DNA of 64,000 bases from Methylobacterium terrae. GTDB lineage: Bacteria > Pseudomonadota > Alphaproteobacteria > Rhizobiales > Beijerinckiaceae. The translations under genes were made by a program, and so were the position numbers. Positions 1 through 64,000 of the stretch are shown here, piece by piece (within the stretch, counting starts at the first letter, position 1; each line of letters starts with the position of its first letter). The notes beneath the pieces are model-generated. The model was not told where the DNA came from, searched no databases, and saw nothing but the letters and a program-made list of their open reading frames with translations. The stretch is from NCBI RefSeq assembly GCF_003173755.1, contig NZ_CP029553.1, positions 4,488,001-4,552,000 on the forward strand, read 5' to 3'.

Positions 1-12
1 AGTTCTAATCTG
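1..12. promoter_or_regulatory. possible half of an Irr/iron-responsive box
   Basis: The window opens with AGTTCTAATC, containing TTCTAA, one half of the Irr-type iron control element known from Rhizobiales (TTTAGAA-spacer-TTCTAA). It lies about 60 bases upstream of bfd, an iron-regulated gene in this group. The other half would fall outside the window, so this is only suggestive. Confidence 0.25.
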
Positions 13-70
13 AGAGCGGTCAGCGGGAGCGATCCCCGGGCGCTCCCCCGGTCAGGTGCCTCATCCCAGC

Positions 71-316
71 ATGATCGTCTGTTCCTGCAACGTGCTCTCC
101 GACGGCCAGGTGCGCGGCTGCCTCCATCCCGGTCCCGGCTGCCCGCGCACGCCGGCCCAGGTCTATGCCTGCCTCGGCTGCAGCCCGAAATGCGGCCGCT
201 GCGCCCGCACGATCCGCGGCATCCTCGACCGGGCCTTGGCCGAGGCGCACTCGGCCTGCACCACCACCTGCGGCGCGGCCTGCACGCTGAAGCACTTGGA
301 GGAGGAGGCCGCCTGA
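71..316 (+). CDS. bfd: bacterioferritin-associated ferredoxin
   Basis: An 81-residue [2Fe-2S] protein. Bfd proteins bind bacterioferritin and pass electrons to its haem, so that stored iron is reduced and released. The sequence begins MIVCSCNVLSD, with C4 and C6 forming the first cysteine pair, and continues with the GCSPKCGRC segment that supplies the second pair. The C-terminal tail is also cysteine-rich (CTTTCGAAC), which is longer than in the classical protein. An in-frame GTG at 56 would add five residues, but the ATG at 71 gives the usual family start. It converges on bfr, which ends 131 bp away on the other strand, so the two functional partners are neighbours. Confidence 0.88.
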   Translation: MIVCSCNVLSDGQVRGCLHPGPGCPRTPAQVYACLGCSPKCGRCARTIRGILDRALAEAHSACTTTCGAACTLKHLEEEAA

Positions 317-447
317 GGCGGCCCCGCCCCGGCGAGAGCAGCGCCGATCACGCTGCGATCGAGCGCCGGTCCCGGCCTTCGATGGCGCCGCATCGTCGCC
401 GACGAACCGGTGTCCACCTCGTCGGACGATGCGCGGACGGCGAGGTG

Positions 448-945
448 CTACTCGACCTCGGGCTCGATCTTCTCCAGGCCGCCGATGTGGCGCTGGGCGT
501 AGAGCGGCAGGCCGACCTGGCGGATCAGCTCGATCTGGGTCTCCAGGAAGTCGATGTGACCCTCCTCGTCGGCGGCCAGATCCTCGAACAGCTGCTTCGA
601 GACGCGATCGTTGATCGAGTCGCAGTACTTCGCGGCCTCGAGGTAGAGGCTGCGGGCCTCGACCTCGGCGGCGAGGTCGCACTCGATGATTTCCTGGACG
701 TTCTGACCGATCCGCAGCGGGTCGAGCTCCTGCAGGTTCGGGAAGCCCTCGAGGAACAGGATCCGATCGACGAAGCGATCGGCGTGGTTCATCTCCTCGA
801 TCGACTCCTTGCGCCAGAACTTGGCGAGGTCGATGTAGCCCCAGTCGTTCAGCATCCGGAAGTGGAGCCAGTACTGGCTCACCGCGGTCAGCTCGCTGCG
901 CAGGCCGCGGTTGAGGTACTCGACGACCTTGGCGTCACCCTTCAT
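448..945 (-). CDS. bfr: bacterioferritin
   Basis: A 165-residue ferritin-fold protein of normal family length. Bacterioferritin builds 24-subunit shells that oxidise Fe(II) and store ferric mineral, with haem shared at subunit pairs. All expected residues are present: ferroxidase ligands E18, E51, H54, E94, E127 and H130, and the haem ligand M52. The start MKGDAKVVEYLN matches the family. It is codirectional with ribA upstream and convergent with bfd, its electron donor. Iron control is likely from family knowledge, but I see no clear operator in the 126 bp before it. Confidence 0.95.
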   Translation of the reverse strand: MKGDAKVVEYLNRGLRSELTAVSQYWLHFRMLNDWGYIDLAKFWRKESIEEMNHADRFVDRILFLEGFPNLQELDPLRIGQNVQEIIECDLAAEVEARSLYLEAAKYCDSINDRVSKQLFEDLAADEEGHIDFLETQIELIRQVGLPLYAQRHIGGLEKIEPEVE

Positions 946-1071
946 CGCTCGATCTCCCGTGTCGATCGTCCATCGGAGCCGGGCGGGTGCCGGCCCAACC
1001 GGGGCCCTAGCTAGCAGCGAACGTGCCGCAGGGCCACAGGAGGCAGGCGCTGACAGGGGAGGATCCTGCGA

Positions 1072-2214
1072 TCACACGTCGATGCACGCGAAGGCGTCGA
1101 GGTCGAGGGCGTGGCCGGCCCGGTCGCGCTTGGCGGTGAGGTAGCGCAGGTTCTCCGGCGTGACCCGGCCGAGCGCCCGCTGGGTCTCGACCACGGCGAT
1201 GCCGGCGGCCTCGAGGCTCGCGGCCTTCTCGGGGTTGTTGCTCAGGAGCCTGACGGAGGCGACGCCGAGCGCCTTCAGCATCGCCGCCGCAAAGTCGAAC
1301 CGGCGCTGGTCGAGGCCGAAGCCGAGGGCCTCGTCGGCCTCGTAGGTGTCGAGCCCGCGGGCCTGGAGGTCGTAGGCGCGGATCTTGTTGGCGAGCCCGT
1401 TCCCGCGGCCCTCCTGGTCGAGGTAGAGCACGATGCCGCCGCCGTGCTGGGCCATCCAGCCGGCGGTGCCGCGCAGCTGGTCGCCGCAATCGCACTTGAG
1501 CGAGCCGAACAGGTCGCCGGTGAGGCAGGCCGAGTGCAGCCGCACCGCCACCGGCCCGGTAAGGTCCGGCCGGCCGATCACGACGGCGACCTGATCGCGA
1601 AGACCCTCGCCGCCGCGGAAGACCACGAACTCGCTGTCCGGGGCGCCCGCGAGCGGCACCGGCGCCCGGCTGACGGGCCGCAGGGCGGCGGCCTGCCGGG
1701 CCGGGTAGCGCGCGACCGCCTCCGCGGCGACGCTCAGGGTCCCGGGAGGGGCCGCCTCGCCCGGCACCACCACGACAGCCGGCAGCACCTGGGCGAGCGC
1801 CGCGAGCGCGAGCGCGGCCTCGTCGCCGGCCGAGGCCGGCGCCACGGGGGCGTCGATCCGCGCATCGAGGCGCAGCGCCAGGGCCTCGATCCGGGCCGGG
1901 TCGATCGCCGGCAGGGCGACCGCGCCGGCATCCTTCCGGTCGGCGAGGCCGAGGCGGCGCAGGCGCGGCGCCGGCAGGACGAGGCGGGCGCCGGTCCCGG
2001 CGAGCGCCGCCAGGGCGGCGTTCGTGGCCTCGTCGAGCGCCTCGGCCGACAGGGCCAGCACCGGGTCGGTCCCGCGCAGGGCCACGGGCCGGCCGGCGCG
2101 GATCTCCGCCAACGCCCGCTCGACACCGACCTGATCCCGGACCTGATCCCGGACCTGTTCGCGGCCCGCGGCCGGGTCTAGACTGAGATGGCTCTGCATC
2201 GTGACCGACATCAT
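1072..2214 (-). CDS. ribA: GTP cyclohydrolase II with degenerate N-terminal DHBP-synthase-like region
   Basis: 380 residues. The C-terminal half (about 190-380) is a full GTP cyclohydrolase II, which opens the GTP imidazole ring in the first step of riboflavin synthesis. Zinc ligands C230, C241 and C243 have the normal spacing, and YLDQEGRGNGL (264-274) and LLSNNPEK are conserved. The N-terminal 190 residues occupy the place of the RibB domain in RibBA fusions but are alanine-rich, and I cannot find the acidic DHBP-synthase active-site motif, so that half is probably inactive. Residues 18-29 come from three 12-bp repeats at 2129-2164. An alternative ATG lies at 2199. No FMN riboswitch is visible upstream. 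Confidence 0.9.
   Translation of the reverse strand: MMSVTMQSHLSLDPAAGREQVRDQVRDQVGVERALAEIRAGRPVALRGTDPVLALSAEALDEATNAALAALAGTGARLVLPAPRLRRLGLADRKDAGAVALPAIDPARIEALALRLDARIDAPVAPASAGDEAALALAALAQVLPAVVVVPGEAAPPGTLSVAAEAVARYPARQAAALRPVSRAPVPLAGAPDSEFVVFRGGEGLRDQVAVVIGRPDLTGPVAVRLHSACLTGDLFGSLKCDCGDQLRGTAGWMAQHGGGIVLYLDQEGRGNGLANKIRAYDLQARGLDTYEADEALGFGLDQRRFDFAAAMLKALGVASVRLLSNNPEKAASLEAAGIAVVETQRALGRVTPENLRYLTAKRDRAGHALDLDAFACIDV
2129..2164 (-). repeat. three tandem 12-bp repeats inside ribA
   Basis: ACCTGATCCCGG occurs at 2129-2140 and 2141-2152, followed by the variant ACCTGTTCGCGG at 2153-2164. The unit is a multiple of three, so each copy encodes an R-(D/E)-Q-V tetrapeptide near the RibA N-terminus and the frame is kept. 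Confidence 0.8.
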
Positions 2215-2260
2215 CGACCCTGAGAGAGACGGCCCGACGCGATCGCGGCGGGCCGGGAAT

Positions 2261-2290
2261 CGTGAGGAAGAGCTGGAACCGTGAGGAAGA
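2261..2290. repeat. two 11-bp direct repeats in the ribA / cytochrome b561 divergent region
   Basis: CGTGAGGAAGA occurs at 2261-2271 and again at 2280-2290, 19 bp apart, with a weaker third match (GGTGAGGGAA) just after. Direct repeats spaced near two helical turns between divergent starts could be an operator. No regulator can be named. Confidence 0.35.
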
Positions 2291-2422
2291 ACCGGTGAGG
2301 GAACAAGGCCACGGTTCGGCGCCGGACGGCATGTGGTGCCTTCTGCCCCGCTTCGCCGCGGATCCCTCCATCAACCTTTCGCGATTGTCCAGGGCGTCCA
2401 TACACCCCGGGAGTGACGTCGC

Positions 2423-2974
2423 ATGACGCCGAACGGCGAGAGACCGGGCCGCTACGCGCCGTCCCAGAAGGCGCTGCACTGGATCGTCGCGATCCTGGTC
2501 TTCGCCCTGGTGCCGATCGCGCTCGCCATGGCCAACCTGCCCGACGGGCCGCTGAAGAACGCGCTCTACGAGTGGCACAAGTCGTTCGGGCTCACCGTGC
2601 TGGCGCTGGCGCTGGCCCGCCTCCTGGTGCGCGCCGCCCGCGGCGCCCCGCCCCTCGTCGCCGGCCTGCCGGCCTGGCAGCGCCGGGCGGCGCACGCCTC
2701 GCATCTCGCGCTCTACGTCCTGATCGTCGTGGTGCCGCTGCTCGGCTGGGCCGGCACCTCGGCCTGCTGCGCGCCGGTGATGCTCTACTTCACGCTGCCC
2801 CTCACCCTGCCGGTCTCCGGCGGCATGCCGGTCGGCGAGGCGATCCTCCGGGTGCACCAGGTCGCGGCCTTCACGCTGGTCGCGCTCGTGGTGCTGCACG
2901 CGGGCGCGGCCCTGCATCACCACCTGGTGCGGCGGGACGGGACGCTGCGGCGGATGTGGCCGGGAGGGGGCTGA
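2423..2974 (+). CDS. cytochrome b561 family protein
   Basis: 183 residues with four hydrophobic segments, typical of bacterial cytochrome b561, a di-haem inner-membrane protein thought to move electrons between quinol and periplasmic acceptors. Histidines in the right places are H17 of KALHWIV in helix 1, H50 of YEWHKSFG in helix 2, and the HQV and HAG positions in helices 3 and 4. The ATG at 2423 is preferred over the earlier GTG at 2413, which is out of frame. It is divergent from ribA, with 208 bp between the two starts. The exact donor and acceptor cannot be told from sequence. Confidence 0.85.
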   Translation: MTPNGERPGRYAPSQKALHWIVAILVFALVPIALAMANLPDGPLKNALYEWHKSFGLTVLALALARLLVRAARGAPPLVAGLPAWQRRAAHASHLALYVLIVVVPLLGWAGTSACCAPVMLYFTLPLTLPVSGGMPVGEAILRVHQVAAFTLVALVVLHAGAALHHHLVRRDGTLRRMWPGGG

Positions 2975-3624
2975 GCGGACCGATCGGACGGTTGCCCCGC
3001 ATCGACGCGCCGGCGGCCGGTCGCGAGCGGGCATGCCTGGTCGAGGCGCCGGCCCTTTGCCTCATTTCGCAATCGTCGCCTTTCAATGACTGGAGCGCTG
3101 CGATAAGGAAGGCCAATCACAGCTCTGACTAGGACGGTCTGTGAATCGGTTGTTCGCCGCATGGTAAGCACGGCATGGTTTGTCGAGCAGCACGACGATG
3201 AACAGAACAATAAAACGCATCAATGGCGATGTGGAGAAGGCGGCGCAGTCACATTCGTCGCGATGAACCGACAGGACGCGACGGCGGCTCTTGAGGCGTT
3301 CACAGCACGACAGGCCGGTCCGGGTAGAACGGGACGGCTGATCGCGTGACGCAACCGGGCGACGACGGACCTGCCGCGAGCGGGACGATGGCCGGTCTCC
3401 CGTGCTGCGTTCCGGCCGGAACCCGGGGAGCGCTGATCCGGATCCGACGACGGATGTTGCGTGAGGTGCCCGGAAGGTTGGTCACGCATGTCTCGCAACG
3501 CGGCGGCCGCCGACGAAGACGAGAACTTTGGTGAGGGACATCAGGTCCCTCGATCTATAGAGCATCACACGACTTCTGTTCGCGGCTGCTGCGCTGACGG
3601 AAGCCGTCAACGGAAGGCGAAATC
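2975..3624. other. 650-bp intergenic stretch without a supported gene
   Basis: The stretch is less GC-rich than its neighbours around 3060-3250. Short frames are present (for example 3161-3349) but have no ribosome site, no recognisable product and unlike codon use. A small perfect hairpin, GAGGGAC (3533-3539) pairing with GTCCCTC (3545-3551), lies about 75 bases before manC. Nothing else is identifiable. Confidence 0.5.
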
Positions 3625-5067
3625 ATGTCGCACGAAACCGGTAGCCTGATCCATCCGATCATCCTGTGCGGCGGGTCCGGGACGCGGTTGTGGCCGGCCT
3701 CCCGCGAGAGCTTCCCCAAGCAGTTCATCCCCCTCGCCGAGCCGGATCGCTCCTCGTTCCAGGCCACCGCCGCGCGTCTCGGCGATGCCGCGATCTTCGA
3801 GCGGCCGGCCGTCATCACCGCCAACGATGCCCGCTTCCTCGTCGCCGAGCAGCTCGCGCAGGCCGGAATCAAGGCCGACATCCTGCTCGAGCCGTGCCGG
3901 CGCGACTCCGCTCCGGCCGTCGCCGTCGCGGCGCTCCACGCCGCCTCGCGCGATCCGGAAGCCCTGGTGCTGATCCTGCCCGCCGACCACGCCGTCGGGG
4001 ACGACGCGGCCTTCGCCCGCGCCGCCCGCGCCGCCCGCGCGGGGGCCGAGGCCGGAGCCATCATGACCCTCGGCATCACGCCGACCCATCCCTCGACCGC
4101 CTACGGCTACATCCAGCCCGGCGGCCCGATGCCGGGCCGGGCCGGCGAGGCGGGTGCCCAGACCGTCGCCCGCTTCCTCGAGAAGCCGGATGCCGGCCGC
4201 GCCGCCGACCTGATCGCGGAGGGCGCCCTCTGGAACGGCGGCTACTTCCTGTTCCGCGCCGACGTGATGCTGGAGGAGCTCGAGGCCCATGCCCCGGCCG
4301 TGCTCGCGGCGGCCCGCGGCGCCGTCGAGACGGCCACCCGCGACCTCGACTTCGTGCGCCTCGGCGAGGCGGCGTTCGCGCAGGCGCCGCAGATCTCGAT
4401 CGATTTCGCCGTCATGGAGCGGACCGAGCGGGCCGGCGTGCTGCCGGTGGCCTTCCCGTGGTCGGACATCGGCACCTGGGGGGCGCTGTGGGAGGTGTCG
4501 GGCCGGGATGGCGACGGCAACGCCCTGCGCGGCCGCGTCGCGGTACGGGATACGCGCAACAGCCTGGTCCACTCCTCCGGCGAGATCCTGACCACCGTGG
4601 TCGGCCTCGACGACGTGGTGGTGGTGGCGACGGACGACGCGGTGCTGGTGACGAGCCGCAGCGCCGGGGCCGGGGTGAAGGGCCTGGTCGAGACCCTGCG
4701 TGGGCGCGGCGAGCCGGAGGCGGACGCACACCGGCTGATGTACCGGCCGTGGGGCTCCTACCAGCGCATCGACATCGGCGGGCGCTTCCAGGTGAAGCGG
4801 ATCACCGTGAAGCCCGGCGGGCGCCTGTCGCTGCAGAAACATCATCACCGGGCCGAGCACTGGGTGGTGGTGCGCGGTACCGCCGAGGTGACGGTGGACG
4901 GGATCGTGCGGCTGGTCCACGAGAACGAGGCGGCCTACCTGCCGATCGGTTGCGTGCATCGTCTCGCCAATCCGGGAAAGATCCCGCTCGAACTGATCGA
5001 GGTGCAGGTCGGAAGCTATACCGGCGAGGACGACATCATCCGCATCGAGGACGTCTACGGCCGCTGA
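3625..5067 (+). CDS. manC: mannose-1-phosphate guanylyltransferase / mannose-6-phosphate isomerase
   Basis: A 480-residue bifunctional enzyme of normal length. The N-terminal nucleotidyltransferase carries the pyrophosphorylase signature GGSGTRLWPASRESF (16-30), a FLEKPD motif, and WNGGYFLF near residue 205. From about residue 374 (RPWGSY) it continues into the type II phosphomannose isomerase cupin, with QKHHHRAEHW metal-site histidines. Together these activities convert fructose-6-phosphate-derived mannose-6-phosphate and mannose-1-phosphate to GDP-mannose (a phosphomannomutase is needed in between), the sugar donor for exopolysaccharide and lipopolysaccharide. It stands alone: no polysaccharide genes flank it, though a GT4 glycosyltransferase sits about 9.5 kb downstream. 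Confidence 0.93.
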   Translation: MSHETGSLIHPIILCGGSGTRLWPASRESFPKQFIPLAEPDRSSFQATAARLGDAAIFERPAVITANDARFLVAEQLAQAGIKADILLEPCRRDSAPAVAVAALHAASRDPEALVLILPADHAVGDDAAFARAARAARAGAEAGAIMTLGITPTHPSTAYGYIQPGGPMPGRAGEAGAQTVARFLEKPDAGRAADLIAEGALWNGGYFLFRADVMLEELEAHAPAVLAAARGAVETATRDLDFVRLGEAAFAQAPQISIDFAVMERTERAGVLPVAFPWSDIGTWGALWEVSGRDGDGNALRGRVAVRDTRNSLVHSSGEILTTVVGLDDVVVVATDDAVLVTSRSAGAGVKGLVETLRGRGEPEADAHRLMYRPWGSYQRIDIGGRFQVKRITVKPGGRLSLQKHHHRAEHWVVVRGTAEVTVDGIVRLVHENEAAYLPIGCVHRLANPGKIPLELIEVQVGSYTGEDDIIRIEDVYGR

Positions 5068-5487
5068 TCCCGTGCGCCGCGCGGGGCCTCCCGCCGCGCC
5101 GTCGGTCCCCTGAGCGGGCGGCGGCGGGCGAGAGGCGCCCGTGCGGTCCGCGAGGTATCGTTCGACCCGGACACCTCCCGGGATGTGGTGCAGGCCCGGA
5201 TCCGAAGGCGGCGTTCCCCGCGACCTCGCCCGGGTCTCACGGACGACGAGTTGCACCGCCGCCCCGTGCGACGCGATCCGGCATGGCCCGCCGGGCGTCG
5301 CCCACCCCTCCGTCCGGTCGCCGGCGCGGGAGCCCGACGGCTCCGACGACCGGTAAAAAAATCCTGAACGAGGCGGAACCGGCCGGGTGGGTCCGCCGTT
5401 ATCGCGGTGACCCGGTGCGCGGGCAGTCCTTCCCGCGCGCCGTTCCCGTGGCCGCTTCGCTCAAGCCGAGGCGCGGGAAGCCGGTCT
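5068..5487. other. 420-bp convergent intergenic region
   Basis: This lies between manC and the minus-strand lytic transglycosylase. Apart from the weak terminator at 5355-5397 I see no gene, RNA or repeat. Frames on both strands are GC-driven and lack initiation signals. Confidence 0.45.
5355..5397 (-). terminator. weak terminator-like hairpin after the lytic transglycosylase gene
   Basis: GGCGGAACC (5372-5380) pairs with 5389-5397 through nine positions with one mismatch around an 8-base loop. Read on the minus strand it is followed, after ten bases, by seven T residues (plus-strand A run at 5355-5361). The gap before the T run makes it a weak candidate. Confidence 0.35.
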
Positions 5488-6861
5488 TCAGGGGAGCTGG
5501 CTCAGGGCCGCGGGCGGCGGATCGCTCGGCCGGCGATTATCGATCCGCTCCGCGATCGCCGCGACCGGTTGATACAGGTCGAGGCGCTGGTCGATCATCC
5601 CGTCGAGGCGATCATAGACCTCGGCGACCGTCAGGCTGCGCACCTTCCGGCCTTCGCGGCGGAAGAACAGGCTGCGATTGGCCTTCGCGGCGGCCCGGAA
5701 CGAGGCCTGGGCCGGCTGGTGCGGCTTCTCGGCCGTCAGCTCCATGAACTTGCCGGCGCTCGCCGCGCCGAGGAAGTGGGCGAAGTAGCACTCCGTCGTC
5801 GTCAGGTCGCGCCCGAGGCGCTGCTCCACCCGCGAGCGGTCGCGCTTCATCATCTCGCCCGCCATCAGGCTGGCCGCGTAGGGATCGCGGCGCAGGGCCA
5901 GAACCCGGCGCCGGTCGGCCTCCTTCAGCACCACCAGGGTGCCGCCCCGCTTCTCGACCAGGTCGGCCTCGGCCGAGAACCCGTGCTTGGCGCCGAAGCT
6001 GCGCACGAGTTCGAGCCAGGTGCCGGTCAGGAACTGGAACAGCCCTTCGGCGCTCGAGGTCCCGGCGCGCACGCTCGGCTGGAAGCTCGATTCCTTGTCG
6101 GCGAGCGCCATCAGGTAGACGGGGTCGACCTCGGTCTCGCGGGCGGCCCGCACGATGGTCTCGACCAGCGCCCGCGGCACCTTCTTGTCGCCGAAGATCA
6201 CCCGGCCGTCCTCGGTCTCCTCCGGCAGGGCGATCGTCTCGGGGAGGGAGATCTCCGGGGTCCCGAGGATGTCCCGGGACAGGGAAGCCTCCTGAGAAAA
6301 GGCGGCCTCCTGGGAGAGGGCGGCCCCTTGCGCCGGGGGAACCTCCTGGACCGCGAAGGCTTCCTGAGGCGGCGTGATTCCCGCGCCGGCCGCGTCGTCG
6401 CCCGGGGTCGTCGCATCCGGCGCTGCGTGCCCCAAGACCGTCTCCCGCACCCCCGTCTCCCGCACCTCCGGATCCCGCATCTCCCGGCGCAGGCGTTCGA
6501 GGTCGTCCCGGATCAGCGTCGCGGTGCTCGGAGTTTCCTCGACGAGGGCGGGGCCCGGCCAGTCCGGCATCGCGCCGCGGGAGGTCGCGGGCGGACGGGG
6601 GGCGGAGAAGTCGATCCGGTCGTGGGCTTCCGCCGCGGGGGCGAGGGCGTCCTGCGGCAGGCAGGCCGCGAAGGCGACGCCGACCGCGAGCGCGGCCGCG
6701 GCCTTGCGGGTCAGCGAGGCAGCCAGGGAAACGGTCGTGCCGCGTGCTCTCGAATGGTGGCCTTCGCGGGCGGTGAGCCAGCGGATGGCGTCGGTGCCCG
6801 CCTCGGGCACGAGTCGGCCAGCGTCGTCGGCGCGAGGCGCCGGCTCCGGGTAAACCCCCAT
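5488..6861 (-). CDS. exported lytic-transglycosylase-like protein
   Basis: 457 residues from the ATG at 6861, which follows a good ribosome site (AGGTTGGAG). A longer frame to 7074 exists but its first 71 residues look non-coding. Residues near 50-68 form a hydrophobic export segment ending AVGVAFAACLPQ, so it may be periplasmic or a lipoprotein. The middle (about 100-225) is low-complexity and rich in Glu, Pro and Gln. The C-terminal part has the SLT-type motif ADKESSFQP with probable catalytic Glu near residue 257, then AEGLFQFLTGTWLE, as in enzymes that cleave the glycan strand of peptidoglycan. Divergent from the inositol-phosphate synthase gene. Substrate and partners are unknown. Confidence 0.75.
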   Translation of the reverse strand: MGVYPEPAPRADDAGRLVPEAGTDAIRWLTAREGHHSRARGTTVSLAASLTRKAAAALAVGVAFAACLPQDALAPAAEAHDRIDFSAPRPPATSRGAMPDWPGPALVEETPSTATLIRDDLERLRREMRDPEVRETGVRETVLGHAAPDATTPGDDAAGAGITPPQEAFAVQEVPPAQGAALSQEAAFSQEASLSRDILGTPEISLPETIALPEETEDGRVIFGDKKVPRALVETIVRAARETEVDPVYLMALADKESSFQPSVRAGTSSAEGLFQFLTGTWLELVRSFGAKHGFSAEADLVEKRGGTLVVLKEADRRRVLALRRDPYAASLMAGEMMKRDRSRVEQRLGRDLTTTECYFAHFLGAASAGKFMELTAEKPHQPAQASFRAAAKANRSLFFRREGRKVRSLTVAEVYDRLDGMIDQRLDLYQPVAAIAERIDNRRPSDPPPAALSQLP

Positions 6862-7175
6862 CTCCAACCTTTTGTCCTTCGGGCGGGTCCGGTCCTGACG
6901 GCCCCGCGCCGCTGCTTCGCTCTCCGGCACCTCTGGCCGCCCGGTGTGTCCAGAATGGGACGGGGCCGGGGCAGGCCCGGAGGCGATTTTGCGGCACCGT
7001 CCCGGGCGGACGGGCGTTAGGCCTTCTGAAGCGACCGGCAGCGCGCGAAAAAATCGCGGGCGCGTCGGAACCAAATACTCCCCCGGGCATTTCCAGTCGC
7101 CACGCGGAGCGAGCGAACGATTGCTCCGGCGCCCCTTTCGGGGTCCGCGGGTCTGGAAAAGGACAATCCCTACCG
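6862..7175. other. divergent upstream region of the inositol-phosphate synthase gene
   Basis: 314 bp between two divergent starts, so it should hold both promoters. A GGCGCCCC / GGGGTCC imperfect hairpin occurs near 7130-7147. No consensus promoter is obvious. The ribosome site for the plus gene is a weak AAAGGACA about 11 bases before its ATG. Confidence 0.4.
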
Positions 7176-8366
7176 ATGAGCATGCAGCCCGGTCGGCGCG
7201 TCGGCGTCGCTTTCGTCGGGATGGGTGGGGCTGTCGCCACCACCGCCATCGCCGGCATCGAGATGATCAAGTCCGGTTCGAATCGTCTCGACGGTCTGCC
7301 CCTTGCGGGCCACGCGGTGGCCGGGATGGTCGGGTACAAGGATCTGGTCTTCGGCGGCTGGGATCTCAACGGCGACGACCTCGGCGCCGCGGCGGCCGGG
7401 CATGGCGTCCTCACCAGGCAGGACATCGAGAACGGTGCCCAGGTGCTCAACGGCATGAAGCCGTGGCCGGCGGTCGGCAGCGCCAAGTTCTGCAAGAACA
7501 TCGACGGCGGCAACCGCATCGTCGCCAAGGACCACCGCGAGGCGGTCGACTGCATCGCGGGCGACCTCAAGCGCTTCCGCGAGGAATCGGGCGTCGACGA
7601 CGTGGTGGTGGTCAACCTCGCCTCGACCGAGCGCTGGCCCGACCTCGACGACCCGACGCTGAACTCCGCCGCCGCCTTCGAGCGCGGCCTCGATTCGAGC
7701 GACGAGGCGATCAGCCCGGCGATGCTCTACGCCTACGCGGCGATCAAGAACGGCATTCCCTACGCCAACTTCACCCCGTCGGTCGCCGCCGACGTGCCGG
7801 CGCTGGTCGATCTCGCCAAGCAGATGAACGTCCCGGTCGCCGGCAAGGACGGCAAGACCGGCCAGACGATGATGAAGACGGTGCTGGCTCCGGCGCTCAA
7901 GTCGCGCGCGCTCCACGTCGACGGCTGGTTCTCGACCAACATCCTCGGCAACCGCGACGGCCTGGCGCTGAACGACAAGGACTCGCTCCAGTCCAAGCTC
8001 AACACCAAGGGCACGGTGCTGGATTCGATCCTCGGCTATCCGGTCGAGGATCACCTGGTCCACATCCACTATTATCGCCCGCGCGGCGACGACAAGGAGG
8101 CCTGGGACAACATCGACGTCACCGGCTTCCTCGGCCAGCGGATGCAGATCAAGATCAACTTCCTCTGCAAGGACTCGATCCTGGCGGCGCCCCTGGTGAT
8201 CGAGATCGCCCGCGTCCTGGATCTCGCCAAGAAGCGCGGCGACGGCGGCGTGCAGGAGCAGCTGTCGCTGTTCTTCAAGGCGCCGATGGTCAAGAACGGC
8301 CACGGCCCCGAGCACGCCTTCGGCGCGCAGGAGCGCATGCTGCTCGACTGGCTCGGCGTCCACTAG
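7176..8366 (+). CDS. inositol-3-phosphate synthase
   Basis: A 396-residue NAD-dependent cyclase that converts glucose-6-phosphate to 1D-myo-inositol 3-phosphate. The N-terminal Rossmann segment reads GVAFVGMGGAVATT, and the catalytic region contains VAGKDGKTGQTMMKT and the phosphate/lysine motifs ending YPVEDHLVHIHYY, all typical of bacterial and archaeal Ino1 proteins. The stop is two bases before the ATG of the HD-like gene, so the pair is very likely cotranscribed. In most bacteria this enzyme feeds inositol lipids, mycothiol or inositol solutes. Here it heads a cluster with a GT4 glycosyltransferase and a PIG-L deacetylase, so a glycosylated inositol product is the natural inference. Confidence 0.9.
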   Translation: MSMQPGRRVGVAFVGMGGAVATTAIAGIEMIKSGSNRLDGLPLAGHAVAGMVGYKDLVFGGWDLNGDDLGAAAAGHGVLTRQDIENGAQVLNGMKPWPAVGSAKFCKNIDGGNRIVAKDHREAVDCIAGDLKRFREESGVDDVVVVNLASTERWPDLDDPTLNSAAAFERGLDSSDEAISPAMLYAYAAIKNGIPYANFTPSVAADVPALVDLAKQMNVPVAGKDGKTGQTMMKTVLAPALKSRALHVDGWFSTNILGNRDGLALNDKDSLQSKLNTKGTVLDSILGYPVEDHLVHIHYYRPRGDDKEAWDNIDVTGFLGQRMQIKINFLCKDSILAAPLVIEIARVLDLAKKRGDGGVQEQLSLFFKAPMVKNGHGPEHAFGAQERMLLDWLGVH

Positions 8367-8368
8367 GG

Positions 8369-9295
8369 ATGGCCGACAGCCAGCTTGCGGCGGGCGGGGC
8401 TCACGCCCCGCTCGCCCAGCGCGACCTCCTGGTCGAGCTCAACGACATCAAGCGCGTCCGGTCCGCCGGGCGCCGCGGCTCGATCGCCGAGCGGCTCTTC
8501 CTCCAGGCCTGGTCGGCGCTGACCGGCGGCGCCGACCCGGCGGCGCTTGCCCTCGACATCACCGCCAAGGCGCTCGCGGCCTCCCGCCTCGGCGACCTCG
8601 ACGCGGCCTTCCTGAGCCTCGCCGGGCTGTCGCCGACCCAGGCCTCCGCCGTGCTGGTACGGGGCTTCGACGAGGTGGCGGGTCCGCTCGATCCGGCCCT
8701 GGCGGAGCGCCTGCGCGCCTGCCTCGCCGCGCCGCGGGACTGGACGCCCGGCCCCCTGCCGCATTTCGCCGTGCTCCAGGCCGACCAGCCGCGGGCCGGC
8801 GTCACCTGCCCGGGCAAGCCGCGCATCCTGCTCGAGCCGCCGGAGAACCACGCCGAGCACTGCCTGATGGTGGCGGTCTACGGCGTCGCCTTGAGCCCGT
8901 TCTACGGCGCCGACCCGACCACGGTGTTCGTCGCCGCCCTCGCCCATCACCTCCACAACGCCCTGATGCCGGATGCCGGCTTCACCGGCGAGATCCTGCT
9001 CGGCGACCATCTCGATGCGGTCATCGCGACCTTGAGCGATCGGGCGCTCTCCGAGCTGGACGCGCCGCTGCGGGACGTGGTCGCCTCATCGCGAAGGATC
9101 CTGGCGGACGACCGCACGGCGGAGGGCCGGGCCTTCCACGCCGCCGACGTGATCGACCGGGTGCTGCAGATCGCCCAGCACCTGCGGGCGGCCTCCCTCA
9201 CCATGGACACGGTGCTGGGCGAGATGGCGCTGGTGCATGACGGCCCGGTGAAGGGCTTTCACGACCGGGTGCTTGCCGACATGCGGCTGCCGTGA
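8369..9295 (+). CDS. HD-domain-like putative metal-dependent phosphohydrolase
   Basis: 308 residues, starting two bases after the inositol-phosphate synthase stop. The C-terminal two thirds resembles HD-superfamily helical hydrolases: H161 and H164 in ENHAEH, then H193, H194 and H196 in LAHHLHNA, and a later stretch HAADVIDRVLQIAQH. The usual His-Asp doublet is replaced by His-His, so the metal site is altered or shifted. The N-terminal 150 residues are alanine/leucine-rich without a known motif. Given its place it could dephosphorylate inositol phosphate or a glycosylated form. That is inference, and a non-catalytic role is equally possible. Confidence 0.6.
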   Translation: MADSQLAAGGAHAPLAQRDLLVELNDIKRVRSAGRRGSIAERLFLQAWSALTGGADPAALALDITAKALAASRLGDLDAAFLSLAGLSPTQASAVLVRGFDEVAGPLDPALAERLRACLAAPRDWTPGPLPHFAVLQADQPRAGVTCPGKPRILLEPPENHAEHCLMVAVYGVALSPFYGADPTTVFVAALAHHLHNALMPDAGFTGEILLGDHLDAVIATLSDRALSELDAPLRDVVASSRRILADDRTAEGRAFHAADVIDRVLQIAQHLRAASLTMDTVLGEMALVHDGPVKGFHDRVLADMRLP

Positions 9296-9386
9296 CGAGG
9301 GCGGCGGACGTCCTTGGGCGTCCGCGCCCGCGCTCTATCTCACGTCAGAGCCCGCCGCAGGGTGGGCGCCGCGAGGAAACGCATCC

Positions 9387-10559
9387 GTGATCCCGTTCGG
9401 GCTCCTCTCGCCGGTGACCGGCGAGGCGCTGCACCACGACACGCCCCACTCCCTGCGCGAGGGCAAGCGCGGCCCGCGCTGGCCGGTGGTCGACGGCATC
9501 CCCTACCTGCGGGTCGGGCGCGACGGCCTGAGGGCGGAGGTTCTGGGCCATCTCGACAAGGGCGCGCCGGGCCACGCCCTCGAATTGCTGCTCGCCGACC
9601 AGGACGATTGGTGGACCGGCCCGAAGGCCGATCCCGCGACCCTGCGCGAGCTCGTGCGCGAGATGAAGTACGTCAACCTGCGGGAGGCCTGCGCCCGCCT
9701 CGGCTGGGGCCGGGTCGGCGACTACTTCGTCAACCGCTGGACCGACCCGACCTATCTCGCGGGCCTCGCCCTCCTGGAGGCGCACTGGAACAAGCCGACC
9801 TGCGCCTTCGAGCTCGCCTGCGGCATCGGCCATTACCTGCGCGAGTTGCAGGGGCGGGGCGTGCGGGTGTCGGGCGGCGACGTGGTCTTCGCCAAGCTCT
9901 GGGTCGCCCGCCACTGGGTCGCCGGGCAGCGGCCGTTCCTCGTCTGCTTCGACGCCGCCTCGCCGCACTGGCCGATCGACCAGGCGCCGGTCGACCTCGT
10001 GATGTGCCACGACGCGTTCTACTTCCTGCCGGAGAAGGCCCGCATCCTCGATGCCCTGCGCAGGACCGCCGGCGAGGAGGGCTGGCTGGCCCTGAGCCAC
10101 GTCCACAACAGCGCCCGGCCCGGCTTCTCGGCCGGGCACGCGGTCTCCTCCGCCGAGATCGAGGAGCTGTTTCCCGACGGGCTCGTTTACGACGACGACG
10201 AGCTGACCCGGGCCCTCGTCGAGGCCCGCGCGCCGGTGCCGGCCGAGCCTGCCGCCCTCGACCACGTCGAGGCGTTCTCGGTGGTCTGCGGCCCCGGCAT
10301 GCGCCCGGCGCCCCGGCCCCTCGTCGACGGCCTGACCCTGCCGCGGGAGGGGGCGCATCTGCGGCTCAACCCGCTCTACGGGCCCGATCCCGCCGGGGGC
10401 TATACGATCGCCTGGCCGTCCGAGCGCTACCGCGACGAGTACGCGCCCCGCGCCACCTACCCGCTGCACTCCGAGGGCCCCGAGACCCTGGAAGCCAGCC
10501 CAGAGACCATCGACCGCGCTCGGATCCGCGAGTTCGTCGATCTGCCGGAGCGGTGGTGA
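9387..10559 (+). CDS. SAM-dependent methyltransferase with Trm112-like N-terminal segment
   Basis: 390 residues from a GTG at 9387 preceded by GAGGAAA. An upstream ATG at 9273 would overlap the previous gene and adds unlikely sequence. The N-terminus (LLSPVTGEAL ... VDGIPYLR) resembles the Trm112/UPF0434 zinc-ribbon fold but lacks its cysteines. A class I methyltransferase fold follows, with the SAM-binding motif FELACGIGHYLREL near residue 145 and an acidic strand VDLVMCHDAFYF. The C-terminal 100 residues are not recognised. It sits 91 bp after the HD-like gene on the same strand and is separated from the next gene by repeat DNA. The methyl acceptor is unknown, and the natural candidate is an intermediate of the surrounding pathway. 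Confidence 0.7.
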   Translation: MIPFGLLSPVTGEALHHDTPHSLREGKRGPRWPVVDGIPYLRVGRDGLRAEVLGHLDKGAPGHALELLLADQDDWWTGPKADPATLRELVREMKYVNLREACARLGWGRVGDYFVNRWTDPTYLAGLALLEAHWNKPTCAFELACGIGHYLRELQGRGVRVSGGDVVFAKLWVARHWVAGQRPFLVCFDAASPHWPIDQAPVDLVMCHDAFYFLPEKARILDALRRTAGEEGWLALSHVHNSARPGFSAGHAVSSAEIEELFPDGLVYDDDELTRALVEARAPVPAEPAALDHVEAFSVVCGPGMRPAPRPLVDGLTLPREGAHLRLNPLYGPDPAGGYTIAWPSERYRDEYAPRATYPLHSEGPETLEASPETIDRARIREFVDLPERW

Positions 10560-10639
10560 TGGGGGAATCGACGAGTCTTCAAGGCCCGCGCTTTCTCCTC
10601 GAGATAGAGCCGTCGGGTGGAGAAGGAGGGCGCGAGCTT

Positions 10640-11090
10640 TTCCCCTCCCCCCTCTGCGGGGGAGGGTGGCCCCCAGAGGGGGCCGGGAGAGGGGACGCCG
10701 CTTCCGGAGAAGTCGCGCGCTTCATGACGGGCGCCATACCCGGCATCGTCGCGCTGCCCCTCTCCCGCCCTGCTTCACAGGGCATCCTCCCCCGCAGAGG
10801 CAGGGCTGTTCGGGAAAAGATCGAGCGCGGGACATCCCCTCTCCCCGCGGGCGGGGAGAGGCCTTCACCCCCCTTGTCGGGGGTGAAGGGAGCCCGCAGG
10901 GCGAGGGTGAGGGGGTATCTCCGGACGAGGCTCCCCCGGCACCACCCCCTCACCCTCGCTCCGGCTACGCCTCCGCTCACTTCATCGACGACAAGGTCGA
11001 TGAAGTCCTCTCCCCGCCCGCGGGGAGAGGGGAAACAAGTGCCTCGATCTTTCCCCGGACAGCCCTGCTGCAGAGGGGGGACGGGAAAAG
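10640..11090. repeat. repeat family A, copy 1 (nested palindrome)
   Basis: This is the largest copy. Two 26-bp arms at 10836-10861 and 11007-11032 are exact reverse complements, and each can also fold on itself. Inner arms around GAGGGTGAGGGGGT (about 10902) and its complement (about 10945) make a second nested stem. A diverged subunit precedes it at 10640-10696. It fills most of the 583 bp between the methyltransferase and oxidoreductase genes. No gene is contained. Confidence 0.85.
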
Positions 11091-11142
11091 CCCACGCCCT
11101 CCATCGATGCGTCGTCGCGGTCGGACCGGCAGGGGTGAGCGC

Positions 11143-12183
11143 ATGACCGCCATCGGCTGGGGCATCGTCGGGTTCGGCTGGGTCGCCCGGGACTTCATGG
11201 CGCCGGCGATCCGGGCCGCCGGCCACCGCCTCGTCGCGATCTGCGATCCCGGGGCGGAGGCGCGGGAGGCGGCGTCCCGCCTCGGCGCGCGGGGCCACGC
11301 CGACCTCGCCGGGCTCATCGCCGAGCCGGAGGTCGAGGCGGTCTACGTCGCGACGCCCAACCATCTCCATCGCGGCGCCGTCGAGGCCCTGGCCGGGGCC
11401 GGCAAGGCGATCCTGTGCGAGAAGCCGATGGCGGCCGCGCTTTCCGACGCCGAGGCGATGGCGGCGTCGGTCGCCCGCACCGGGGTGCTCTACGGCACCG
11501 CCTTCGACCAGCGCCACCATCCCGCCCACCGGCTGCTCCGCGACGAGATCCGCGCCGGCCGGGTCGGCACCGTGACGGCGGTCCGGATCGTCTATGCCTG
11601 CTGGCTCGACCGGGGCTGGACGGCGATTCCCGGGCAAGCGAACTGGCGCATCGACCAGGCCCAGGCCGGCGGCGGGGCGCTGATGGACCTCGCCCCCCAC
11701 GGCCTCGACCTGACCGACTTCCTCCTCGACGAGCCGATCCTCGACGTCACGGCGCTGACCCAGGCGAGGGCGCAGGATTACGCGGTCGACGATGGCGCGC
11801 TCGTGATCGGCCGGACCGGGTCGGGCGTGCTGGCGAGCCTGCACGTCGCCTATAACTGCCCCGACGCGCTGCCGCGGCGCCGCCTGGAGATCGCCGGCAC
11901 CCGAGGCCTGCTCGTCGCCCTGAACACCATGGGCCAGGAGGCGGGCGGGAGCGTCACCGTCACGGACGGTGCCACGGGCGAGACCGTGCCGCTTCCCTTC
12001 GACGGAGAGGCCTCGCCGTTCCTGGAGCAGGTGCGGGCCTTCGGGCGCTCCCTTCGCGATCCGGCGGGGCGCGAGGCCTGGTCGGCCGAGCGCGACCTGC
12101 ACACCATGCGGCTCCTCGCCCGCGCCTACGCCGCCTCTCCCTCGCATCGCCCCGCCCCATCCCCCGTCGCGCCGGCCGCCTGA
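11143..12183 (+). CDS. Gfo/Idh/MocA family oxidoreductase
   Basis: 346 residues, NAD(P)-binding family that includes inositol 2-dehydrogenases and sugar dehydrogenases. The Rossmann motif GIVGFGWVARDF lies at 6-17, the conserved EKP (CEKPMAAAL) near residue 97 supplies the catalytic lysine, and a DLAPHGLDLTDFLL helix carries the usual histidine near residue 186. The ATG at 11143 is chosen because upstream sequence is repeat DNA. It is followed 24 bp later by the YcaO gene. With Ino1 and an isomerase-like TIM barrel in the same run, oxidation of an inositol or sugar hydroxyl is a reasonable role, but no substrate is shown by the sequence. Confidence 0.85.
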   Translation: MTAIGWGIVGFGWVARDFMAPAIRAAGHRLVAICDPGAEAREAASRLGARGHADLAGLIAEPEVEAVYVATPNHLHRGAVEALAGAGKAILCEKPMAAALSDAEAMAASVARTGVLYGTAFDQRHHPAHRLLRDEIRAGRVGTVTAVRIVYACWLDRGWTAIPGQANWRIDQAQAGGGALMDLAPHGLDLTDFLLDEPILDVTALTQARAQDYAVDDGALVIGRTGSGVLASLHVAYNCPDALPRRRLEIAGTRGLLVALNTMGQEAGGSVTVTDGATGETVPLPFDGEASPFLEQVRAFGRSLRDPAGREAWSAERDLHTMRLLARAYAASPSHRPAPSPVAPAA

Positions 12184-12207
12184 GGCCCGCGGAGGAGCTT
12201 TCTCATC

Positions 12208-13764
12208 GTGGACAGACCCACCGCCCCCCGCCCCTATCCCTTCGGCCGGACACGCGTCATCGAGGGCCTGCCCGAGCGCCTGCCGGATGCCGTCCGGGCC
12301 TATCTCGACGTGCTGCCGCCGGGCCGGATCGTCGGCTTTCCGCTCGCGCCCCTCGACCGCACCGGGGTGCCGTGCTGGTTCGTGTCGCTGTTCCTCGACG
12401 ATCCCTACTTCGTCGGCGCGATGCCGAGCGGCATCGGCTACGGTGCCACCGACGACGAGGCGATCATCGGCTCGGTGGCGGAGATCGCCGAGAACCTGAT
12501 GCCGAGCCTGGCGCTGATCCCGCGCAAGAAGGAGCGCGCCAGCTACCACGACCTCGTGCGGGTCTTCGGCGCGGGGTCGGTCGCCGATCCGCTCACCCTC
12601 GGCCTGCCGGCGGGGAGCCCCGTGAACCGCGACACCGTGCTCGAATGGACCGGGACGGTGCGGGCGCGCACGGGCGAGACGGTGCTGATGCCCCTCGACC
12701 TCGCGGCGACCGACTACTTCGAGCTGTCGCCGGGCTACGAGCCCTTCACCAATCTCATCACCAACGGGCTGGGCGCCGGGCCGGACGTCGAGTTCGCCCT
12801 CGGGCACGGGCTGCTCGAACTGCTCCAGCGCGACGGCAACGGCCTCCTGTTCCGCGCCCTCGACCAGGGCGTGATGCTCGACGTCTCGGAGGGCCTCGGT
12901 CCCGAGACGCGCGGCATGCTCGACCGGCTGGAGGCCCTCGGCATCCGCGCGATGCCGAAATTCGCCACCGACCAGTTCGGCTTCACCAACGTCTACTGCG
13001 TCGGCTACGACGTCGACGCGTCGCGAACCCCGGCACCGATCGCCCTCTCGGCCTGCGGCGAGGCCTGCGATCCCGACCGCGAGCGGGCCCTGCGCAAGGC
13101 GATCCTCGAATTCCAGGCGGCGCGGGTGCGCAAGACCTTCGGCCACGGTCCGCTGGAGCTCGCCCGCTCGATCACCCCGCCGGGCTATGTCGACGCCTTC
13201 ATCGAGAAGGCGCTGCCGAGCCTCGACCTGGAGGAGGGGAGGGCGCTCGCCGCGATGCTCGACTGGATCGGTGAGCCGGCCGAGACCCTGCGGGGCTTCC
13301 TCACTGAGACCGTCTATTCCGAGCGCGGCACCAAGCGTTTCACCGACCTGCCGACGCAGGCCGCGCCGACCGGCCAGGACCGCGCCCGCATCGCCCGCGA
13401 GCGGCTGGAGGGGCAAGGCTTCGACGTGCTCTACGTCGACGCCTCGCCGCCGGGAGGCGGTGTCGGCATCGTCAAGGCGATCGTGCCGGGGCTCGAGGTC
13501 GAGACCATGAGCTACTACCGCATCGGCGAGCGCAACACGCGAAAGCTCATCGAGCGCGACCACCCGCTGATCCGCTTCGGGCAGGAGAGCGAATCCTTGC
13601 GCCCGGTGTGCCTGACCCCGGAGGCGCTGGAGCGCTTCGGCGGCCAGCCGCTGTTCGACGTCGCGCTCGCCGACGAGATCGTCGGCCCGCTCTATCCCCT
13701 CTACCGCGAGCCGGAATCGCACCACGCGCCGTTCCGCCTCGAGCGCCGGGGGAGGGCGGCATGA
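12208..13764 (+). CDS. YcaO-domain protein
   Basis: 518 residues from a GTG with a strong GGAGGAG site. YcaO enzymes use ATP to phosphorylate an amide oxygen and so install thiazolines, thioamides or amidines. The three ATP/Mg segments are recognisable: GYGATDDEAIIGSVAEIAEN (78-97), a helix with E204 and R208-D209 (EFALGHGLLELLQRDG), and CDPDRERALRKAILEFQAAR (287-306). The C-terminus ends in FRLERRGRAA with no proline-rich PxPxP tail. No TfuA, E1-like partner or precursor peptide is visible nearby, so a RiPP role is not supported. The stop overlaps the next ATG (ATGA at 13761-13764), showing tight coupling with the TIM-barrel gene. Confidence 0.85.
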   Translation: MDRPTAPRPYPFGRTRVIEGLPERLPDAVRAYLDVLPPGRIVGFPLAPLDRTGVPCWFVSLFLDDPYFVGAMPSGIGYGATDDEAIIGSVAEIAENLMPSLALIPRKKERASYHDLVRVFGAGSVADPLTLGLPAGSPVNRDTVLEWTGTVRARTGETVLMPLDLAATDYFELSPGYEPFTNLITNGLGAGPDVEFALGHGLLELLQRDGNGLLFRALDQGVMLDVSEGLGPETRGMLDRLEALGIRAMPKFATDQFGFTNVYCVGYDVDASRTPAPIALSACGEACDPDRERALRKAILEFQAARVRKTFGHGPLELARSITPPGYVDAFIEKALPSLDLEEGRALAAMLDWIGEPAETLRGFLTETVYSERGTKRFTDLPTQAAPTGQDRARIARERLEGQGFDVLYVDASPPGGGVGIVKAIVPGLEVETMSYYRIGERNTRKLIERDHPLIRFGQESESLRPVCLTPEALERFGGQPLFDVALADEIVGPLYPLYREPESHHAPFRLERRGRAA

Positions 13765-14585
13765 GCCTGCGCTTCGCCTACAACACCAACGGGGCGGCCA
13801 ACCACCGCCTCGACGATGCGCTGAGCCTCATCGCCGAGGCCGGCTACGACGGCGTCGCGCTCACCCTCGACATCCACCACCTCGATCCCTTCGCGGAGGA
13901 CTGGGCGAGGCAAGCCGAGCGGGTGCGCGGCCGGCTCTACTCCCTCGGCCTCGGCTCGGTGATCGAGACCGGCGCCCGCTTCCTCCTCGACCCGCGGGCC
14001 AAGCACGAGCCGACCCTGGTGACCGCGGATGCCGCAGGCCGCGCCCGCCGGGTCGCCTTCCTGCACCGCGCCGTCGACATCGCGGCGATCCTCGGTTCGG
14101 AGGCGGTGTCGTTCTGGGCCGGCGTGCCGAAGCCCGGCGTCGATCCGGCGGAGGCGCGGGGCTGGCTGCGGGACGGGCTGGAGCAGGTCGTGGCCTACGC
14201 CGCCGAGCGACGGGTGGTCGCGGCGCTCGAACCCGAGCCCGGGATGCTGGTCGAGACCCTGGACGACTACGCGGCGCTCGACGTCCCGGGCCTTCGCCTG
14301 GCGCTCGATACCGGCCACTGCCTGGTGACGCAGGAACGCGAGCCCGCGGCCGCAATCCGGGAATTCGCCGACCGGCTCGGCACGGTGGCGATCGAGGACA
14401 TGGCGCGCGGCAGCCACATCCATCTGCCCTTCGGCGAGGGCGACATGGACATAGCCGGCGTGCTCGACGCCCTCGAGGCGATCCATTTCGACAAGCTGGT
14501 CTGCGTCGAGCTCTCCCGCGAGAGCCACCGCGCCGACCGGATGATCCCGGATTCGCTGGCCTACCTCCGGGAGTGCCGCCGATGA
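13761..14585 (+). CDS. sugar phosphate isomerase/epimerase-like TIM barrel
   Basis: 274 residues of the xylose isomerase-like (AP endonuclease 2) TIM-barrel family, which includes inosose dehydratase and inosose isomerase (IolE, IolI). Visible features are RFAYNTNGAANHRL at the start, ALEPEPGM with a metal-type Glu near 158, LALDTGHC with Asp and His near 180-183, and HIHLPFGEGDMDI near 214-226. It overlaps the YcaO stop and its own TGA overlaps the glycosyltransferase ATG, so three genes are translationally coupled. Together with the Gfo/Idh/MocA protein it could convert an inositol-derived ketone. The assignment to the fold is firm, the reaction is inferred. Confidence 0.82.
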   Translation: MSLRFAYNTNGAANHRLDDALSLIAEAGYDGVALTLDIHHLDPFAEDWARQAERVRGRLYSLGLGSVIETGARFLLDPRAKHEPTLVTADAAGRARRVAFLHRAVDIAAILGSEAVSFWAGVPKPGVDPAEARGWLRDGLEQVVAYAAERRVVAALEPEPGMLVETLDDYAALDVPGLRLALDTGHCLVTQEREPAAAIREFADRLGTVAIEDMARGSHIHLPFGEGDMDIAGVLDALEAIHFDKLVCVELSRESHRADRMIPDSLAYLRECRR

Positions 14586-15817
14586 GGATCTGTTTCGTCA
14601 GCCGGCGCTACTTCCCGGCGATCTCCGGCATGAGCGTCTACGCCCAGAACCTGCTGCGCGAACTCGTCGGCGCCGGCCACGACGTCACGATGGTGAGCCA
14701 GTACCGGGGCGATGCCTTCGGCACCAAGGTCTATGGCGGCGGCCCGCCGCCGCCGGTCCCGGGCGTGCGGGTGATCGGCCTCGAACAGCGCGGCGAGCAG
14801 GAGAGCGGCGATTTCGAGCGCGACATCGCCACGATGGTCGAGACGATCGCGGCCGAGCACGTCAAGAAACCCTTCGACGTGCTGCACGCCCAGTACGGCT
14901 ACCCGACCGGTTTCGCGACGCTGATCGCCTCGCAGCGCTTGGGCGTGCCGAACGTGGTCTCGATCCAGGGCGGCGACGGCCACTGGGTCGGCTCGTGCTG
15001 CGAGACCCACCGCCTCGCCATGGTGCGGGTGCTGGCCCACGCCAACGCGCTCCTGATCGGCGGGCGCTCCTTCGTCGCCGAGGTCTGCGACCGGCTCGGC
15101 AGCGATCCCGACCGCTTCACCATCGTGCCGGGCGCCGTCGACACCGCGCGCTTCCGGCCCCCCGAGGGCTGGCAGCCGGGCGACGCCGCCGATCCGGTGC
15201 GGCTGTTCTACCACGGCCGGGTCGACCGCCGGAAAGGCGTGCTCGACTTCCTCGACGCCTTGAGCCTGCTGCGCCTGCGCGGCACGCCGTTCTCCGCCAT
15301 CATCTCGGGCATCGGTCCCGACGTGGAGCCGGCGCGGTCCCTCGCCGCCGATCTCGGTTTCCCGGAATCGCAGGTGCGCTTCACCGGCTACGCCGATTAC
15401 GACGCGGTGCCGGGCCTCTACGCGATGGGCGACGTCTTCGTCTCGCCGACCTACGCGGAAGGGTTCTCCAACACCATCCTGGAAGCGATGGCGGCGGGCC
15501 AGGCGGTGGTCTCGACCCACTCGGTCGGCGTCTCGGACTGCCTGCGCGACGGCGAGAACGGTCTCATGGTCCAGCCCGGCGACGTGCCGGCGCTCGCCGA
15601 GGCCCTGCACCGGATCATCACCGATCGCCCCTTGCGCGCCCGCCTCGCGGCGGCGGCGCTGGAGGAGTGCCGGCGGGTCTATTCCTGGCAGGCGGTGGGC
15701 CGGCAGATCATGGAGGTCTACGCGGCGGTGAAGGGCGTGCGGCCGGACCCGGCCTTCGATCCGGACCTGCCGCACGACCCCGGCTGCCGCTTCCGGGCCG
15801 AACCGCACCTGCTGTGA
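14582..15817 (+). CDS. GT4-family glycosyltransferase
   Basis: 411 residues, GT-B fold retaining glycosyltransferase. The start MRICFVSRRYFPAISGMSVY is typical of family 4, and the C-terminal donor-binding domain shows LFYHGRVDRRKGV and SPTYAEGFSNTILEAMAAG with the conserved EGF...E motif. The ATG at 14582 overlaps the preceding stop. A GTG nine bases earlier is a less likely start. GT4 enzymes include MshA, which joins GlcNAc to inositol phosphate, and BshA, and the adjacent PIG-L deacetylase repeats the MshA-MshB pairing. Donor sugar cannot be read from sequence. Confidence 0.87.
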   Translation: MRICFVSRRYFPAISGMSVYAQNLLRELVGAGHDVTMVSQYRGDAFGTKVYGGGPPPPVPGVRVIGLEQRGEQESGDFERDIATMVETIAAEHVKKPFDVLHAQYGYPTGFATLIASQRLGVPNVVSIQGGDGHWVGSCCETHRLAMVRVLAHANALLIGGRSFVAEVCDRLGSDPDRFTIVPGAVDTARFRPPEGWQPGDAADPVRLFYHGRVDRRKGVLDFLDALSLLRLRGTPFSAIISGIGPDVEPARSLAADLGFPESQVRFTGYADYDAVPGLYAMGDVFVSPTYAEGFSNTILEAMAAGQAVVSTHSVGVSDCLRDGENGLMVQPGDVPALAEALHRIITDRPLRARLAAAALEECRRVYSWQAVGRQIMEVYAAVKGVRPDPAFDPDLPHDPGCRFRAEPHLL

Positions 15818-15826
15818 GGGCAACTC

Positions 15827-15850
15827 CCCCTCTCCCACACGGGAGAGGGG
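15827..15850. repeat. repeat family B, single half copy
   Basis: A 24-bp self-complementary unit, CCCCTCTCCC-ACAC-GGGAGAGGGG, lies in the 58 bp between the glycosyltransferase and deacetylase genes. It matches the right arm of the full B copies at 36181-36204 and 47582-47605 and may attenuate transcription inside the cluster. Confidence 0.85.
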
Positions 15851-15875
15851 ATCCCGCGTCCTGCTTGAGTCTTTG

Positions 15876-16625
15876 ATGCCCACAGCCCTCGCCCTCTCGC
15901 CCCACCTCGACGACGCCGCCTTCTCCTGCGGCGGCACCCTGGCGCAGCTCGCCGGCCGGGGATGGCGGGTGGTGATGGTGACCCTGCTCACCGCCGGCGT
16001 GACCGAGCCGACGGGCTTCGCCCTCGCCTGCCAGCTCGACAAGGGGCTCGGGCCGGAGGTCGACTACATGGCCCTTCGCCGCGACGAGGACCGGGCGGCG
16101 GCCGCCGCGCTCGGCCTCGGCCCTCCGGTCCACGTCGCCCTGTGGGAGGCGCCGCATCGCGGCTACGCCTCGGCGCCCGAGCTCTTCGCCGAGACGCGGC
16201 CCGACGACCGGCTCGCCGACGATCTCGCGCCCGTGCTCGACCGCCTGACGGCGGAGGCCGCGCCCGACCTGCTGCTGGCGCCGCAAGGGGTGGGCGGCCA
16301 CGTCGACCACGTCCAGCTGGTGCGGGCGCTGATCGCCCGCGCGCCGGCCTGCCCGGTCCTGTGGTGGCGCGACTTTCCCTACACCGTCCGCCACCCCGAC
16401 CCGAAGGAGCCGTTCCGCGACACCTTCGCGGCCCTGACCCCCGTCACCGTGCGCCTGTCCCCGGAGGAGGAGGCGGCCAAGCACGCGGCCTGCGCGGCCT
16501 ATGCCAGCCAGATCGGCTTCCAGTTCGGCGGTCCCGACGGACTCGCCGAGCGCCTGGGCGCCGAGAATGCGCGCGAGCATTTCCGCCTCGCCGGCGCCCT
16601 GCCGGACGGGCTCGCCCTCGCGTGA
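15876..16625 (+). CDS. PIG-L family deacetylase
   Basis: 249 residues, zinc-dependent N-deacetylase of the GlcNAc-PI / MshB / BshB family. The zinc and base motif SPHLDD (H10, D12, D13) and the second motif GGHVDH (H142, D144, H145) are intact, so the enzyme should be active. Family members remove acetyl from N-acetylglucosamine attached to inositol, malate or lipid. The ATG at 15876 is preferred to the TTG one codon earlier. Its stop overlaps the next start (GTGA at 16622-16625). Its position after a GT4 gene in a cluster headed by inositol-phosphate synthase makes a GlcNAc-inositol type substrate the leading inference. Confidence 0.87.
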   Translation: MPTALALSPHLDDAAFSCGGTLAQLAGRGWRVVMVTLLTAGVTEPTGFALACQLDKGLGPEVDYMALRRDEDRAAAAALGLGPPVHVALWEAPHRGYASAPELFAETRPDDRLADDLAPVLDRLTAEAAPDLLLAPQGVGGHVDHVQLVRALIARAPACPVLWWRDFPYTVRHPDPKEPFRDTFAALTPVTVRLSPEEEAAKHAACAAYASQIGFQFGGPDGLAERLGAENAREHFRLAGALPDGLALA

Positions 16626-17266
16626 GCGGCGGACCGGCCGCGCCCGACATCGCCGGCCCGAAGAGCCTGGCCGATTCCGGCGCCGTCGCGGCGCGCCACG
16701 CCCTCGCGGAGGTGAGCCCCCACCTCGCCCCCTTGCGCCGCCTCGCCGAGCGGATCCGGGCCGAGCAGGACCGGCCGGTGCCGGAGGCCGACCCCCTCGA
16801 CGGCGGGGTGGAGGCCCGCCTGCTCCTGCTCCTCGAGACGCCGGGCCCGGCCACCGGCCGTACCGCCTTCGTCTCCCGCGACAACCCGACCGGCACCGCC
16901 GCCAACCTGTTCCGCTTCCTCGCCGGCGCCGGCATCCCGCGCGCCGACACCCTGATCTGGAACGCCGTGCCCTGGGTGATCCACGCTCCCGGCGCCCGCA
17001 ACCGGGCGCCCCGCACGGCCGAGATCCGGGCGGCGCGGGCCTACCTGCCGCCGCTCCTCGCCCTGATGCCGAACCTCGCGGTCGTGGTCCTGTCCGGCCG
17101 GGTCTCGCAGGGCTTGGGCCCCGCCCTCGCCGAGGCGCGTCCCGGGCTGCCCGCGGTGGCGATCCCGCATCCGAGCCCGACCTACGTCTGCACCAGCCCG
17201 GAGGTGCCCCGGCGCATCGCCGCGGGGCTTGAGGAGGCCGCCCGCCACCTCGGCCTCCCCGGGTGA
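16622..17266 (+). CDS. uracil-DNA-glycosylase superfamily-like protein
   Basis: 214 residues from a GTG overlapping the deacetylase stop. Segments LLLLETPGPATG (about 67-78), DNPTGTAANLF, LIWNAVPWV, VVVLSG and the C-terminal IPHPSPTYV follow the order of motifs in the family 4/5-like uracil-DNA glycosylase fold (the GEAPG and HPSP motifs). The first 60 residues are not recognised. It lacks the cysteines of iron-sulfur UDGs. It could be a DNA repair enzyme that happens to sit in the run, or a UDG-fold protein recruited to small-molecule work. The overlapping start favours coexpression with the deacetylase. Confidence 0.65.
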   Translation: MSGGPAAPDIAGPKSLADSGAVAARHALAEVSPHLAPLRRLAERIRAEQDRPVPEADPLDGGVEARLLLLLETPGPATGRTAFVSRDNPTGTAANLFRFLAGAGIPRADTLIWNAVPWVIHAPGARNRAPRTAEIRAARAYLPPLLALMPNLAVVVLSGRVSQGLGPALAEARPGLPAVAIPHPSPTYVCTSPEVPRRIAAGLEEAARHLGLPG

Positions 17267-17435
17267 TTCGCCGCTGCCGCATGGTCCGGCTGGTCATTCG
17301 GCGGGAGACGGCCTACATGGCGGGCACAAGCGAGCGGGGCTCGGTCGGAGTGCCGCCGGGCACCTTCGTGCGCGAGCCTGGCCGCGATCGGCCGCGGGCT
17401 CGCGCCGGCGACCAGCGGGGTCGGACGCCGACGCG

Positions 17436-18578
17436 ATGAATTTCGCCAGCAAGGACAACAACCTCGCGCGGGCCGAGCCCCTGCGCGATGCGGGCGCCGG
17501 GCCGGAGATGCCGCGCGACGAGGATCCGGCCGGGCAGGACCCGGGCCGTGATCCGCAATCGCCCCCGGCAGGTCATGCGTCCCCGGAACGTCATGCCCGC
17601 CACCGCCGCCGCTACGCCTGGCTCGGCACGCTGGCGAGCGTCGTGCTGTTCGTCATCTCCCTCGCGGTGCTGGGCAAGCTCGTCTCGACCGTCACATGGG
17701 CCGAGCTGCGCACCGCCTTCCTGGCGGCGACGCCGGAGCAGGTCGGCCTCGCCGTCGCGCTCGTCGTGGTGAGCTACCTCTTCCTCACCTGCTACGACGC
17801 CCTGGCGCTGCGCCAGCTCAAGCTGAAGGTGCCCTACCGCACCACCGCGCTCGCCTCCTTCACCAGCTACGCGGTGAGCTTCAACCTCGGCTTTCCCCTG
17901 CTCACCGCCGGCACGGTGCGCTACTGGATCTATTCGGCGCAAGGCCTCAGCCCCGGGCGCATCGCGGCGCTCACGATCGTTGCCGGCTTCACCTTCTGGC
18001 TCGGCATGGGGGCGGTGCTCGGCATCAGCCTGATCCGCGAGGCCGAGCCGCTCTCGCACCTCACCTATACCAGCGTCCTCCTCAACCAGGGGCTCGGGGT
18101 CGCGACGCTGGCGGCGGTGCTGGCCTACCTCGCCTGGGTCTCGCTGAAGCGCCGCAGCGTCAAGGTGCGGGGCTGGCGGCTGGAACTGCCGGGGCTGAAG
18201 CTGAGCTTGAGCCAGATGCTGGTCGGCGCCGGCGACGTCTGCGCGGCGGCGGGCGTGCTCTACGTGCTGCTGCCGGCCGGCCACGGCCTCAGCTTCGAGA
18301 CCTTCGTGGCGATCTACGTGCTCGCCGCGATGCTCGGCATCGCCAGCCACGCGCCGGGCGGGCTCGGGGTGTTCGAGGCCACGGTGCTGCTGGCGCTCTC
18401 CGGCCTGCCGCGGGAATCGGTGCTCGGCGCGCTGCTGCTGTTCCGGGTCTGCTACTATCTGGTGCCGTTCGTGGTGGCGCTCGCGGCGCTCGGCGCCTAC
18501 GAGATCGCCAAGCGGGCGCGCCTGACCCCGCGGGAAGCGCCCAACGATGATGCCGCCGAGAGCGACGAAAAGCCCTGA
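17436..18578 (+). CDS. UPF0104 / lysylphosphatidylglycerol synthase-like membrane protein
   Basis: 380 residues. A hydrophilic N-terminal tail of about 65 residues rich in Pro, Arg and Glu is followed by eight or so hydrophobic segments resembling the flippase-like N-terminal half of MprF and YbhN. Characteristic stretches are SYAVSFNLGFPLLTAGTVRY, SHAPGGLGVFEATVLL and FRVCYYLVPFVVAL. The aminoacyl-transfer domain of MprF is absent, so lipid or glycolipid movement across the membrane is the usual guess for this family. It lies 169 bp after the cluster ending at 17266 and overlaps the start of the histidine kinase gene by 32 bp. Confidence 0.82.
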   Translation: MNFASKDNNLARAEPLRDAGAGPEMPRDEDPAGQDPGRDPQSPPAGHASPERHARHRRRYAWLGTLASVVLFVISLAVLGKLVSTVTWAELRTAFLAATPEQVGLAVALVVVSYLFLTCYDALALRQLKLKVPYRTTALASFTSYAVSFNLGFPLLTAGTVRYWIYSAQGLSPGRIAALTIVAGFTFWLGMGAVLGISLIREAEPLSHLTYTSVLLNQGLGVATLAAVLAYLAWVSLKRRSVKVRGWRLELPGLKLSLSQMLVGAGDVCAAAGVLYVLLPAGHGLSFETFVAIYVLAAMLGIASHAPGGLGVFEATVLLALSGLPRESVLGALLLFRVCYYLVPFVVALAALGAYEIAKRARLTPREAPNDDAAESDEKP

Positions 18579-19992
18579 CGCTGCCGAGCGGCAGGATGAC
18601 CGGCGGGACGATCGGCAGGAAGCAAGGACCGCCGAGGGGGCCCCGCCGCCGCCGTTCCTGCCCAGCGCCTCCGGCACCCTCTCCGCCGCCCGCCGGGCCG
18701 CCTGGCGCGGCGCGCTCGGCGCCGCGCTGGTCTTCCTCGCCGGGATCGCCTGGCTGCACGGGCTCGATCCCGGGACCGGGCTCGTCGCCCTCCTCGCCGT
18801 CCTGGTCGGCGGCCTCGCCGCCGCGCCGCGGCGGGGCGAGCCGGTGCCGCGCTCCGAGGCGTCGCCCGGCCGCGGCCGCCACGGCCTCGCCGAGGCCCTG
18901 CTCGCCAACATCCCCGACCCCGTCATCCTGATCGACCGCCGCTCCCTGGTGATCGAGACCAACGCCGCCGCCCGCGCCCTGCTGCCGTCGCTGCGCCCGC
19001 GCCACCCGCTCTCCTTCGCGCTGCGCGACCCCGACGTGCTCGACGGCATCGAGACGGTCCTGCGCACCGGCGAGCCGCTGAAGACCCAGTATTCCCCCCG
19101 GGTCCCGACCGAGCGCACCTTCGAGGTGCAGATCGGCGCCATGCAGGGCGGCGAGGCCGGACGGGCCGGGCCGAACGTGGTGCTGTTCCTGCGCGACCTC
19201 ACCTCGGCCCAGCGCCTCGAGACGATGCGGGTCGATTTCGTCGCCAATGCCAGCCACGAGCTGCGCACCCCGCTCGCCTCGCTGCTCGGCTTCATCGAGA
19301 CGCTTCAGGGCCCGGCCCGGGACGATGCCAAGGCGCGCGAGCGCTTCCTCGGCATCATGCGGGTCCAGGCCCTGCGCATGACGCGGCTGATCGACGACCT
19401 CCTGTCCCTCTCCCGCATCGAATTGCGCGCCCACGTGCCGCCGACGCAGGCGGTCGAGGTGGCGCCGCTCGCCCGTCAGATCGTCGACGCCCTCGGGGTG
19501 ATCGCCCGCGAGCGCGGCGTCGCCATCACCCTCGACGCCGAACCGGAGCCGCTGCGCGTCCTCGGCGACCGCGACGAGATCCTGCGGGTGATCGAGAACC
19601 TGGTCGAGAACGCCGTGAAGTACGGCGGCGACGGCGGCCGGGTCGATGTTGCCTTGAGCCTCCTGCCGGCGGAGGAGGGCCGCCCGCCGCAGGTCGAGAT
19701 CGCGGTGCGCGACGAGGGGCCGGGCATCGCCCCCGAGCACCTGCCGCGCCTGACCGAGCGGTTCTACCGGGTCGACGCCGCCTCGAGCCGCCAGCAGGGC
19801 GGCACGGGCCTCGGCCTCGCGATCGTCAAGCACATCCTCAACCGCCATCGCGGCCGGCTGCTGGTCGAGAGCGCCCCGGGGGAGGGGGCGACCTTCCGTG
19901 CCCTGATCCCGGCCCTGATCCCGGCCCACGGCGATTCGCGGAACGCCGCCTCCGCCGATCAGGGGCAGGCGACGAGCAGCCGCCCGACATAG
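18547..19992 (+). CDS. PhoR-like membrane sensor histidine kinase
   Basis: 481 residues. Two hydrophobic segments (about 53-72 and 78-94) have almost no loop between them, so there is no periplasmic sensor domain, as in PhoR. A PAS-like region (115-215) follows, then the HisKA box NASHELRTPLASLLG with phospho-acceptor H237, and a complete ATPase domain: N box ENLVENAVKYG, G1 DEGPGIAPEHL, F box LTERFYRVD and G2 GTGLGLAIVKH. The start overlaps the previous gene. No response regulator or pst genes are adjacent, so if it is PhoR its partner is elsewhere. The 3' end overlaps the convergent DUF1007 gene by 34 bp. Confidence 0.85.
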   Translation: MMPPRATKSPDAAERQDDRRDDRQEARTAEGAPPPPFLPSASGTLSAARRAAWRGALGAALVFLAGIAWLHGLDPGTGLVALLAVLVGGLAAAPRRGEPVPRSEASPGRGRHGLAEALLANIPDPVILIDRRSLVIETNAAARALLPSLRPRHPLSFALRDPDVLDGIETVLRTGEPLKTQYSPRVPTERTFEVQIGAMQGGEAGRAGPNVVLFLRDLTSAQRLETMRVDFVANASHELRTPLASLLGFIETLQGPARDDAKARERFLGIMRVQALRMTRLIDDLLSLSRIELRAHVPPTQAVEVAPLARQIVDALGVIARERGVAITLDAEPEPLRVLGDRDEILRVIENLVENAVKYGGDGGRVDVALSLLPAEEGRPPQVEIAVRDEGPGIAPEHLPRLTERFYRVDAASSRQQGGTGLGLAIVKHILNRHRGRLLVESAPGEGATFRALIPALIPAHGDSRNAASADQGQATSSRPT

Positions 19993-20597
19993 TCGGCGGC
20001 CGCCGCCGCGGCCGCGCCCGGGGTGCCGGTGGCCTCCTCGTCGGGGATCAGCTGCTCGCCCTCCTTCGCCTGCCGGGCCGGGCGGGTGAGCTTCAGCACG
20101 CAGTCCGGGCTGCCCGACAGCGTGACCGGGTCCCCCGGCGGCAGCCCGAAGGCGACGTAGAAATCCGGGTCGTCGACGCTCACCACCAGGGTGCGCACCG
20201 GGCCGGTCGGCCCCTGCGGCACCAGGGTGAAGTCCATGGTGAGGCGGCCTTGCGAAAAACGCGCCTTCGGGGCGGGGCCGGCCTTGAGGGTCAGCGGGCG
20301 CCCGTTGAGCTTGCCCGTCGTGAAATAGGCGGTCTCGGCCATCGCCTCCAGGCGCTCGACCGCCATGGCGTCGAGCTTTGCCTGATCCGGCACCCCGTCG
20401 CGCTTCGAATCGAGGTTCAGCACCGCGAAGGCGGAGTATTCCGGGTCGAAGGTCCAGGATTCGCGGATCGCCACCAGGTTGCGCTTGCCGTCGAGCACCA
20501 GCTCGGCCCGCGCCTGCACCCAGACGTGGGGATGCGCGAGCGCCGCCCCCGCCCCGCCGCACAGCATCGCCACAGCCGCCAGAACCCGCCCGATCAT
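19959..20597 (-). CDS. DUF1007 family exported protein
   Basis: 212 residues starting at the ATG at 20597. A longer frame upstream runs through repeat DNA and is rejected. A signal peptide (MIGRVLAAVAMLCGGAGAALA) is followed directly by the family hallmark AHPHVWVQ, with a histidine pair at the mature N-terminus that suggests metal binding. Members often accompany nickel/cobalt or manganese transport genes. Here the nearest gene is the copper ATPase, divergent and 480 bp away. A short poly-Ala stretch occurs near the C-terminus. Function unknown. Confidence 0.8.
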   Translation of the reverse strand: MIGRVLAAVAMLCGGAGAALAHPHVWVQARAELVLDGKRNLVAIRESWTFDPEYSAFAVLNLDSKRDGVPDQAKLDAMAVERLEAMAETAYFTTGKLNGRPLTLKAGPAPKARFSQGRLTMDFTLVPQGPTGPVRTLVVSVDDPDFYVAFGLPPGDPVTLSGSPDCVLKLTRPARQAKEGEQLIPDEEATGTPGAAAAAAADYVGRLLVACP

Positions 20598-20703
20598 CGA
20601 TCGCTCCCGCTTCGCCTGCTTCGCTGGACGGCTCGGGAACAAGAAGAAGTGCAATCCCTCAAGGCCGCTGCCTCCACACGTCACCGGCCGAGGCGCGGGG
20701 CCT

Positions 20704-20868
20704 CTCCTCTCCCCGCGGGCGGGGAGAGGGCTGTGTTCCCGTTCAGGAGACACAGCAAGCCCGCAGGGCGAGGGTGAGGGGGTGTTTCCGGAGGAGCCAT
20801 CTTGGCACCTCCCCCTCGCCATCGGCTGCCGCCTCGCTGCGCCCTCTCCCCGCCCGCGGGGAGAGGGG
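20704..20868. repeat. repeat family A, copy 2
   Basis: Arms at 20706-20729 and 20843-20868 are reverse complements over 24 bp, with an inner GAGGGTGAGGGGGT stem. It lies between the divergent DUF1007 and copA genes. The rest of the 479-bp gap (20598-20703 and 20869-21076) holds no gene. Confidence 0.85.
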
Positions 20869-21076
20869 ATGCGCACGACGCGGCGCGTGAACAGCCAGCC
20901 CGTACGGAATGGGGATCCCGCGCTCGATCTTGTCCCGGTCGTCTCCCGCGACAGCTCTTCGCCCTCTGGAGCCCGAGCGCGGCGAAACCATGTTCGCGAC
21001 GCAAGGGCCGTAGACGATCACAACCGTATCGCATCGCCGCGCGACGACCCACATCTCCCACCGGGAGACAGCCACC

Positions 21077-23506
<2,430 letters not shown>

Positions 23507-23532
23507 GGGCGGAACGACAAGGGCGCGAGTTT

Positions 23533-23790
23533 CCCCTCTCCCCGACAGATCCCGGGCCTGCCCGGGATCTGCAAGCGACGGACGAAGGCGGGCAAGCCCG
23601 ACTTCTCGCGGGGAGAGGGCCGTGTCGACGTTCAGGAGACACGGCAAGCGCAGGCGAAAGCCGGAGCGACGGTGAGGGGGGGGTTCCGGGGGAGTCTCAT
23701 CCGTCGAAACCCCCTCACCCTCGCCCTTCGGGCTTGCCGCGCCCTCTGCACGAGGGCCCGGCCCTCTCCCCGCCCGCGGGGAGAGGAGGG
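23533..23790. repeat. repeat family A, copy 3, split by a second hairpin
   Basis: The right arm (about 23763-23788) is intact, but the left arm is broken after CCCCTCTCCCC (23533-23543) and resumes at about 23607. The roughly 60-bp insert contains a perfect 12-bp-stem hairpin (23546-23557 with 23560-23571). It occupies the 362-bp space after copA. No gene is present. Confidence 0.8.
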
Positions 23791-23868
23791 GACCCGCGCT
23801 TCATCCTGCGATGCTTCCGAGAAGAAGAGGCGCTTATCGAGAGCCCTCTGGCAGACATCAGATCTTTC

Positions 23869-25128
23869 TCACCGCCCCGCCCTGTCCTTCAACGCCGGGC
23901 AGTTCCCCTGCTCCAGCGGCCGAAACGCCCGATCCCCCGGGATCGTCGCCACCGGCTCGTAGAAGTCCCACTCGCCCTTCGAGGCCGCGGGCGTCTTGAC
24001 CTGGAACACGTAGACATCGTGCACCATCCGCCCGTCCGGGCGCAGGCGCGCGTTGCGCACCACCTCGTCGGCGATCGGGAGGGCGTGCATCGTCGCCATC
24101 ACGGCGCCGGCCTCGTCGGTGCCCGCGGCAGCGGCCGCCTTCAGGTAATGGCGGACCGCCGAGTAGATCCCGGCATGGATCGCCGAGGGCACGGTGCCGT
24201 GGAGCGCCCGGAACCGGGCCGAGAACGCCCGGGTGCCCGGGTCGAGGTCCCAGTAGAACCCCTCCGTCAGCACCGTCCCCTGCGCGGTCTGAAGGCCGAT
24301 GCTCCGCACGTCCATCACTGTGAGGAAGAACGCCGCGAGCCGCTGGGCGCTGCCGAGCAGCCCGAAGTCGCGCGCCGCCTTGACCCCCGTGATCGTGTCG
24401 CCGCCGGCATTGGCGAGCGCGACGATGTCGGCGCCCGAGCCTTGCGCGGTGACGATCTGCGACGAGAGGTCGGCGGCCGGGAAGGGGTGGCGCACCGAGC
24501 CGAGGACGCGCCCGCCCTCACGGGCGACGAGCTGGCGCGTATCGGCCTCGAGCTGGTTGCCCAGCGCGTAATCCGCGGTGACGAGCTGCCAGGTCGTGCC
24601 GGGCTTCGTGAGCGTGGTCGAGACGCCGGCGACCTGGACGTAGGTGTCCCACATCCACTGCACGATGTGGCTCGGCAGGCAGGCATCGCCCGTGAGCCGC
24701 GCGGTGCCGCCCGGAAACAGGCCGAGGCGGTTCTTGGCCTTGAGGAGCGGCGGCAGGGCGAGCTGGATCGAGGCGTTCGACATGTCGGTCAGGACGTCGA
24801 CGCCCTGGCGGTCGATCCACTCGCGGGCGATGGCTGAGGCCACGTCGGCCTTGTTCTGGTGGTCGGCGGAGACGATCTCGATATTCATCCCCCGGCATTC
24901 GGCCGCCAGGCAGTCGTCGACCGCCATCCGCGTCGCGACCACCGAGCCCTTGCCGGTGATGTCCGCGTAGACGCCGGACATGTCGGTGAGGACGCCGATC
25001 CTGATCTTGCCGTCGGAAATCTTGCCGTCGGAGACCTCGGCGGCGGCCGGGGCCGCACTCAGCAGGGCGGCGGCGAGCAGGGCGGAGCGCCACGCGCCTC
25101 GCGTCGGACCGGGCATCGATTCCCCCAT
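23869..25128 (-). CDS. ABC transporter periplasmic binding protein, branched-chain amino acid type
   Basis: 419 residues with a Sec signal (WRSALLAAALLSAAPAAAE) and the peripla_BP_6 fold: IRIGVLTDMSGVYADITG at the mature start, and a DACLPSHIVQ segment. Family members bind leucine, urea, amides or aromatic acids and deliver them to Liv-type permeases, none of which are in this window. The start at 25128 has a GAGGAG site; an ATG four codons in is possible. The first mature residues contain a duplicated SDGKI (15-bp repeat at about 25005-25034). It is 68 bp downstream of the enolase-superfamily gene on the same strand, so it may be cotranscribed. Confidence 0.85.
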   Translation of the reverse strand: MGESMPGPTRGAWRSALLAAALLSAAPAAAEVSDGKISDGKIRIGVLTDMSGVYADITGKGSVVATRMAVDDCLAAECRGMNIEIVSADHQNKADVASAIAREWIDRQGVDVLTDMSNASIQLALPPLLKAKNRLGLFPGGTARLTGDACLPSHIVQWMWDTYVQVAGVSTTLTKPGTTWQLVTADYALGNQLEADTRQLVAREGGRVLGSVRHPFPAADLSSQIVTAQGSGADIVALANAGGDTITGVKAARDFGLLGSAQRLAAFFLTVMDVRSIGLQTAQGTVLTEGFYWDLDPGTRAFSARFRALHGTVPSAIHAGIYSAVRHYLKAAAAAGTDEAGAVMATMHALPIADEVVRNARLRPDGRMVHDVYVFQVKTPAASKGEWDFYEPVATIPGDRAFRPLEQGNCPALKDRAGR

Positions 25129-25196
25129 GGCGGCTCCTCGCGCGAGAGCCCGTTCGATCCACTATGACGGAACCGGCGCCCGGATTGAACCGCCCG

Positions 25197-26285
25197 TCAG
25201 GCCCGGATCGCGTCGAGGCCCCGCCAGTCGAACGCGATGCCGTGGCCCGGCCGGTCGGGCGCCACCGCGAAGCCCTCCTCGATCACGAGCGGCTCGGCGA
25301 GGTAGGCGTCGAGGCCGAAGCCGTGCGCCTCGAGGTAGGAGCGGTTCGGGCAGGCGGCGAGCAGGTGCACCGTGACGTCGTGCGCGCCGTGGGACGTGAC
25401 CGGCAGGTTGAAGGCCTCCGCCAGGTGCGCGATCTTCATGAACGGGGTCACGCCGCCGCAATTCGTCACGTCCGGCTCCGGATACGTGACGCCGCCGGCC
25501 GCGATCAGCTGCTTGAAGTCCCACAACGTGCGCAGGTTCTCGCCCGCCGCGATCGGCAGCCCGCCCTCGCGCACGACGCGCGCCTGGCCGGCGACGTCGT
25601 CGGGGATGAGCGGCTCCTCCAGCCAGGTCAGGTCGAAGGGCTGGAAGGCGCGCGCGGCGCGGATCGCCTCGTCGGCGCTCCAGCGCATGTTGGCGTCGGC
25701 CATCAGGGGGAATCCGTCGCCGAGATGCTCGCGCATCGCCCGCACCCGCTCGACATCCTCGGAGAGCTTGCGCCGGCCCACCTTCATCTTGATGGCCCGA
25801 AAGCCCTTCGCCAGGTTGTCGTCAGTCTGGCGCAGCAACTGGTCGAGCGGCAGCTGGAGGTCGATGCCGCCGGCGTAACACGGCACTTTGGCGTCGTGCC
25901 CGCCGAGCAGCGTCCAGAGCGGCTGGCCGAGGCGCTTCGCCTTCAGGTCCCACAGCGCCATGTCGATCGCCGATTGGGCCAGCACCGTGGGCCCGCCGCG
26001 GCCGCCGTAATGCTGGCCCCACCAGATCCGCTGCCAGATGTGCTCGATCCGGTCGGCCTCCTGCCCGACGAGCTGGTCGGGAATGTCGCGCCTGAGGATC
26101 GCATCGATGGCGGCGCCGTTGCGGCCGCAGGTATAGGTGTAGCCGACGCCCTCCGCCCCGTCCGCGTCGCGCAGCCGCACGGTGTTCAGCTCGAAGGCCG
26201 GCATGTCGCCGTGCATGCTGTCGCTGAGGGTGACGGCCAGCGTCACGCGATAGTAACCGGCCTCCAGCGAGACGATGCGGGGCAT
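25197..26285 (-). CDS. mandelate racemase / muconate lactonising enzyme family protein
   Basis: 362 residues of the enolase superfamily. The capping domain is N-terminal, and the barrel carries K166-M-K168 (AIKMKVG), metal ligands D197 (ADANMRW), E223 (LEEPL) and E249 (GEN), and the His of SHGAHD (H299/H302), i.e. the mandelate-racemase subgroup arrangement. Such enzymes abstract the alpha proton of a carboxylate and usually dehydrate sugar acids. The gene diverges from a carbohydrate ABC importer, which supports uptake followed by dehydration of an aldonate or aldarate. The exact sugar acid is undetermined. Confidence 0.87.
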   Translation of the reverse strand: MPRIVSLEAGYYRVTLAVTLSDSMHGDMPAFELNTVRLRDADGAEGVGYTYTCGRNGAAIDAILRRDIPDQLVGQEADRIEHIWQRIWWGQHYGGRGGPTVLAQSAIDMALWDLKAKRLGQPLWTLLGGHDAKVPCYAGGIDLQLPLDQLLRQTDDNLAKGFRAIKMKVGRRKLSEDVERVRAMREHLGDGFPLMADANMRWSADEAIRAARAFQPFDLTWLEEPLIPDDVAGQARVVREGGLPIAAGENLRTLWDFKQLIAAGGVTYPEPDVTNCGGVTPFMKIAHLAEAFNLPVTSHGAHDVTVHLLAACPNRSYLEAHGFGLDAYLAEPLVIEEGFAVAPDRPGHGIAFDWRGLDAIRA

Positions 26286-26602
26286 GGCGTTCCTCCCGAG
26301 CCGGGCGGCTGTTCGCGCCGCTCCGGACCCTGTTCGTTGGCTATTGTGATGCCGGCCTATGGTCGCCTCAGGACATCGTCAAGATGTGCCCGCGATGCAT
26401 GAGCCATGTCGGCGCACACGTTGTCGATGCGAGTCTTTCATACTAGGCCGAAATCGGGCCGATGGTCCATTCCATGGGGCGCAATCTGATCTTGCGCGCT
26501 CATACTTTGTGTTGACTGTCGTCGAATTGCCTCCCGCGCCGTCCCGTGCTGATATGCGGGGAAAGCCGCCCGACCACAGGGGCGGACGGGAGGAACGGTT
26601 CG
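26286..26602. promoter_or_regulatory. divergent control region with a palindromic operator candidate
   Basis: This 317-bp gap separates the sugar-acid enzyme from the ABC binding-protein gene. GCGCAA-TCTGATC-TTGCGC (26479-26497) is a perfect 6-bp inverted repeat around a 7-base spacer, about the size of a GntR or LacI operator. A TTGACT box follows at 26512-26517, although no good -10 is seen at the right distance. No regulator gene is adjacent. Confidence 0.4.
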
Positions 26603-27982
26603 ATGAAGCGAGTGATCGCGGGCGCGTTGTCGCTTGGTACCCTGGTTATGGCAGCGCTGCCGGCCGTCGCGCAGGACAACAAGACGCTCACCGTCTGGTT
26701 CAGCAAGGGCTTCTACCGGTCAGAGGACGAGTCGCTCTGGGCGACGATCAAGAAGTTCGAGCAGAAGACCGGGATCAAGGTCGAGCTGTCGCAATACGCG
26801 ATCCAGGACATGATCCCGAAGACCGTGGCGGCGCTCGATTCCGGCTCGCCGCCCGACGTCGGCTATTCCGACACCTACAACAACCAGGCCGCCGGCAAGT
26901 GGGCCTTCGAGGGCAAGCTCGAGGACCTCACCGACATCCTCCAGCCGATGATGCCGCGCTTCGCGCCCCAGACCGTCGAGCACGTGCTGCTCATGAACGG
27001 CCAGACCAACAAGAAGGCCTATTACGGCTTCCCGCTCAAGCGCCAGACGCTCCACACCGAGACCTGGGGCGACATGCTGGAGAAGGCCGGCTTCAAGCCG
27101 TCCGACGTGCCGACGAAGTGGGCCGATTACTGGTCGTTCTGGTGCGACAAGGTCCAGCCGGCCTACCGCAAGGCGTCGGGCACCCGGACCTACGGCATCG
27201 GCGCGCCGATGGGCGTGGAATCGACCGACAGCTTCCAGTCCTTCTACGCCTTCATGGACGCCTACGACGCCAAGCTCGTCGACAACGACGGCAAGCTGAC
27301 CGTCGACGACCCGAAGACCCGCGAGGGCGTGGCGAAGGCGCTGAAGGACTACACCGACCCCTACGTCAAGGGCTGCGTGCCGCCGTCCGCCACGACCTGG
27401 AAGGACCCCGACAACAACGTCGCCTTCCACAACCGCACCACGGTGATGACGCACAACTTCACCATCTCGATCGCCGCGAAGTGGTACGAGGACAGCGTCA
27501 ACCCGAACAACACGCCCGAGCAGCGCGAGGCCTCGAAGAAGGCCTACGAGGAGACGATCATCACCGCGCCGTTCCCGAACCGGCCGGACGGCAAGCCGAT
27601 GACCTACCGCGCCGACGTCAAGCACGGCGTCGTCTTCTCGGGCGCCAAGAACAAGGCGGCGGCCAAGGAGTTCGTGAAGTTCATCATGGAGGAGGACAAC
27701 CTCCGTCCCTACGTCGAGGGCGCGATCGGCCGCTGGTTCCCGGTGACGAAGGAGTCGATCGAGAGCCCGTTCTGGCAGGCCGACAAGCACCGCAAGGCGG
27801 TCTACAACCAGTTCAAGTCCGGCACCGAGCCGTTCGACTACGTGAAGAACTACAAGTTCACGCTGGTCAACAACGAGAACGTGTTCGCCAAGGCGATGAA
27901 CCGGGTGGTGAGCGAGAAGGTCCCGGTCGAGAAGGCCGCCGACGAGATGCTGGTCCGCATCAAGCAGATCGCCGGGCAGTAA
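26603..27982 (+). CDS. carbohydrate ABC transporter substrate-binding protein
   Basis: 459 residues, extracellular solute-binding family 1. A signal peptide (MKRVIAGALSLGTLVMAALPAVA) precedes DNKTLTVWFSKGFY. The interior contains AALDSGSPPDVGYSDTYN, typical of the family, and the C-terminus is lysine-rich. It starts at the ATG at 26603 with GGGAGGAAC upstream. It heads an importer with two permeases 394 bp downstream beyond a repeat element. Codon use is strongly biased to the preferred set, as for an abundant periplasmic protein. The ligand is unknown; context points to a sugar or sugar acid. Confidence 0.88.
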   Translation: MKRVIAGALSLGTLVMAALPAVAQDNKTLTVWFSKGFYRSEDESLWATIKKFEQKTGIKVELSQYAIQDMIPKTVAALDSGSPPDVGYSDTYNNQAAGKWAFEGKLEDLTDILQPMMPRFAPQTVEHVLLMNGQTNKKAYYGFPLKRQTLHTETWGDMLEKAGFKPSDVPTKWADYWSFWCDKVQPAYRKASGTRTYGIGAPMGVESTDSFQSFYAFMDAYDAKLVDNDGKLTVDDPKTREGVAKALKDYTDPYVKGCVPPSATTWKDPDNNVAFHNRTTVMTHNFTISIAAKWYEDSVNPNNTPEQREASKKAYEETIITAPFPNRPDGKPMTYRADVKHGVVFSGAKNKAAAKEFVKFIMEEDNLRPYVEGAIGRWFPVTKESIESPFWQADKHRKAVYNQFKSGTEPFDYVKNYKFTLVNNENVFAKAMNRVVSEKVPVEKAADEMLVRIKQIAGQ

Positions 27983-28022
27983 GAAGAAAGGGCTGTTCGG
28001 GGAAGGAGAAGGCGCAGGAATA

Positions 28023-28213
28023 CCCCTCTCCCCGCGGGCGGGGAGAGGCCTGAGCTCCGAAGGGGCTCAGAAAGCCCGAAGGGCGGGGGTGAGGGGGTGG
28101 TTCCGGAGGAGCCTCATCCGTCGAGACCCCCTCACCCTCGCTTCGGCTGCGCCTGCGCTCGCTGGGTTCCCTGAACGGGAACCCAGCCCTCTCCCCGCCC
28201 GCGGGGAGAGGGG
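28023..28213. repeat. repeat family A, copy 4
   Basis: 26-bp arms at 28023-28048 and 28188-28213 are exact reverse complements and identical to those of copy 1. Inner arms are GAGGGGGT and ACCCCCTC. It lies between the binding-protein gene and the first permease gene and could set their relative expression by stabilising or terminating the upstream message. The remaining bases of 27983-28376 show no gene. Confidence 0.88.
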
Positions 28214-28376
28214 AGACCCGCGCACTTCTTTCCACGGCCAGCGCTGCGGACCGAAAGGGAGGCGGACTTGCCTCAGCCATCTACACCACCCGGAGCGGGG
28301 TCCGATCGCATCCTGATCGGGGCCCGCTCTCGGCATTCGCGTACCCCACCTCACGGCCTCATCGAGGAGACCGACC

Positions 28377-29246
28377 ATGTCCGCAACGGTCGCTGAGGCA
28401 GCGCCGGTCGCCGCGGCCCAGCCCTTCCGCCTGACCTCGTGGCAGGCCTGGGGGCTGATCCTGATCGCGCCCTACCTGCTGATCTTCCTGTTCTTCGTCA
28501 TCTACCCGATCGGCTACGGCTTGTGGCTGGCGCGCAGCCCCGCGAGCTACGTCCATCTGGCCGAAGACCCGATCTTCGCCCGCGCCGTCGTCAACACGCT
28601 GATCTTCCTGATCGTCGGCATCAACGTGAAGATGGCGATCGCGCTCCTCTTGTCGGGCTTCTTCACCAACGAGCGGAGGTGGATCCGCTGGCTGTCGGTG
28701 CTGTTCATCCTGCCCTGGGCGGTGCCGTCGATCCCCACCATCCTGTCGGTGCGGTTCATGCTGAACCCCGAATGGGGCGTGGTGAACTCGCTGATCTTCC
28801 GCTTCACCGGCGAGGACGGCCCGAACTGGCTCAACGACCCGAGCCTCGCGCTGACGCTCGCCATCGGCGTCCATATCTGGAAGTCGCTGCCGTTCTGGAC
28901 GCTGATCCTGCTCGCCGGCCGCCTCGCCATCTCGGCCGACATGTACGAGGCGGCCTCGGTCGACGGCGCCACCAAGTGGCAGAAGTTCCTGCACGTCACC
29001 TGGCCGTCGATGCGGACGCTCTACGTGACCTGCACCATCCTGTCGATGATCTGGACGCTGGGCGACTTCAACTCGGTCTACCTGCTCACCGGCGGCGGTC
29101 CCGCCGACCTCACCCACGTGCTGGCGACCCTCGGCATCCGGTATCTCCGCCTCGACCAGGTCGACGCCTCGATGGCGGCGGTGGTCTGCGCGATGCCCTT
29201 CGTGCTGCCGCTGGTCTACGTGCTGATGAAGAGGCTCTCGAAATGA
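28377..29246 (+). CDS. carbohydrate ABC transporter permease (MalF type)
   Basis: 289 residues, six predicted membrane spans, with the EAA loop EAASVDGATKWQKFLHVTWP near 190-210 that docks the ATPase. Its TGA overlaps the ATG of the second permease. Typical of the CUT1 family of sugar importers. No ATPase gene accompanies it in this window, so a shared MsmK/UgpC-type ATPase encoded elsewhere is probable. Confidence 0.88.
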   Translation: MSATVAEAAPVAAAQPFRLTSWQAWGLILIAPYLLIFLFFVIYPIGYGLWLARSPASYVHLAEDPIFARAVVNTLIFLIVGINVKMAIALLLSGFFTNERRWIRWLSVLFILPWAVPSIPTILSVRFMLNPEWGVVNSLIFRFTGEDGPNWLNDPSLALTLAIGVHIWKSLPFWTLILLAGRLAISADMYEAASVDGATKWQKFLHVTWPSMRTLYVTCTILSMIWTLGDFNSVYLLTGGGPADLTHVLATLGIRYLRLDQVDASMAAVVCAMPFVLPLVYVLMKRLSK

Positions 29247-30148
29247 GCACGACCCTGACAGCCCGCGCCGCTCCGTCCGCCGAGGAGCGCGCCGCCGCCC
29301 GCACCAACTGGCTCAAGGCGGCCGGAACGGAGGCCAAGCTCCTTCTCATCGGCATCCCGGTCCTGCTCTGGACCGTGATCCCGATCTATCACCTCGTCCT
29401 GTTCGCGATCTCGCCGAAGCAGGACGCGATGTCGGGCGCGCTGTTCCCGGCCCACCCGACGCTGCAGAACTTTAGAATCGTGTTCGGGCAGCAGCACTAC
29501 TTCCTGTCGAACTTCTGGCAGCAATTCTGGAACTCGGCGGTCATCGCCTTCGCGACCGGCGTGCTGACGCTGGTCGTCGCCACCGCGGCGGCCTTCGCGA
29601 TCAGCCGCCTGAAGGTGAAGGGCGGCCGGACCGTGATGAACATGGCCCTGTTCACCTACTTCATCCCGGCCGCGTTCCTGGCCGTGCCGATGTACAAGAC
29701 GATGGGGGCCTACGGGCTGCTCAACTCGAAATGGGCGCTGATCCTCGCGATGGTGACGATCGCCAGCCCCTACGCGATCTGGGTGCTGAAGCAGGCCTCC
29801 GACAAGCTGCCGGTGGAGCTGGACGAAGCCGCGATCATGGACGGCGCCTCGCCGCCCCAGCTCTTCCGCTTCGTCTACCTGCCGCTGATGGTCCCGTCGC
29901 TGGTCGCGATCGGCGTCTACGCGCTGCTGCTCGCCTGGAACGAGTACCTGTTCGCCTTCCTGCTCCTCTCCCGCGACACCGACGTGACCCTGCCGGTGGC
30001 CCTGGGCAGCTTCCTGGCGGCAGATGACTCTCCGTGGGAGCTGCTGATGACCACCGGGTTGATCTACGCCCTGCCGCCGGCCGCGATCTATTATGTGTTC
30101 AAGCGGTATATGGTGGGTGGGTTGACGGCGGGGGCGGTGAAGAGCTGA
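29243..30148 (+). CDS. carbohydrate ABC transporter permease (MalG type)
   Basis: 301 residues, six membrane spans and the EAA loop LDEAAIMDGASPPQLFRFVYLP near 195-215. Start ATG overlaps the previous stop (ATGA at 29243-29246). A frame running from 28439 on the same strand is an artefact of reading through the first permease in another phase. It is the last gene of the importer operon, closed by the strong terminator at 30178-30211. Confidence 0.88.
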   Translation: MSTTLTARAAPSAEERAAARTNWLKAAGTEAKLLLIGIPVLLWTVIPIYHLVLFAISPKQDAMSGALFPAHPTLQNFRIVFGQQHYFLSNFWQQFWNSAVIAFATGVLTLVVATAAAFAISRLKVKGGRTVMNMALFTYFIPAAFLAVPMYKTMGAYGLLNSKWALILAMVTIASPYAIWVLKQASDKLPVELDEAAIMDGASPPQLFRFVYLPLMVPSLVAIGVYALLLAWNEYLFAFLLLSRDTDVTLPVALGSFLAADDSPWELLMTTGLIYALPPAAIYYVFKRYMVGGLTAGAVKS

Positions 30149-30177
30149 TCGCTGGCGGTTGCTGCCTTGCGTTGTGG

Positions 30178-30211
30178 GGGCGGATCACGAGCTATCGTGG
30201 TCCGCCCTTTT
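30178..30211 (+). terminator. intrinsic terminator of the sugar ABC operon
   Basis: A 13-bp stem (30178-30190 with 30195-30207, one T-G pair) closes a 4-base GCTA loop and is followed directly by TTTT. It begins 29 bases after the permease stop. Confidence 0.85.
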
Positions 30212-30255
30212 GTTCTACTAGAGTAAATTATTTTGAACAGTATCGTCAAATCTAT

Positions 30256-30290
30256 CCGTATTAATTAAGCAAGGCACGTAATTAATACGG
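30256..30290. repeat. perfect 12-bp inverted repeat in AT-rich DNA
   Basis: CCGTATTAATTA (30256-30267) and TAATTAATACGG (30279-30290) are exact reverse complements around an 11-base spacer. It may be an operator for the island genes, a recombination-type site at the island edge, or a hairpin. Position is about 215 bp before the unknown gene. Confidence 0.7.
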
Positions 30291-30513
30291 GAAATAATTT
30301 GAGATATGGCGATAAAATATATGAATTGCACGGATCGCATTGAGGGGGCTGATTGTGCTTCTACATGATTGGTTAGAATTCGCCTCTGTTATGGCAAATA
30401 TGTCGCGTTTGAGGGCGCAAAAAGGCTCGCGTTGAGCATGCGAGGGGTGCTATTGTCGGTTAACAGCTAGCCTATCGTGGCTCACGCTTGGCGCTGTCAG
30501 CAACGTGACGGTG

Positions 30514-31377
30514 ATGGATTCAGAGAAAGTCACAGTTACCGTTCAGTCTAGCGCTGGAGAGGAGACTCCTCTCCTTGTCGGCGACGCTATGCGTCAGATC
30601 CTAGATTTTTTTGAATTGCTTAATTTTGCTGGAGGGTCGGAGGGCGAGTTAATTGCCTGGGAAGTTATTTCTGTGTCTATGAATAGCCCTTTGACTATAA
30701 CTGCTAGGGCTGTGCCGAGATCTTCTGGCGTAGACGCAATTTCCATTGCCAAGCGTGAGAAGGCCAAAATTGCTTACTCTTTTTCAGACATTATTAAAGG
30801 AGAGCGTATTCCTGATTGGATGAATGATGATGCTCGCGACAGGGCGAAATCATTCTTGAAGCGCAATACTAATGGTGTCGGGCGAACAGATATTGTGCTT
30901 TATGAAGATAGCAGACCATTAGTCATTAATCCAACGGCAGCGGGGCGAGCGTTTAAAAATATTGAGCAGTATGAAAAGTCGATTGTTCCTATTACCTTTG
31001 AGAATGATTTATCTCGCGTTGAATACGGTTCAATCGAAGCTAAATTAAAGTCGCTAACAAGTTGGTATGATAAGCCGGCTATTGTTGTCAAAGAGAGATT
31101 GTCGAAGCGTGATATAACTTGTGTGCTTCGTCCTGAGGTTGCGCATGAAATCGGAAAGCTACACAGTTGGATAGAAATTTGGGCCGGCAAAAGAGCACTG
31201 ATAAGTGGGCGTCTCAATTTCCAGAAAGAAGGCCGGCTTCAGCTGGTATCGGCAGATAATATTGAAATCATCAATCAGAAGCCAAAAAGATTTGAAGACA
31301 TTGCCGATCCTGATTTTACTGGTGGACTAGAGGTCAGAGATTATCTGAACCAACTATGGGGTGAGGACATTGACTGA
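30514..31377 (+). CDS. unknown protein of the low-GC island
   Basis: 287 residues from the ATG at 30514. A GTG at 30505 would add three, and neither has a clear ribosome site. I do not recognise the family. The protein is soluble and mixed alpha/beta: an N-terminal segment VTVTVQSSAGEETPLLVGDAM, a middle with DIIKGERIPDWMNDDARDRA, and a C-terminus with ISGRLNFQKEGRL that resembles a small beta-barrel or OB-type strand pattern, followed by GLEVRDYLNQLWG. Codon use is AT-rich, unlike every other neighbour, so recent transfer is likely. Its stop lies inside the start region of the PIN-domain gene, so the two form a coupled pair. An antitoxin or targeting-subunit role is possible but unproven. 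Confidence 0.6.
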   Translation: MDSEKVTVTVQSSAGEETPLLVGDAMRQILDFFELLNFAGGSEGELIAWEVISVSMNSPLTITARAVPRSSGVDAISIAKREKAKIAYSFSDIIKGERIPDWMNDDARDRAKSFLKRNTNGVGRTDIVLYEDSRPLVINPTAAGRAFKNIEQYEKSIVPITFENDLSRVEYGSIEAKLKSLTSWYDKPAIVVKERLSKRDITCVLRPEVAHEIGKLHSWIEIWAGKRALISGRLNFQKEGRLQLVSADNIEIINQKPKRFEDIADPDFTGGLEVRDYLNQLWGEDID

Positions 31378-31912
31378 CGCCCCCAAGCAAATCTACTGGG
31401 ACTCCTGTGCTTGGATCGGGCTATTATGCTCTGAGCAAGACAAGATAACTGCTTTGCGTTCAATTTGGGAGGATGCCAAGGCTGGCAAATATGAAATATG
31501 GACTAGTGTTTATTCATATTTAGAAGTCATACACAGTAAGGCGCCTTATGGTGAGGCTTATCCACCTGAGAGCGACGACAAAAAAGTCGAAGAGATTTTA
31601 TCGCAAGAGTTTGTGATCCGAGCGCAAGTAGATGTTCCTGTCGCGCGCCTCGCGAAAAAATTGAAAAGGGATTTGCACCACAAAGGACTTAAAAAGCGCA
31701 GCGATGCTATTCATCTTGCTACCGCACTTTATCATAATTCAGAGGAGCTGCATACATGGGATGCCAGCGATCTTTTGCAATTTGATAATCAATTAAAATG
31801 TAAAAACGGAAATAATCTAAAAATAATAATCCCTGCTGCCGACAAAATGCACGTACCGTTATTCGCACAAATGCACTTGCCAAAAATGCCGCGTGTTGAT
31901 GACAAAAAATAA
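31370..31912 (+). CDS. PIN-domain protein (VapC-like ribonuclease fold)
   Basis: 180 residues if it starts at the TTG at 31370 (GAGG four bases upstream). A GTG at 31361 is an alternative. PIN domains are Mg-dependent RNases and the usual toxin of VapBC modules. Expected acidic residues are visible: D in IYWDSCAWIGLL, E in YLEVIHSK, D in KKRSDAIHLATAL and D in HTWDASDLLQF. A lysine-rich C-terminal tail of about 35 residues extends past the domain. AT-rich codon use matches its upstream partner. The partner is three times longer than a VapB antitoxin and has no obvious DNA-binding motif, so this is not a standard VapBC pair. Confidence 0.75.
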   Translation: MTDAPKQIYWDSCAWIGLLCSEQDKITALRSIWEDAKAGKYEIWTSVYSYLEVIHSKAPYGEAYPPESDDKKVEEILSQEFVIRAQVDVPVARLAKKLKRDLHHKGLKKRSDAIHLATALYHNSEELHTWDASDLLQFDNQLKCKNGNNLKIIIPAADKMHVPLFAQMHLPKMPRVDDKK

Positions 31913-31967
31913 TAAAAAAATCGAAAGTAGTTTTCACTCTTTTTATTGAAATACAACGAGTTTTTGT

Positions 31968-31993
31968 GTGGCTACATCAGTCGATGTAGCCAC
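31968..31993. terminator. perfect hairpin between convergent genes at the island's right edge
   Basis: GTGGCTACATC and GATGTAGCCAC form an 11-bp stem with loop AGTC. It lies between the PIN-domain gene and the convergent ABC ATPase gene. Neither side has a proper T run, so termination strength is uncertain. It also marks where base composition returns to high GC. Confidence 0.5.
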
Positions 31994-32005
31994 ATTAAAC
32001 GGATA

Positions 32006-33064
32006 TTAAGCCACCGCCGCCACACCCCCCGGCATCAACCGCCCTTCCTCCACCGCATGACACGCCACCCCATCCCGAAACACCGGCACTTCCGCCTTGC
32101 ACCGGTCATTCGCGAACGGGCAGCGCGGGTGGAAGGTACAGCCTGACGGCGGGTTGATCGGGTTCGGGATCTCGCCCTGCACCGGCACGCGTTGGCGGCC
32201 GATATGCGCAAGATCCGGAACCGCATCGAGGAGCATGCGGGTGTAGGGGTGCTTCGGGGCGGTGAAGAGCTCGCGGCCGCCGCCGATCTCGACGATGCGG
32301 CCGAGATACATCACGCCGATGCGGTTCGCCATGTGGCGCACCACGGCGAGGTTGTGGCTGATGAACAGGTAGGTCAGGCCGAGCCGGTCCTGGAGGTCGC
32401 GCATCAGGTTCAGGATCTGGGCCTGGACCGAGACATCGAGGGCCGAGGTCGGCTCGTCGGCGACCAGGAACTCGGCCTCGGAGGCGAGCGCCCGCGCGAT
32501 GGCGATGCGCTGGCGCTGGCCGCCCGAGAAGGCGTGGGGGTAGCGCTTGCCGTCGTCGGGGTGCAGGCCGACCAGGGTCAGGAGCTCGCCGACCCGGGCC
32601 TGGATCTCGCGCTCCCCGCTGAGGAGCCCGAAGGCGCGGATCGGCTCGGAGACGATCCGGTCGACCCGCCAGCGCGGGTTCATCGAGGCGTAGGGGTCCT
32701 GGAAAATCATCTGGATGCGCCGGCGCAACTGGCGGCGCTCGGCGGCCTGGCGCGGGTCGGTCATCGAGATGCCGGCGATTCTGACCTCGCCGTCGGAGGG
32801 CGGCATCAGGCCGACCACCATGCGGGCGACGGTCGACTTGCCGGAGCCGGATTCGCCGACGATCGCCAGGGTCTCGCCCTTGGCGACCGAGAACGAGACG
32901 TGGTCGACGGCGCGCAGGAACTGGCGCGGTTGGCGCTCGATCACCCGGTTGAGCCAGGGGCGCGAGACGTCGAACAGGCGGCGCAGGTCGCGGACCTGCA
33001 CGTAGTCGGGCTGGGGCGTGATCACGGGCTTCAAGGCGATATGGGGCTTGATGTCGGGCTTCAT
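32006..33064 (-). CDS. oligopeptide/dipeptide ABC transporter ATP-binding protein (OppF/DppF type)
   Basis: 352 residues with Walker A GESGSGKST, Q-loop FQDPYASMNPR, signature FSGGQRQR and Walker B FLVADEPTSALD. The C-terminal oligo_HPY extension has the CTFHPRCPFANDRC cysteine motif that can hold an iron-sulfur cluster in this family. The first 50 residues form an extra N-terminal stretch (LFDVSRPWLNRVIERQ). Last gene of a five-gene importer, with its start overlapping the stop of the other ATPase gene. Confidence 0.9.
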   Translation of the reverse strand: MKPDIKPHIALKPVITPQPDYVQVRDLRRLFDVSRPWLNRVIERQPRQFLRAVDHVSFSVAKGETLAIVGESGSGKSTVARMVVGLMPPSDGEVRIAGISMTDPRQAAERRQLRRRIQMIFQDPYASMNPRWRVDRIVSEPIRAFGLLSGEREIQARVGELLTLVGLHPDDGKRYPHAFSGGQRQRIAIARALASEAEFLVADEPTSALDVSVQAQILNLMRDLQDRLGLTYLFISHNLAVVRHMANRIGVMYLGRIVEIGGGRELFTAPKHPYTRMLLDAVPDLAHIGRQRVPVQGEIPNPINPPSGCTFHPRCPFANDRCKAEVPVFRDGVACHAVEEGRLMPGGVAAVA

Positions 33065-34062
33065 GCGGCGGCCTGTCCGGACGCGTCGTAGAGGTGGCAG
33101 GCGACCCGGTGCGAGCCGACCGTCAGGGGCTCGGGCCGGTCGACCGTGCAGCGGGCAAAGACCTTCGGGCAGCGCGGGTTGAAGGCGCAGCCGGGCGGGA
33201 TCGCCGAGAGCCGCGGCATCGCGCCGGGGATCTGGGCCAGCCGATCGGCCTCGTGCGACAGGGACGGGATCGCCCCCATCAGGCCCCTGGCGTAGGGGTG
33301 GAGCGGATCGCCCACCACCGCCGCCACCGGGCCGATCTCGGCGACGCGGCCGGCATACATCACCGCGACGCGGTCGGCGGCCTCGGCGATCACCCCCATG
33401 TCGTGGGTGATCAGCATCACGGCGGTGCCGTGGTCGCGCCCGAGGCGCTTCAGGAGCGTGATGATCTGGGCCTGGACCGAGACGTCGAGGGCGGTGGTCG
33501 GCTCATCCGCGATAATCAGCTCGGGCTCGGCGGCGAGCGCGAGCGCGATGACGACGCGCTGCCTCATGCCGCCGGAGAACTCGTGCGGGAAGCCGTCGAT
33601 GCGCCGCTCCGGCGCCGGGATGCCGACCTCGGCCAAGAGGTCGATCGCCCGCTGGCGGGCGGCGCGGCCTGAGAGGTCGGTGTGGGTGCGGATCGTCTCC
33701 TCGATCTGCCGGCCGACCCGGTAGAGCGGGTTGAGGCTGGTCAGCGGGTCCTGGAAGATCATGCCGATGCGCTTGCCGCGCACACGGCGCATCGCCTCCG
33801 GGGGCAGGTTGTCGATGCGCTCGCCGGCGAGGCGGATCTCGCCGCCGGCGATGCGGCCGGGCGGGTCGATCAGGCCGATCACCGCCGAGCCGGTCACCGA
33901 CTTGCCGGCGCCGGACTCGCCGACGACGCCGAGCACCTCGCCGCGGTTGATCTCGAAGGAGACACCGTCGAGCGCGGTCAGCACGCCGCGGCGGGTGGCG
34001 AACTCGACCCGCAGGTCGCGCACCGAGAGGACGGGTTGGGACATGGTGGAACCGGGGGTCAT
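33061..34062 (-). CDS. oligopeptide/dipeptide ABC transporter ATP-binding protein (OppD/DppD type)
   Basis: 333 residues from the ATG at 34062 that overlaps the permease stop. An ATG six codons inside (34044) is the alternative. Walker A GESGAGKSV, Q-loop FQDPLTSLNP, signature FSGGMRQRV and Walker B ADEPTTALD are present, and the C-terminus has CAFNPRCPKVFARC of the oligo_HPY tail. Pairs with the OppF-type protein to power the importer encoded by this operon. A longer frame to 34608 is a shadow over the permease gene. Confidence 0.9.
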   Translation of the reverse strand: MTPGSTMSQPVLSVRDLRVEFATRRGVLTALDGVSFEINRGEVLGVVGESGAGKSVTGSAVIGLIDPPGRIAGGEIRLAGERIDNLPPEAMRRVRGKRIGMIFQDPLTSLNPLYRVGRQIEETIRTHTDLSGRAARQRAIDLLAEVGIPAPERRIDGFPHEFSGGMRQRVVIALALAAEPELIIADEPTTALDVSVQAQIITLLKRLGRDHGTAVMLITHDMGVIAEAADRVAVMYAGRVAEIGPVAAVVGDPLHPYARGLMGAIPSLSHEADRLAQIPGAMPRLSAIPPGCAFNPRCPKVFARCTVDRPEPLTVGSHRVACHLYDASGQAAA

Positions 34063-35015
34063 TGCAGCTTGGGGTTCAGGGCGTCGCGCAGCCAGTCGCC
34101 CAGCAGGTTGATCGCCAGGACGAGGCCGGCGAGCGCCAGGCCCGGGAAGGCGACGATCCACCACTCGCCCGAGAACAGGAAGCGGTTGCCGGTGCGGATC
34201 AGCGTGCCGAGCGAGGGCATCGTCTCCGGCAGGCCGGTGCCGAGGAAGGAGAGCGTCGCCTCGGTGATGATGGCGAGCGCGAGGTTGATGGTGGCGATGA
34301 CGAAGACCGGGCCGGTGACGTTCGGCAGGATGTGGCGGGTGAGGATCACCGGCGCCGACAGGCCGATGAGCCGGCCGGCCTGGACGTAGTCCTTGTTCTT
34401 CTCGACCATCACCGAGCCGCGCACGGTGCGGGCGTACTGCACCCAGAACGACAGGCCGATCGCCACGACGATGAGGGCGATCTGCGCGTCCGCCTCCATG
34501 TGGCCGCCGGCCACCGCCTTGGCGACGCCGTCGACGATGAGCGCGATCAGGATCGCCGGGAAGGTCAGCTGCACGTCGGCGACGCGCATGATGATCGTGT
34601 CGACCCATCCGCCGGCGTAACCCGCGATCAGCCCGAGGCCGATGCCGATGAAGCCCGAGAGCAGCACGCCGAGCACGCCGACGAGGAGCGACAGGCGCAT
34701 GCCGTAGAACACCGCCGAGAGCACGTCGCGGCCCTGGTCGTCGGTGCCGATCAGGAACGGCGCCTGGCCGTCGGCGTACCAGAGCGGCGGCAGGCTCGCG
34801 TTCATCAGCTCGAGCTGCGCCGGGTCGTAGGGGTTCTGCGGCGAGATGAGGGGGGCCAGCAGCGCGAGCGCGACGAACAGCACCGTGGCGAAGAACGCCG
34901 CCATGGCGAGCTTCGAGCGCTTGAAGCTGGCGAAGAGATCGGAATCGAGGAAGCGCGCGAGGCGCGACGGCGGGGCCGCCGCGGTCAGGGTCGGCGCGGG
35001 AGCGGGGGAGGCCAT
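34059..35015 (-). CDS. oligopeptide/dipeptide ABC transporter permease (DppC type)
   Basis: 318 residues. A short cytoplasmic N-terminal part with the oppC_N segment (FKRSKLAMAAFFATVLF) precedes five more membrane spans. The characteristic LIGTDDQGRDVLSAVFYG and the permease loop near GRLIGLSAPVILTRHILPN are present. Fifteen bases separate it from the DppB-type gene, and its stop overlaps the next ATPase start. Confidence 0.9.
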   Translation of the reverse strand: MASPAPAPTLTAAAPPSRLARFLDSDLFASFKRSKLAMAAFFATVLFVALALLAPLISPQNPYDPAQLELMNASLPPLWYADGQAPFLIGTDDQGRDVLSAVFYGMRLSLLVGVLGVLLSGFIGIGLGLIAGYAGGWVDTIIMRVADVQLTFPAILIALIVDGVAKAVAGGHMEADAQIALIVVAIGLSFWVQYARTVRGSVMVEKNKDYVQAGRLIGLSAPVILTRHILPNVTGPVFVIATINLALAIITEATLSFLGTGLPETMPSLGTLIRTGNRFLFSGEWWIVAFPGLALAGLVLAINLLGDWLRDALNPKLQ

Positions 35016-35030
35016 GTTACGAAAAAATCC

Positions 35031-36011
35031 TCACGCCGCCCGCCGCACCGAGAGGCGCAGTCGCGGATCGACGATGGTGTAGAGGAGATCGACCACGAGG
35101 TTGATCGTCACGAAGATGAGGGCGACCAAGAGCAGGTAGGCGGCCATGATCGGCACGTCGACGTTCTGCACCGCCTGCACGAAGAGCAGGCCCATGCCGG
35201 GCCACTGGAACACCGTCTCGGTGATGATCGAGAAGGCGATGATCGAGCCGAGCTGGAGGCCCGCCACGGTGATGACCGGAACGAGCGTGTTCTTCAGCGC
35301 GTGGCCGAAATGGATCGACCGGGTGGTGAGGCCCCGGGCGCGTGCGAAGCGGATGTAGTCGGTGCGCAGGACCTCCAGCATCTCGGCCCGGACGAGGCGC
35401 ATGATCAGCGTCATCTGGAACAGCCCGAGGGTGATCGAGGGCAGGATCAGCGCCTTCCAGCCGGATACGGTGAGGAAGCCGGTGGTCCACCAGCCGATCC
35501 GCACCGTGTCGCCGCGGCCGTAGGAGGGCAGCCAGCCGAGCGTCACCGAGAACAGGAAGATCAGCAGGATGCCGATCAGGAAGGTCGGCAGCGAGACGCC
35601 GACGAGGGAGATGGCCTGGACGAGCTTGGCGCCGACGCTGTCGCGGCGGAGCGCCGAATAGACCCCCATCAGGATGCCGGCGGTGAGCGCGAACAGGGTG
35701 GCGCAGAAGGCCAGTTCGAGGGTCGCGGGCATGCGCTCGGCGAGCAGCGTCGAGACCGGCTGGCGGAACTGGTACGAGTTGCCGAACTGGCCGCGGACGG
35801 CGTTGCCGGCGTAGCGGGCGAACTGCACCAGCACCGGATCGTCGAGGCCGAGGCTCTGGCGGATCTGCAGCCGCTCGGCATAGGGCGTATCGGGTGCCAC
35901 GAGCTGGTTCACCGGATCGCCGGCGAAGCGGAACATCGCGAAGGCGATCAGCCCGACCGCCAGCAGCACCCCGACGGATTGCAGCAGGCGGCGGAGAATG
36001 AAGGCGAGCAT
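35031..36011 (-). CDS. oligopeptide/dipeptide ABC transporter permease (DppB type)
   Basis: 326 residues from the ATG at 36011. The start MLAFILRRLLQSVGVLLAVG is the classical DppB N-terminus, and a longer frame to 36155 runs into repeat B. Six membrane spans, the family loop DYIRFARARGL and the C-terminal TIVDPRLRL are present. First permease gene after the binding protein, from which it is separated by repeat B copy 2. Confidence 0.9.
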   Translation of the reverse strand: MLAFILRRLLQSVGVLLAVGLIAFAMFRFAGDPVNQLVAPDTPYAERLQIRQSLGLDDPVLVQFARYAGNAVRGQFGNSYQFRQPVSTLLAERMPATLELAFCATLFALTAGILMGVYSALRRDSVGAKLVQAISLVGVSLPTFLIGILLIFLFSVTLGWLPSYGRGDTVRIGWWTTGFLTVSGWKALILPSITLGLFQMTLIMRLVRAEMLEVLRTDYIRFARARGLTTRSIHFGHALKNTLVPVITVAGLQLGSIIAFSIITETVFQWPGMGLLFVQAVQNVDVPIMAAYLLLVALIFVTINLVVDLLYTIVDPRLRLSVRRAA

Positions 36012-36056
36012 GGGGTTTTCTTGTGTTCTCTGTTTATGATGCGTGAAGCGCGGGAT

Positions 36057-36204
36057 CCCCTCTCCCGAGTGGGAGAGGGGTAGGGGTGAGGGTGCTACGG
36101 TCCTCAGTGAAACTCTGACCGTTCCGCTGCCAGCACCACGCTCAGTGCCTGACACTGAAGCGTGTCACCCTCACCCCCGACCCCTCTCCCACACGGGAGA
36201 GGGG
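36057..36204. repeat. repeat family B, copy 2
   Basis: Two 24-bp self-complementary units at 36057-36080 and 36181-36204, also complementary to each other except in their 4-base loops, flank about 100 bp. Inner GGGGTGAGGGTG and CACCCTCACCCC arms extend the outer palindrome. It sits between the binding-protein and permease genes of the peptide importer, the same kind of place as repeat A copy 4 in the sugar importer. Confidence 0.88.
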
Positions 36205-36246
36205 AGGCCCGCGCCTTTCATGGCATTCGGACTGGCCGGGGGCGCC

Positions 36247-37854
36247 TCACGGCTCCTTCGACACCCAGAACAGCATCATCTGGTTGTCGGCGCGCGGCAC
36301 CAGCTTCACCTTCTTCGACACGCCCCAGGCCAGCGCCTGCTGGTGGAGCGGGATGTAGCCCCAATCGCTCATGACGATCTCGTAGGCCTGCTTGATCATC
36401 AGGTTGCGGGCCTCCTGGTCGGTCTCGCGCTCGATCTTGTCGGCGAGCGCATCCACCTTCGGGTTGCAGTAGTTGCCGAGGTTGGTGGTGCCGCGCGGCG
36501 AGGACTTGTCGTTCCGGCAGCCGGCGATCTCGTACAGGATGTTGTGCGAGTCCATCGACGACGGCGTCCACCCCAGCATGTAGAACGATGTGTCGAAGGC
36601 GGGCTTCAGGATCTTGGCGAAGTACTTCGCCTTGGGCTGGGCGATCAGGTTCACCTTGACGCCGACGCGGGCGAGCATCGAGGTCACCGCCTGGCAGATC
36701 GCCTCGTCGTTGACGTAGCGGTCGTTCGGGCAGTCGAGCGGCACCTCGAAGCCGTTGGGGTAGCCGGCCTCGGCCAAGAGCGCCTTGGCCTTGTTCGGGT
36801 CGTAGGCCGGGCGCTTGAACTCACCGGCGAGGGGGAAGAGCGGCGGGGCGATCAGGAGCGCGGCCGGCGTCGCCTGTCCGCGCATCACGCGCTTGACGAT
36901 GGCGTCCTCGTCGATCGCGCGGAAGAACGCCTCGCGCACCCGCACGTCCTTGAACGGGTTCTTGCCCTTGACGTTGGAGCCGCGCAGCTCGTCGCTGGTC
37001 TGGTCCATGCCGAGGTAGATCGTGCGCAGCTCGGGCGCGTTCACCACGACCGCGTTGGCGCTCGCGCTGACGCGGCTCTGGTCCTGGAGCGGCACCGGAT
37101 CGACCCAGTCGACCTCGCCCGAGAGGAGGGCGGCGACGCGGGTGGCGTCGTTGCTGATGGTGGTGAAGATCGCCTCGTCGATGTTCGACTCGACCTTGCC
37201 CCAGTAGCCGTCGAACTTCTTGAACACCGTGCGCACGCCGGGCTGGTGCTCGGTGATGGTGAACGGGCCGGTGCCGTTCTCGTGCAAGGCCGCGTAGCTC
37301 GGGGCGGAGGCCGAGACCGGGGTGGGCTTCAGCGCGTCGTGCTTCTCGGCCCAGGCCTTCGACATGATGTACCAGCCGCCGAACTGGTACAGGGCGATGG
37401 GGTTGGGGTTCTTCAGCACCATGTCGACGGTGTGGTCGTCCACCTTCACGAAGGTGGCGTCGGCCGGCACGTTGGTCTGGAAGTTCGAGCCCGGCGCGCG
37501 CACGCGCTCGGCGGAGAAGATCACGTCGTCGGCGGTGAAGGGCGAGCCGTCGTGGAACTTGACGTTCTTGCGTAAGCGGAAGCGGTAGCGGGTCGGCTCC
37601 GGCGTCTCCCAGGATTCGGCGAGGCCCGGGACCAGCTTCAGGTCCTTGCCGCGGGTGACGAGCGACTCGTAGACCGCGCCGTGCGCCGCGATCGTGAACG
37701 TTTCCTTGAGGGTGTACGGGTCGAGGGACTTGAGGTCGCCCTGGAAGGCGAACCGGAAGGTGTTGGCGGCCGAGGCCGGCGCGGCACCGCTGATCGCCAC
37801 GAGGGCGGTGGCGGCGAGGCAGGCCAGCAGCGGACGAAACTTCACAGGCGACAT
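36247..37854 (-). CDS. peptide-type ABC transporter substrate-binding protein (SBP family 5)
   Basis: 535 residues from the ATG at 37854; the frame opens at a GTG four codons earlier. Signal peptide FRPLLACLAATALVAISGA, then TFRFAFQGDLKSLDPYTLKE, the family 5 start. KFHDGSPFTADDVIFSAERV is the conserved family signature. Members bind peptides, opines, nickel or glutathione. First gene of the five-gene importer (binding protein, two permeases, two ATPases). It diverges from an M20 amidohydrolase, so the ligand may be an N-acyl amino acid or small peptide that the hydrolase then cleaves. Confidence 0.9.
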   Translation of the reverse strand: MSPVKFRPLLACLAATALVAISGAAPASAANTFRFAFQGDLKSLDPYTLKETFTIAAHGAVYESLVTRGKDLKLVPGLAESWETPEPTRYRFRLRKNVKFHDGSPFTADDVIFSAERVRAPGSNFQTNVPADATFVKVDDHTVDMVLKNPNPIALYQFGGWYIMSKAWAEKHDALKPTPVSASAPSYAALHENGTGPFTITEHQPGVRTVFKKFDGYWGKVESNIDEAIFTTISNDATRVAALLSGEVDWVDPVPLQDQSRVSASANAVVVNAPELRTIYLGMDQTSDELRGSNVKGKNPFKDVRVREAFFRAIDEDAIVKRVMRGQATPAALLIAPPLFPLAGEFKRPAYDPNKAKALLAEAGYPNGFEVPLDCPNDRYVNDEAICQAVTSMLARVGVKVNLIAQPKAKYFAKILKPAFDTSFYMLGWTPSSMDSHNILYEIAGCRNDKSSPRGTTNLGNYCNPKVDALADKIERETDQEARNLMIKQAYEIVMSDWGYIPLHQQALAWGVSKKVKLVPRADNQMMLFWVSKEP

Positions 37855-38145
37855 CGACGGGGACACTCCGCGGGGGTTCTGAGCGCGTTAGAGCATCTTC
37901 CGGCGCCGCAGGCGACGCCGAAATGATGAAAAATGATGCATCATCCCGTCCCGTCCTGCCAGCGGACGCGACGGGGTGGAACGATCCCGCAGCCCTAACA
38001 AGTCCTGGGCCAACCGGCCCCCGGGCCATGCACCCGGCGCCGGGCCCGCGACATTCGCGAGCGGCACGAGGGAGTTGACCGCGCGCCGGTCTGCCTGTTG
38101 CATCCTGTCCGTCAGTTCCCGCCCCAGACACGAGCGTTTTGTCAC

Positions 38146-39315
38146 ATGCCCGTCATCAACCGCGTCGCCGCCCTCTCCGACGAGATCACGGCCTGGCGCC
38201 GCGATTTCCACCGGCATCCCGAGCTGCTGTTCGCCCTCGACCGCACCTCCGGCCTGGTCGCCGAGCGGCTGCGGGCCTTCGGCTGCGACGAGGTGGTGAC
38301 GGGCCTCGGCAAGACCGGCGTCGTCGGCGTCATCCGCGGCCGCAATTCCGGTTCGGGCAAGGTGATCGGGCTTCGCGCCGACATGGACGCCCTGCCGATC
38401 GAGGAGACGAGCGGCGTCCCCCACAGCTCGACGGTGCCGGGCAAGATGCACGCCTGCGGCCATGACGGCCACACCGCCATGCTGCTCGGGGCCGCGAAGT
38501 ACCTCGCCGAGACCCGCAACTTCGACGGCACGGCGGTGGTGATCTTCCAGCCGGCGGAGGAGGGCGGCGGCGGCGCCGACGTGATGCTGAAGGACGGCCT
38601 GATGGAGCGCTTCGGCATCCAGGAGGTCTACGGCCTGCACAACAAGCCCGGCATGCCGCTCGGCAGCTTCGCGATCCGCCCCGGCGCGATCATGGCGGCG
38701 GCCGACCGGATCACCATCACGGTCCGGGGCAGGGGCGGCCACGCGGCGGCTCCCCACGACTGCATCGACCCGGTGCTGGTCGCCTCCCACATCGTCACCG
38801 CCCTGCAGTCGATCGTCTCGCGGACCGTCGACCCGGTGCAATCGGCGGTGATCTCGATCACGCAGGTCAAGGCGGGCGACGCCTTCAACGTGATCCCCGA
38901 GACCGCGATCCTCAACGGCACCGTGCGCACCCTCTCCGAGGACGTCCGCGACCTGTGCGAGGCGCGCATCGCCCAGGTGGCCTCGAACGTCGCCGCCGCC
39001 TTCGGCGCCACGGCGAGCGCCGATTACGGCCGCGGCTACCCGGTCACCGTCAACGATCCCGAGCGCACGAGCTTCATGGCCGACATCGCCGCGGAGGTCT
39101 CGGGCGAGGGGGCGGTGGAGCGCGCCGTCCAGCCGATGATGGGCGCGGAGGACTTCTCCTACATGCTGAACGCGCGCCCGGGCGCCTACATCTTCCTCGG
39201 CACCGGCCCCGGGGCCGGCCTGCACCACCCGGCCTACGACTTCAACGACGAGGCCGCGCCCTACGGCGTCTCGCTGTTCGCCCGGATGATCGAGCGGGCG
39301 ATGCCGGCGGCGTGA
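38146..39315 (+). CDS. M20 family amidohydrolase (hippurate hydrolase-like)
   Basis: 389 residues. Family M20D metal motifs are intact: LRADMDALPIEE with Asp, KMHACGHDGHTAMLLG with Cys-Gly-His-Asp, PAEEGGGGADVML with the Glu pair, GLHNKPGMP, and a C-terminal GAEDFSYML. These enzymes split N-acyl amino acids such as hippurate, N-acetyl amino acids or indoleacetyl conjugates. The ATG at 38146 fits the family start. It is divergent from the peptide-type importer with 291 bp between starts, a natural uptake-plus-hydrolysis pairing. The shared region holds ATGATG-rich DNA with the palindrome ATGATGCATCAT near 37936. Confidence 0.9.
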   Translation: MPVINRVAALSDEITAWRRDFHRHPELLFALDRTSGLVAERLRAFGCDEVVTGLGKTGVVGVIRGRNSGSGKVIGLRADMDALPIEETSGVPHSSTVPGKMHACGHDGHTAMLLGAAKYLAETRNFDGTAVVIFQPAEEGGGGADVMLKDGLMERFGIQEVYGLHNKPGMPLGSFAIRPGAIMAAADRITITVRGRGGHAAAPHDCIDPVLVASHIVTALQSIVSRTVDPVQSAVISITQVKAGDAFNVIPETAILNGTVRTLSEDVRDLCEARIAQVASNVAAAFGATASADYGRGYPVTVNDPERTSFMADIAAEVSGEGAVERAVQPMMGAEDFSYMLNARPGAYIFLGTGPGAGLHHPAYDFNDEAAPYGVSLFARMIERAMPAA

Positions 39316-39437
39316 GGAGGGCGTCGCCGCCGGACGGCTCCCGTCCGGCGGCGGGGATCCCTCGCCCGGACGGTGATGCGCGGCATCATGGGGAGCGCGC
39401 CGCGCCGCGTGACGCCGCCAGCGATCCGAGGAGCCCG

Positions 39438-40796
39438 ATGCCCCGCCCGATGCCGATCTTCGTCCTCGCCTCCATGCTCGGAATGCCGCCCGCTCTCGCC
39501 CTGGACGATATGCCGTCCGACCGGTCCGGTGCGCCCGACCTCCGCCAGATCGAGGTCGGCGGCACGATCAGCTTGTCGACGCCCGGGGCGGTCGACATGG
39601 CGCTCGCCGGCACCCACAATCCCACCGCGATCAAGATGGCGCCCGGCAACCGCGTGTCGTTCTGCCCGGCCCTGTCGTGCATCCGCGGCCCCGCCGACGG
39701 CACGAATGTGCCGGCCTTCCTCGATCACCAACGCGCGTCGCTCCTGGTCTCGGCCCGCACGCAGCTCGACGGTGCTGCCGAGGAGCAGACGCTCGCTGTC
39801 ACGACGACGATCGGCACCGGCTATGCCAAGCCCTACGCGGCCTCGACCGCCTACGCGGCGGGCGACAACGTCAATGTCGGGAACGCCACCTACCGCGCCG
39901 TGCAGGCCGGCACCACGGGCGCGAACTCCGCCCCGCCCGGAGCCCGCCCGGCCCGCGTGCCGTTCGTCGTCCGGGACGGCGGCGTGCGCTGGGAGTGGAT
40001 CAACGACGCTGCGATCAACTCCAAGGTCGGGGCCTACGTCGAGACCGAGGTCGTCGACGGGGCCGGTGCCGCCTGGGGTGCGGCGTTCAACTACCACATC
40101 AAGACGAAGCCGAGGGCCGGGCAGTTCTTCCCCGGCGTCGAGTTCGACTACGCCAACGACAGCGGGGCGGATTGCGCGCTGGGCATCACCGACTGCACGG
40201 CGATCCGCGTCGGCCTGAGCGGCGACGCTCAGGTCACGCACGGCCTCCAGATCACCGGAGAAGGCTCGGCCACCACGGGGTATTCCGCGATCTGGGCCTT
40301 TCGCATCAACGGCGAGAAGGTCGCGCGGCAGGCATCGATCGAGGTCGACTCGATGTCGGAGGTCGGGCTCGGGTTCGGGGTCTCCGGCATCGGCACTTCG
40401 GCCCACAGCGTGGCGGCCATCCGGGACGTGTCGACGAGCCCGCGGGCGATCCAGGTCTCGGGCATCAAATCGGTCGCTACGATCGACGATACCGCGACCA
40501 CGCCCACCTTCGCGAATATCGGCGGAACGAAATCGCTCGCCGGCCTGCGGGAGGCGTCGACCACGCCGACCGGCATCCTGCTCCAGGGCCGGTACGCCGC
40601 AGCCCAGATCAGCGGCGCCGGCTGGAGTGTCGATCCGGCGGGCGGCCTCACTGCCGCACGCCTGAACTCGCCCCTCGCGACGCCGGCCTCGTCCAGGGCA
40701 CCGTGCCGGGCCGGCGACTGGGCGCACGACACCCATTTCATCTATACCTGCGTCGCCGCCGATACCTGGAAGCGCAGCCCCCTCTCATCCTGGTGA
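39438..40796 (+). CDS. exported repeat protein with tail-fibre-like C-terminus
   Basis: 452 residues from the ATG at 39438 with GAGGAG upstream. A signal peptide (MPRPMPIFVLASMLGMPPALA) is followed by a serine/alanine/glycine-rich body. Residues about 140-175 read like a carbohydrate-binding module seen in phage proteins (AYAAGDNVNVGNATYRAVQA). Residues 323-386 contain three successive repeats of about 21 residues, each S-(V/L)-A-x-(I/L) followed by a T/S-T-x-P turn and G, as in beta-solenoid shafts. The C-terminus GDWAHDTHFIYTC ends TWKRSPLSSW, a form I associate with tail-fibre-like proteins. No other phage genes are near. I cannot name the family. Confidence 0.65.
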   Translation: MPRPMPIFVLASMLGMPPALALDDMPSDRSGAPDLRQIEVGGTISLSTPGAVDMALAGTHNPTAIKMAPGNRVSFCPALSCIRGPADGTNVPAFLDHQRASLLVSARTQLDGAAEEQTLAVTTTIGTGYAKPYAASTAYAAGDNVNVGNATYRAVQAGTTGANSAPPGARPARVPFVVRDGGVRWEWINDAAINSKVGAYVETEVVDGAGAAWGAAFNYHIKTKPRAGQFFPGVEFDYANDSGADCALGITDCTAIRVGLSGDAQVTHGLQITGEGSATTGYSAIWAFRINGEKVARQASIEVDSMSEVGLGFGVSGIGTSAHSVAAIRDVSTSPRAIQVSGIKSVATIDDTATTPTFANIGGTKSLAGLREASTTPTGILLQGRYAAAQISGAGWSVDPAGGLTAARLNSPLATPASSRAPCRAGDWAHDTHFIYTCVAADTWKRSPLSSW

Positions 40797-40819
40797 GGCG
40801 CGCCTCGTCAGGGCCTCAC
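40793..40819. terminator. shared hairpin over two convergent stop codons
   Basis: GTGAGGC (40793-40799) and GCCTCAC (40813-40819) are perfect reverse complements. The stop codons of the exported repeat protein and of the aldehyde dehydrogenase lie within the two arms. Without T runs, it is at best a weak bidirectional terminator. Confidence 0.4.
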
Positions 40820-42357
40820 ACCTCGAAGGTCACGCCCTGCGCCAGCGGCAGGGTCTTGCCGTAATTGATGGTGTTGGTCGCCCGCCGCATATAGGCCTTC
40901 CAGGAATCCGAGCCGGCCTCGCGGCCGCCACCCGTCTCCTTCTCGCCGCCGAAGGCACCGCCGATCTCGGCGCCCGACGGGCCGATATTGACGTTGGCGA
41001 TGCCGCAATCGGAGCCCGACGCCGACAGGAAGGTCTCGGCCTCCGCGAGGTCCTTGGTGAAGATCGACGAGGACAGGCCGGCCGCGACCGCGTTCTGGGC
41101 GTGGATCGCCTCGTCGAGGTCGCCGTAGCGCGTCACGTAGAGGATCGGCGCGAAGGTCTCGCGGCGCATCGGGCCGGCCTGCTCGGGCATCTCGACGAGG
41201 GCCGGGCGGACGTAGGCCGCTCCTTCCCCGCGGATGTCGCGCAGGCGCTCGCCGCCATGCACCGTGCCGCCGATGGCGCGTGCCTCGTCGAGGGCGCGCG
41301 CCATGCCGTCGGCCGCCGCCACGTCGATCAGCGGGCCGATCAGGGTGGCGGGGTCGCGCGGATCGCCGATCCGCACCGAGCCGTAGGCCGCCTTCAGCCG
41401 CGGCACGAGGGCGTCGTAGACCGAGTCGTGCACGAAGAGGCGCCGCAGGGTGGTGCAGCGCTGGCCGGCGGTGCCCATCGCCGCGAAGGCGATGGCGCGC
41501 AAGGCGAGGTCGAGGTCGGCGGACGGCGCCACGATGGCGGCGTTGTTGCCGCCGAGCTCCAGGATCGCCCGGGCGAAGCGGGCGGCGAGCTTCGGCGCCA
41601 CCTGCCGGCCCATCGCGGTCGAGCCGGTGGCGGAGACGAGCGCGACCCGCTCGTCCTCGACCAGGCGCTCGCCGAGCTCACGGCCGCCGATCAGGAGCCC
41701 GAGCAGGCCGTCCGGCGCGTCCGACCCGAAGCGCCTCACCGCCTTCGTGGCGAGCGCGTGGACGGCGAGCGCGGTGAGCGGGGTCTTCTCCGACGGCTTC
41801 CAGATCACCGGATCGCCGCAGACGAGCGCCAGCGCCGCGTTCCACGACCACACCGCCACGGGAAAGTTGAACGCCGTGATGACGCCGCAGACGCCCAGCG
41901 GGTGCCAGACCTCCATCATCCGGTGGTCCGGCCGCTCGGTGGCGATGGTGAGCCCGTGCAATTGCCGCGACAGGCCGACGGCGAAGTCGCAGATGTCGAT
42001 CATCTCCTGGACCTCGCCGAGGCCCTCCGAGAGGATCTTCCCGGCCTCGAGCGTCACGAGCCGGCCGAGATCATCCTTGTGGGCGCGCAGCTCCTCGCCG
42101 AGCAGCCGCACCAGCTCGCCCCGGCGCGGGCCCGGCACCCGGCGCCAGGCGAGGAAGGCCCGGGCGGCTCCCGCGAGCACCGCTTCGGCCTCGTCGGCGC
42201 TCGTCTGGCGCAGGGTCGCCACCTCGCCGCCATCGACCGGCGAGCGCGCCGGCAATCCACCCTCCTTGCCGCCCTCCGCGAAGGCCTGGGCCGGGACGCC
42301 GAGGCGCTCCAGCAGCGCCAAGGTGTCGTCGCGGACGGACAGGACGGTGGGGGCCAT
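40816..42357 (-). CDS. ALDH7-type aldehyde dehydrogenase (aminoadipate semialdehyde / piperideine-6-carboxylate)
   Basis: 513 residues. The catalytic cysteine lies in GTAGQRCTTLRR and the general base in LELGGNNA. The cofactor loop GSTAMGR and the ending SDSWKAYMRRATNTINYG are diagnostic of the ALDH7/antiquitin group, which oxidises alpha-aminoadipate semialdehyde in lysine breakdown and also acts on betaine-type and lipid aldehydes. It lies 104 bp downstream of asd on the same strand but beyond a terminator hairpin, so it may have its own promoter. Proximity to asd, an enzyme of lysine synthesis, is suggestive but not proof of a shared role. Confidence 0.9.
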   Translation of the reverse strand: MAPTVLSVRDDTLALLERLGVPAQAFAEGGKEGGLPARSPVDGGEVATLRQTSADEAEAVLAGAARAFLAWRRVPGPRRGELVRLLGEELRAHKDDLGRLVTLEAGKILSEGLGEVQEMIDICDFAVGLSRQLHGLTIATERPDHRMMEVWHPLGVCGVITAFNFPVAVWSWNAALALVCGDPVIWKPSEKTPLTALAVHALATKAVRRFGSDAPDGLLGLLIGGRELGERLVEDERVALVSATGSTAMGRQVAPKLAARFARAILELGGNNAAIVAPSADLDLALRAIAFAAMGTAGQRCTTLRRLFVHDSVYDALVPRLKAAYGSVRIGDPRDPATLIGPLIDVAAADGMARALDEARAIGGTVHGGERLRDIRGEGAAYVRPALVEMPEQAGPMRRETFAPILYVTRYGDLDEAIHAQNAVAAGLSSSIFTKDLAEAETFLSASGSDCGIANVNIGPSGAEIGGAFGGEKETGGGREAGSDSWKAYMRRATNTINYGKTLPLAQGVTFEV

Positions 42358-42384
42358 GGCAAAGATCTCCGCGTCGGACGAAAC

Positions 42385-42412
42385 ACGGCCCGCCTCGGGG
42401 GAGGCGGGCCGT
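42385..42412 (-). terminator. terminator after asd
   Basis: A perfect 12-bp stem ACGGCCCGCCTC / GAGGCGGGCCGT with a GGGG loop. Read on the minus strand it follows the asd stop and is trailed by GTTTCG, a short T-containing tail. Confidence 0.6.
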
Positions 42413-42434
42413 CTGATGTGATCTACGATCCTAC

Positions 42435-42452
42435 GACATCGGGCCCGATGTC
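42435..42452. promoter_or_regulatory. 18-bp perfect palindrome between asd and the ALDH gene
   Basis: GACATCGGGCCCGATGTC is an uninterrupted palindrome 80 bases before the ALDH start. Long odd-free palindromes of this size are common dimeric repressor sites. It could equally be part of a double terminator with the hairpin next to it. Confidence 0.4.
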
Positions 42453-42461
42453 AAAGCGGCT

Positions 42462-43496
42462 TCACGCGGCCTTCTGCTTCGGCGAGATCAGCTTGCGGTT
42501 GACCAGCACCTCGGCGATCTGGACCGTGTTCAGCGCCGCGCCCTTGCGCAGGTTGTCCGACACGCACCAGAACGACAGGCCGTTCTCGACCGTGATGTCC
42601 TCGCGGATGCGCGAGATGTAGGTCGCGTCCTCGCCCGCCGCCTCGTGGGGGGTGATGTAGCCGCCGGGCTCGCGCTTGTCGTCGACCAGGATGCCGGGCG
42701 CCGAGCGCAGGATCTGGGTCGCCTCCTCGGCCGAGAGCGGGCGCTCGAACTCGACGTTCACCGCCTCCGAGTGGCCGATGAACACCGGCACGCGCACGCA
42801 GGTCGCCGTCAGCTTGATCTTGGGGTCGAGCATCTTCTTCGTCTCGGCCACCATCTTCCACTCTTCCTTGGTGAAGCCGTCCTCCATGAAGACGTCGATG
42901 TGCGGGATGACGTTGAAGGCGATGCGCTTCGTAAACTTCTGCACCTTGACCTCGCCGGCGGTGAACACCGCGCGGGTCTGGTTGAACAGCTCGTCCATCG
43001 CGTCCTTGCCGGCGCCGGAGACCGACTGGTAGGTCGCGACGACGACGCGCTTGATGGTGGCGGCCTCGTGCAGGGGCTTCAGGGCCACGACGAGCTGCGC
43101 GGTCGAGCAGTTCGGGTTGGCGATGATGTTCTTCTTGGTGAAGCCCGCGACGGCGTCGGCATTCACCTCGGGCACGATCAGCGGCACGTCGGAATCGTAG
43201 CGGAAGGCCGACGAGTTGTCGATGACGACGCAGCCCTGCTGGCCGATGCGGGGCGACCACTCCTTCGAGGTCTCGCCGCCGGCCGACATCAGGCAGATGT
43301 CGGTGTCGGAGAAGTCGTACTGGTCGAGGGCCTGGACCTTCAGGGTCTTGTCGCCGAAGGATACCTCCTGGCCCAGGCTGCGGCGGGAGGCGAGCGCCAC
43401 CACGGTGTCGGCCGGGAAGGCGCGCTCGGCCAGGATGTCGAGCATCTCGCGGCCCACATTGCCGGTGGCTCCGACGACGGCAACCTTGTAACCCAT
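42462..43496 (-). CDS. asd: aspartate-semialdehyde dehydrogenase
   Basis: 344 residues, NADPH-dependent reduction of aspartyl phosphate to aspartate semialdehyde, the branch point for lysine, diaminopimelate, threonine and methionine. The Rossmann motif GATGNVGREML starts at residue 9, the catalytic cysteine is C130 in NPNCSTAQ, and SGAGKDAMDEL and the RVPVFIGHSEAV active-site region are present. Start ATG at 43496; a longer frame to 43553 lacks family similarity. Upstream is a 549-bp gap with striking hairpins. Confidence 0.95.
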   Translation of the reverse strand: MGYKVAVVGATGNVGREMLDILAERAFPADTVVALASRRSLGQEVSFGDKTLKVQALDQYDFSDTDICLMSAGGETSKEWSPRIGQQGCVVIDNSSAFRYDSDVPLIVPEVNADAVAGFTKKNIIANPNCSTAQLVVALKPLHEAATIKRVVVATYQSVSGAGKDAMDELFNQTRAVFTAGEVKVQKFTKRIAFNVIPHIDVFMEDGFTKEEWKMVAETKKMLDPKIKLTATCVRVPVFIGHSEAVNVEFERPLSAEEATQILRSAPGILVDDKREPGGYITPHEAAGEDATYISRIREDITVENGLSFWCVSDNLRKGAALNTVQIAEVLVNRKLISPKQKAA

Positions 43497-44045
43497 CTCA
43501 ATCGCTCCAGTTCGGATGACTTCCTCCCCGGACGATCTCAGGCGGGCTCTCAAGGAGCCCGGCCTCCGTCCGCCACGGACGGGGAGGGATCCGAGGACGA
43601 CGCGAGGCTTCAGCCGGCGGCGGTAATCGCCGTCGTGGCTTTGCGTTTCGTCGTGGTCGACACAGGCCGCATGGCGCGGTCAGTCCTCGGACAAGGCGAC
43701 ACCCGAGATGGGGTGCGCGAGCGCGGGAAGCAACAGCCCGAATGCCCCCGCCTGTCAAGGGCCCGAATCCCGCGCCGGCAACAGATTCCGCCTGCCGTCA
43801 CTTGTTATGCCGCAGCACCTTGGAACGAGTCCGTTCCAAGGTGCTGGCTCAGCCCGAACGGGCGTCGGCGCTCATGCGCCGGACGCCTTGGCATCGACGT
43901 GTCGATGCCAAGGCGCGAGGGTGTTAGTGTCTCGTTGACTCTGCTGCCGGTTGGCCGGGGACAAGTCGGGTCCGGTCAAGGAAATCGCTAAAATGCGAGG
44001 GGATCCTGGTTTCGCGACCACGCGCAACCGTCAAGGAGCGAACCC
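43497..44045. other. 549-bp divergent gap between asd and an unknown gene
   Basis: Contains promoters for two divergent genes in principle, plus the three-hairpin block at 43814-43915. The rest shows short GC-driven frames only. The plus-strand gene downstream has AAGGAG ten bases before its GTG. Confidence 0.5.
43814..43915. repeat. three consecutive long hairpins
   Basis: Hairpin 1: 43814-43827 with 43832-43845, a perfect 14-bp stem and AGTC loop. Hairpin 2: GCGTCGGCGC (from 43863) with GCGCCGGACGC (to 43886), one bulge. Hairpin 3: 43884-43898 with 43901-43915, a perfect 15-bp match. Stems 1 and 3 share CCTTGG/CCAAGG. No T tract follows. This could be a REP-like mobile palindrome cluster or a structured RNA. 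Confidence 0.75.
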
Positions 44046-44924
44046 GTGCGGCAGAGGCCGGACTTCGACGACGCCGCCCTGGCGCGGGCGGCGCACGCCC
44101 TCTCGCAGGATCTCGGCCCGGTCGAGCCGCTGCTGCCGCAGCCCTTGCCCCGCGCGGTCCCGCGCCGATCATGGGTCGGGCCGGCCGCGGGCCGCACCCT
44201 CGGCGCGGCCGCGGTGGTCGCGCTGCTCAGCGTGCTCGCCAGCGAGCGGCGCCAGGCGGATCCGCCCCTTCCCGCTGGGACCGCCTTCGTGCCGCGCTAC
44301 GCCGCCCCCGCGGTGGCGCCCCCGGCCTGGAGCGAGACCGCCGCCGACCGCTACCGCCTCGGCGAGGCGATCGCGAGCGCCCGGACCCAGCCCGGCCTGC
44401 GCGAGGACACGCTGACCGCCGGTGCCTTCGCCGTGCAGGAGGCGCCGTTCCTGCGCCTCGTCGCCGCCGAGGCGGCGGAGCCGGACGGGGAGGGGAGCCT
44501 GTTCGTCACCCTGGCGCGCCGGGCCGCGGAGGCCGGCGGCCTCTCGGTGGCGCGAACCGGCGAGCACGGCCGGCTGGCGACCCGGTTCGGGGCGCTCGAC
44601 ACCGTCGATACCACCCTCGCCGACCCGGAGGGCCGGCGGTCCTGCACCGCGTTTCGCCTCAATGGGGCCCTGCGGCTCGAGGGCTGGCTGTGCGCGCCGC
44701 TGGGGCTGCTCCCCGAGCCGCAGGCGGTCGCCTGCGCGGTCGAGCGCCTCGCCGCCCTGCCGGGAGCCGCGCTGTCGCCGAGGGTCGCCGACATGCTGGC
44801 GCAGCCGCGTTCGGCCGCCTGCCCGCCGGAGGAGCCCGCCACCACCGCGGCCCTGCCGACGCCCCGCAAGGCGGTTCGAAAGAATGCGGCGAGAGTGCGG
44901 CATTCGCGACCAGCTTCACCGTGA
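44046..44924 (+). CDS. unknown single-span membrane protein
   Basis: 292 residues from a GTG with AAGGAG upstream. A cytoplasmic N-terminal segment of about 48 residues, one hydrophobic span (GRTLGAAAVVALLSVLAS), then an extracytoplasmic part of about 220 residues with four cysteines, including RRSCTAF and VACAV, that could form disulfides. The C-terminus is basic and Pro/Ala-rich. I do not recognise a domain. It is followed 98 bp later by another exported unknown protein in the same direction. Confidence 0.65.
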   Translation: MRQRPDFDDAALARAAHALSQDLGPVEPLLPQPLPRAVPRRSWVGPAAGRTLGAAAVVALLSVLASERRQADPPLPAGTAFVPRYAAPAVAPPAWSETAADRYRLGEAIASARTQPGLREDTLTAGAFAVQEAPFLRLVAAEAAEPDGEGSLFVTLARRAAEAGGLSVARTGEHGRLATRFGALDTVDTTLADPEGRRSCTAFRLNGALRLEGWLCAPLGLLPEPQAVACAVERLAALPGAALSPRVADMLAQPRSAACPPEEPATTAALPTPRKAVRKNAARVRHSRPASP

Positions 44925-45022
44925 ACGGGAACCTCGGCCGCGCTCGCACGTCTCTTTCCACATAGGCGTCGTTTCTTAACGAGTGCGGCGCTACCCCTGG
45001 CGACGTTCATCAAAGGTGCGTC

Positions 45023-45436
45023 ATGCGCTTCCAGACTCTCGCCCTGACCGGGCTTCTCTCCCTCGCGACCCTGGGCGCCGGCACCGCTGCCTCGCAGGCG
45101 CAGGACAGCTACGTCATCCGCAGCACCCGGGACGGCCAGGGCCTTGCGATCCGCGTGCGGCCGCGCAGCTGGCTCGATGCCGGCAACGTGGTGGAGGCCA
45201 ATTCGGGCGCGACCGGCAACCCGGCCACCAACCCGCACTTCATCACCGCGTCCTACCTGAACTCGCCGCCCTACATCGCCAACCGCGAGCGCTTCGGCGG
45301 TGCCGGCATCCTGCCCGACCCGATCACCAACGGCCCGTTCATCGGCGCCCGCCGCAGCGCCGTCACGGTCGATCTCTCGGCGGTCGACTACCTCGACCCG
45401 ACCTCGCCGCTGTCGCGGGCGCGCTACGGGTACTGA
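45023..45436 (+). CDS. small exported protein of unknown function
   Basis: 137 residues with a clear signal peptide (MRFQTLALTGLLSLATLG up to SQA). The mature part of about 110 residues is polar with conserved-looking RVRPRSWLDAGNVVE, NPHFITASYLNSPPY and a tyrosine-rich end. No cysteines. A good ribosome site (AAAGGTG) precedes the ATG, and a terminator follows, so it is a real gene, possibly monocistronic. No family is recognised. Confidence 0.7.
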   Translation: MRFQTLALTGLLSLATLGAGTAASQAQDSYVIRSTRDGQGLAIRVRPRSWLDAGNVVEANSGATGNPATNPHFITASYLNSPPYIANRERFGGAGILPDPITNGPFIGARRSAVTVDLSAVDYLDPTSPLSRARYGY

Positions 45437-45462
45437 GCCGGGATGCATCGGTCGGACGTGCG

Positions 45463-45487
45463 ACGGGCCCCGGGAGGGGCCCGTTTC
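45463..45487 (+). terminator. intrinsic terminator
   Basis: ACGGGCCCC (45463-45471) and GGGGCCCGT (45476-45484) form a perfect 9-bp stem with a GGGA loop, followed by TT, 26 bases after the stop of the small exported protein. Confidence 0.65.
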
Positions 45488-45644
45488 CGTTCGAGGGGTG
45501 TTCTCTCGACGGAACTGCCATCCCTCGACGTCCTCCCGGGGCCGCGCAGCGGAACCCGGGATCCACCACTTCGACCGTCCCGAGGTGAAGCGGAGCGATG
45601 ACGAGCGGGACTCGGATGGCGAGGCCTCTTGCGCCGTTCCGCCC

Positions 45645-46223
45645 CTACCGCTCCCCCGCCTTCACCCACTTGATCACCCGCGGCGGCTCGTAGGCCCGGA
45701 TCCGCTCGACGATCTCCGCCGGCTCGGTGCCGACGATCAGCATCGCCCGGTGCGGCTCGCGCACGAAGCCCTCCCGGACGGTGGAATCGAGGAAGCCGAG
45801 CAGCCCGTCGAAGAAGCCGCCGGCGTTGAACACCGCGAGCGGCTTCCTGTGGTAGCCGAGCTGGGCCCAGGTCCAGACCTCGAACATCTCCTCGAAGGTG
45901 CCGAGGCCCCCCGGCAAGGCCACGAAGCCGTCGGCGAGGTCGGCCATCAGCGCCTTGCGCTCGTGCATCGAGGCGACGACGCGAAGATCGGTCAGGCCGA
46001 GATGCGCGGTCTCCTTCTCGACGAGGCTTTGCGGGATGATGCCGGTCACTCGGCCGCCGGCGGCGAGCACGCCGTCCGCGACCGCGCCCATCAGCCCGAC
46101 CTTGCCGCCGCCATAGACGAGCTCGATCCCGGCTTCGGCGAAGTGGCGCCCGAGCGCGGTCGCCGCCTCGCGGTAGAGCGGGCGGGTCCCGTCGCTGGAG
46201 CCGCAGAACACGCACAGGCGCAT
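45645..46223 (-). CDS. LOG family protein (nucleotide 5'-monophosphate phosphoribohydrolase)
   Basis: 192 residues. The family motif [12 protein letters not shown] and the upstream MHERKALM supply the conserved Arg/Lys and Glu of the active site, and [10 protein letters not shown] forms the phosphate loop. LOG proteins cut cytokinin riboside monophosphates, or related nucleotides, to release the base. In plant-associated methylobacteria this could yield active cytokinins, which is an inference. It starts 18 bp after leuB on the same strand and is probably cotranscribed. Confidence 0.88.
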
Positions 46224-46241
46224 GGTTTTTCCCTTTCCCGA

Positions 46242-47348
46242 TCAGCCCGCCTGGGCCTGCAACTCGCGCACGATCGCGTCGCCCATCTCGGTCGTGCCGA
46301 CCGCGTTGGCGCCCGGCCCGGCGATGTCGCGGGTGCGGGTGCCGCTCGCCAGCGTGCGGGTGATGGCGCTCTCGAGCTGGTCGGCGGCCTCGAGGAGACC
46401 GAAGGAGTAACGCAGAGCCATCGCGAGCGAGCCGATCATGGCGATCGGGTTGGCGAGGTTCTGGCCGGCGATGTCGGGGGCCGAGCCGTGGACCGGCTCG
46501 TAGAGCGCCCGCCGGGTGCCGTTCTCGACCGCGCCGAGCGAGGCCGAGGGCAGCATCCCGAGGGAGCCGGTCAGCATCGCGGCCACGTCCGACAGGATGT
46601 CGCCGAACAGGTTGTCGGTGACGAGCACGTCGTACTGCTTGGGGTTGCGCACCAGCTGCATCGCGCAGTTGTCGGCCAGTACGTGCTCCAGGCCGACATC
46701 CGAGTACTGCTCGGCGTGGAGCTTGGTCACGGTCTCCTTCCACAGGACGCCGGTCTTCATGACGTTGTGCTTCTCGGCCGAGGCGACCTTGTTGCGGCGC
46801 TTGCGGGCGAGGTCGAAGGCGACCGCCGCGATCCGCTCGATCTCGCCGGTGGTGTAGACCTGCGTATCGATCGCGCGCTTCTGGCCGTCCTCGAGCGTCA
46901 CGATCTCCTTCGGCTCGCCGAAATAGACGCCGCCGGTGAGCTCGCGCACGATGACGATGTCGAGGCCCTCGACCAGCTCGCGCTTGAGCGCGGAGGCATC
47001 GGCGAGCGCCGGGTAGCAGATCGCCGGGCGGAGGTTGGCGAACAGGCCGAGGTCCTTGCGCAGGCGAAGCAAGCCCGCCTCGGGACGCTTGGCGTAAGGG
47101 ACGCCGGCCCATTTCGGCCCGCCGACGGCGCCGAACAGCACCGCGTCGGCGGCCTTGGCCCGGTCCATCGCGGCTTCCGAGAGCGGGACGCCGTGGGCGT
47201 CGATGGCGGCACCACCGACGAGGTCGGTCTCGGTCTCGAACCGGGCGATGCCGGCGCGGGTGAACCAGGCCAGGACCTTGGCGACTTCCGCCGCCACCTC
47301 GGGGCCGATGCCGTCGCCGGGCAGGAGCAGGATCTTGTGCGTGGCCAT
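46242..47348 (-). CDS. leuB: 3-isopropylmalate dehydrogenase
   Basis: 368 residues of normal length. It oxidatively decarboxylates 3-isopropylmalate in leucine synthesis with NAD. The start [17 protein letters not shown], the substrate arginines in [16 protein letters not shown], Tyr in GGVYFGEP, Lys/Asp in the [17 protein letters not shown] segment and the [12 protein letters not shown] loop are all present. LOG gene follows closely. leuC/leuD are not in this window. Upstream (47349-47648) is repeat B copy 3. Confidence 0.95.
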
Positions 47349-47457
47349 GGCGTGACTTTCTAAGAAGAGAGAGGACGGAGGGCCGGACCCTGAACAAGAT
47401 TTTCAGGATTCTACATGGTTTCGCCTAATCCGATCCAATGTCCGTAAAGCGCGGGAT

Positions 47458-47605
47458 CCCCTCTCCCGAGTGGGAGAGGGGTAGGGGTGAGGGTGCTACG
47501 GTCCTGAGTCAGGCTCAGATCGTGGTGATGGCAGCTCGACGCTTTGTGCTGGACCCAAAACCGTAGCACCCTCACCCCCGGCCCCTCTCCCACACGGGAG
47601 AGGGG
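47458..47605. repeat. repeat family B, copy 3
   Basis: 24-bp units at 47458-47481 and 47582-47605 are the same as in copy 2. A second inner pair of 17-bp arms, 47486-47502 and 47560-47576, is perfectly complementary and is better conserved here than in copy 2. The surrounding 300-bp gap between leuB and the prenyl synthase gene has no gene. TTCTAAGAA near 47358 is a short palindrome before leuB. Confidence 0.88.
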
Positions 47606-47648
47606 AGGCGCGCAATACTTTCATCGGACAGAGCAAGCTGGATTCATA

Positions 47649-48590
47649 TTACGACTTGCGCGCGACGGTGAAGCGGGCGGCCTCGCACAAAGTCGCGGCG
47701 GCCTCGCCCCAGGGCTTCAGGGCGGTCTCGCACTCGCCCACCAGGCGCTCGCACTCGGCGCGGGCGCCGTCGAGGCCGAGGCGGTCGACGAGGGTCGCCT
47801 TGCCGGCGTCCTTGTCCTTGCCGGTGCGCTTGCCCATCGCCTCCGAGGAGGCCTCGCGGTCGAGGATGTCGTCGGCGACCTGGAAGGCCTGGCCGAGCGC
47901 GCGGCCGTAAGACAGCAGCGCCCGGCGCTCCTCGGGCGAGGCGCCGCCGACGAGCGCGCCGGCATCGACCGAGAAGGCCAGGATGGCGCCGGTCTTCATC
48001 GCCTGGAGCTGGAGCGTCGCGTCGACGTCGAGGTTGGCCGGGCCGAAGCGCCCCTCCGCCCCGAGGTCGAGGAGCTGGCCGCCGACCATGCCGCCGAGGC
48101 CGGAGGCGCGGGCGAGGCCGAGCACGAGTTCGGAGCGGATCAGCGGATCGGCCTGCCAGGCCGGATCGGCGACGATCTCGAAGGCGAGGGTCTGGAGGGC
48201 GTCGCCGACCAGGATCGCGGTCGCCTCGTCGTACTTCTTGTGCACGGTCGGCTGGCCGCGGCGCAGGTCGTCGTCGTCCATCGCCGGCAGGTCGTCGTGG
48301 ACGAGCGAGTAGCAATGCACCAGCTCGACGCCGGCGCCGGCGGCCATCGCGCCCTCGAACGGGCCGCCGAGCATCCGGGCGGTCTCGATGGCGAGGAACG
48401 GGCGCAGGCGCTTGCCGCCGTTGAGCACGGCGTGGCGCATCGCCTCCATCAGCCGGGGCGGCCGGGCGATCTCGCCGGCCTGCACCGCGTCGCCGAGGCG
48501 CTCGCCGAGAAAGCCTTCGACGCTCTTCGCCACGGCCGAGAGCCGCGCCGTGAAATCGCCTGCCTGCGGGTATCCTGTGGTGCCGGCCAT
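47649..48590 (-). CDS. ispA: short-chain polyprenyl diphosphate synthase (farnesyl diphosphate synthase type)
   Basis: 313 residues from the ATG at 48590 with AGGAAA upstream; a frame extending to 48647 overlaps the divergent gene's start. First aspartate-rich motif DDLPAMDDDDLRRG and second ADDILD are intact, with NGGKRLRP at the substrate pocket. The two-residue insertion in the first motif is the IspA/bacterial FPP type. It condenses isopentenyl and dimethylallyl diphosphate to C15 (possibly C20) for quinones, carotenoids and hopanoids. Divergent from mtgA by 55 bp. Confidence 0.88.
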   Translation of the reverse strand: MAGTTGYPQAGDFTARLSAVAKSVEGFLGERLGDAVQAGEIARPPRLMEAMRHAVLNGGKRLRPFLAIETARMLGGPFEGAMAAGAGVELVHCYSLVHDDLPAMDDDDLRRGQPTVHKKYDEATAILVGDALQTLAFEIVADPAWQADPLIRSELVLGLARASGLGGMVGGQLLDLGAEGRFGPANLDVDATLQLQAMKTGAILAFSVDAGALVGGASPEERRALLSYGRALGQAFQVADDILDREASSEAMGKRTGKDKDAGKATLVDRLGLDGARAECERLVGECETALKPWGEAAATLCEAARFTVARKS

Positions 48591-48645
48591 CGTATTTTCC
48601 TGGGGACGGCCCGGCGTCGTGTCCTGCGGGGCCCGCGTTGACGTC

Positions 48646-49446
48646 ATGGTGGCCTCGTATCGACGGGCACGCCGAGAGGAGGGTCGAATTCAGGAGCCGC
48701 GGGTCACGGCGGACAGCCGGGAAGGCGTGCCGCAGCTGCTGCGAGGCCTGGTCCCGGCGGGGGCGCCACCGGCCCGGGCCCGCGGACGGCGGCTGTTGCG
48801 CGCCGTGCTCCTGGTGCCCGTGATCGTGGTCGCCCTCGTCCTGGTCCTGGCGCTCGTCTATCGCGCGCTGACCCCGCCCTCAACCCTGATGCTCGGCCGC
48901 TGGGCGACGCTCCAGCCGGTGACCCGCGAGGTGGTGCCGCTGGAGGCGATCTCGCCGGCCCTGGTCCAGGGCGTGGTGGCCTCGGAGGACCAGCGTCTCT
49001 GCCTGCATGGCGGCGTCGACTGGGACGCGCTGTGGAGCGTCGTCGACGACGAGGACGGCCCGAGCCGCGGCGCCTCGACGGTGACGATGCAGACGGTGAA
49101 GAACGTCTTCCTGTGGCCGGGCCGCTCGTACCTGCGCAAGGCGCTTGAGATCCCGCTGGCCTTGATGGTCGACGGGGTGTGGGGCAAGCGCCGGACGATG
49201 GAGATCTACCTCAACGTCGCCGAGTGGGGCGAGGGGATCTTCGGGGCCGAGGCCGCCGCCCGGCACTGGTTCGGCAAGTCGGCCCGCGACTTGACGAAGG
49301 GCGAGGCGGCGCTGCTGGTGGCCGCCCTGCCGAACCCGATCCTGCGCAACCCGCGCCGGCCGTCCCGCGCGATGCGGGCGCTCGCCGGGCGGATCCAGAG
49401 GCGGACGGCGGGCATCGGGGGGTTGAGCCAGTGCGTGCGGCCGTGA
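48646..49446 (+). CDS. mtgA: monofunctional peptidoglycan glycosyltransferase
   Basis: 266 residues, GT51 family. After a basic cytoplasmic tail, a membrane anchor LLRAVLLVPVIVVALVLVLAL (split here by Arg at its edge) near 47-70 leads to the catalytic domain: ASEDQRLCLHGGVDWDAL with the catalytic Glu, RGASTVTMQTVKNVFLW, KRRTMEIYLNVAEWGEGIFG and GEAALLVAALPNP. It polymerises lipid II without a transpeptidase domain. Start may be this ATG or the GTG next to it. It shares a short divergent promoter with ispA. Confidence 0.9.
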   Translation: MVASYRRARREEGRIQEPRVTADSREGVPQLLRGLVPAGAPPARARGRRLLRAVLLVPVIVVALVLVLALVYRALTPPSTLMLGRWATLQPVTREVVPLEAISPALVQGVVASEDQRLCLHGGVDWDALWSVVDDEDGPSRGASTVTMQTVKNVFLWPGRSYLRKALEIPLALMVDGVWGKRRTMEIYLNVAEWGEGIFGAEAAARHWFGKSARDLTKGEAALLVAALPNPILRNPRRPSRAMRALAGRIQRRTAGIGGLSQCVRP

Positions 49447-49588
49447 GCCGGCGAACGTTCGCGCGAACGTTTCGCCCTCGCGCGACTTTCCCTCGCGGCC
49501 GCCGGGAACGGGGCTGGCGCGGCGGCCTTTCCCCCCGTAACACCGGCCCCGCCCGCCTTTGCGGCGCGGCCCTTACAAGGGAAGCACG

Positions 49589-49930
49589 ATGTTCACTCTC
49601 GAGATCGACGGCACGCCCGTCGCCATCATCCGGTCGAACGAGGAGCGGGCCCGGGAGCTTCTCGAGGTCGAGGGCTTCCAGGACGACCTGCGCACCATGA
49701 AGAGCGACGGCCGCCCGCTGTGGACGGGCAAGCCTGAGTCGCTGAAGCTGCGCCCCGCCACCGAGGACGAGGTCGAGACCTTCGAGGACTCGATGGACGA
49801 GGAGGATTTCGAGGACGAGGACGAGCCCAAGGCCGCCAACGACAGCCAGGGCGAGACCGACGACGAGGACGAGGAGGACGACGTCGACATCCTGTTCCTG
49901 GTCGACATCGACGACGAGGACGAGGAGTAG
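49589..49930 (+). CDS. small protein with a strongly acidic C-terminal tail
   Basis: 113 residues from the ATG at 49589 with AAGGGAAG upstream. The first 65 residues form an ordinary small domain (FTLEIDGTPVAIIRSNEERARELLEVEG). The last 50 are dominated by Asp and Glu and end in a DIDDEDEE run. Such tails may mimic nucleic acid or act as protein-binding arms. I recognise no family. The gene is closed by a strong hairpin at 49943-49968. Confidence 0.75.
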   Translation: MFTLEIDGTPVAIIRSNEERARELLEVEGFQDDLRTMKSDGRPLWTGKPESLKLRPATEDEVETFEDSMDEEDFEDEDEPKAANDSQGETDDEDEEDDVDILFLVDIDDEDEE

Positions 49931-49942
49931 GCGAAACGCCCC

Positions 49943-49970
49943 GCGCGGCCGGCACGAGCCGGCCGCGCTT
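49943..49970 (+). terminator. hairpin between convergent genes
   Basis: GCGCGGCCGGC and GCCGGCCGCGC form a perfect 11-bp stem with an ACGA loop, followed by TT. It separates the acidic-protein gene from the end of the DUF4276-like gene. Confidence 0.6.
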
Positions 49971-49984
49971 CCCTGGGGGCGACC

Positions 49985-50650
49985 TCAAGGTGCGCGCCGC
50001 AGGATCCCAAGCGCGCCGAGGCCGGACCGCAGGTCGGCCTCGAACCGCTGGTAGGAGGGTAGACGCGCCAGACGCCGCAGATCGATCTCATCGGCGATCT
50101 GATCGAACAGCCCTTCGGGACCCGGCACGCGTCGTCCCTTGCGTCCGCCAAACAGCGCGCGGACGGACTCGGTCAGTGTGCGCTTAGGGTCCTCGACCGT
50201 CTCCGCCCTCGCCGGGTGCCACGACAAGGCAACCCGTTCCGGCCAGGTCGAGAAGCCAAAGACCCGAGCGACCGCATCGGGGTCCGCCAGCATCCAGGCT
50301 TCCGTCTCGCGCACAGGAATCAGCGGGACGATCCTGGCCTCCGTCATCGCGCAGGCGGCTCGCGTGCTGGCCCGAACCTGTCCGACGAGCCGATCCTCAA
50401 TCTGGTCGATCAGTGACCGCGAGGCATCGGCATGAATGACGAAGAGGTCGATACTTTCCCGGTCCCGGCAGACGAGTTCCGCACGCTCGGCGTTAGCTTT
50501 CTCGACATAAGCGACGATGTCTTCCTGCAGCTCGACCGCTATCGCGGCCTCCGCCTGCACGATGCCGAGCAGGGTGCGGTAGACGATCCTCGGCAGGAAA
50601 CGCCGATCGGTCGACCCTTCGGAGAACAGGCCCGCGACAAGCCAAGTCAT
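49985..50650 (-). CDS. DUF4276-like TOPRIM-fold protein
   Basis: 221 residues. The start WLVAGLFSEGSTDRRFLPRIV has the TOPRIM-type glutamate in FSEGSTD, LFVIHADASRS carries the Asp-x-Asp-like strand, and PVRETEAWMLADPDAVARVFG is the hallmark segment of the DUF4276 / RloB-like group. These proteins are encoded with AAA ATPases and are thought to be nucleases in phage defence. The start overlaps the ATPase stop (ATGA at 50647-50650). It is the downstream partner in a two-gene module placed directly after argG. Confidence 0.78.
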   Translation of the reverse strand: MTWLVAGLFSEGSTDRRFLPRIVYRTLLGIVQAEAAIAVELQEDIVAYVEKANAERAELVCRDRESIDLFVIHADASRSLIDQIEDRLVGQVRASTRAACAMTEARIVPLIPVRETEAWMLADPDAVARVFGFSTWPERVALSWHPARAETVEDPKRTLTESVRALFGGRKGRRVPGPEGLFDQIADEIDLRRLARLPSYQRFEADLRSGLGALGILRRAP

Positions 50651-52023
50651 AGGCTGCGCTCGTCCCCGGTCTGGACGATGCGGTCGATGTCCGATCGGGT
50701 CAGCCGATGTTCACGGTCGCCGAGGGGGAGTTCGTTCGTGACGAGGCCAGTACGCATGCGCGTTCGACGCGTCACTGCCCTAAGCTCGGGGTCGACCCGG
50801 GATACAACGTCGACCAGAACGAGCGCCTCGTCCTCTGTCGCCTGCAGCACGACCTGGGAATGGGTGTTGAGAACCACCTGGAACAGTCGCTCGTCATCCT
50901 CCTCGGCTGCCTGCACCGACGTGCAGGCCTCGCGCAAGACCGCGATCAGGCGGGCGAGCCGGGCGGCATTGATGCCGTTCTCCGGCTCCTCGAACAGCAG
51001 CACGCTGCGGCGGCGCGGATCGTAGAGATAGGTCAGCAGGGCGAGCATCCGCAGCGTACCGTCGGAGAGCACGCGGGAGCTGAACTCCTCGCCGTCCTGC
51101 GTCGTCAGGAGGAAACGGTAGCGGCCGTAGGCTTCGTCCCGTTCGACCCGGAGATCCTTCACGCCCGGGATCAGGGTCGACAGGGCGGAGCGGATCAGCC
51201 CGACATCGCCGCGGGGGCGCTCGTGCGTCCGCGTCTCCGCCTCAATGCGGGCCAGCACCTTCGCGAGGTTCGAGCCGTCGGGCAGGAGGTCGTCGGGGGC
51301 GAGCGCATCGCTCGGCTCGCGCTCGGCCGAGACTTCGAGCTGCAGGAACGTCATCTCCTCCAGCTCCTGCCGCAGCGCGAACAGGTGCGGGAACTCGGTG
51401 GCGGTGGTGATCTTGGAGAGGACCGTCGCGGTGGCGCGGCCCTTGCGCACCGGGAACGGGCGCGGCAGCCCCTGCCTGCCGTCCTGGTTGACCTGGAATG
51501 TGTCGTCCAAGGTTTCGAGGAACGGGGTCCGCGCCCGGCCGGTGCCGTAACGGGCGCGCCTCTTGGCGACATCCTGGGCGAGAGGAGAGCGCCGGGCCCA
51601 AGCATCGTCGGTCCGGCGGATCGCCGCCGCCTGCTCGCGGCGGACATAGAGCCGCTCCAGGCCGCCAGGCTCGTCGGATCGTCGTTCGATCTCAAGCTCG
51701 TAGCGCAGGCGGGTATAGGCGAGGGGCTTGCGCTGCCCGAAGGCGTCCTCGACCTCCGGGTCGAGCAGCACCTCGACCGCGAAGCGCATCGCGTCGGCGG
51801 TCGTGCCGTCGGCGCGGCGGCGAAACATCTCGCTCGGGTCGCCCCGCATGGTCCGGACCGCCTCGGGCAGGTCCAGGGCGGCGAGGCGGGCGAGGAGCCG
51901 GAGCGCGTCGAAGAAGTTCGACTTCCCCGACGCGTTCGGGCCGGCGATGACCGTGAAGGGTTGCAGGTCGAGGGTCAGGCCCTCGAAGCTCTTGAAGCCG
52001 TCGATCTCGACCCGCGTCAGCAT
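50647..52023 (-). CDS. AAA family ATPase (RecF/OLD-like) paired with the TOPRIM-fold protein
   Basis: 458 residues of the ABC/SMC-type AAA_21 group. Walker A GPNASGKSN is at 28-36, the ABC signature LSDGTLRML lies near 340, Walker B LLFEEPENGI near 363, and the switch histidine in VVLNTHSQ near 400. The N-terminus TRVEIDGFKSFEGLTLDL is the typical RecF-like strand. The middle is a coiled insertion rich in Arg and Glu. It begins 8 bp after argG and overlaps the TOPRIM gene. ATPase plus TOPRIM pairs act in OLD, PARIS and related defence systems; that this pair does so is inferred. Confidence 0.82.
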   Translation of the reverse strand: MLTRVEIDGFKSFEGLTLDLQPFTVIAGPNASGKSNFFDALRLLARLAALDLPEAVRTMRGDPSEMFRRRADGTTADAMRFAVEVLLDPEVEDAFGQRKPLAYTRLRYELEIERRSDEPGGLERLYVRREQAAAIRRTDDAWARRSPLAQDVAKRRARYGTGRARTPFLETLDDTFQVNQDGRQGLPRPFPVRKGRATATVLSKITTATEFPHLFALRQELEEMTFLQLEVSAEREPSDALAPDDLLPDGSNLAKVLARIEAETRTHERPRGDVGLIRSALSTLIPGVKDLRVERDEAYGRYRFLLTTQDGEEFSSRVLSDGTLRMLALLTYLYDPRRRSVLLFEEPENGINAARLARLIAVLREACTSVQAAEEDDERLFQVVLNTHSQVVLQATEDEALVLVDVVSRVDPELRAVTRRTRMRTGLVTNELPLGDREHRLTRSDIDRIVQTGDERSL

Positions 52024-52031
52024 CCGGCGGC

Positions 52032-53273
<1,242 letters not shown>

Positions 53274-53459
53274 GCGGGGCGGGCCTTGCGATGAGGGAGA
53301 ACGGATGAACCGGCGGGGGCTTACCAGCCCGGCCCGGCCACGTGCAACCGCGCTCCGTAAGTTCCGTCCCCCGCCCGTGGCGAAGCGACGCCCGGCGCGG
53401 CGCTTGTGGGCGGGGCGCGCGGACGCGAAGGTGCGAAATCAGTCCAACGGAGGGGTGCG

Positions 53460-54086
53460 ATGCCGCGCCGGCCCACGCTCGAATTCTGGTTCGAGTTCGC
53501 ATCCACCTATTCGTACCTCGCCGCGACGCGGATCGAGGCGCTGGCCGAGGCCGCCGGGGTGAGCTTACGCTGGCGCCCGTTCCTGCTCGGGCCGGTCTTC
53601 GCCGCGCAAGGCTGGACCTCCTCGCCGTTCAACCTCTACCCGGCCAAGGGCCGCCACATGTGGCGCGACCTCGCCCGCGAGGCCGCCGGCCTGGGCCTGC
53701 CGCCGGTCGTGCGCCCCGAGAGCTTCCCCCAGAACAGCCTGGCGGCGACCCGGGTCGCCGTGCTCGGCGCCGAGGAGCCGTGGATCGGCGCCTACGTGCG
53801 GGCGGTCTACGCGGCGGAGTTCGCGCAAGGGGCCTCGATCGCCGAGCCCGCGGCGATCTCGGGGCTCCTCAACGGCCTCGACCTCGACGGGCCGGCGCTC
53901 ATCCGCGCCTCGACCCAGGAGGCGGTGAAGAACCGCCTGCGCTCGATCGGCGAGGAGGCGAAGTCCCGCGGCCTGTTCGGCGCCCCGACCTTCCTCACCG
54001 AGGACGGCGAGCTGTTCTGGGGCAACGACCGGCTGGAGCAGGCGCTCGCCTGGGCGGTGGGGGAGCGGCCGGCGGGGTTGCGGTAG
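53460..54086 (+). CDS. 2-hydroxychromene-2-carboxylate isomerase-like protein
   Basis: 208 residues, DsbA-like thioredoxin fold of the kappa-class GST / HCCA isomerase family. The start LEFWFEFASTYSYLAATRIE carries the family serine in FASTYSY, the glutathione contact region is SPFNLYPAKG, and GLFGAPTFL contains the cis-Pro. The ATG at 53460 with GGAGGGG upstream is chosen over a start 18 codons earlier. The classical reaction is in naphthalene breakdown, but no such pathway is near, so another glutathione-linked isomerisation is as likely. Confidence 0.85.
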   Translation: MPRRPTLEFWFEFASTYSYLAATRIEALAEAAGVSLRWRPFLLGPVFAAQGWTSSPFNLYPAKGRHMWRDLAREAAGLGLPPVVRPESFPQNSLAATRVAVLGAEEPWIGAYVRAVYAAEFAQGASIAEPAAISGLLNGLDLDGPALIRASTQEAVKNRLRSIGEEAKSRGLFGAPTFLTEDGELFWGNDRLEQALAWAVGERPAGLR

Positions 54087-54096
54087 GGCTCGCGCC

Positions 54097-54537
54097 TTAC
54101 GTCTTCTCCAGGATCGACACGGTGCCGTCGCGCTCGACGATGGCCACCGCGACCCGGTCGAGGTCGTCGAGCTTCTCCTGACGGGCGGCGGTGCGGATGT
54201 CGGCCTGCTGCATGCGCAGGCGGCGCATCGCGGTCTCGTTCCAGCGGCCGTCGCGAAACACCACGATCGGGGTGCCGTCGACGACGCGCTCGAACCAGAC
54301 GAAGCGCAGCTTCAGCCAAGACACCGCGACGTGCATCAGCCCGACGGTGAACAGGGCGCTCATCGCGCCGACGAAGGAGCGGTCGTCGCCGAGCACGGCG
54401 CTGACCGAGAGGCCGCCGAACAGGAACAGCACCACCATGTCGATCGGCGCCTGCTGGCTCGCGGTCCGGCGCCCGATCAGCCGGATCACGAACAGCACGA
54501 TGACGTAGGCCGCCGCGGCCTTGAGGACGGTGTTCAT
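54097..54537 (-). CDS. DUF421 (YetF-type) membrane protein
   Basis: 146 residues, three hydrophobic spans in the first 75 residues (AAAAYVIVLFVIRLIG, IDMVVLFLFGGLSVSAVLG, MSALFTVGLMHVAVSW), then a small cytoplasmic domain beginning FERVVDGTPIVVFRDG. This is the standard YetF/YcaP layout. Family function is unsettled (envelope stress, spore or antibiotic phenotypes). It is the second gene after the unknown membrane-anchored protein, 2 bp apart, so the two are likely coexpressed. Confidence 0.88.
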   Translation of the reverse strand: MNTVLKAAAAYVIVLFVIRLIGRRTASQQAPIDMVVLFLFGGLSVSAVLGDDRSFVGAMSALFTVGLMHVAVSWLKLRFVWFERVVDGTPIVVFRDGRWNETAMRRLRMQQADIRTAARQEKLDDLDRVAVAIVERDGTVSILEKT

Positions 54538-54539
54538 CG

Positions 54540-55061
54540 CTAAGGCACCGCGAATTGCGACCAGGACAGGGTCTCGCCTTCATCCAGGCGAGCGGTGAGG
54601 GCGACGGCGCCGCGGAAGCTCGGCGAGCCGGTGAAGCGGATCACCGCGCGCGTCTCGCCCGGGATCACCGGGAAGACCAGGCGGATGCTGCCGCCGGCGA
54701 CCTGCCAGGTCTGCGGCCGCGGCGTGATGCTCTCAAGGCCGAACAGGTCGACGAGCTCCTTGGCGATCGTCACCGCGACTTGGTCGCCGCCGGGCGGGAC
54801 CCGGGTGTCGAGGCGCACGATCGTCGGTGCCCCGAAGCGCGCCACCGGCTCGTAATGGATCACGATCGAGCCGTCGCCGTTCGAGCGGGTGTGCTCGCTG
54901 AACGGTCCGCGCCCGAGGAAGCCGAGCGCGCAGACGGCCACGAAGGCCAGCATCAGCCAGCGCCCGATCAGTTCGGCCCGGCGCCAGCGATCCTCGAAGG
55001 CGGGGTAGAAGCCAGCCGCGATCTCCTCGCGCATCGGCGGATCGTCATGGATGATCTTCAC
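54540..55061 (-). CDS. unknown membrane-anchored protein
   Basis: 173 residues from a GTG at 55061 with GGGAG upstream. Longer frames extend into the divergent gene. Residues 38-60 form one hydrophobic segment (LIGRWLMLAFVAVCALGFLG). The rest is periplasmic and beta-rich (SIVIHYEPVARFGAPTIVRLD), with no cysteines. Two bases from the DUF421 gene. No family is recognised; a partner role for the YetF protein is a guess from linkage. Confidence 0.7.
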   Translation of the reverse strand: MKIIHDDPPMREEIAAGFYPAFEDRWRRAELIGRWLMLAFVAVCALGFLGRGPFSEHTRSNGDGSIVIHYEPVARFGAPTIVRLDTRVPPGGDQVAVTIAKELVDLFGLESITPRPQTWQVAGGSIRLVFPVIPGETRAVIRFTGSPSFRGAVALTARLDEGETLSWSQFAVP

Positions 55062-55215
55062 GGGGCTCCCTCGTCGCGAGCGGCCCGCCGCGGGGTGCCG
55101 TAGGGTCGCAAGGCGACGACATAGCGCCGCGATGTCGGACGGCCATGCCCTTACGGCCGCTGGAACCCCGCACCGGTCGCGGCTACAAGGGAACGCTGCG
55201 TCAGCCGGCCCCGCG

Positions 55216-56394
55216 ATGGTGTCAGACCCCCACCGATCCTCCTCGGCCGCGCTGCCCAAGCGCCTCGTCGCGCTCGACCGGATGCGCGGCTTCGTCGTCG
55301 GCCTCGTCGTCCTGCACCACGCGGTGCTGGCCTACTGCTCGTTCGGGCACGTCGACCGGGTCCACTACGCCCTGTCGACCGCGCCGATCGTCGATCCGCA
55401 GACCTGGATCGGCTTCGATCTCGTCGTCCTGATCAACGACGGCTTCTTCATGCCGCTGCTGTTCTCGCTCTCGGGCCTGTTCGTCCGGGACGGCCTCGTG
55501 CGCGAGGGGCCTGGGGCCTACCTGCGGGCGCGGCTCATCCGCCTCGGCCTGCCCTTCGTCGCGGCCGAGCTGACGCTGGTCCCGCTGGCCTATTATCCCT
55601 CCTTCCTGCAGGCGGGCGGATCGCCGGGCTTTTCAGGGTTCTGGCTCGCCACGGTCACGACCGGGCCGTGGCCGAGCGGGCCGCCCTGGTTCATCGGCGT
55701 CCTGCTCCTGTTCGACGCCGCCGCGGCGCTCGGCTTCGTGCTCGCGCCGGGCTGGTGGACGGGCCCGTCCGCGGAGGCGCCGCGCCTGAGCCGGTGCTTC
55801 GTCGGCCTCGTCGCCGCCACGGTCCTCGCCTTCCTGCCGCTGCTCCTCGTGGTCGGTCCGCGTCTCTGGTTCGCTCTCGGGCCGCTGGCGATCCAGGGCA
55901 GCCGCGTCGGCCTCTACGCGGCCTACTTCGCTGCCGGAGCCTGGCTCGGACGGGGCGGCGGGCCGGCAGTCGCCGCGTTCGGGCAGGCGCTCGCCGGCCG
56001 CTGCGGGCTCCGGGTCGCGCTCGCGGTGGCGACCGGGCTCACCTTCGTGGCGGCGTCCCGTCTCGGCGCGGCGCTCCACCTCCCGGCCCGGCCGGCGCTC
56101 GCCCTCCTCGGCCTGACCCAGGCCTTGTTCTGCGCGGCGGCCTGCTTCGCGCTGCCGGCCGTCGTCTTGCGCGTCGCGGGCGGGCGCCGCCCGGCCTGGG
56201 ACAGCTTCGCGGCGAACGGCTTCGCGATCTACCTGCTGCACTATCCCGTCGTGACCTGGACGCAGTACGGCCTGCTCGGGTGGAGGGCCGGGGCCGTGGC
56301 GAAGGGCCTGACGACGGTCGCCGTCGCGCTCGGCGCGAGCTGGGCCGGCGGCGCCCTGCTGCGACGGCTACCCGTGATCGGACGAGGGCTCTGA
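55216..56394 (+). CDS. acyltransferase 3 family membrane protein
   Basis: 392 residues from the ATG at 55216; an ATG at 55132 is possible, and neither has a strong ribosome site. About ten membrane spans. The family signature ALDRMRGFVVGLVVLHHAV near 19-37 carries the catalytic-type His-His, and FSLSGLFVRDGL and IYLLHYPVV are typical. Such proteins transfer acyl groups to sugars, glycans or peptidoglycan (OafA, OpgC). The substrate is unknown. It is directly followed by the M19 dipeptidase, whose ATG begins the base after its stop. Confidence 0.85.
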   Translation: MVSDPHRSSSAALPKRLVALDRMRGFVVGLVVLHHAVLAYCSFGHVDRVHYALSTAPIVDPQTWIGFDLVVLINDGFFMPLLFSLSGLFVRDGLVREGPGAYLRARLIRLGLPFVAAELTLVPLAYYPSFLQAGGSPGFSGFWLATVTTGPWPSGPPWFIGVLLLFDAAAALGFVLAPGWWTGPSAEAPRLSRCFVGLVAATVLAFLPLLLVVGPRLWFALGPLAIQGSRVGLYAAYFAAGAWLGRGGGPAVAAFGQALAGRCGLRVALAVATGLTFVAASRLGAALHLPARPALALLGLTQALFCAAACFALPAVVLRVAGGRRPAWDSFAANGFAIYLLHYPVVTWTQYGLLGWRAGAVAKGLTTVAVALGASWAGGALLRRLPVIGRGL

Positions 56395-57846
56395 ATGGAC
56401 GCGACACGTCTTTCCATCGCGGCCGGCGGGCTCGTGCGCCTGCCCTGGACCGCGCTCCTCGACGGCTCCGCCGACCGCTACGACGGCCTCCCCGTCACCG
56501 TCGCCGGCTGGCCCGTCACCGCGACGGAAGAGGCCGAGGCGCGCTACTGCCTGCTCACCCCCGAACCCGCCTGCTGCGGCGGCTGTCTGCCGGGCGACGC
56601 GGCTTCCTGCATCGAGGTCGTGGCCGCCGCTCCCGTCCCGGTCGACGGCCGCGAGATGACCCTGCGCGGGGTCTTCCGGCGCCTGCACGACGATCCCTGC
56701 GGCTGGCGCTACCGGCTCGACGACGCGGTTCCGGTTCCCCGCCCCATGCCCCGCCGCGGCCTGTCCCGCCGCGGCCTCGTGGCGGCCGCCACGCTCCTCT
56801 GCCTGCCGGTGGCGGCGGCCGCGCAGGCGCCCAACGATGCGGAGGCCGATGCCCGGCGCGCCGCGGCGGCCGCCTTCCTCGCCGCGCGCCCGACGATCGA
56901 TTGCCACAGCCATGCCGGGCGGGTGCTGCGGGTGCGCCAGTTGGAGGGGCACGCCCCGTTCACGCCGCTCGCCGGGCCGATGCGGGCCGGCGGCCTCGCG
57001 GTCGCCTGCCTGGCGATCGTCTCCGATTCGCCGACCCACCGGGTGACGCCCGAGGGCCGCATCCGCGCCTTCCGCGAGCCTGAGCCGGGCGAGCTCGCGG
57101 CTTACGCCGAGCGCGGCTTTGCCCGCCTGCACGCCCTGGTGCGCGAGCAGGGCCTGCGCCTCGTGCGCAACGCGGCCGATCTCGCGGCGGCCCGGCCCGC
57201 CGATCCGGCGGTCCTCGTCGCGGCGGAGGGCGCGGATTTCCTGGAGGGCGACCTCGGTCCCCTCGAGGAGGCCTACCGGCGGGCGGCCCTGCGCCATCTC
57301 CAGCTCACCCATTACCGGGTGAACGCCCTCGGCGACATCCAGACCGAGCCGCCGGTCCATGGCGGCCTGACCGAGTTCGGCGCCGCGGTGATCCGGCGCT
57401 GCGAGGAACTCGGCGTGATCGTCGACGTGGCGCACGGGACCGAGGCCCTGGTGCGCCGGGCGGCGGAGGTGGCCCGAAAACCCCTCGTCCTGTCGCATAC
57501 CTCGCTCACGACGAGGCCGCGGCCCTGGACCCGCCGCATCACGCCCGACCACGCCCGGATCGTGGCGGGGACCGGCGGCGTCATCGGCCTGTGGCCGCCC
57601 GCAGGCCTGTTTCCCGACCTCCCGGCCCTCGCCGACGGCATCGCCCGCATGGCGGACGTGGTCGGCGCGCGCCATGTCGGCCTCGGAACCGACATGATGG
57701 GCCTCGTCGGCCCGAGCGCCCTGCCGGACTACACGGCCCTGCCCGACCTCGCCGCGCTCCTCCTCGCGCGGTTCACGCCCGAGGAGACCGCCGGCATTCT
57801 CGGCGGCAACTACCTGCGCGTCGCCCGGTCGTGCCTCGCGGCGTGA
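56395..57846 (+). CDS. M19 membrane dipeptidase-like protein with an N-terminal extra domain
   Basis: 483 residues. The first 115 residues form a cysteine-rich beta domain (PEPACCGGCLPGDAASC; RGVFRRLHDDPCGWRYRL) reminiscent of DUF3299-type modules. Residues 118-145 then read like a Tat or Sec signal (MPRRGLSRRGLVAAATLLCLPVAAA spelled over the region), and the renal dipeptidase barrel follows, with the zinc motif DCHSH, EGADFLEGD, the SHT histidine and GLGTDMMG. An internal ATG at 56746 could start the exported dipeptidase by itself. Either two genes are fused or the upstream half is made separately. Substrate is a dipeptide or related amide. Confidence 0.75.
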   Translation: MDATRLSIAAGGLVRLPWTALLDGSADRYDGLPVTVAGWPVTATEEAEARYCLLTPEPACCGGCLPGDAASCIEVVAAAPVPVDGREMTLRGVFRRLHDDPCGWRYRLDDAVPVPRPMPRRGLSRRGLVAAATLLCLPVAAAAQAPNDAEADARRAAAAAFLAARPTIDCHSHAGRVLRVRQLEGHAPFTPLAGPMRAGGLAVACLAIVSDSPTHRVTPEGRIRAFREPEPGELAAYAERGFARLHALVREQGLRLVRNAADLAAARPADPAVLVAAEGADFLEGDLGPLEEAYRRAALRHLQLTHYRVNALGDIQTEPPVHGGLTEFGAAVIRRCEELGVIVDVAHGTEALVRRAAEVARKPLVLSHTSLTTRPRPWTRRITPDHARIVAGTGGVIGLWPPAGLFPDLPALADGIARMADVVGARHVGLGTDMMGLVGPSALPDYTALPDLAALLLARFTPEETAGILGGNYLRVARSCLAA

Positions 57847-58037
57847 GGCGCGTCCGGCTTGCCGCCCGCGGGAAACCCGCTAGACTCGGAGGCGGGTCGG
57901 CAGTCACCCAGGCGTCACCGCCCCGAGAGGGGAGCTAAACCTGCCAGTCCCGTTCGACCTCGCGCTCGTTCCCGTGCCGCGTCGTAAGCCGGTGACCCTC
58001 GACACCTGATTGCAGGTCGGCACACGGGAGAACGACC

Positions 58038-58598
58038 GTGCCGAGAGACCCGATCCCCTTCGCGACCCACGACGTGTCGGCGCTCGCCAAATCCTTGCGT
58101 GCCCAGTGGGCGACGCGGACGGCGTTGCCGGCCCCAACGTCCGGCCACGTGCCCAGTCATGTCGAGATGCTGAACATGCTGGCCCGGGCCGCCGGCCACC
58201 GCAACTTCCAGCACTTCCGTGCCCGGGGCGGGCATCGCGAGCCGGCGGATCCCCCCGCGCCCGTCCGGGCCGACCCCGCCTCGGTGCTGCGCGCCGCCGG
58301 CTACTTCGATCCGCAGGGCCGCTTGCGGAGCTGGCCGGCCCAGCGGTCGATCCAGGATCTCTGCCTGTGGGCGCTGTGGGCGAAGATCCCGGCCGGGCGC
58401 GCGTTCGACGAGCGCCGGATCAGCGCCCTCCTCACCGCGCTGCACCTCTTCGGCGATCCCGCCATCCTCCGGCGGACGATGTGCCATATCGGATTGATGA
58501 CGAGGGCCATCGACGGGCGGGACTATCGCCGGATCGAGCGGCCCCCGTCGCCCGAGGGGGCGGCGCTGATCCGCCACCTTCGCCGGAACGGCCACTGA
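58038..58598 (+). CDS. DUF2087 domain protein
   Basis: 186 residues from a GTG with GGGAG upstream. The C-terminal half fits DUF2087: GYFDPQGRLRSWPAQRS, then a helix ISALLTALHLFGDPAILRR, ending with MTRAIDGRDYRRIE, a winged-helix-like module often found on small regulators. The N-terminal part has HVEMLNMLARAAGHRNFQHFRA, which resembles the small antitoxin-like or glyoxalase-associated helix domain. Function unknown. Converges on the transporter gene with a strong hairpin between. Confidence 0.75.
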   Translation: MPRDPIPFATHDVSALAKSLRAQWATRTALPAPTSGHVPSHVEMLNMLARAAGHRNFQHFRARGGHREPADPPAPVRADPASVLRAAGYFDPQGRLRSWPAQRSIQDLCLWALWAKIPAGRAFDERRISALLTALHLFGDPAILRRTMCHIGLMTRAIDGRDYRRIERPPSPEGAALIRHLRRNGH

Positions 58599-58606
58599 CC
58601 GACGCG

Positions 58607-58640
58607 GGCGGCGATGGCCGGTGACCGGGCCATCGCCGCC
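58607..58640. terminator. bidirectional hairpin
   Basis: GGCGGCGATGGCC (58607-58619) and GGCCATCGCCGCC (58628-58640) are perfect reverse complements over 13 bp with an 8-base loop, lying between the convergent DUF2087 and transporter genes. No T runs, so strength is uncertain. Confidence 0.5.
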
Positions 58641-58653
58641 GGAGGTCGGGCAT

Positions 58654-60021
58654 TCAGCCCCGCACGGGCGACACCGCGCCCGGCACCGTCCGGGCGGGCG
58701 CCTCCGGCTCGCGCGCCGCGACCCAGCGCAGGCACAGGGCGGCGGCGAGCATCGGCAGGGCCAGCGCCATGCAGTAATCCGGCCGCTCCCAGCCCGCCGC
58801 CATCAGCATCCCGGCGAGCGCCGGCCCGGTGACGGCGCCGAGGCGGCCGACGCTCATGGCGAGCCCGGTGCCGGTGGTGCGCACCGGCGCGGGGAAGATC
58901 GGCGGCACCACCGCGTACATCGCGTTGATCGAGCCGTAGAGGCAGAAGCCGATGGCGAGGGTGGCGGTGAGCAGGGCCGTGGGCGTCGCCGGGACGTAGC
59001 CGAAGATCGTGGCGGCGAGGAACAGCCCGGCCATGAAGGCGGCGGCGAGAAGGCGCGTCCCGGCCCGCCGGGCGACGAAGCCGAACAAGAGACAGCCGGC
59101 GGCGCCGCCGAGATTCATCAGCATCGCCCCCGAGATGCCGCCGCTGACGCTGAGGCCGAGTTCCGTCAGCACCTTCGGGGTCCAGCTCAGGAAGAAGTAG
59201 CAGGTCGTCATGACGCAGAAATACGCCGCGCAGGCCGCGAGCGTGCGGGTGCGGTAGGGCGGGCGCGCGATGGCCGCGAGGCTGGCGCCGGCCTCGGCCT
59301 CGGCGCGGGACGGGGCCGGCAGGGCGGCCAGCGCCGGTCGGCCGAGCCGGGCGAGCACCCGGTTGACCTTCGTCAGCGCCCCGGCCGGCCGGCGGGCGAT
59401 GAGGTAGTCGAGGGATTCGGGCAGGAAGGCCAGCACCGCCGGCACCAGCGCCAGCGCCACGAGCCCGCCGAAGACGTAGACCGAGCGCCAGCCGAAAGAT
59501 CCGATGAGATAGACCGAGAACGCGCCGCCGAGGGTCGCGCCGAGGGGATAGCCGAGCGACATCAGCGAGATCGACAGGTTGCGCCAGCGGTCGGTGGCGT
59601 ACTCGGCCACCACGATGTTGACGGTGGCGAGCCCCCCGCCGATGCCGAGCCCGGTGAACAGCCGCACCAGGGCGAGCTCGGCCAGGGTGCTCACCGCGGC
59701 GGCCGCCAGCATGCCGAGGCACAGGATGGCGAGGCACAGGAGCAGGGTGGTGCGCCGGCCGAACCGGTCGCTCAAGGGTGCGATCAGCAGGGCGCCGAGC
59801 CCCATCCCGGCGAGTCCGGCGCTGAACAGCAGGCCGAGATCGGTGGGTTTGAGGGCGAAGTCCTTGGCGATCGAGGCCGCCGTGAACGCGACGACCAGCA
59901 CGTCGAACCCGTCCAGCGCGCAGATCAGCACGCAGACCGCCACGGCGGCGACCTGGAACGGGGTCATGGCGCCCTGGCGGATGGCGGCGCGGGGGTCGGA
60001 TGCGTCCTGTGTGCTGGCCAT
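58654..60021 (-). CDS. MFS transporter, aromatic acid:proton symporter type
   Basis: 455 residues, twelve predicted spans. Major facilitator motifs of the AAHS group are visible: ALDGFDVLVVAF in helix 1 with the Asp important for transport, GALLIAPLSDRFGRRTTLL between helices 2 and 3, and PESLDYLIARR in the central loop. Members import 4-hydroxybenzoate, protocatechuate or vanillate. It follows the Rieske oxygenase and reductase genes on the same strand after 96 bp, so vanillate or another methoxybenzoate is the likely substrate. Confidence 0.88.
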   Translation of the reverse strand: MASTQDASDPRAAIRQGAMTPFQVAAVAVCVLICALDGFDVLVVAFTAASIAKDFALKPTDLGLLFSAGLAGMGLGALLIAPLSDRFGRRTTLLLCLAILCLGMLAAAAVSTLAELALVRLFTGLGIGGGLATVNIVVAEYATDRWRNLSISLMSLGYPLGATLGGAFSVYLIGSFGWRSVYVFGGLVALALVPAVLAFLPESLDYLIARRPAGALTKVNRVLARLGRPALAALPAPSRAEAEAGASLAAIARPPYRTRTLAACAAYFCVMTTCYFFLSWTPKVLTELGLSVSGGISGAMLMNLGGAAGCLLFGFVARRAGTRLLAAAFMAGLFLAATIFGYVPATPTALLTATLAIGFCLYGSINAMYAVVPPIFPAPVRTTGTGLAMSVGRLGAVTGPALAGMLMAAGWERPDYCMALALPMLAAALCLRWVAAREPEAPARTVPGAVSPVRG

Positions 60022-60117
60022 GGTGAACCTCCCGGGTATTATGGTCGTCTTCTTCCGATGACGCAGAGGGTGTGAGGAGACACGCCGGTTCGCTCGGTTT
60101 TCGCTGAACCGCCCGCC

Positions 60118-61089
60118 TCACCCCGCCCGGTCCGCCGTATCGATCGTGATCCCGCCGCCCACCACCCGCGACACGCAGGTGCAGAGATGCGCGTTCGCCG
60201 CCTTCTGGGCGTCGCTGAAGAACACGTCGCGGTGATCGACCGTGCCGTCGGCGTCCAGGATCTTCACCGTGCACAGGCCGCACTCGCCGCGCCGGCAATC
60301 GTGGATCATGCCGACGCCCGCCGCCTCCAGCGCCTCCAGCATGGTCTGGTTGCGCGGAACGACGATCTCCCGGGCGAGCCGCGGGATGCGGACCGTGAAC
60401 GCCTCGGCGGCGTGGCGGCCGCCGGTGCCGAAGGTCTCGAAGCGCAAGCCCTGCGCCGGGCGGCCCGATTCCGCCCAGGCCCGGCGCGCCGCCTCCATCA
60501 TCCCGTAGGGCCCGCAGACGTAGGCCTCGCCGCCGGGGGGCAATCCCGCGATCGCCGCCGCGAGGTCGATCCGCCCGCCCGCCTCGTCGGTGACGGTCTC
60601 GAGCCGGTCGCCGATCCGCGCCCGCAAGCCGTCGGCGAGCGCCAGGTCCTGCCGGGTCCGCGCGGCGTAGAGCAGGCGGAACGGGCTGCCTGCCCCGTGC
60701 AGGGCCAGCGCCATGGCGTGGAGCGGCGTGATGCCGATGCCGCCGGCGACGAGCAGGTAGCCGGGCCGGCCGGGAGTGAGGCCGAAATGGTTGCGGGGAC
60801 CCGAGATGCTGAGGCGGGCGCCGGGCTCGAGCCCGTGCATGTAGGCCGAGCCGCCCCGGCTGTCGGGGAGCCGCTTCACGGCGATGCGGTAGAGCCCGTC
60901 GGCGCCCGAATCGAGCAGCGAGTAGGAGCGGGTGTCCGGCCGCTCGCCGATCATCACCGCCACCCCGAGATGGCTGCCGGGCGGGACCGGGGCGACCGGA
61001 CCCGACGGCTCGATCTCCAGGAGGCGGATGTCGGGCGTCAGCGCCCGCGTCGCGCGAAGCCGCGCGGGGATCCAGTGGGTCGCCGCCAT
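60118..61089 (-). CDS. vanB: vanillate O-demethylase-type oxidoreductase (FMN / [2Fe-2S] reductase)
   Basis: 323 residues, phthalate-dioxygenase-reductase family. The FMN-binding barrel (RSYSLLDS) is first, the NAD-binding part (LLVAGGIGITPLHAM; YVCGPYGMM) in the middle, and a plant-type ferredoxin at the C-terminus with the cluster ligands in CRRGECGLC and LCTCVS. It passes electrons from NAD(P)H to the Rieske oxygenase. The ATG at 61089 has GGAG eight bases upstream, inside the end of vanA, so the two are coupled. A GTG at 61098 overlapping the vanA stop is the alternative. Confidence 0.88.
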   Translation of the reverse strand: MAATHWIPARLRATRALTPDIRLLEIEPSGPVAPVPPGSHLGVAVMIGERPDTRSYSLLDSGADGLYRIAVKRLPDSRGGSAYMHGLEPGARLSISGPRNHFGLTPGRPGYLLVAGGIGITPLHAMALALHGAGSPFRLLYAARTRQDLALADGLRARIGDRLETVTDEAGGRIDLAAAIAGLPPGGEAYVCGPYGMMEAARRAWAESGRPAQGLRFETFGTGGRHAAEAFTVRIPRLAREIVVPRNQTMLEALEAAGVGMIHDCRRGECGLCTVKILDADGTVDHRDVFFSDAQKAANAHLCTCVSRVVGGGITIDTADRAG

Positions 61090-61094
61090 GGCGG

Positions 61095-62183
61095 TCACTC
61101 CGCCGCGAGGCCGACGGGCGGGACGCCCTTGCCCGGATCCCGGCCCTCCTTCGCCATCATCCCGTCGATCAGGCGGTGGGCCCAGAGCGCGCCGGCATCG
61201 ATGTTGAGGTTGTAGAAGGGCTGGCGCGGCTGGCGGTCGATCGCCCGCTGCTGGGCCTCCAGCACGTCGTGGTCCTGGTCGTAGACGCCCTTGCCGTCGT
61301 TGACGTGGGCCCGGTTGAGGGCCTTCGTCAGTTCCTCGTCGTCGGTGCGCCAGCTGCGCACGAAGTTCCAGAAATAGTGGCAGCTCGTCGCGGTCTCCGG
61401 GGTGATCGCCGCCAGGAAGAAGCCGTTGACGCCTTGGCTGCGGTCGCCCTGGCGCGCCCCGGTGCCGGCGAGCGCCACCCCGACATCGCCCGCCACCACC
61501 GTCGGCGCCTCGAAGCGGATGATCTGCCAGCGGTCGACATGGCCCGGCCGCCCCAGGTTTCGCGCCCAGAACGGCGGCGGCTCGATGCCCTCCATCCAGC
61601 GCTCGACCGTGACGCACCGGTCGGTGTGGGTCACCTCGAACGGGCTGCGGGTGATCGCCTCGTCGCCGATGCTGCCGGCGTGCACATAGGTCTCGTGGGT
61701 CAGGTCCATCAGGTTGTCGATGACCAGCCGGTAATTGCACTTCAGGCCGTAGAAGGTGCCGCCCTCGCCGACCCACGGCGCGTCGCTGTTCCAGTGGAAG
61801 TCCGGCACGAGGTCGGGATCGGCGAGCGCCGGATCGCCCATCCAGAGCCAGACCAGGCGGTAGCGCTCGACCGCCGGGAAGGCGCGCACGCAGGCCGAGG
61901 GGTTGATGGTCTCCTGCGCCGGCATGAAGGTGCAGCGGCCGGTCGCGTCGAAGACGAGGCCGTGATAGCCGCACATCACCTGGTCGCCCTTGAGGTGGCC
62001 GAGCGAGAGCGGCAGCAGCCGGTGCCAGCAGGCATCCTCCAGGGCGGCGACGGCGCCGTCGGTGCGGCGGTAGAGCACCACGTCCTTGTCGCAGATCCGG
62101 CGCGGCGTCAGCGCGCGGCCGATCTCGTGGCCCCAGGCAGCGGCGTACCAGGCGTTCAGCGGATAGCCCTTGGGATCCGTCAT
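61095..62183 (-). CDS. vanA: vanillate O-demethylase-type Rieske oxygenase subunit
   Basis: 362 residues, normal length. The Rieske cluster ligands are C52/H54 (ACWHRLLPLS) and C71/H74 (CGYHGLVF). The mononuclear iron site is in NLMDLTHETYVHA with H163 and H168, and D160 bridges between subunits. VanA removes the O-methyl group of vanillate as formaldehyde, giving protocatechuate. Related enzymes act on other methoxybenzoates, so exact specificity is inferred from the vanB, transporter and regulator context. Start ATG at 62183 with GGGAGAG upstream. Confidence 0.87.
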   Translation of the reverse strand: MTDPKGYPLNAWYAAAWGHEIGRALTPRRICDKDVVLYRRTDGAVAALEDACWHRLLPLSLGHLKGDQVMCGYHGLVFDATGRCTFMPAQETINPSACVRAFPAVERYRLVWLWMGDPALADPDLVPDFHWNSDAPWVGEGGTFYGLKCNYRLVIDNLMDLTHETYVHAGSIGDEAITRSPFEVTHTDRCVTVERWMEGIEPPPFWARNLGRPGHVDRWQIIRFEAPTVVAGDVGVALAGTGARQGDRSQGVNGFFLAAITPETATSCHYFWNFVRSWRTDDEELTKALNRAHVNDGKGVYDQDHDVLEAQQRAIDRQPRQPFYNLNIDAGALWAHRLIDGMMAKEGRDPGKGVPPVGLAAE

Positions 62184-62492
62184 CGTTCTCTCCCTCGTCG
62201 TCGTCGCCTCGCGGGTCTTTCGCCTCGCTGACGGTCCGGTCGTGCGGCGGCCGGCTTGGCCGTATCGGGGCGCCGGGCGGATCGCCTCGGTGCCTCCGCC
62301 GGCGGGCCGGCCGGTGTTGCGCCGCACACAGGTTTCGCGTGCCGGATCAGCAGTTTGGAACTGGTCCGGTTCGACCCTCGGACGCTAGCCGGCAGGGGCC
62401 GGCACGACCATGGACGCGCCCCGGAATTTCTTGGACGGATCCGGCGCCCGGCATTAGCCTCGGGACGGGAGGACGGGGCCGGGAGGACGGGG
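62184..62492. promoter_or_regulatory. divergent control region of the O-demethylase cluster
   Basis: 309 bp between vanA and the AraC-type regulator gene. Both promoters must lie here. No clear inverted or direct repeat that I would call an operator, and no consensus boxes. Confidence 0.4.
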
Positions 62493-63395
62493 ATGCCAGC
62501 GCAGCGGGAACGGCCGATCCCGGTCTTTCGCCTCTACGGCGAGACCGCCGAGGCGACGGTGCCGAGCTTCGTCCATGCCGAGCGGATCGGCACCAGCGCG
62601 GCCCTGCACGATTGGGAGATCGCGCCCCACCGCCACGGCGCGCTGACGCAGGGGCTCGTCGTCACGCGCGGCCACGGCGCCCTGTCGCTCGACGCGCGCC
62701 GCGAGGACTTCACCGCGCCCTGGCTGGTCTGGGTGCCGTCGGGCGTGGTGCACGCCTTCTCGTTCCGGCCCGGCACCGACGGCGTGGTGCTGTCGCTCGC
62801 CGACGACTTCCTCGCCGCCGTGCTCGATCCCGATCCGGAAGCGGCGCGCCTGCGGGCCGCCGCCGAGGCGACGTTCTCCGGCCGGCCGGGCTCGCCGGAG
62901 GAGATCGACCTCGACCTCGCGGCCCTCGTCGAGGCGCTGATGCGGGAGGCCGCCGGCGCCCTGCCGGGGGCGGCGAGCGCGGTCGCGGCGCTGACCCGGC
63001 TCCTCGTCGTCGGCGTGCTGCGCACCCGCGCCGCCCGCTCGATCACCGAGCCGGCGGCGCTCGCGCGCGCCGACCTGCATCGCCGCTTCCGCCGCCTCGT
63101 CGAGGCCCAGCTGCGCGAGGGCTGGCCGGTCGCCCGCTTCGCCGCGGCGCTGGGCGTCAGCCCCGACCGGCTGCACGCCGCCTGCACCGAGGCGGTGCGG
63201 CGCTCGCCGCAAGGGATCCTGCACGACCGCCTGATGCTCGAGGCCAAGCGCAGCCTCCTCTACACTACGCTCCCGGTCTCGAAGATCGCCTTCGACCTCG
63301 GCTTCAACGATCCGGCGTATTTCTCGCGCTTCTTTACGGCGCGCGCGGGGTCGAGCCCGGCGGCGTTCCGGCGTGGCGATCGGGGGGAGGGATGA
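62493..63395 (+). CDS. AraC family regulator (PobR-like)
   Basis: 300 residues from the ATG at 62493 with GGGAGGA upstream. The N-terminal cupin-type sensor begins RPIPVFRLYGET, the form seen in PobR-like regulators of hydroxybenzoate and vanillate genes, with HDWEIAPHRHGALTQ as the ligand pocket region. The C-terminal 100 residues hold two helix-turn-helix motifs: VARFAAALGVSPDRLHAAC and VSKIAFDLGFNDPAYFSRFF. It is divergent from vanA and most likely activates the vanAB-transporter operon in response to the aromatic acid. Confidence 0.88.
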   Translation: MPAQRERPIPVFRLYGETAEATVPSFVHAERIGTSAALHDWEIAPHRHGALTQGLVVTRGHGALSLDARREDFTAPWLVWVPSGVVHAFSFRPGTDGVVLSLADDFLAAVLDPDPEAARLRAAAEATFSGRPGSPEEIDLDLAALVEALMREAAGALPGAASAVAALTRLLVVGVLRTRAARSITEPAALARADLHRRFRRLVEAQLREGWPVARFAAALGVSPDRLHAACTEAVRRSPQGILHDRLMLEAKRSLLYTTLPVSKIAFDLGFNDPAYFSRFFTARAGSSPAAFRRGDRGEG

Positions 63396-63466
63396 CAGCC
63401 TGACAGTCGAGCGGCCGCAAGAGCGTTGCCGCAGGATCGAGATCAATTGTCAGGAGAAGGAGAAGT

Positions 63467-63542
63467 GGCTCCCCGAGCAGGACTCGAACCTGCGACAAGG
63501 CGATTAACAGTCGCCTGCTCTACCAACTGAGCTATCGGGGAA
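63467..63542 (-). tRNA. tRNA-Asn (anticodon GTT)
   Basis: 76 bases with CCA encoded. The acceptor stem TCCCCGA pairs with TCGGGGA, the D arm contains AGCTCAGTTGGTAGAGC, the anticodon loop is CTGTTAA with GTT, and the T arm has GGTTCGAGTCC. The full cloverleaf folds. Discriminator base is G, as in tRNA-Asn. Confidence 0.97.
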
Positions 63543-63624
63543 CACCGGGCCGGTACTCGCGAGGAGCGCCGACGCGGGCTTCTTTAGCCAGTTCATCCGG
63601 GCGGCGCAACCCCGATGTCGCGTC

Positions 63625-64000
63625 TCAGCGCGGCGGGCAGGCGGGGCCGAAAGGACCGACCACGAGGTCGCCGTCGCGGGGGTTGTTGAGCACGAACGGC
63701 TCGGTGCCGCCCTGGCCGAAGCCCATCAGGCCGAGGTCGTAGTAGCAGCGGTCGAGGACCGCCGTGAACGTGTAGCTGTCCCGCGCCACCGGCGCCCCGA
63801 CCGGCACCAGCCGCCCGCGCGGGCCCCGCGCGGCGCAATAGGCCGCGATGTCGACCCGGCCCGGCGCCAGCATGCGGATCGAGCGCGAGGAATGCGGCGG
63901 GATGCCGACGCTGGGGCCGCCGTTGCGGCTCGCCACCGCGAAATAGGGCGAACGGTTGACGACGTGCCGGACGCAGCCGGCCTCCGCCGCGCCGATCCCC
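63625..64000 (-). CDS. partial protein of unknown function (5' end outside window)
   Basis: The frame is open from the window end at 63999 to a stop at 63625, 125 residues, so the N-terminus is missing. An internal GTG at 63936 is not a convincing start because coding-like sequence (CVRHVVNRSPYFAVASRNGG) continues upstream. The visible part contains VGIPPHSSRSIRML, YCAARGPRGRLVP and RDSYTFTAVLDRCYYDLGL with four cysteines in total, which looks like an exported, disulfide-bearing domain. Family not recognised. Confidence 0.6.
   Translation of the reverse strand, partial: GIGAAEAGCVRHVVNRSPYFAVASRNGGPSVGIPPHSSRSIRMLAPGRVDIAAYCAARGPRGRLVPVGAPVARDSYTFTAVLDRCYYDLGLMGFGQGGTEPFVLNNPRDGDLVVGPFGPACPPR

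Follow-up and report, generated by a model that had tools for sequence, protein, structure and literature searches.

In mycothiol synthesis (Ino1, MshA-D), an inositol phosphate synthase, a GT4 glycosyltransferase and a PIG-L deacetylase belong to a single pathway. Bacillithiol synthesis (BshA-C) follows the same GT4 and PIG-L logic with malate as the acceptor. In ebo-like operons (Streptomyces, Gemmatirosa and Halobaculum plasmids), Ino1 lies near a TIM barrel protein. The glycopeptide GlcNAc deacetylases (teicoplanin Orf2*, Dbv21) act on antibiotic aglycones, and the mycosporine-like amino acid pathway, which has a UV role, brings a sugar-phosphate cyclase, a methyltransferase and an ATP-dependent condensation together in a short cluster.

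The Methylobacterium terrae window analysed here (a stretch of 64,000 nucleotides) contains a locus that recalls each of these systems and differs from each. It shares the Ino1, GT4 and PIG-L combination with mycothiol, but has a YcaO, a TIM barrel, a Gfo oxidoreductase, a methyltransferase and an HD protein in addition; unlike bacillithiol, it includes an Ino1. Its TIM barrel is 34-51% identical to those of the ebo-like operons, whereas UbiA, EboA, TatD-like EboB, EboE and EboF, found in the annotated Streptomyces examples, are all five missing from it. Orf2* and Dbv21 are among the closest solved relatives of its PIG-L and have the SPHLDD motif in common with it, but the locus has no genes for a glycopeptide-type scaffold. 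The mycosporine-like pathway relies on another cyclase and on ATP-grasp/NRPS enzymes and has no GT4 or PIG-L, so that the likeness is one of logic only.

Nine same-strand genes had been proposed in the initial annotation, and all nine open reading frames are present on the plus strand where they were placed. They encode an Ino1 (myo-inositol-1-phosphate synthase family; 7176..8366), an HD-domain protein whose N-terminal domain is helical (8369..9295), a SAM-dependent methyltransferase (Methyltransf_11, GTG start; 9387..10559), a Gfo/Idh/MocA oxidoreductase (11143..12183), a YcaO-family protein (GTG start; 12208..13764), a xylose-isomerase-like TIM barrel (13761..14585), a GT4 glycosyltransferase (14582..15817), a PIG-L deacetylase (15876..16625) and a UDG-superfamily protein (16622..17266). 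The 4-base overlaps claimed at 13761, 14582 and 16622, the last between PIG-L and UDG, are present. The proposed families hold for eight of the nine by scores exceeding Pfam cut-offs, and the HD protein, slightly below (20.3 bits against 22.5), is backed by its predicted structure, which contains an HD domain. The gene run is interrupted in this window by a gap of 583 bases, with nine inverted-repeat pairs, between the methyltransferase and Gfo genes; in another locus (L013) these two reading frames share 4 bases.

Ino1 to PIG-L (7176-16625) is a conserved eight-gene locus. All eight core genes are kept, in order and on one strand, in 74 of the 80 fetched loci, which, where related, are non-independent samples; among the other six, five end at contig edges with their retained genes still ordered, and one (L080) has YcaO alone. 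This conservation exceeds chance. YcaO is found in 108 of 111 Methylobacterium genomes, and the three without it are also without the HD protein; an HD search across the phylum gave 10 matches in 398, six of them Methylobacterium and the other four weak. Roseomonas and Hymenobacter plasmids also carry the locus, and other genera contribute 12 clusters (stretches from 15 genomes), two of which have no match to one gene despite room for it (Ino1 in L147, PIG-L in L153). The gene set is common to leaf- and air-dwelling bacteria. In three Microvirga genomes YcaO occurs in the absence of the remaining cluster genes, so YcaO may serve a separate role.

The UDG gene is present in 70 of the 80 fetched loci, but it does not adjoin the locus in Roseomonas, in Hymenobacter or in the stretches from 15 genomes of other genera. 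Being confined to the Methylobacterium neighbourhood, it is judged to lie outside the pathway. Comparison with other genomes thus leaves eight of the nine proposed genes as a unit, kept together and co-inherited. The open-access literature we found holds no account that joins YcaO, inositol and glycosyltransferase in Methylobacterium, nor one that joins YcaO, inositol and PIG-L.

Our preferred reading, to which we assign a probability of about one half, is that Ino1 to PIG-L form a dedicated, horizontally mobile pathway to one small polar inositol-derived amino-glycoside, within a general stress and sunlight response. The enzyme families suggest each step and the sequence of steps, as well as the product and what it does. 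Ino1 would convert glucose 6-phosphate to inositol 3-phosphate, and the HD protein would remove a phosphate, either ahead of glycosylation or following it. Oxidation of the ring, together with its isomerisation or dehydration, may fall to Gfo and the TIM barrel. GT4 would add an N-acetyl-hexosamine that PIG-L would deacetylate to a free amine, the methyltransferase would add a methyl group, and YcaO may spend ATP in activating a carbonyl or amide oxygen, to be replaced by an amine or sulfur.

An inositol compound had been proposed from the outset, and the proposal gains from two observations: relatives of the cluster TIM barrel lie near an Ino1 in 36 of 37 plasmid records, and the solved GT4s nearest to the one in the cluster use inositol phosphates. 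The TIM barrel is 47-51% identical to those of three examined Streptomyces ebo operons, and its Glu, Asp, His and Glu positions, which we take to be the metal site, are unchanged across 11 aligned relatives. The pairing of a sugar-phosphate cyclase with a TIM barrel in the ebo operon is represented here by Ino1 and the TIM barrel. In the five ebo-like regions examined, the only matches to cluster proteins are Ino1, the TIM barrel and, in Gemmatirosa, a Gfo (27-30% identical); the Gemmatirosa region carries no annotation and its ORF names were assigned by eye. The EboA domain (NF035938) has no match in this genome, and was detected in one of 150 genomes and in none of 14 controls. The genome has two Ino1 proteins, the cluster copy being 26% identical to the other over 169 amino acids. 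In an 11-row tree the five Ino1 of the cluster type group in a single clade (97/97), separate from five ebo-like ones, although the genome's second Ino1 has so long a branch that rooting is meaningless. Acuticoccus counts against the preferred reading: the HD and TIM genes are paired in three of four loci while Ino1 is found in none of the four genomes, so that the pair can function without Ino1.

We infer that the HD protein is a phosphatase. HDDC2 and the 5'-deoxynucleotidase YfbR are the nearest folds among the matches listed. Foldseek alone gave no match to the model below E 0.001, and myo-inositol-oxygenase is absent among the 50 fold matches listed. The fold agrees with HD phosphohydrolases, but their paired His-Asp appears in neither of two alignments (54 and 7 rows), every row of which has HH; a distant relative outside the alignments (P0254) has HA. 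With His in place of the usual Asp, phosphatase activity is not assured. EboA was considered as an ancestor of the N-terminal domain and rejected, the EboA model having no match in the genome and one EboA sequence being dissimilar by eye. For the methyltransferase, a sequence search at E 0.01 gave no solved relative, and its predicted model has a mean pLDDT of 79.8 with a core that is partly low. The best NCBIfam model for the Gfo/Idh/MocA protein is IolG (109.1 bits against a cut-off of 355).

The published M. extorquens EcfG consensus is GAAC-N16,17-C/GGTT. Within 200 bp before Ino1, GGAAC-N17-GTT (equivalently GGAAC-N16-AGTT) occurs in 56 of 74 loci and GGAAC-N17-ATT in 10 more, close relatives of the window, for a total of 66 of 74 with neither form in the remaining eight; in the window the ATT variant lies at 7067..7091 on the plus strand. 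The spacing fits the consensus, while the -10 element is at least one base off, with A where the consensus has C or G, and ATT in the window. UV-repair genes adjoin the locus in Roseomonas and adjoin YcaO in Microvirga; a Pfam scan of 20 other proteins of the window found no UV gene, and the lyase gene of this genome lies some 190 kb from the locus. The EcfG-like motif and the UV-repair neighbours are leads that hint at a role in stress and sunlight.

A UVA-absorbing compound, methylobamine, has reportedly been obtained from Methylobacterium, and the open-access literature we found names no genes for a bacterial UVA screen. The locus might make methylobamine or a relative as an inositol-derived analogue of mycosporines, in which Ino1 would replace the sedoheptulose cyclase, Gfo and the TIM barrel would turn the inositol ring into an enone for the methyltransferase to methylate, and YcaO would replace the ATP-grasp enzyme in joining the enone to the GT4/PIG-L amino sugar. 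We consider this specific assignment unlikely.

A glyco-inositol lipid or envelope glycan, whose GlcN-inositol headgroup, anchor or glycan would come from GT4 and PIG-L and be moved by a downstream flippase-like protein, is quite unlikely. The GT4 has D-inositol-3-phosphate glycosyltransferase and PimA as its closest solved relatives, and relatives of PIG-L and PimA act on phosphatidylinositol. Among NCBIfam models, all below cut-off, the GT4 scores best with exopolysaccharide GT4s (EpsE, 100.2 bits, above MshA at 82). An MprF/LPG-synthase-like membrane protein lies downstream in 71 of 80 loci, and in Roseomonas an MdoH-like GT2 follows PIG-L. However, no such membrane gene adjoins the locus in Roseomonas, in Hymenobacter or in any of the 15 other-genus stretches, the conserved set has no lipid-linking enzyme, and YcaO, the TIM barrel and Gfo are left unexplained.

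Characterised YcaO proteins mostly act on peptides, and the YcaO here, the only one in the genome, has MJ1094 as its closest solved relative. It could therefore act on a peptide or ribosomal protein (RiPP or backbone thioamide), the sugar-gene setting being incidental, as the Microvirga YcaO found apart from the cluster might suggest. We regard this as improbable, and RiPP chemistry in particular as unlikely. The model for thioamidation of McrA glycine reaches 52.5 bits but its cut-off is 365; the SagD-type cyclodehydratase model (TIGR03604) gives 77.1 against 219.25; TfuA has no match in the genome and among 14 controls is detected in Methanosarcina acetivorans; in L013 each gene of the HD to PIG-L run touches or overlaps the next, leaving no room there for a precursor gene, though one could lie elsewhere; and YcaO is tightly co-inherited with the sugar genes. 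Its Glu and Arg motifs, presumably the ATP/Mg site, are kept in five of five aligned relatives, and YcaO may use ATP to activate a substrate that is not a peptide.

The initial annotation's analogy with mycothiol and bacillithiol survives in that Ino1 accompanies an amino-glycoside-type GT4/PIG-L pair; PIG-L keeps the SPHLDD and GHVDH motifs, and teicoplanin-type pseudoaglycone deacetylases are among the solved proteins closest to it. The analogy fails at the level of equivalogs, where all tested models were missed widely: mycothiol Ino1 (TIGR03450, 45.6 bits against a cut-off of 638), MshA (TIGR03449, 82 against 462.5), MshB (TIGR03445, 16.1 against 224.35), BshA (72.4 against 273.7), BshB1 (27.6 against 182.5) and a second BshB model (13.2 against 195.25). 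A genome search with the MshC ligase model (TIGR03447) gave 258 bits against 485.1; since this model responds in all 14 control genomes, exceeding the cut-off in one, the match fits an ordinary cysteinyl-tRNA synthetase. A low-molecular-weight thiol of this kind, with YcaO replacing the MshC or BshC cysteine ligase, is highly doubtful, for although Ino1, GT4 and PIG-L equal the front half of mycothiol synthesis and the GT4 does score with the MshA and BshA models, none of the tested Ino1, Msh and Bsh models reaches cut-off, the set has no acetyltransferase, and Gfo, the TIM barrel and the methyltransferase are left without a role.

To our knowledge, thioguanine synthesis is the sole precedent for a non-peptide YcaO pathway, and a non-peptide, inositol-based pathway would be a new role for YcaO. 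If the sunlight link is true, these would be the genes for a UVA screen in bacteria. Methylobacterium is a major genus of leaf surfaces, and the near-universal presence of YcaO in its genomes means that the product is probably core to the life of the genus.

The nine same-strand open reading frames of the initial annotation, comprising eight core genes (Ino1, HD, methyltransferase, Gfo/Idh/MocA (Gfo), YcaO, TIM, GT4 and PIG-L; window 7176-16625, forward strand) and a UDG-superfamily gene (16622-17266), were all verified in coordinates and overlaps. The source genome is a single contig of 6.16 Mb, and the window has 70.6% GC; its nearest sequence matches place it in Methylobacterium. Pfam backs the domain names, with HD slightly below its cut-off. 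Among the NCBIfam matches listed (for GT4, 25 of 40 matches), all nine proteins score below cut-off, so no function name can be assigned to any of them by that standard. The methyltransferase and Gfo genes are separated by 583 bases (10560-11142) containing nine inverted-repeat pairs. This gap looks like inserted repeat elements; it is missing from relatives such as the locus L013, whose methyltransferase and Gfo frames overlap.

The eight core genes are conserved as a unit. A YcaO protein query of the GTDB collection gave 148 candidate stretches, and in 74 of the best 80 all eight core genes lie on one strand in the same order. Five loci are truncated by contig ends, the genes present retaining cluster order, and one (Microvirga, L080) has YcaO alone. 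An MprF-like / LPG-synthase-TM membrane protein (window 17229-18578), possibly an exporter or flippase, lies downstream in 71 of the 80 loci and was seen in Methylobacterium loci only.

Cluster YcaO is found in 108 of 111 Methylobacterium genomes. The HD protein is missing from all three genomes lacking YcaO (as a control, the query matched in the nine genus genomes listed), which points to block loss. The YcaO search of 289 class genomes yielded 16 matches at E <= 0.001, strong only in the two Methylobacterium; that of 397 family genomes yielded 60 at E <= 1e-60, namely 45 Methylobacterium and 15 from five other genera. Twelve of these 15 have cluster genes adjoining in the same order, several truncated by contig ends; two loci with room available show no match for Ino1 (L147) or PIG-L (L153). 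The other three, of one genus taken to be Microvirga because the matching genes of L149 are 100% identical to those of L080, have YcaO without other cluster genes. Four of the 15 stretches are on the same contigs as L078-L081 and are not new evidence.

The cluster is mobile. YcaO and the HD protein occur in the same four of 72,556 plasmid records (two Methylobacterium, Roseomonas haemaphysalidis and Hymenobacter volaticus). The Roseomonas plasmid carries all eight genes and an extra, uncharacterised metallo-beta-lactamase-fold protein; Hymenobacter (Bacteroidota) has a 43% identical one, Gfo and GT4 matches each split in two pieces, and no methyltransferase match in its plasmid locus. The extra gene lies between Gfo and YcaO (L129, 7678-8529; L130, 7631-8461), its product weakly matching a rubredoxin-like ribbon at the N-terminus (L129), and it is near the locus in four further genomes (L144, the same as L079; L147; L155; L156).

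Ino1 lies within 6.2 kb of a TIM relative in 36 of the 37 plasmid records that have such a relative (Haladaptatus is the exception). Four of the 36 are the clusters themselves; five of the other 33 records (three Streptomyces, Gemmatirosa, read by eye, and Halobaculum) were examined, and all are ebo-like operons with Ino1 beside UbiA, TatD-like and TIM proteins. Two dissimilar gene sets thus pair the TIM family with inositol phosphate synthesis. The cyclase of these operons on Streptomyces and haloarchaeal plasmids (L131, L132, L133, L135) is Ino1, whereas that of the published ebo operon is EboD, and the word "inositol" is missing from the available parts of three ebo papers (PMC5133447, PMC6282210, PMC9235831). 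Acuticoccus counts against a strict link: HD (30-32% identical) and TIM (52-54%) adjoin, standing alone, in three of four loci (L124, 9840-11937; L125; L126), the fourth has HD only, and Ino1 is found in none of the four genomes. A further HD relative, P0257 of Streptomyces sp. MJP52, is 36% identical to the Acuticoccus HD.

A promoter-like motif, GGAAC-N17-GTT, occurs within 200 bp upstream of Ino1 in 56 of the 74 loci with enough upstream sequence, where the density of the motif across the loci predicts 0.59. Four loci match with a spacer of 20 and none with 12-16, 18, 19 or 21-23. Ten further loci, close relatives of the window, have GGAAC-N17-ATT (expected 0.06), as does the window itself (7067-7091), and eight loci have neither form. 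The spacing fits the M. extorquens EcfG consensus GAAC-N16,17-C/GGTT, as excerpted from PMC4814048, and the -10 differs. For Sphingomonas melonis, the portion of PMC6599016 available gives GGAAC-N17-20-GTT and a table of EcfG-controlled genes that includes sites with CAGTT and CATT ends.

In Microvirga arabica (L080, 6471-9820), genes for a DHH/RecJ-like protein, UvsE (156.8 bits against a cut-off of 124.45) and a member of the spore photoproduct lyase family (619.3 against 437.55) immediately precede YcaO, and another homologue of the lyase is encoded at 2621-3667. A second Microvirga genome has the same UvsE/lyase/YcaO arrangement, and the third is truncated by its contig. Roseomonas has two lyase-family genes one gene beyond PIG-L; one scores 569.3 bits, over cut-off, and the other 251.3 bits where the sister model requires 400. 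Of 190 genomes of the class, only that of the window has a gene over the cut-off for the first lyase family, as opposed to the sister model, and there it is some 190 kb away from the cluster. These signs of stress or sunlight, promoter motif and UV-repair neighbours alike, are associations only.

The locus is best read as a pathway for one inositol-derived amino-glycoside, probably related to stress. A peptide substrate is unlikely, and the comparison with mycothiol and bacillithiol fails its model tests. A UVA-absorbing compound studied by Yoshida in 2017 is reportedly highly polar and, among many leaf isolates, confined to Methylobacterium. PMC9664959 and PMC12573535 each devote one sentence to UVA-absorbing compounds of Methylobacterium and the name methylobamine, which otherwise appear in reference lists. 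With a cluster near-universal in the genus, absent from most sampled relatives and found beside UV-repair genes, this compound is a natural candidate for its product.
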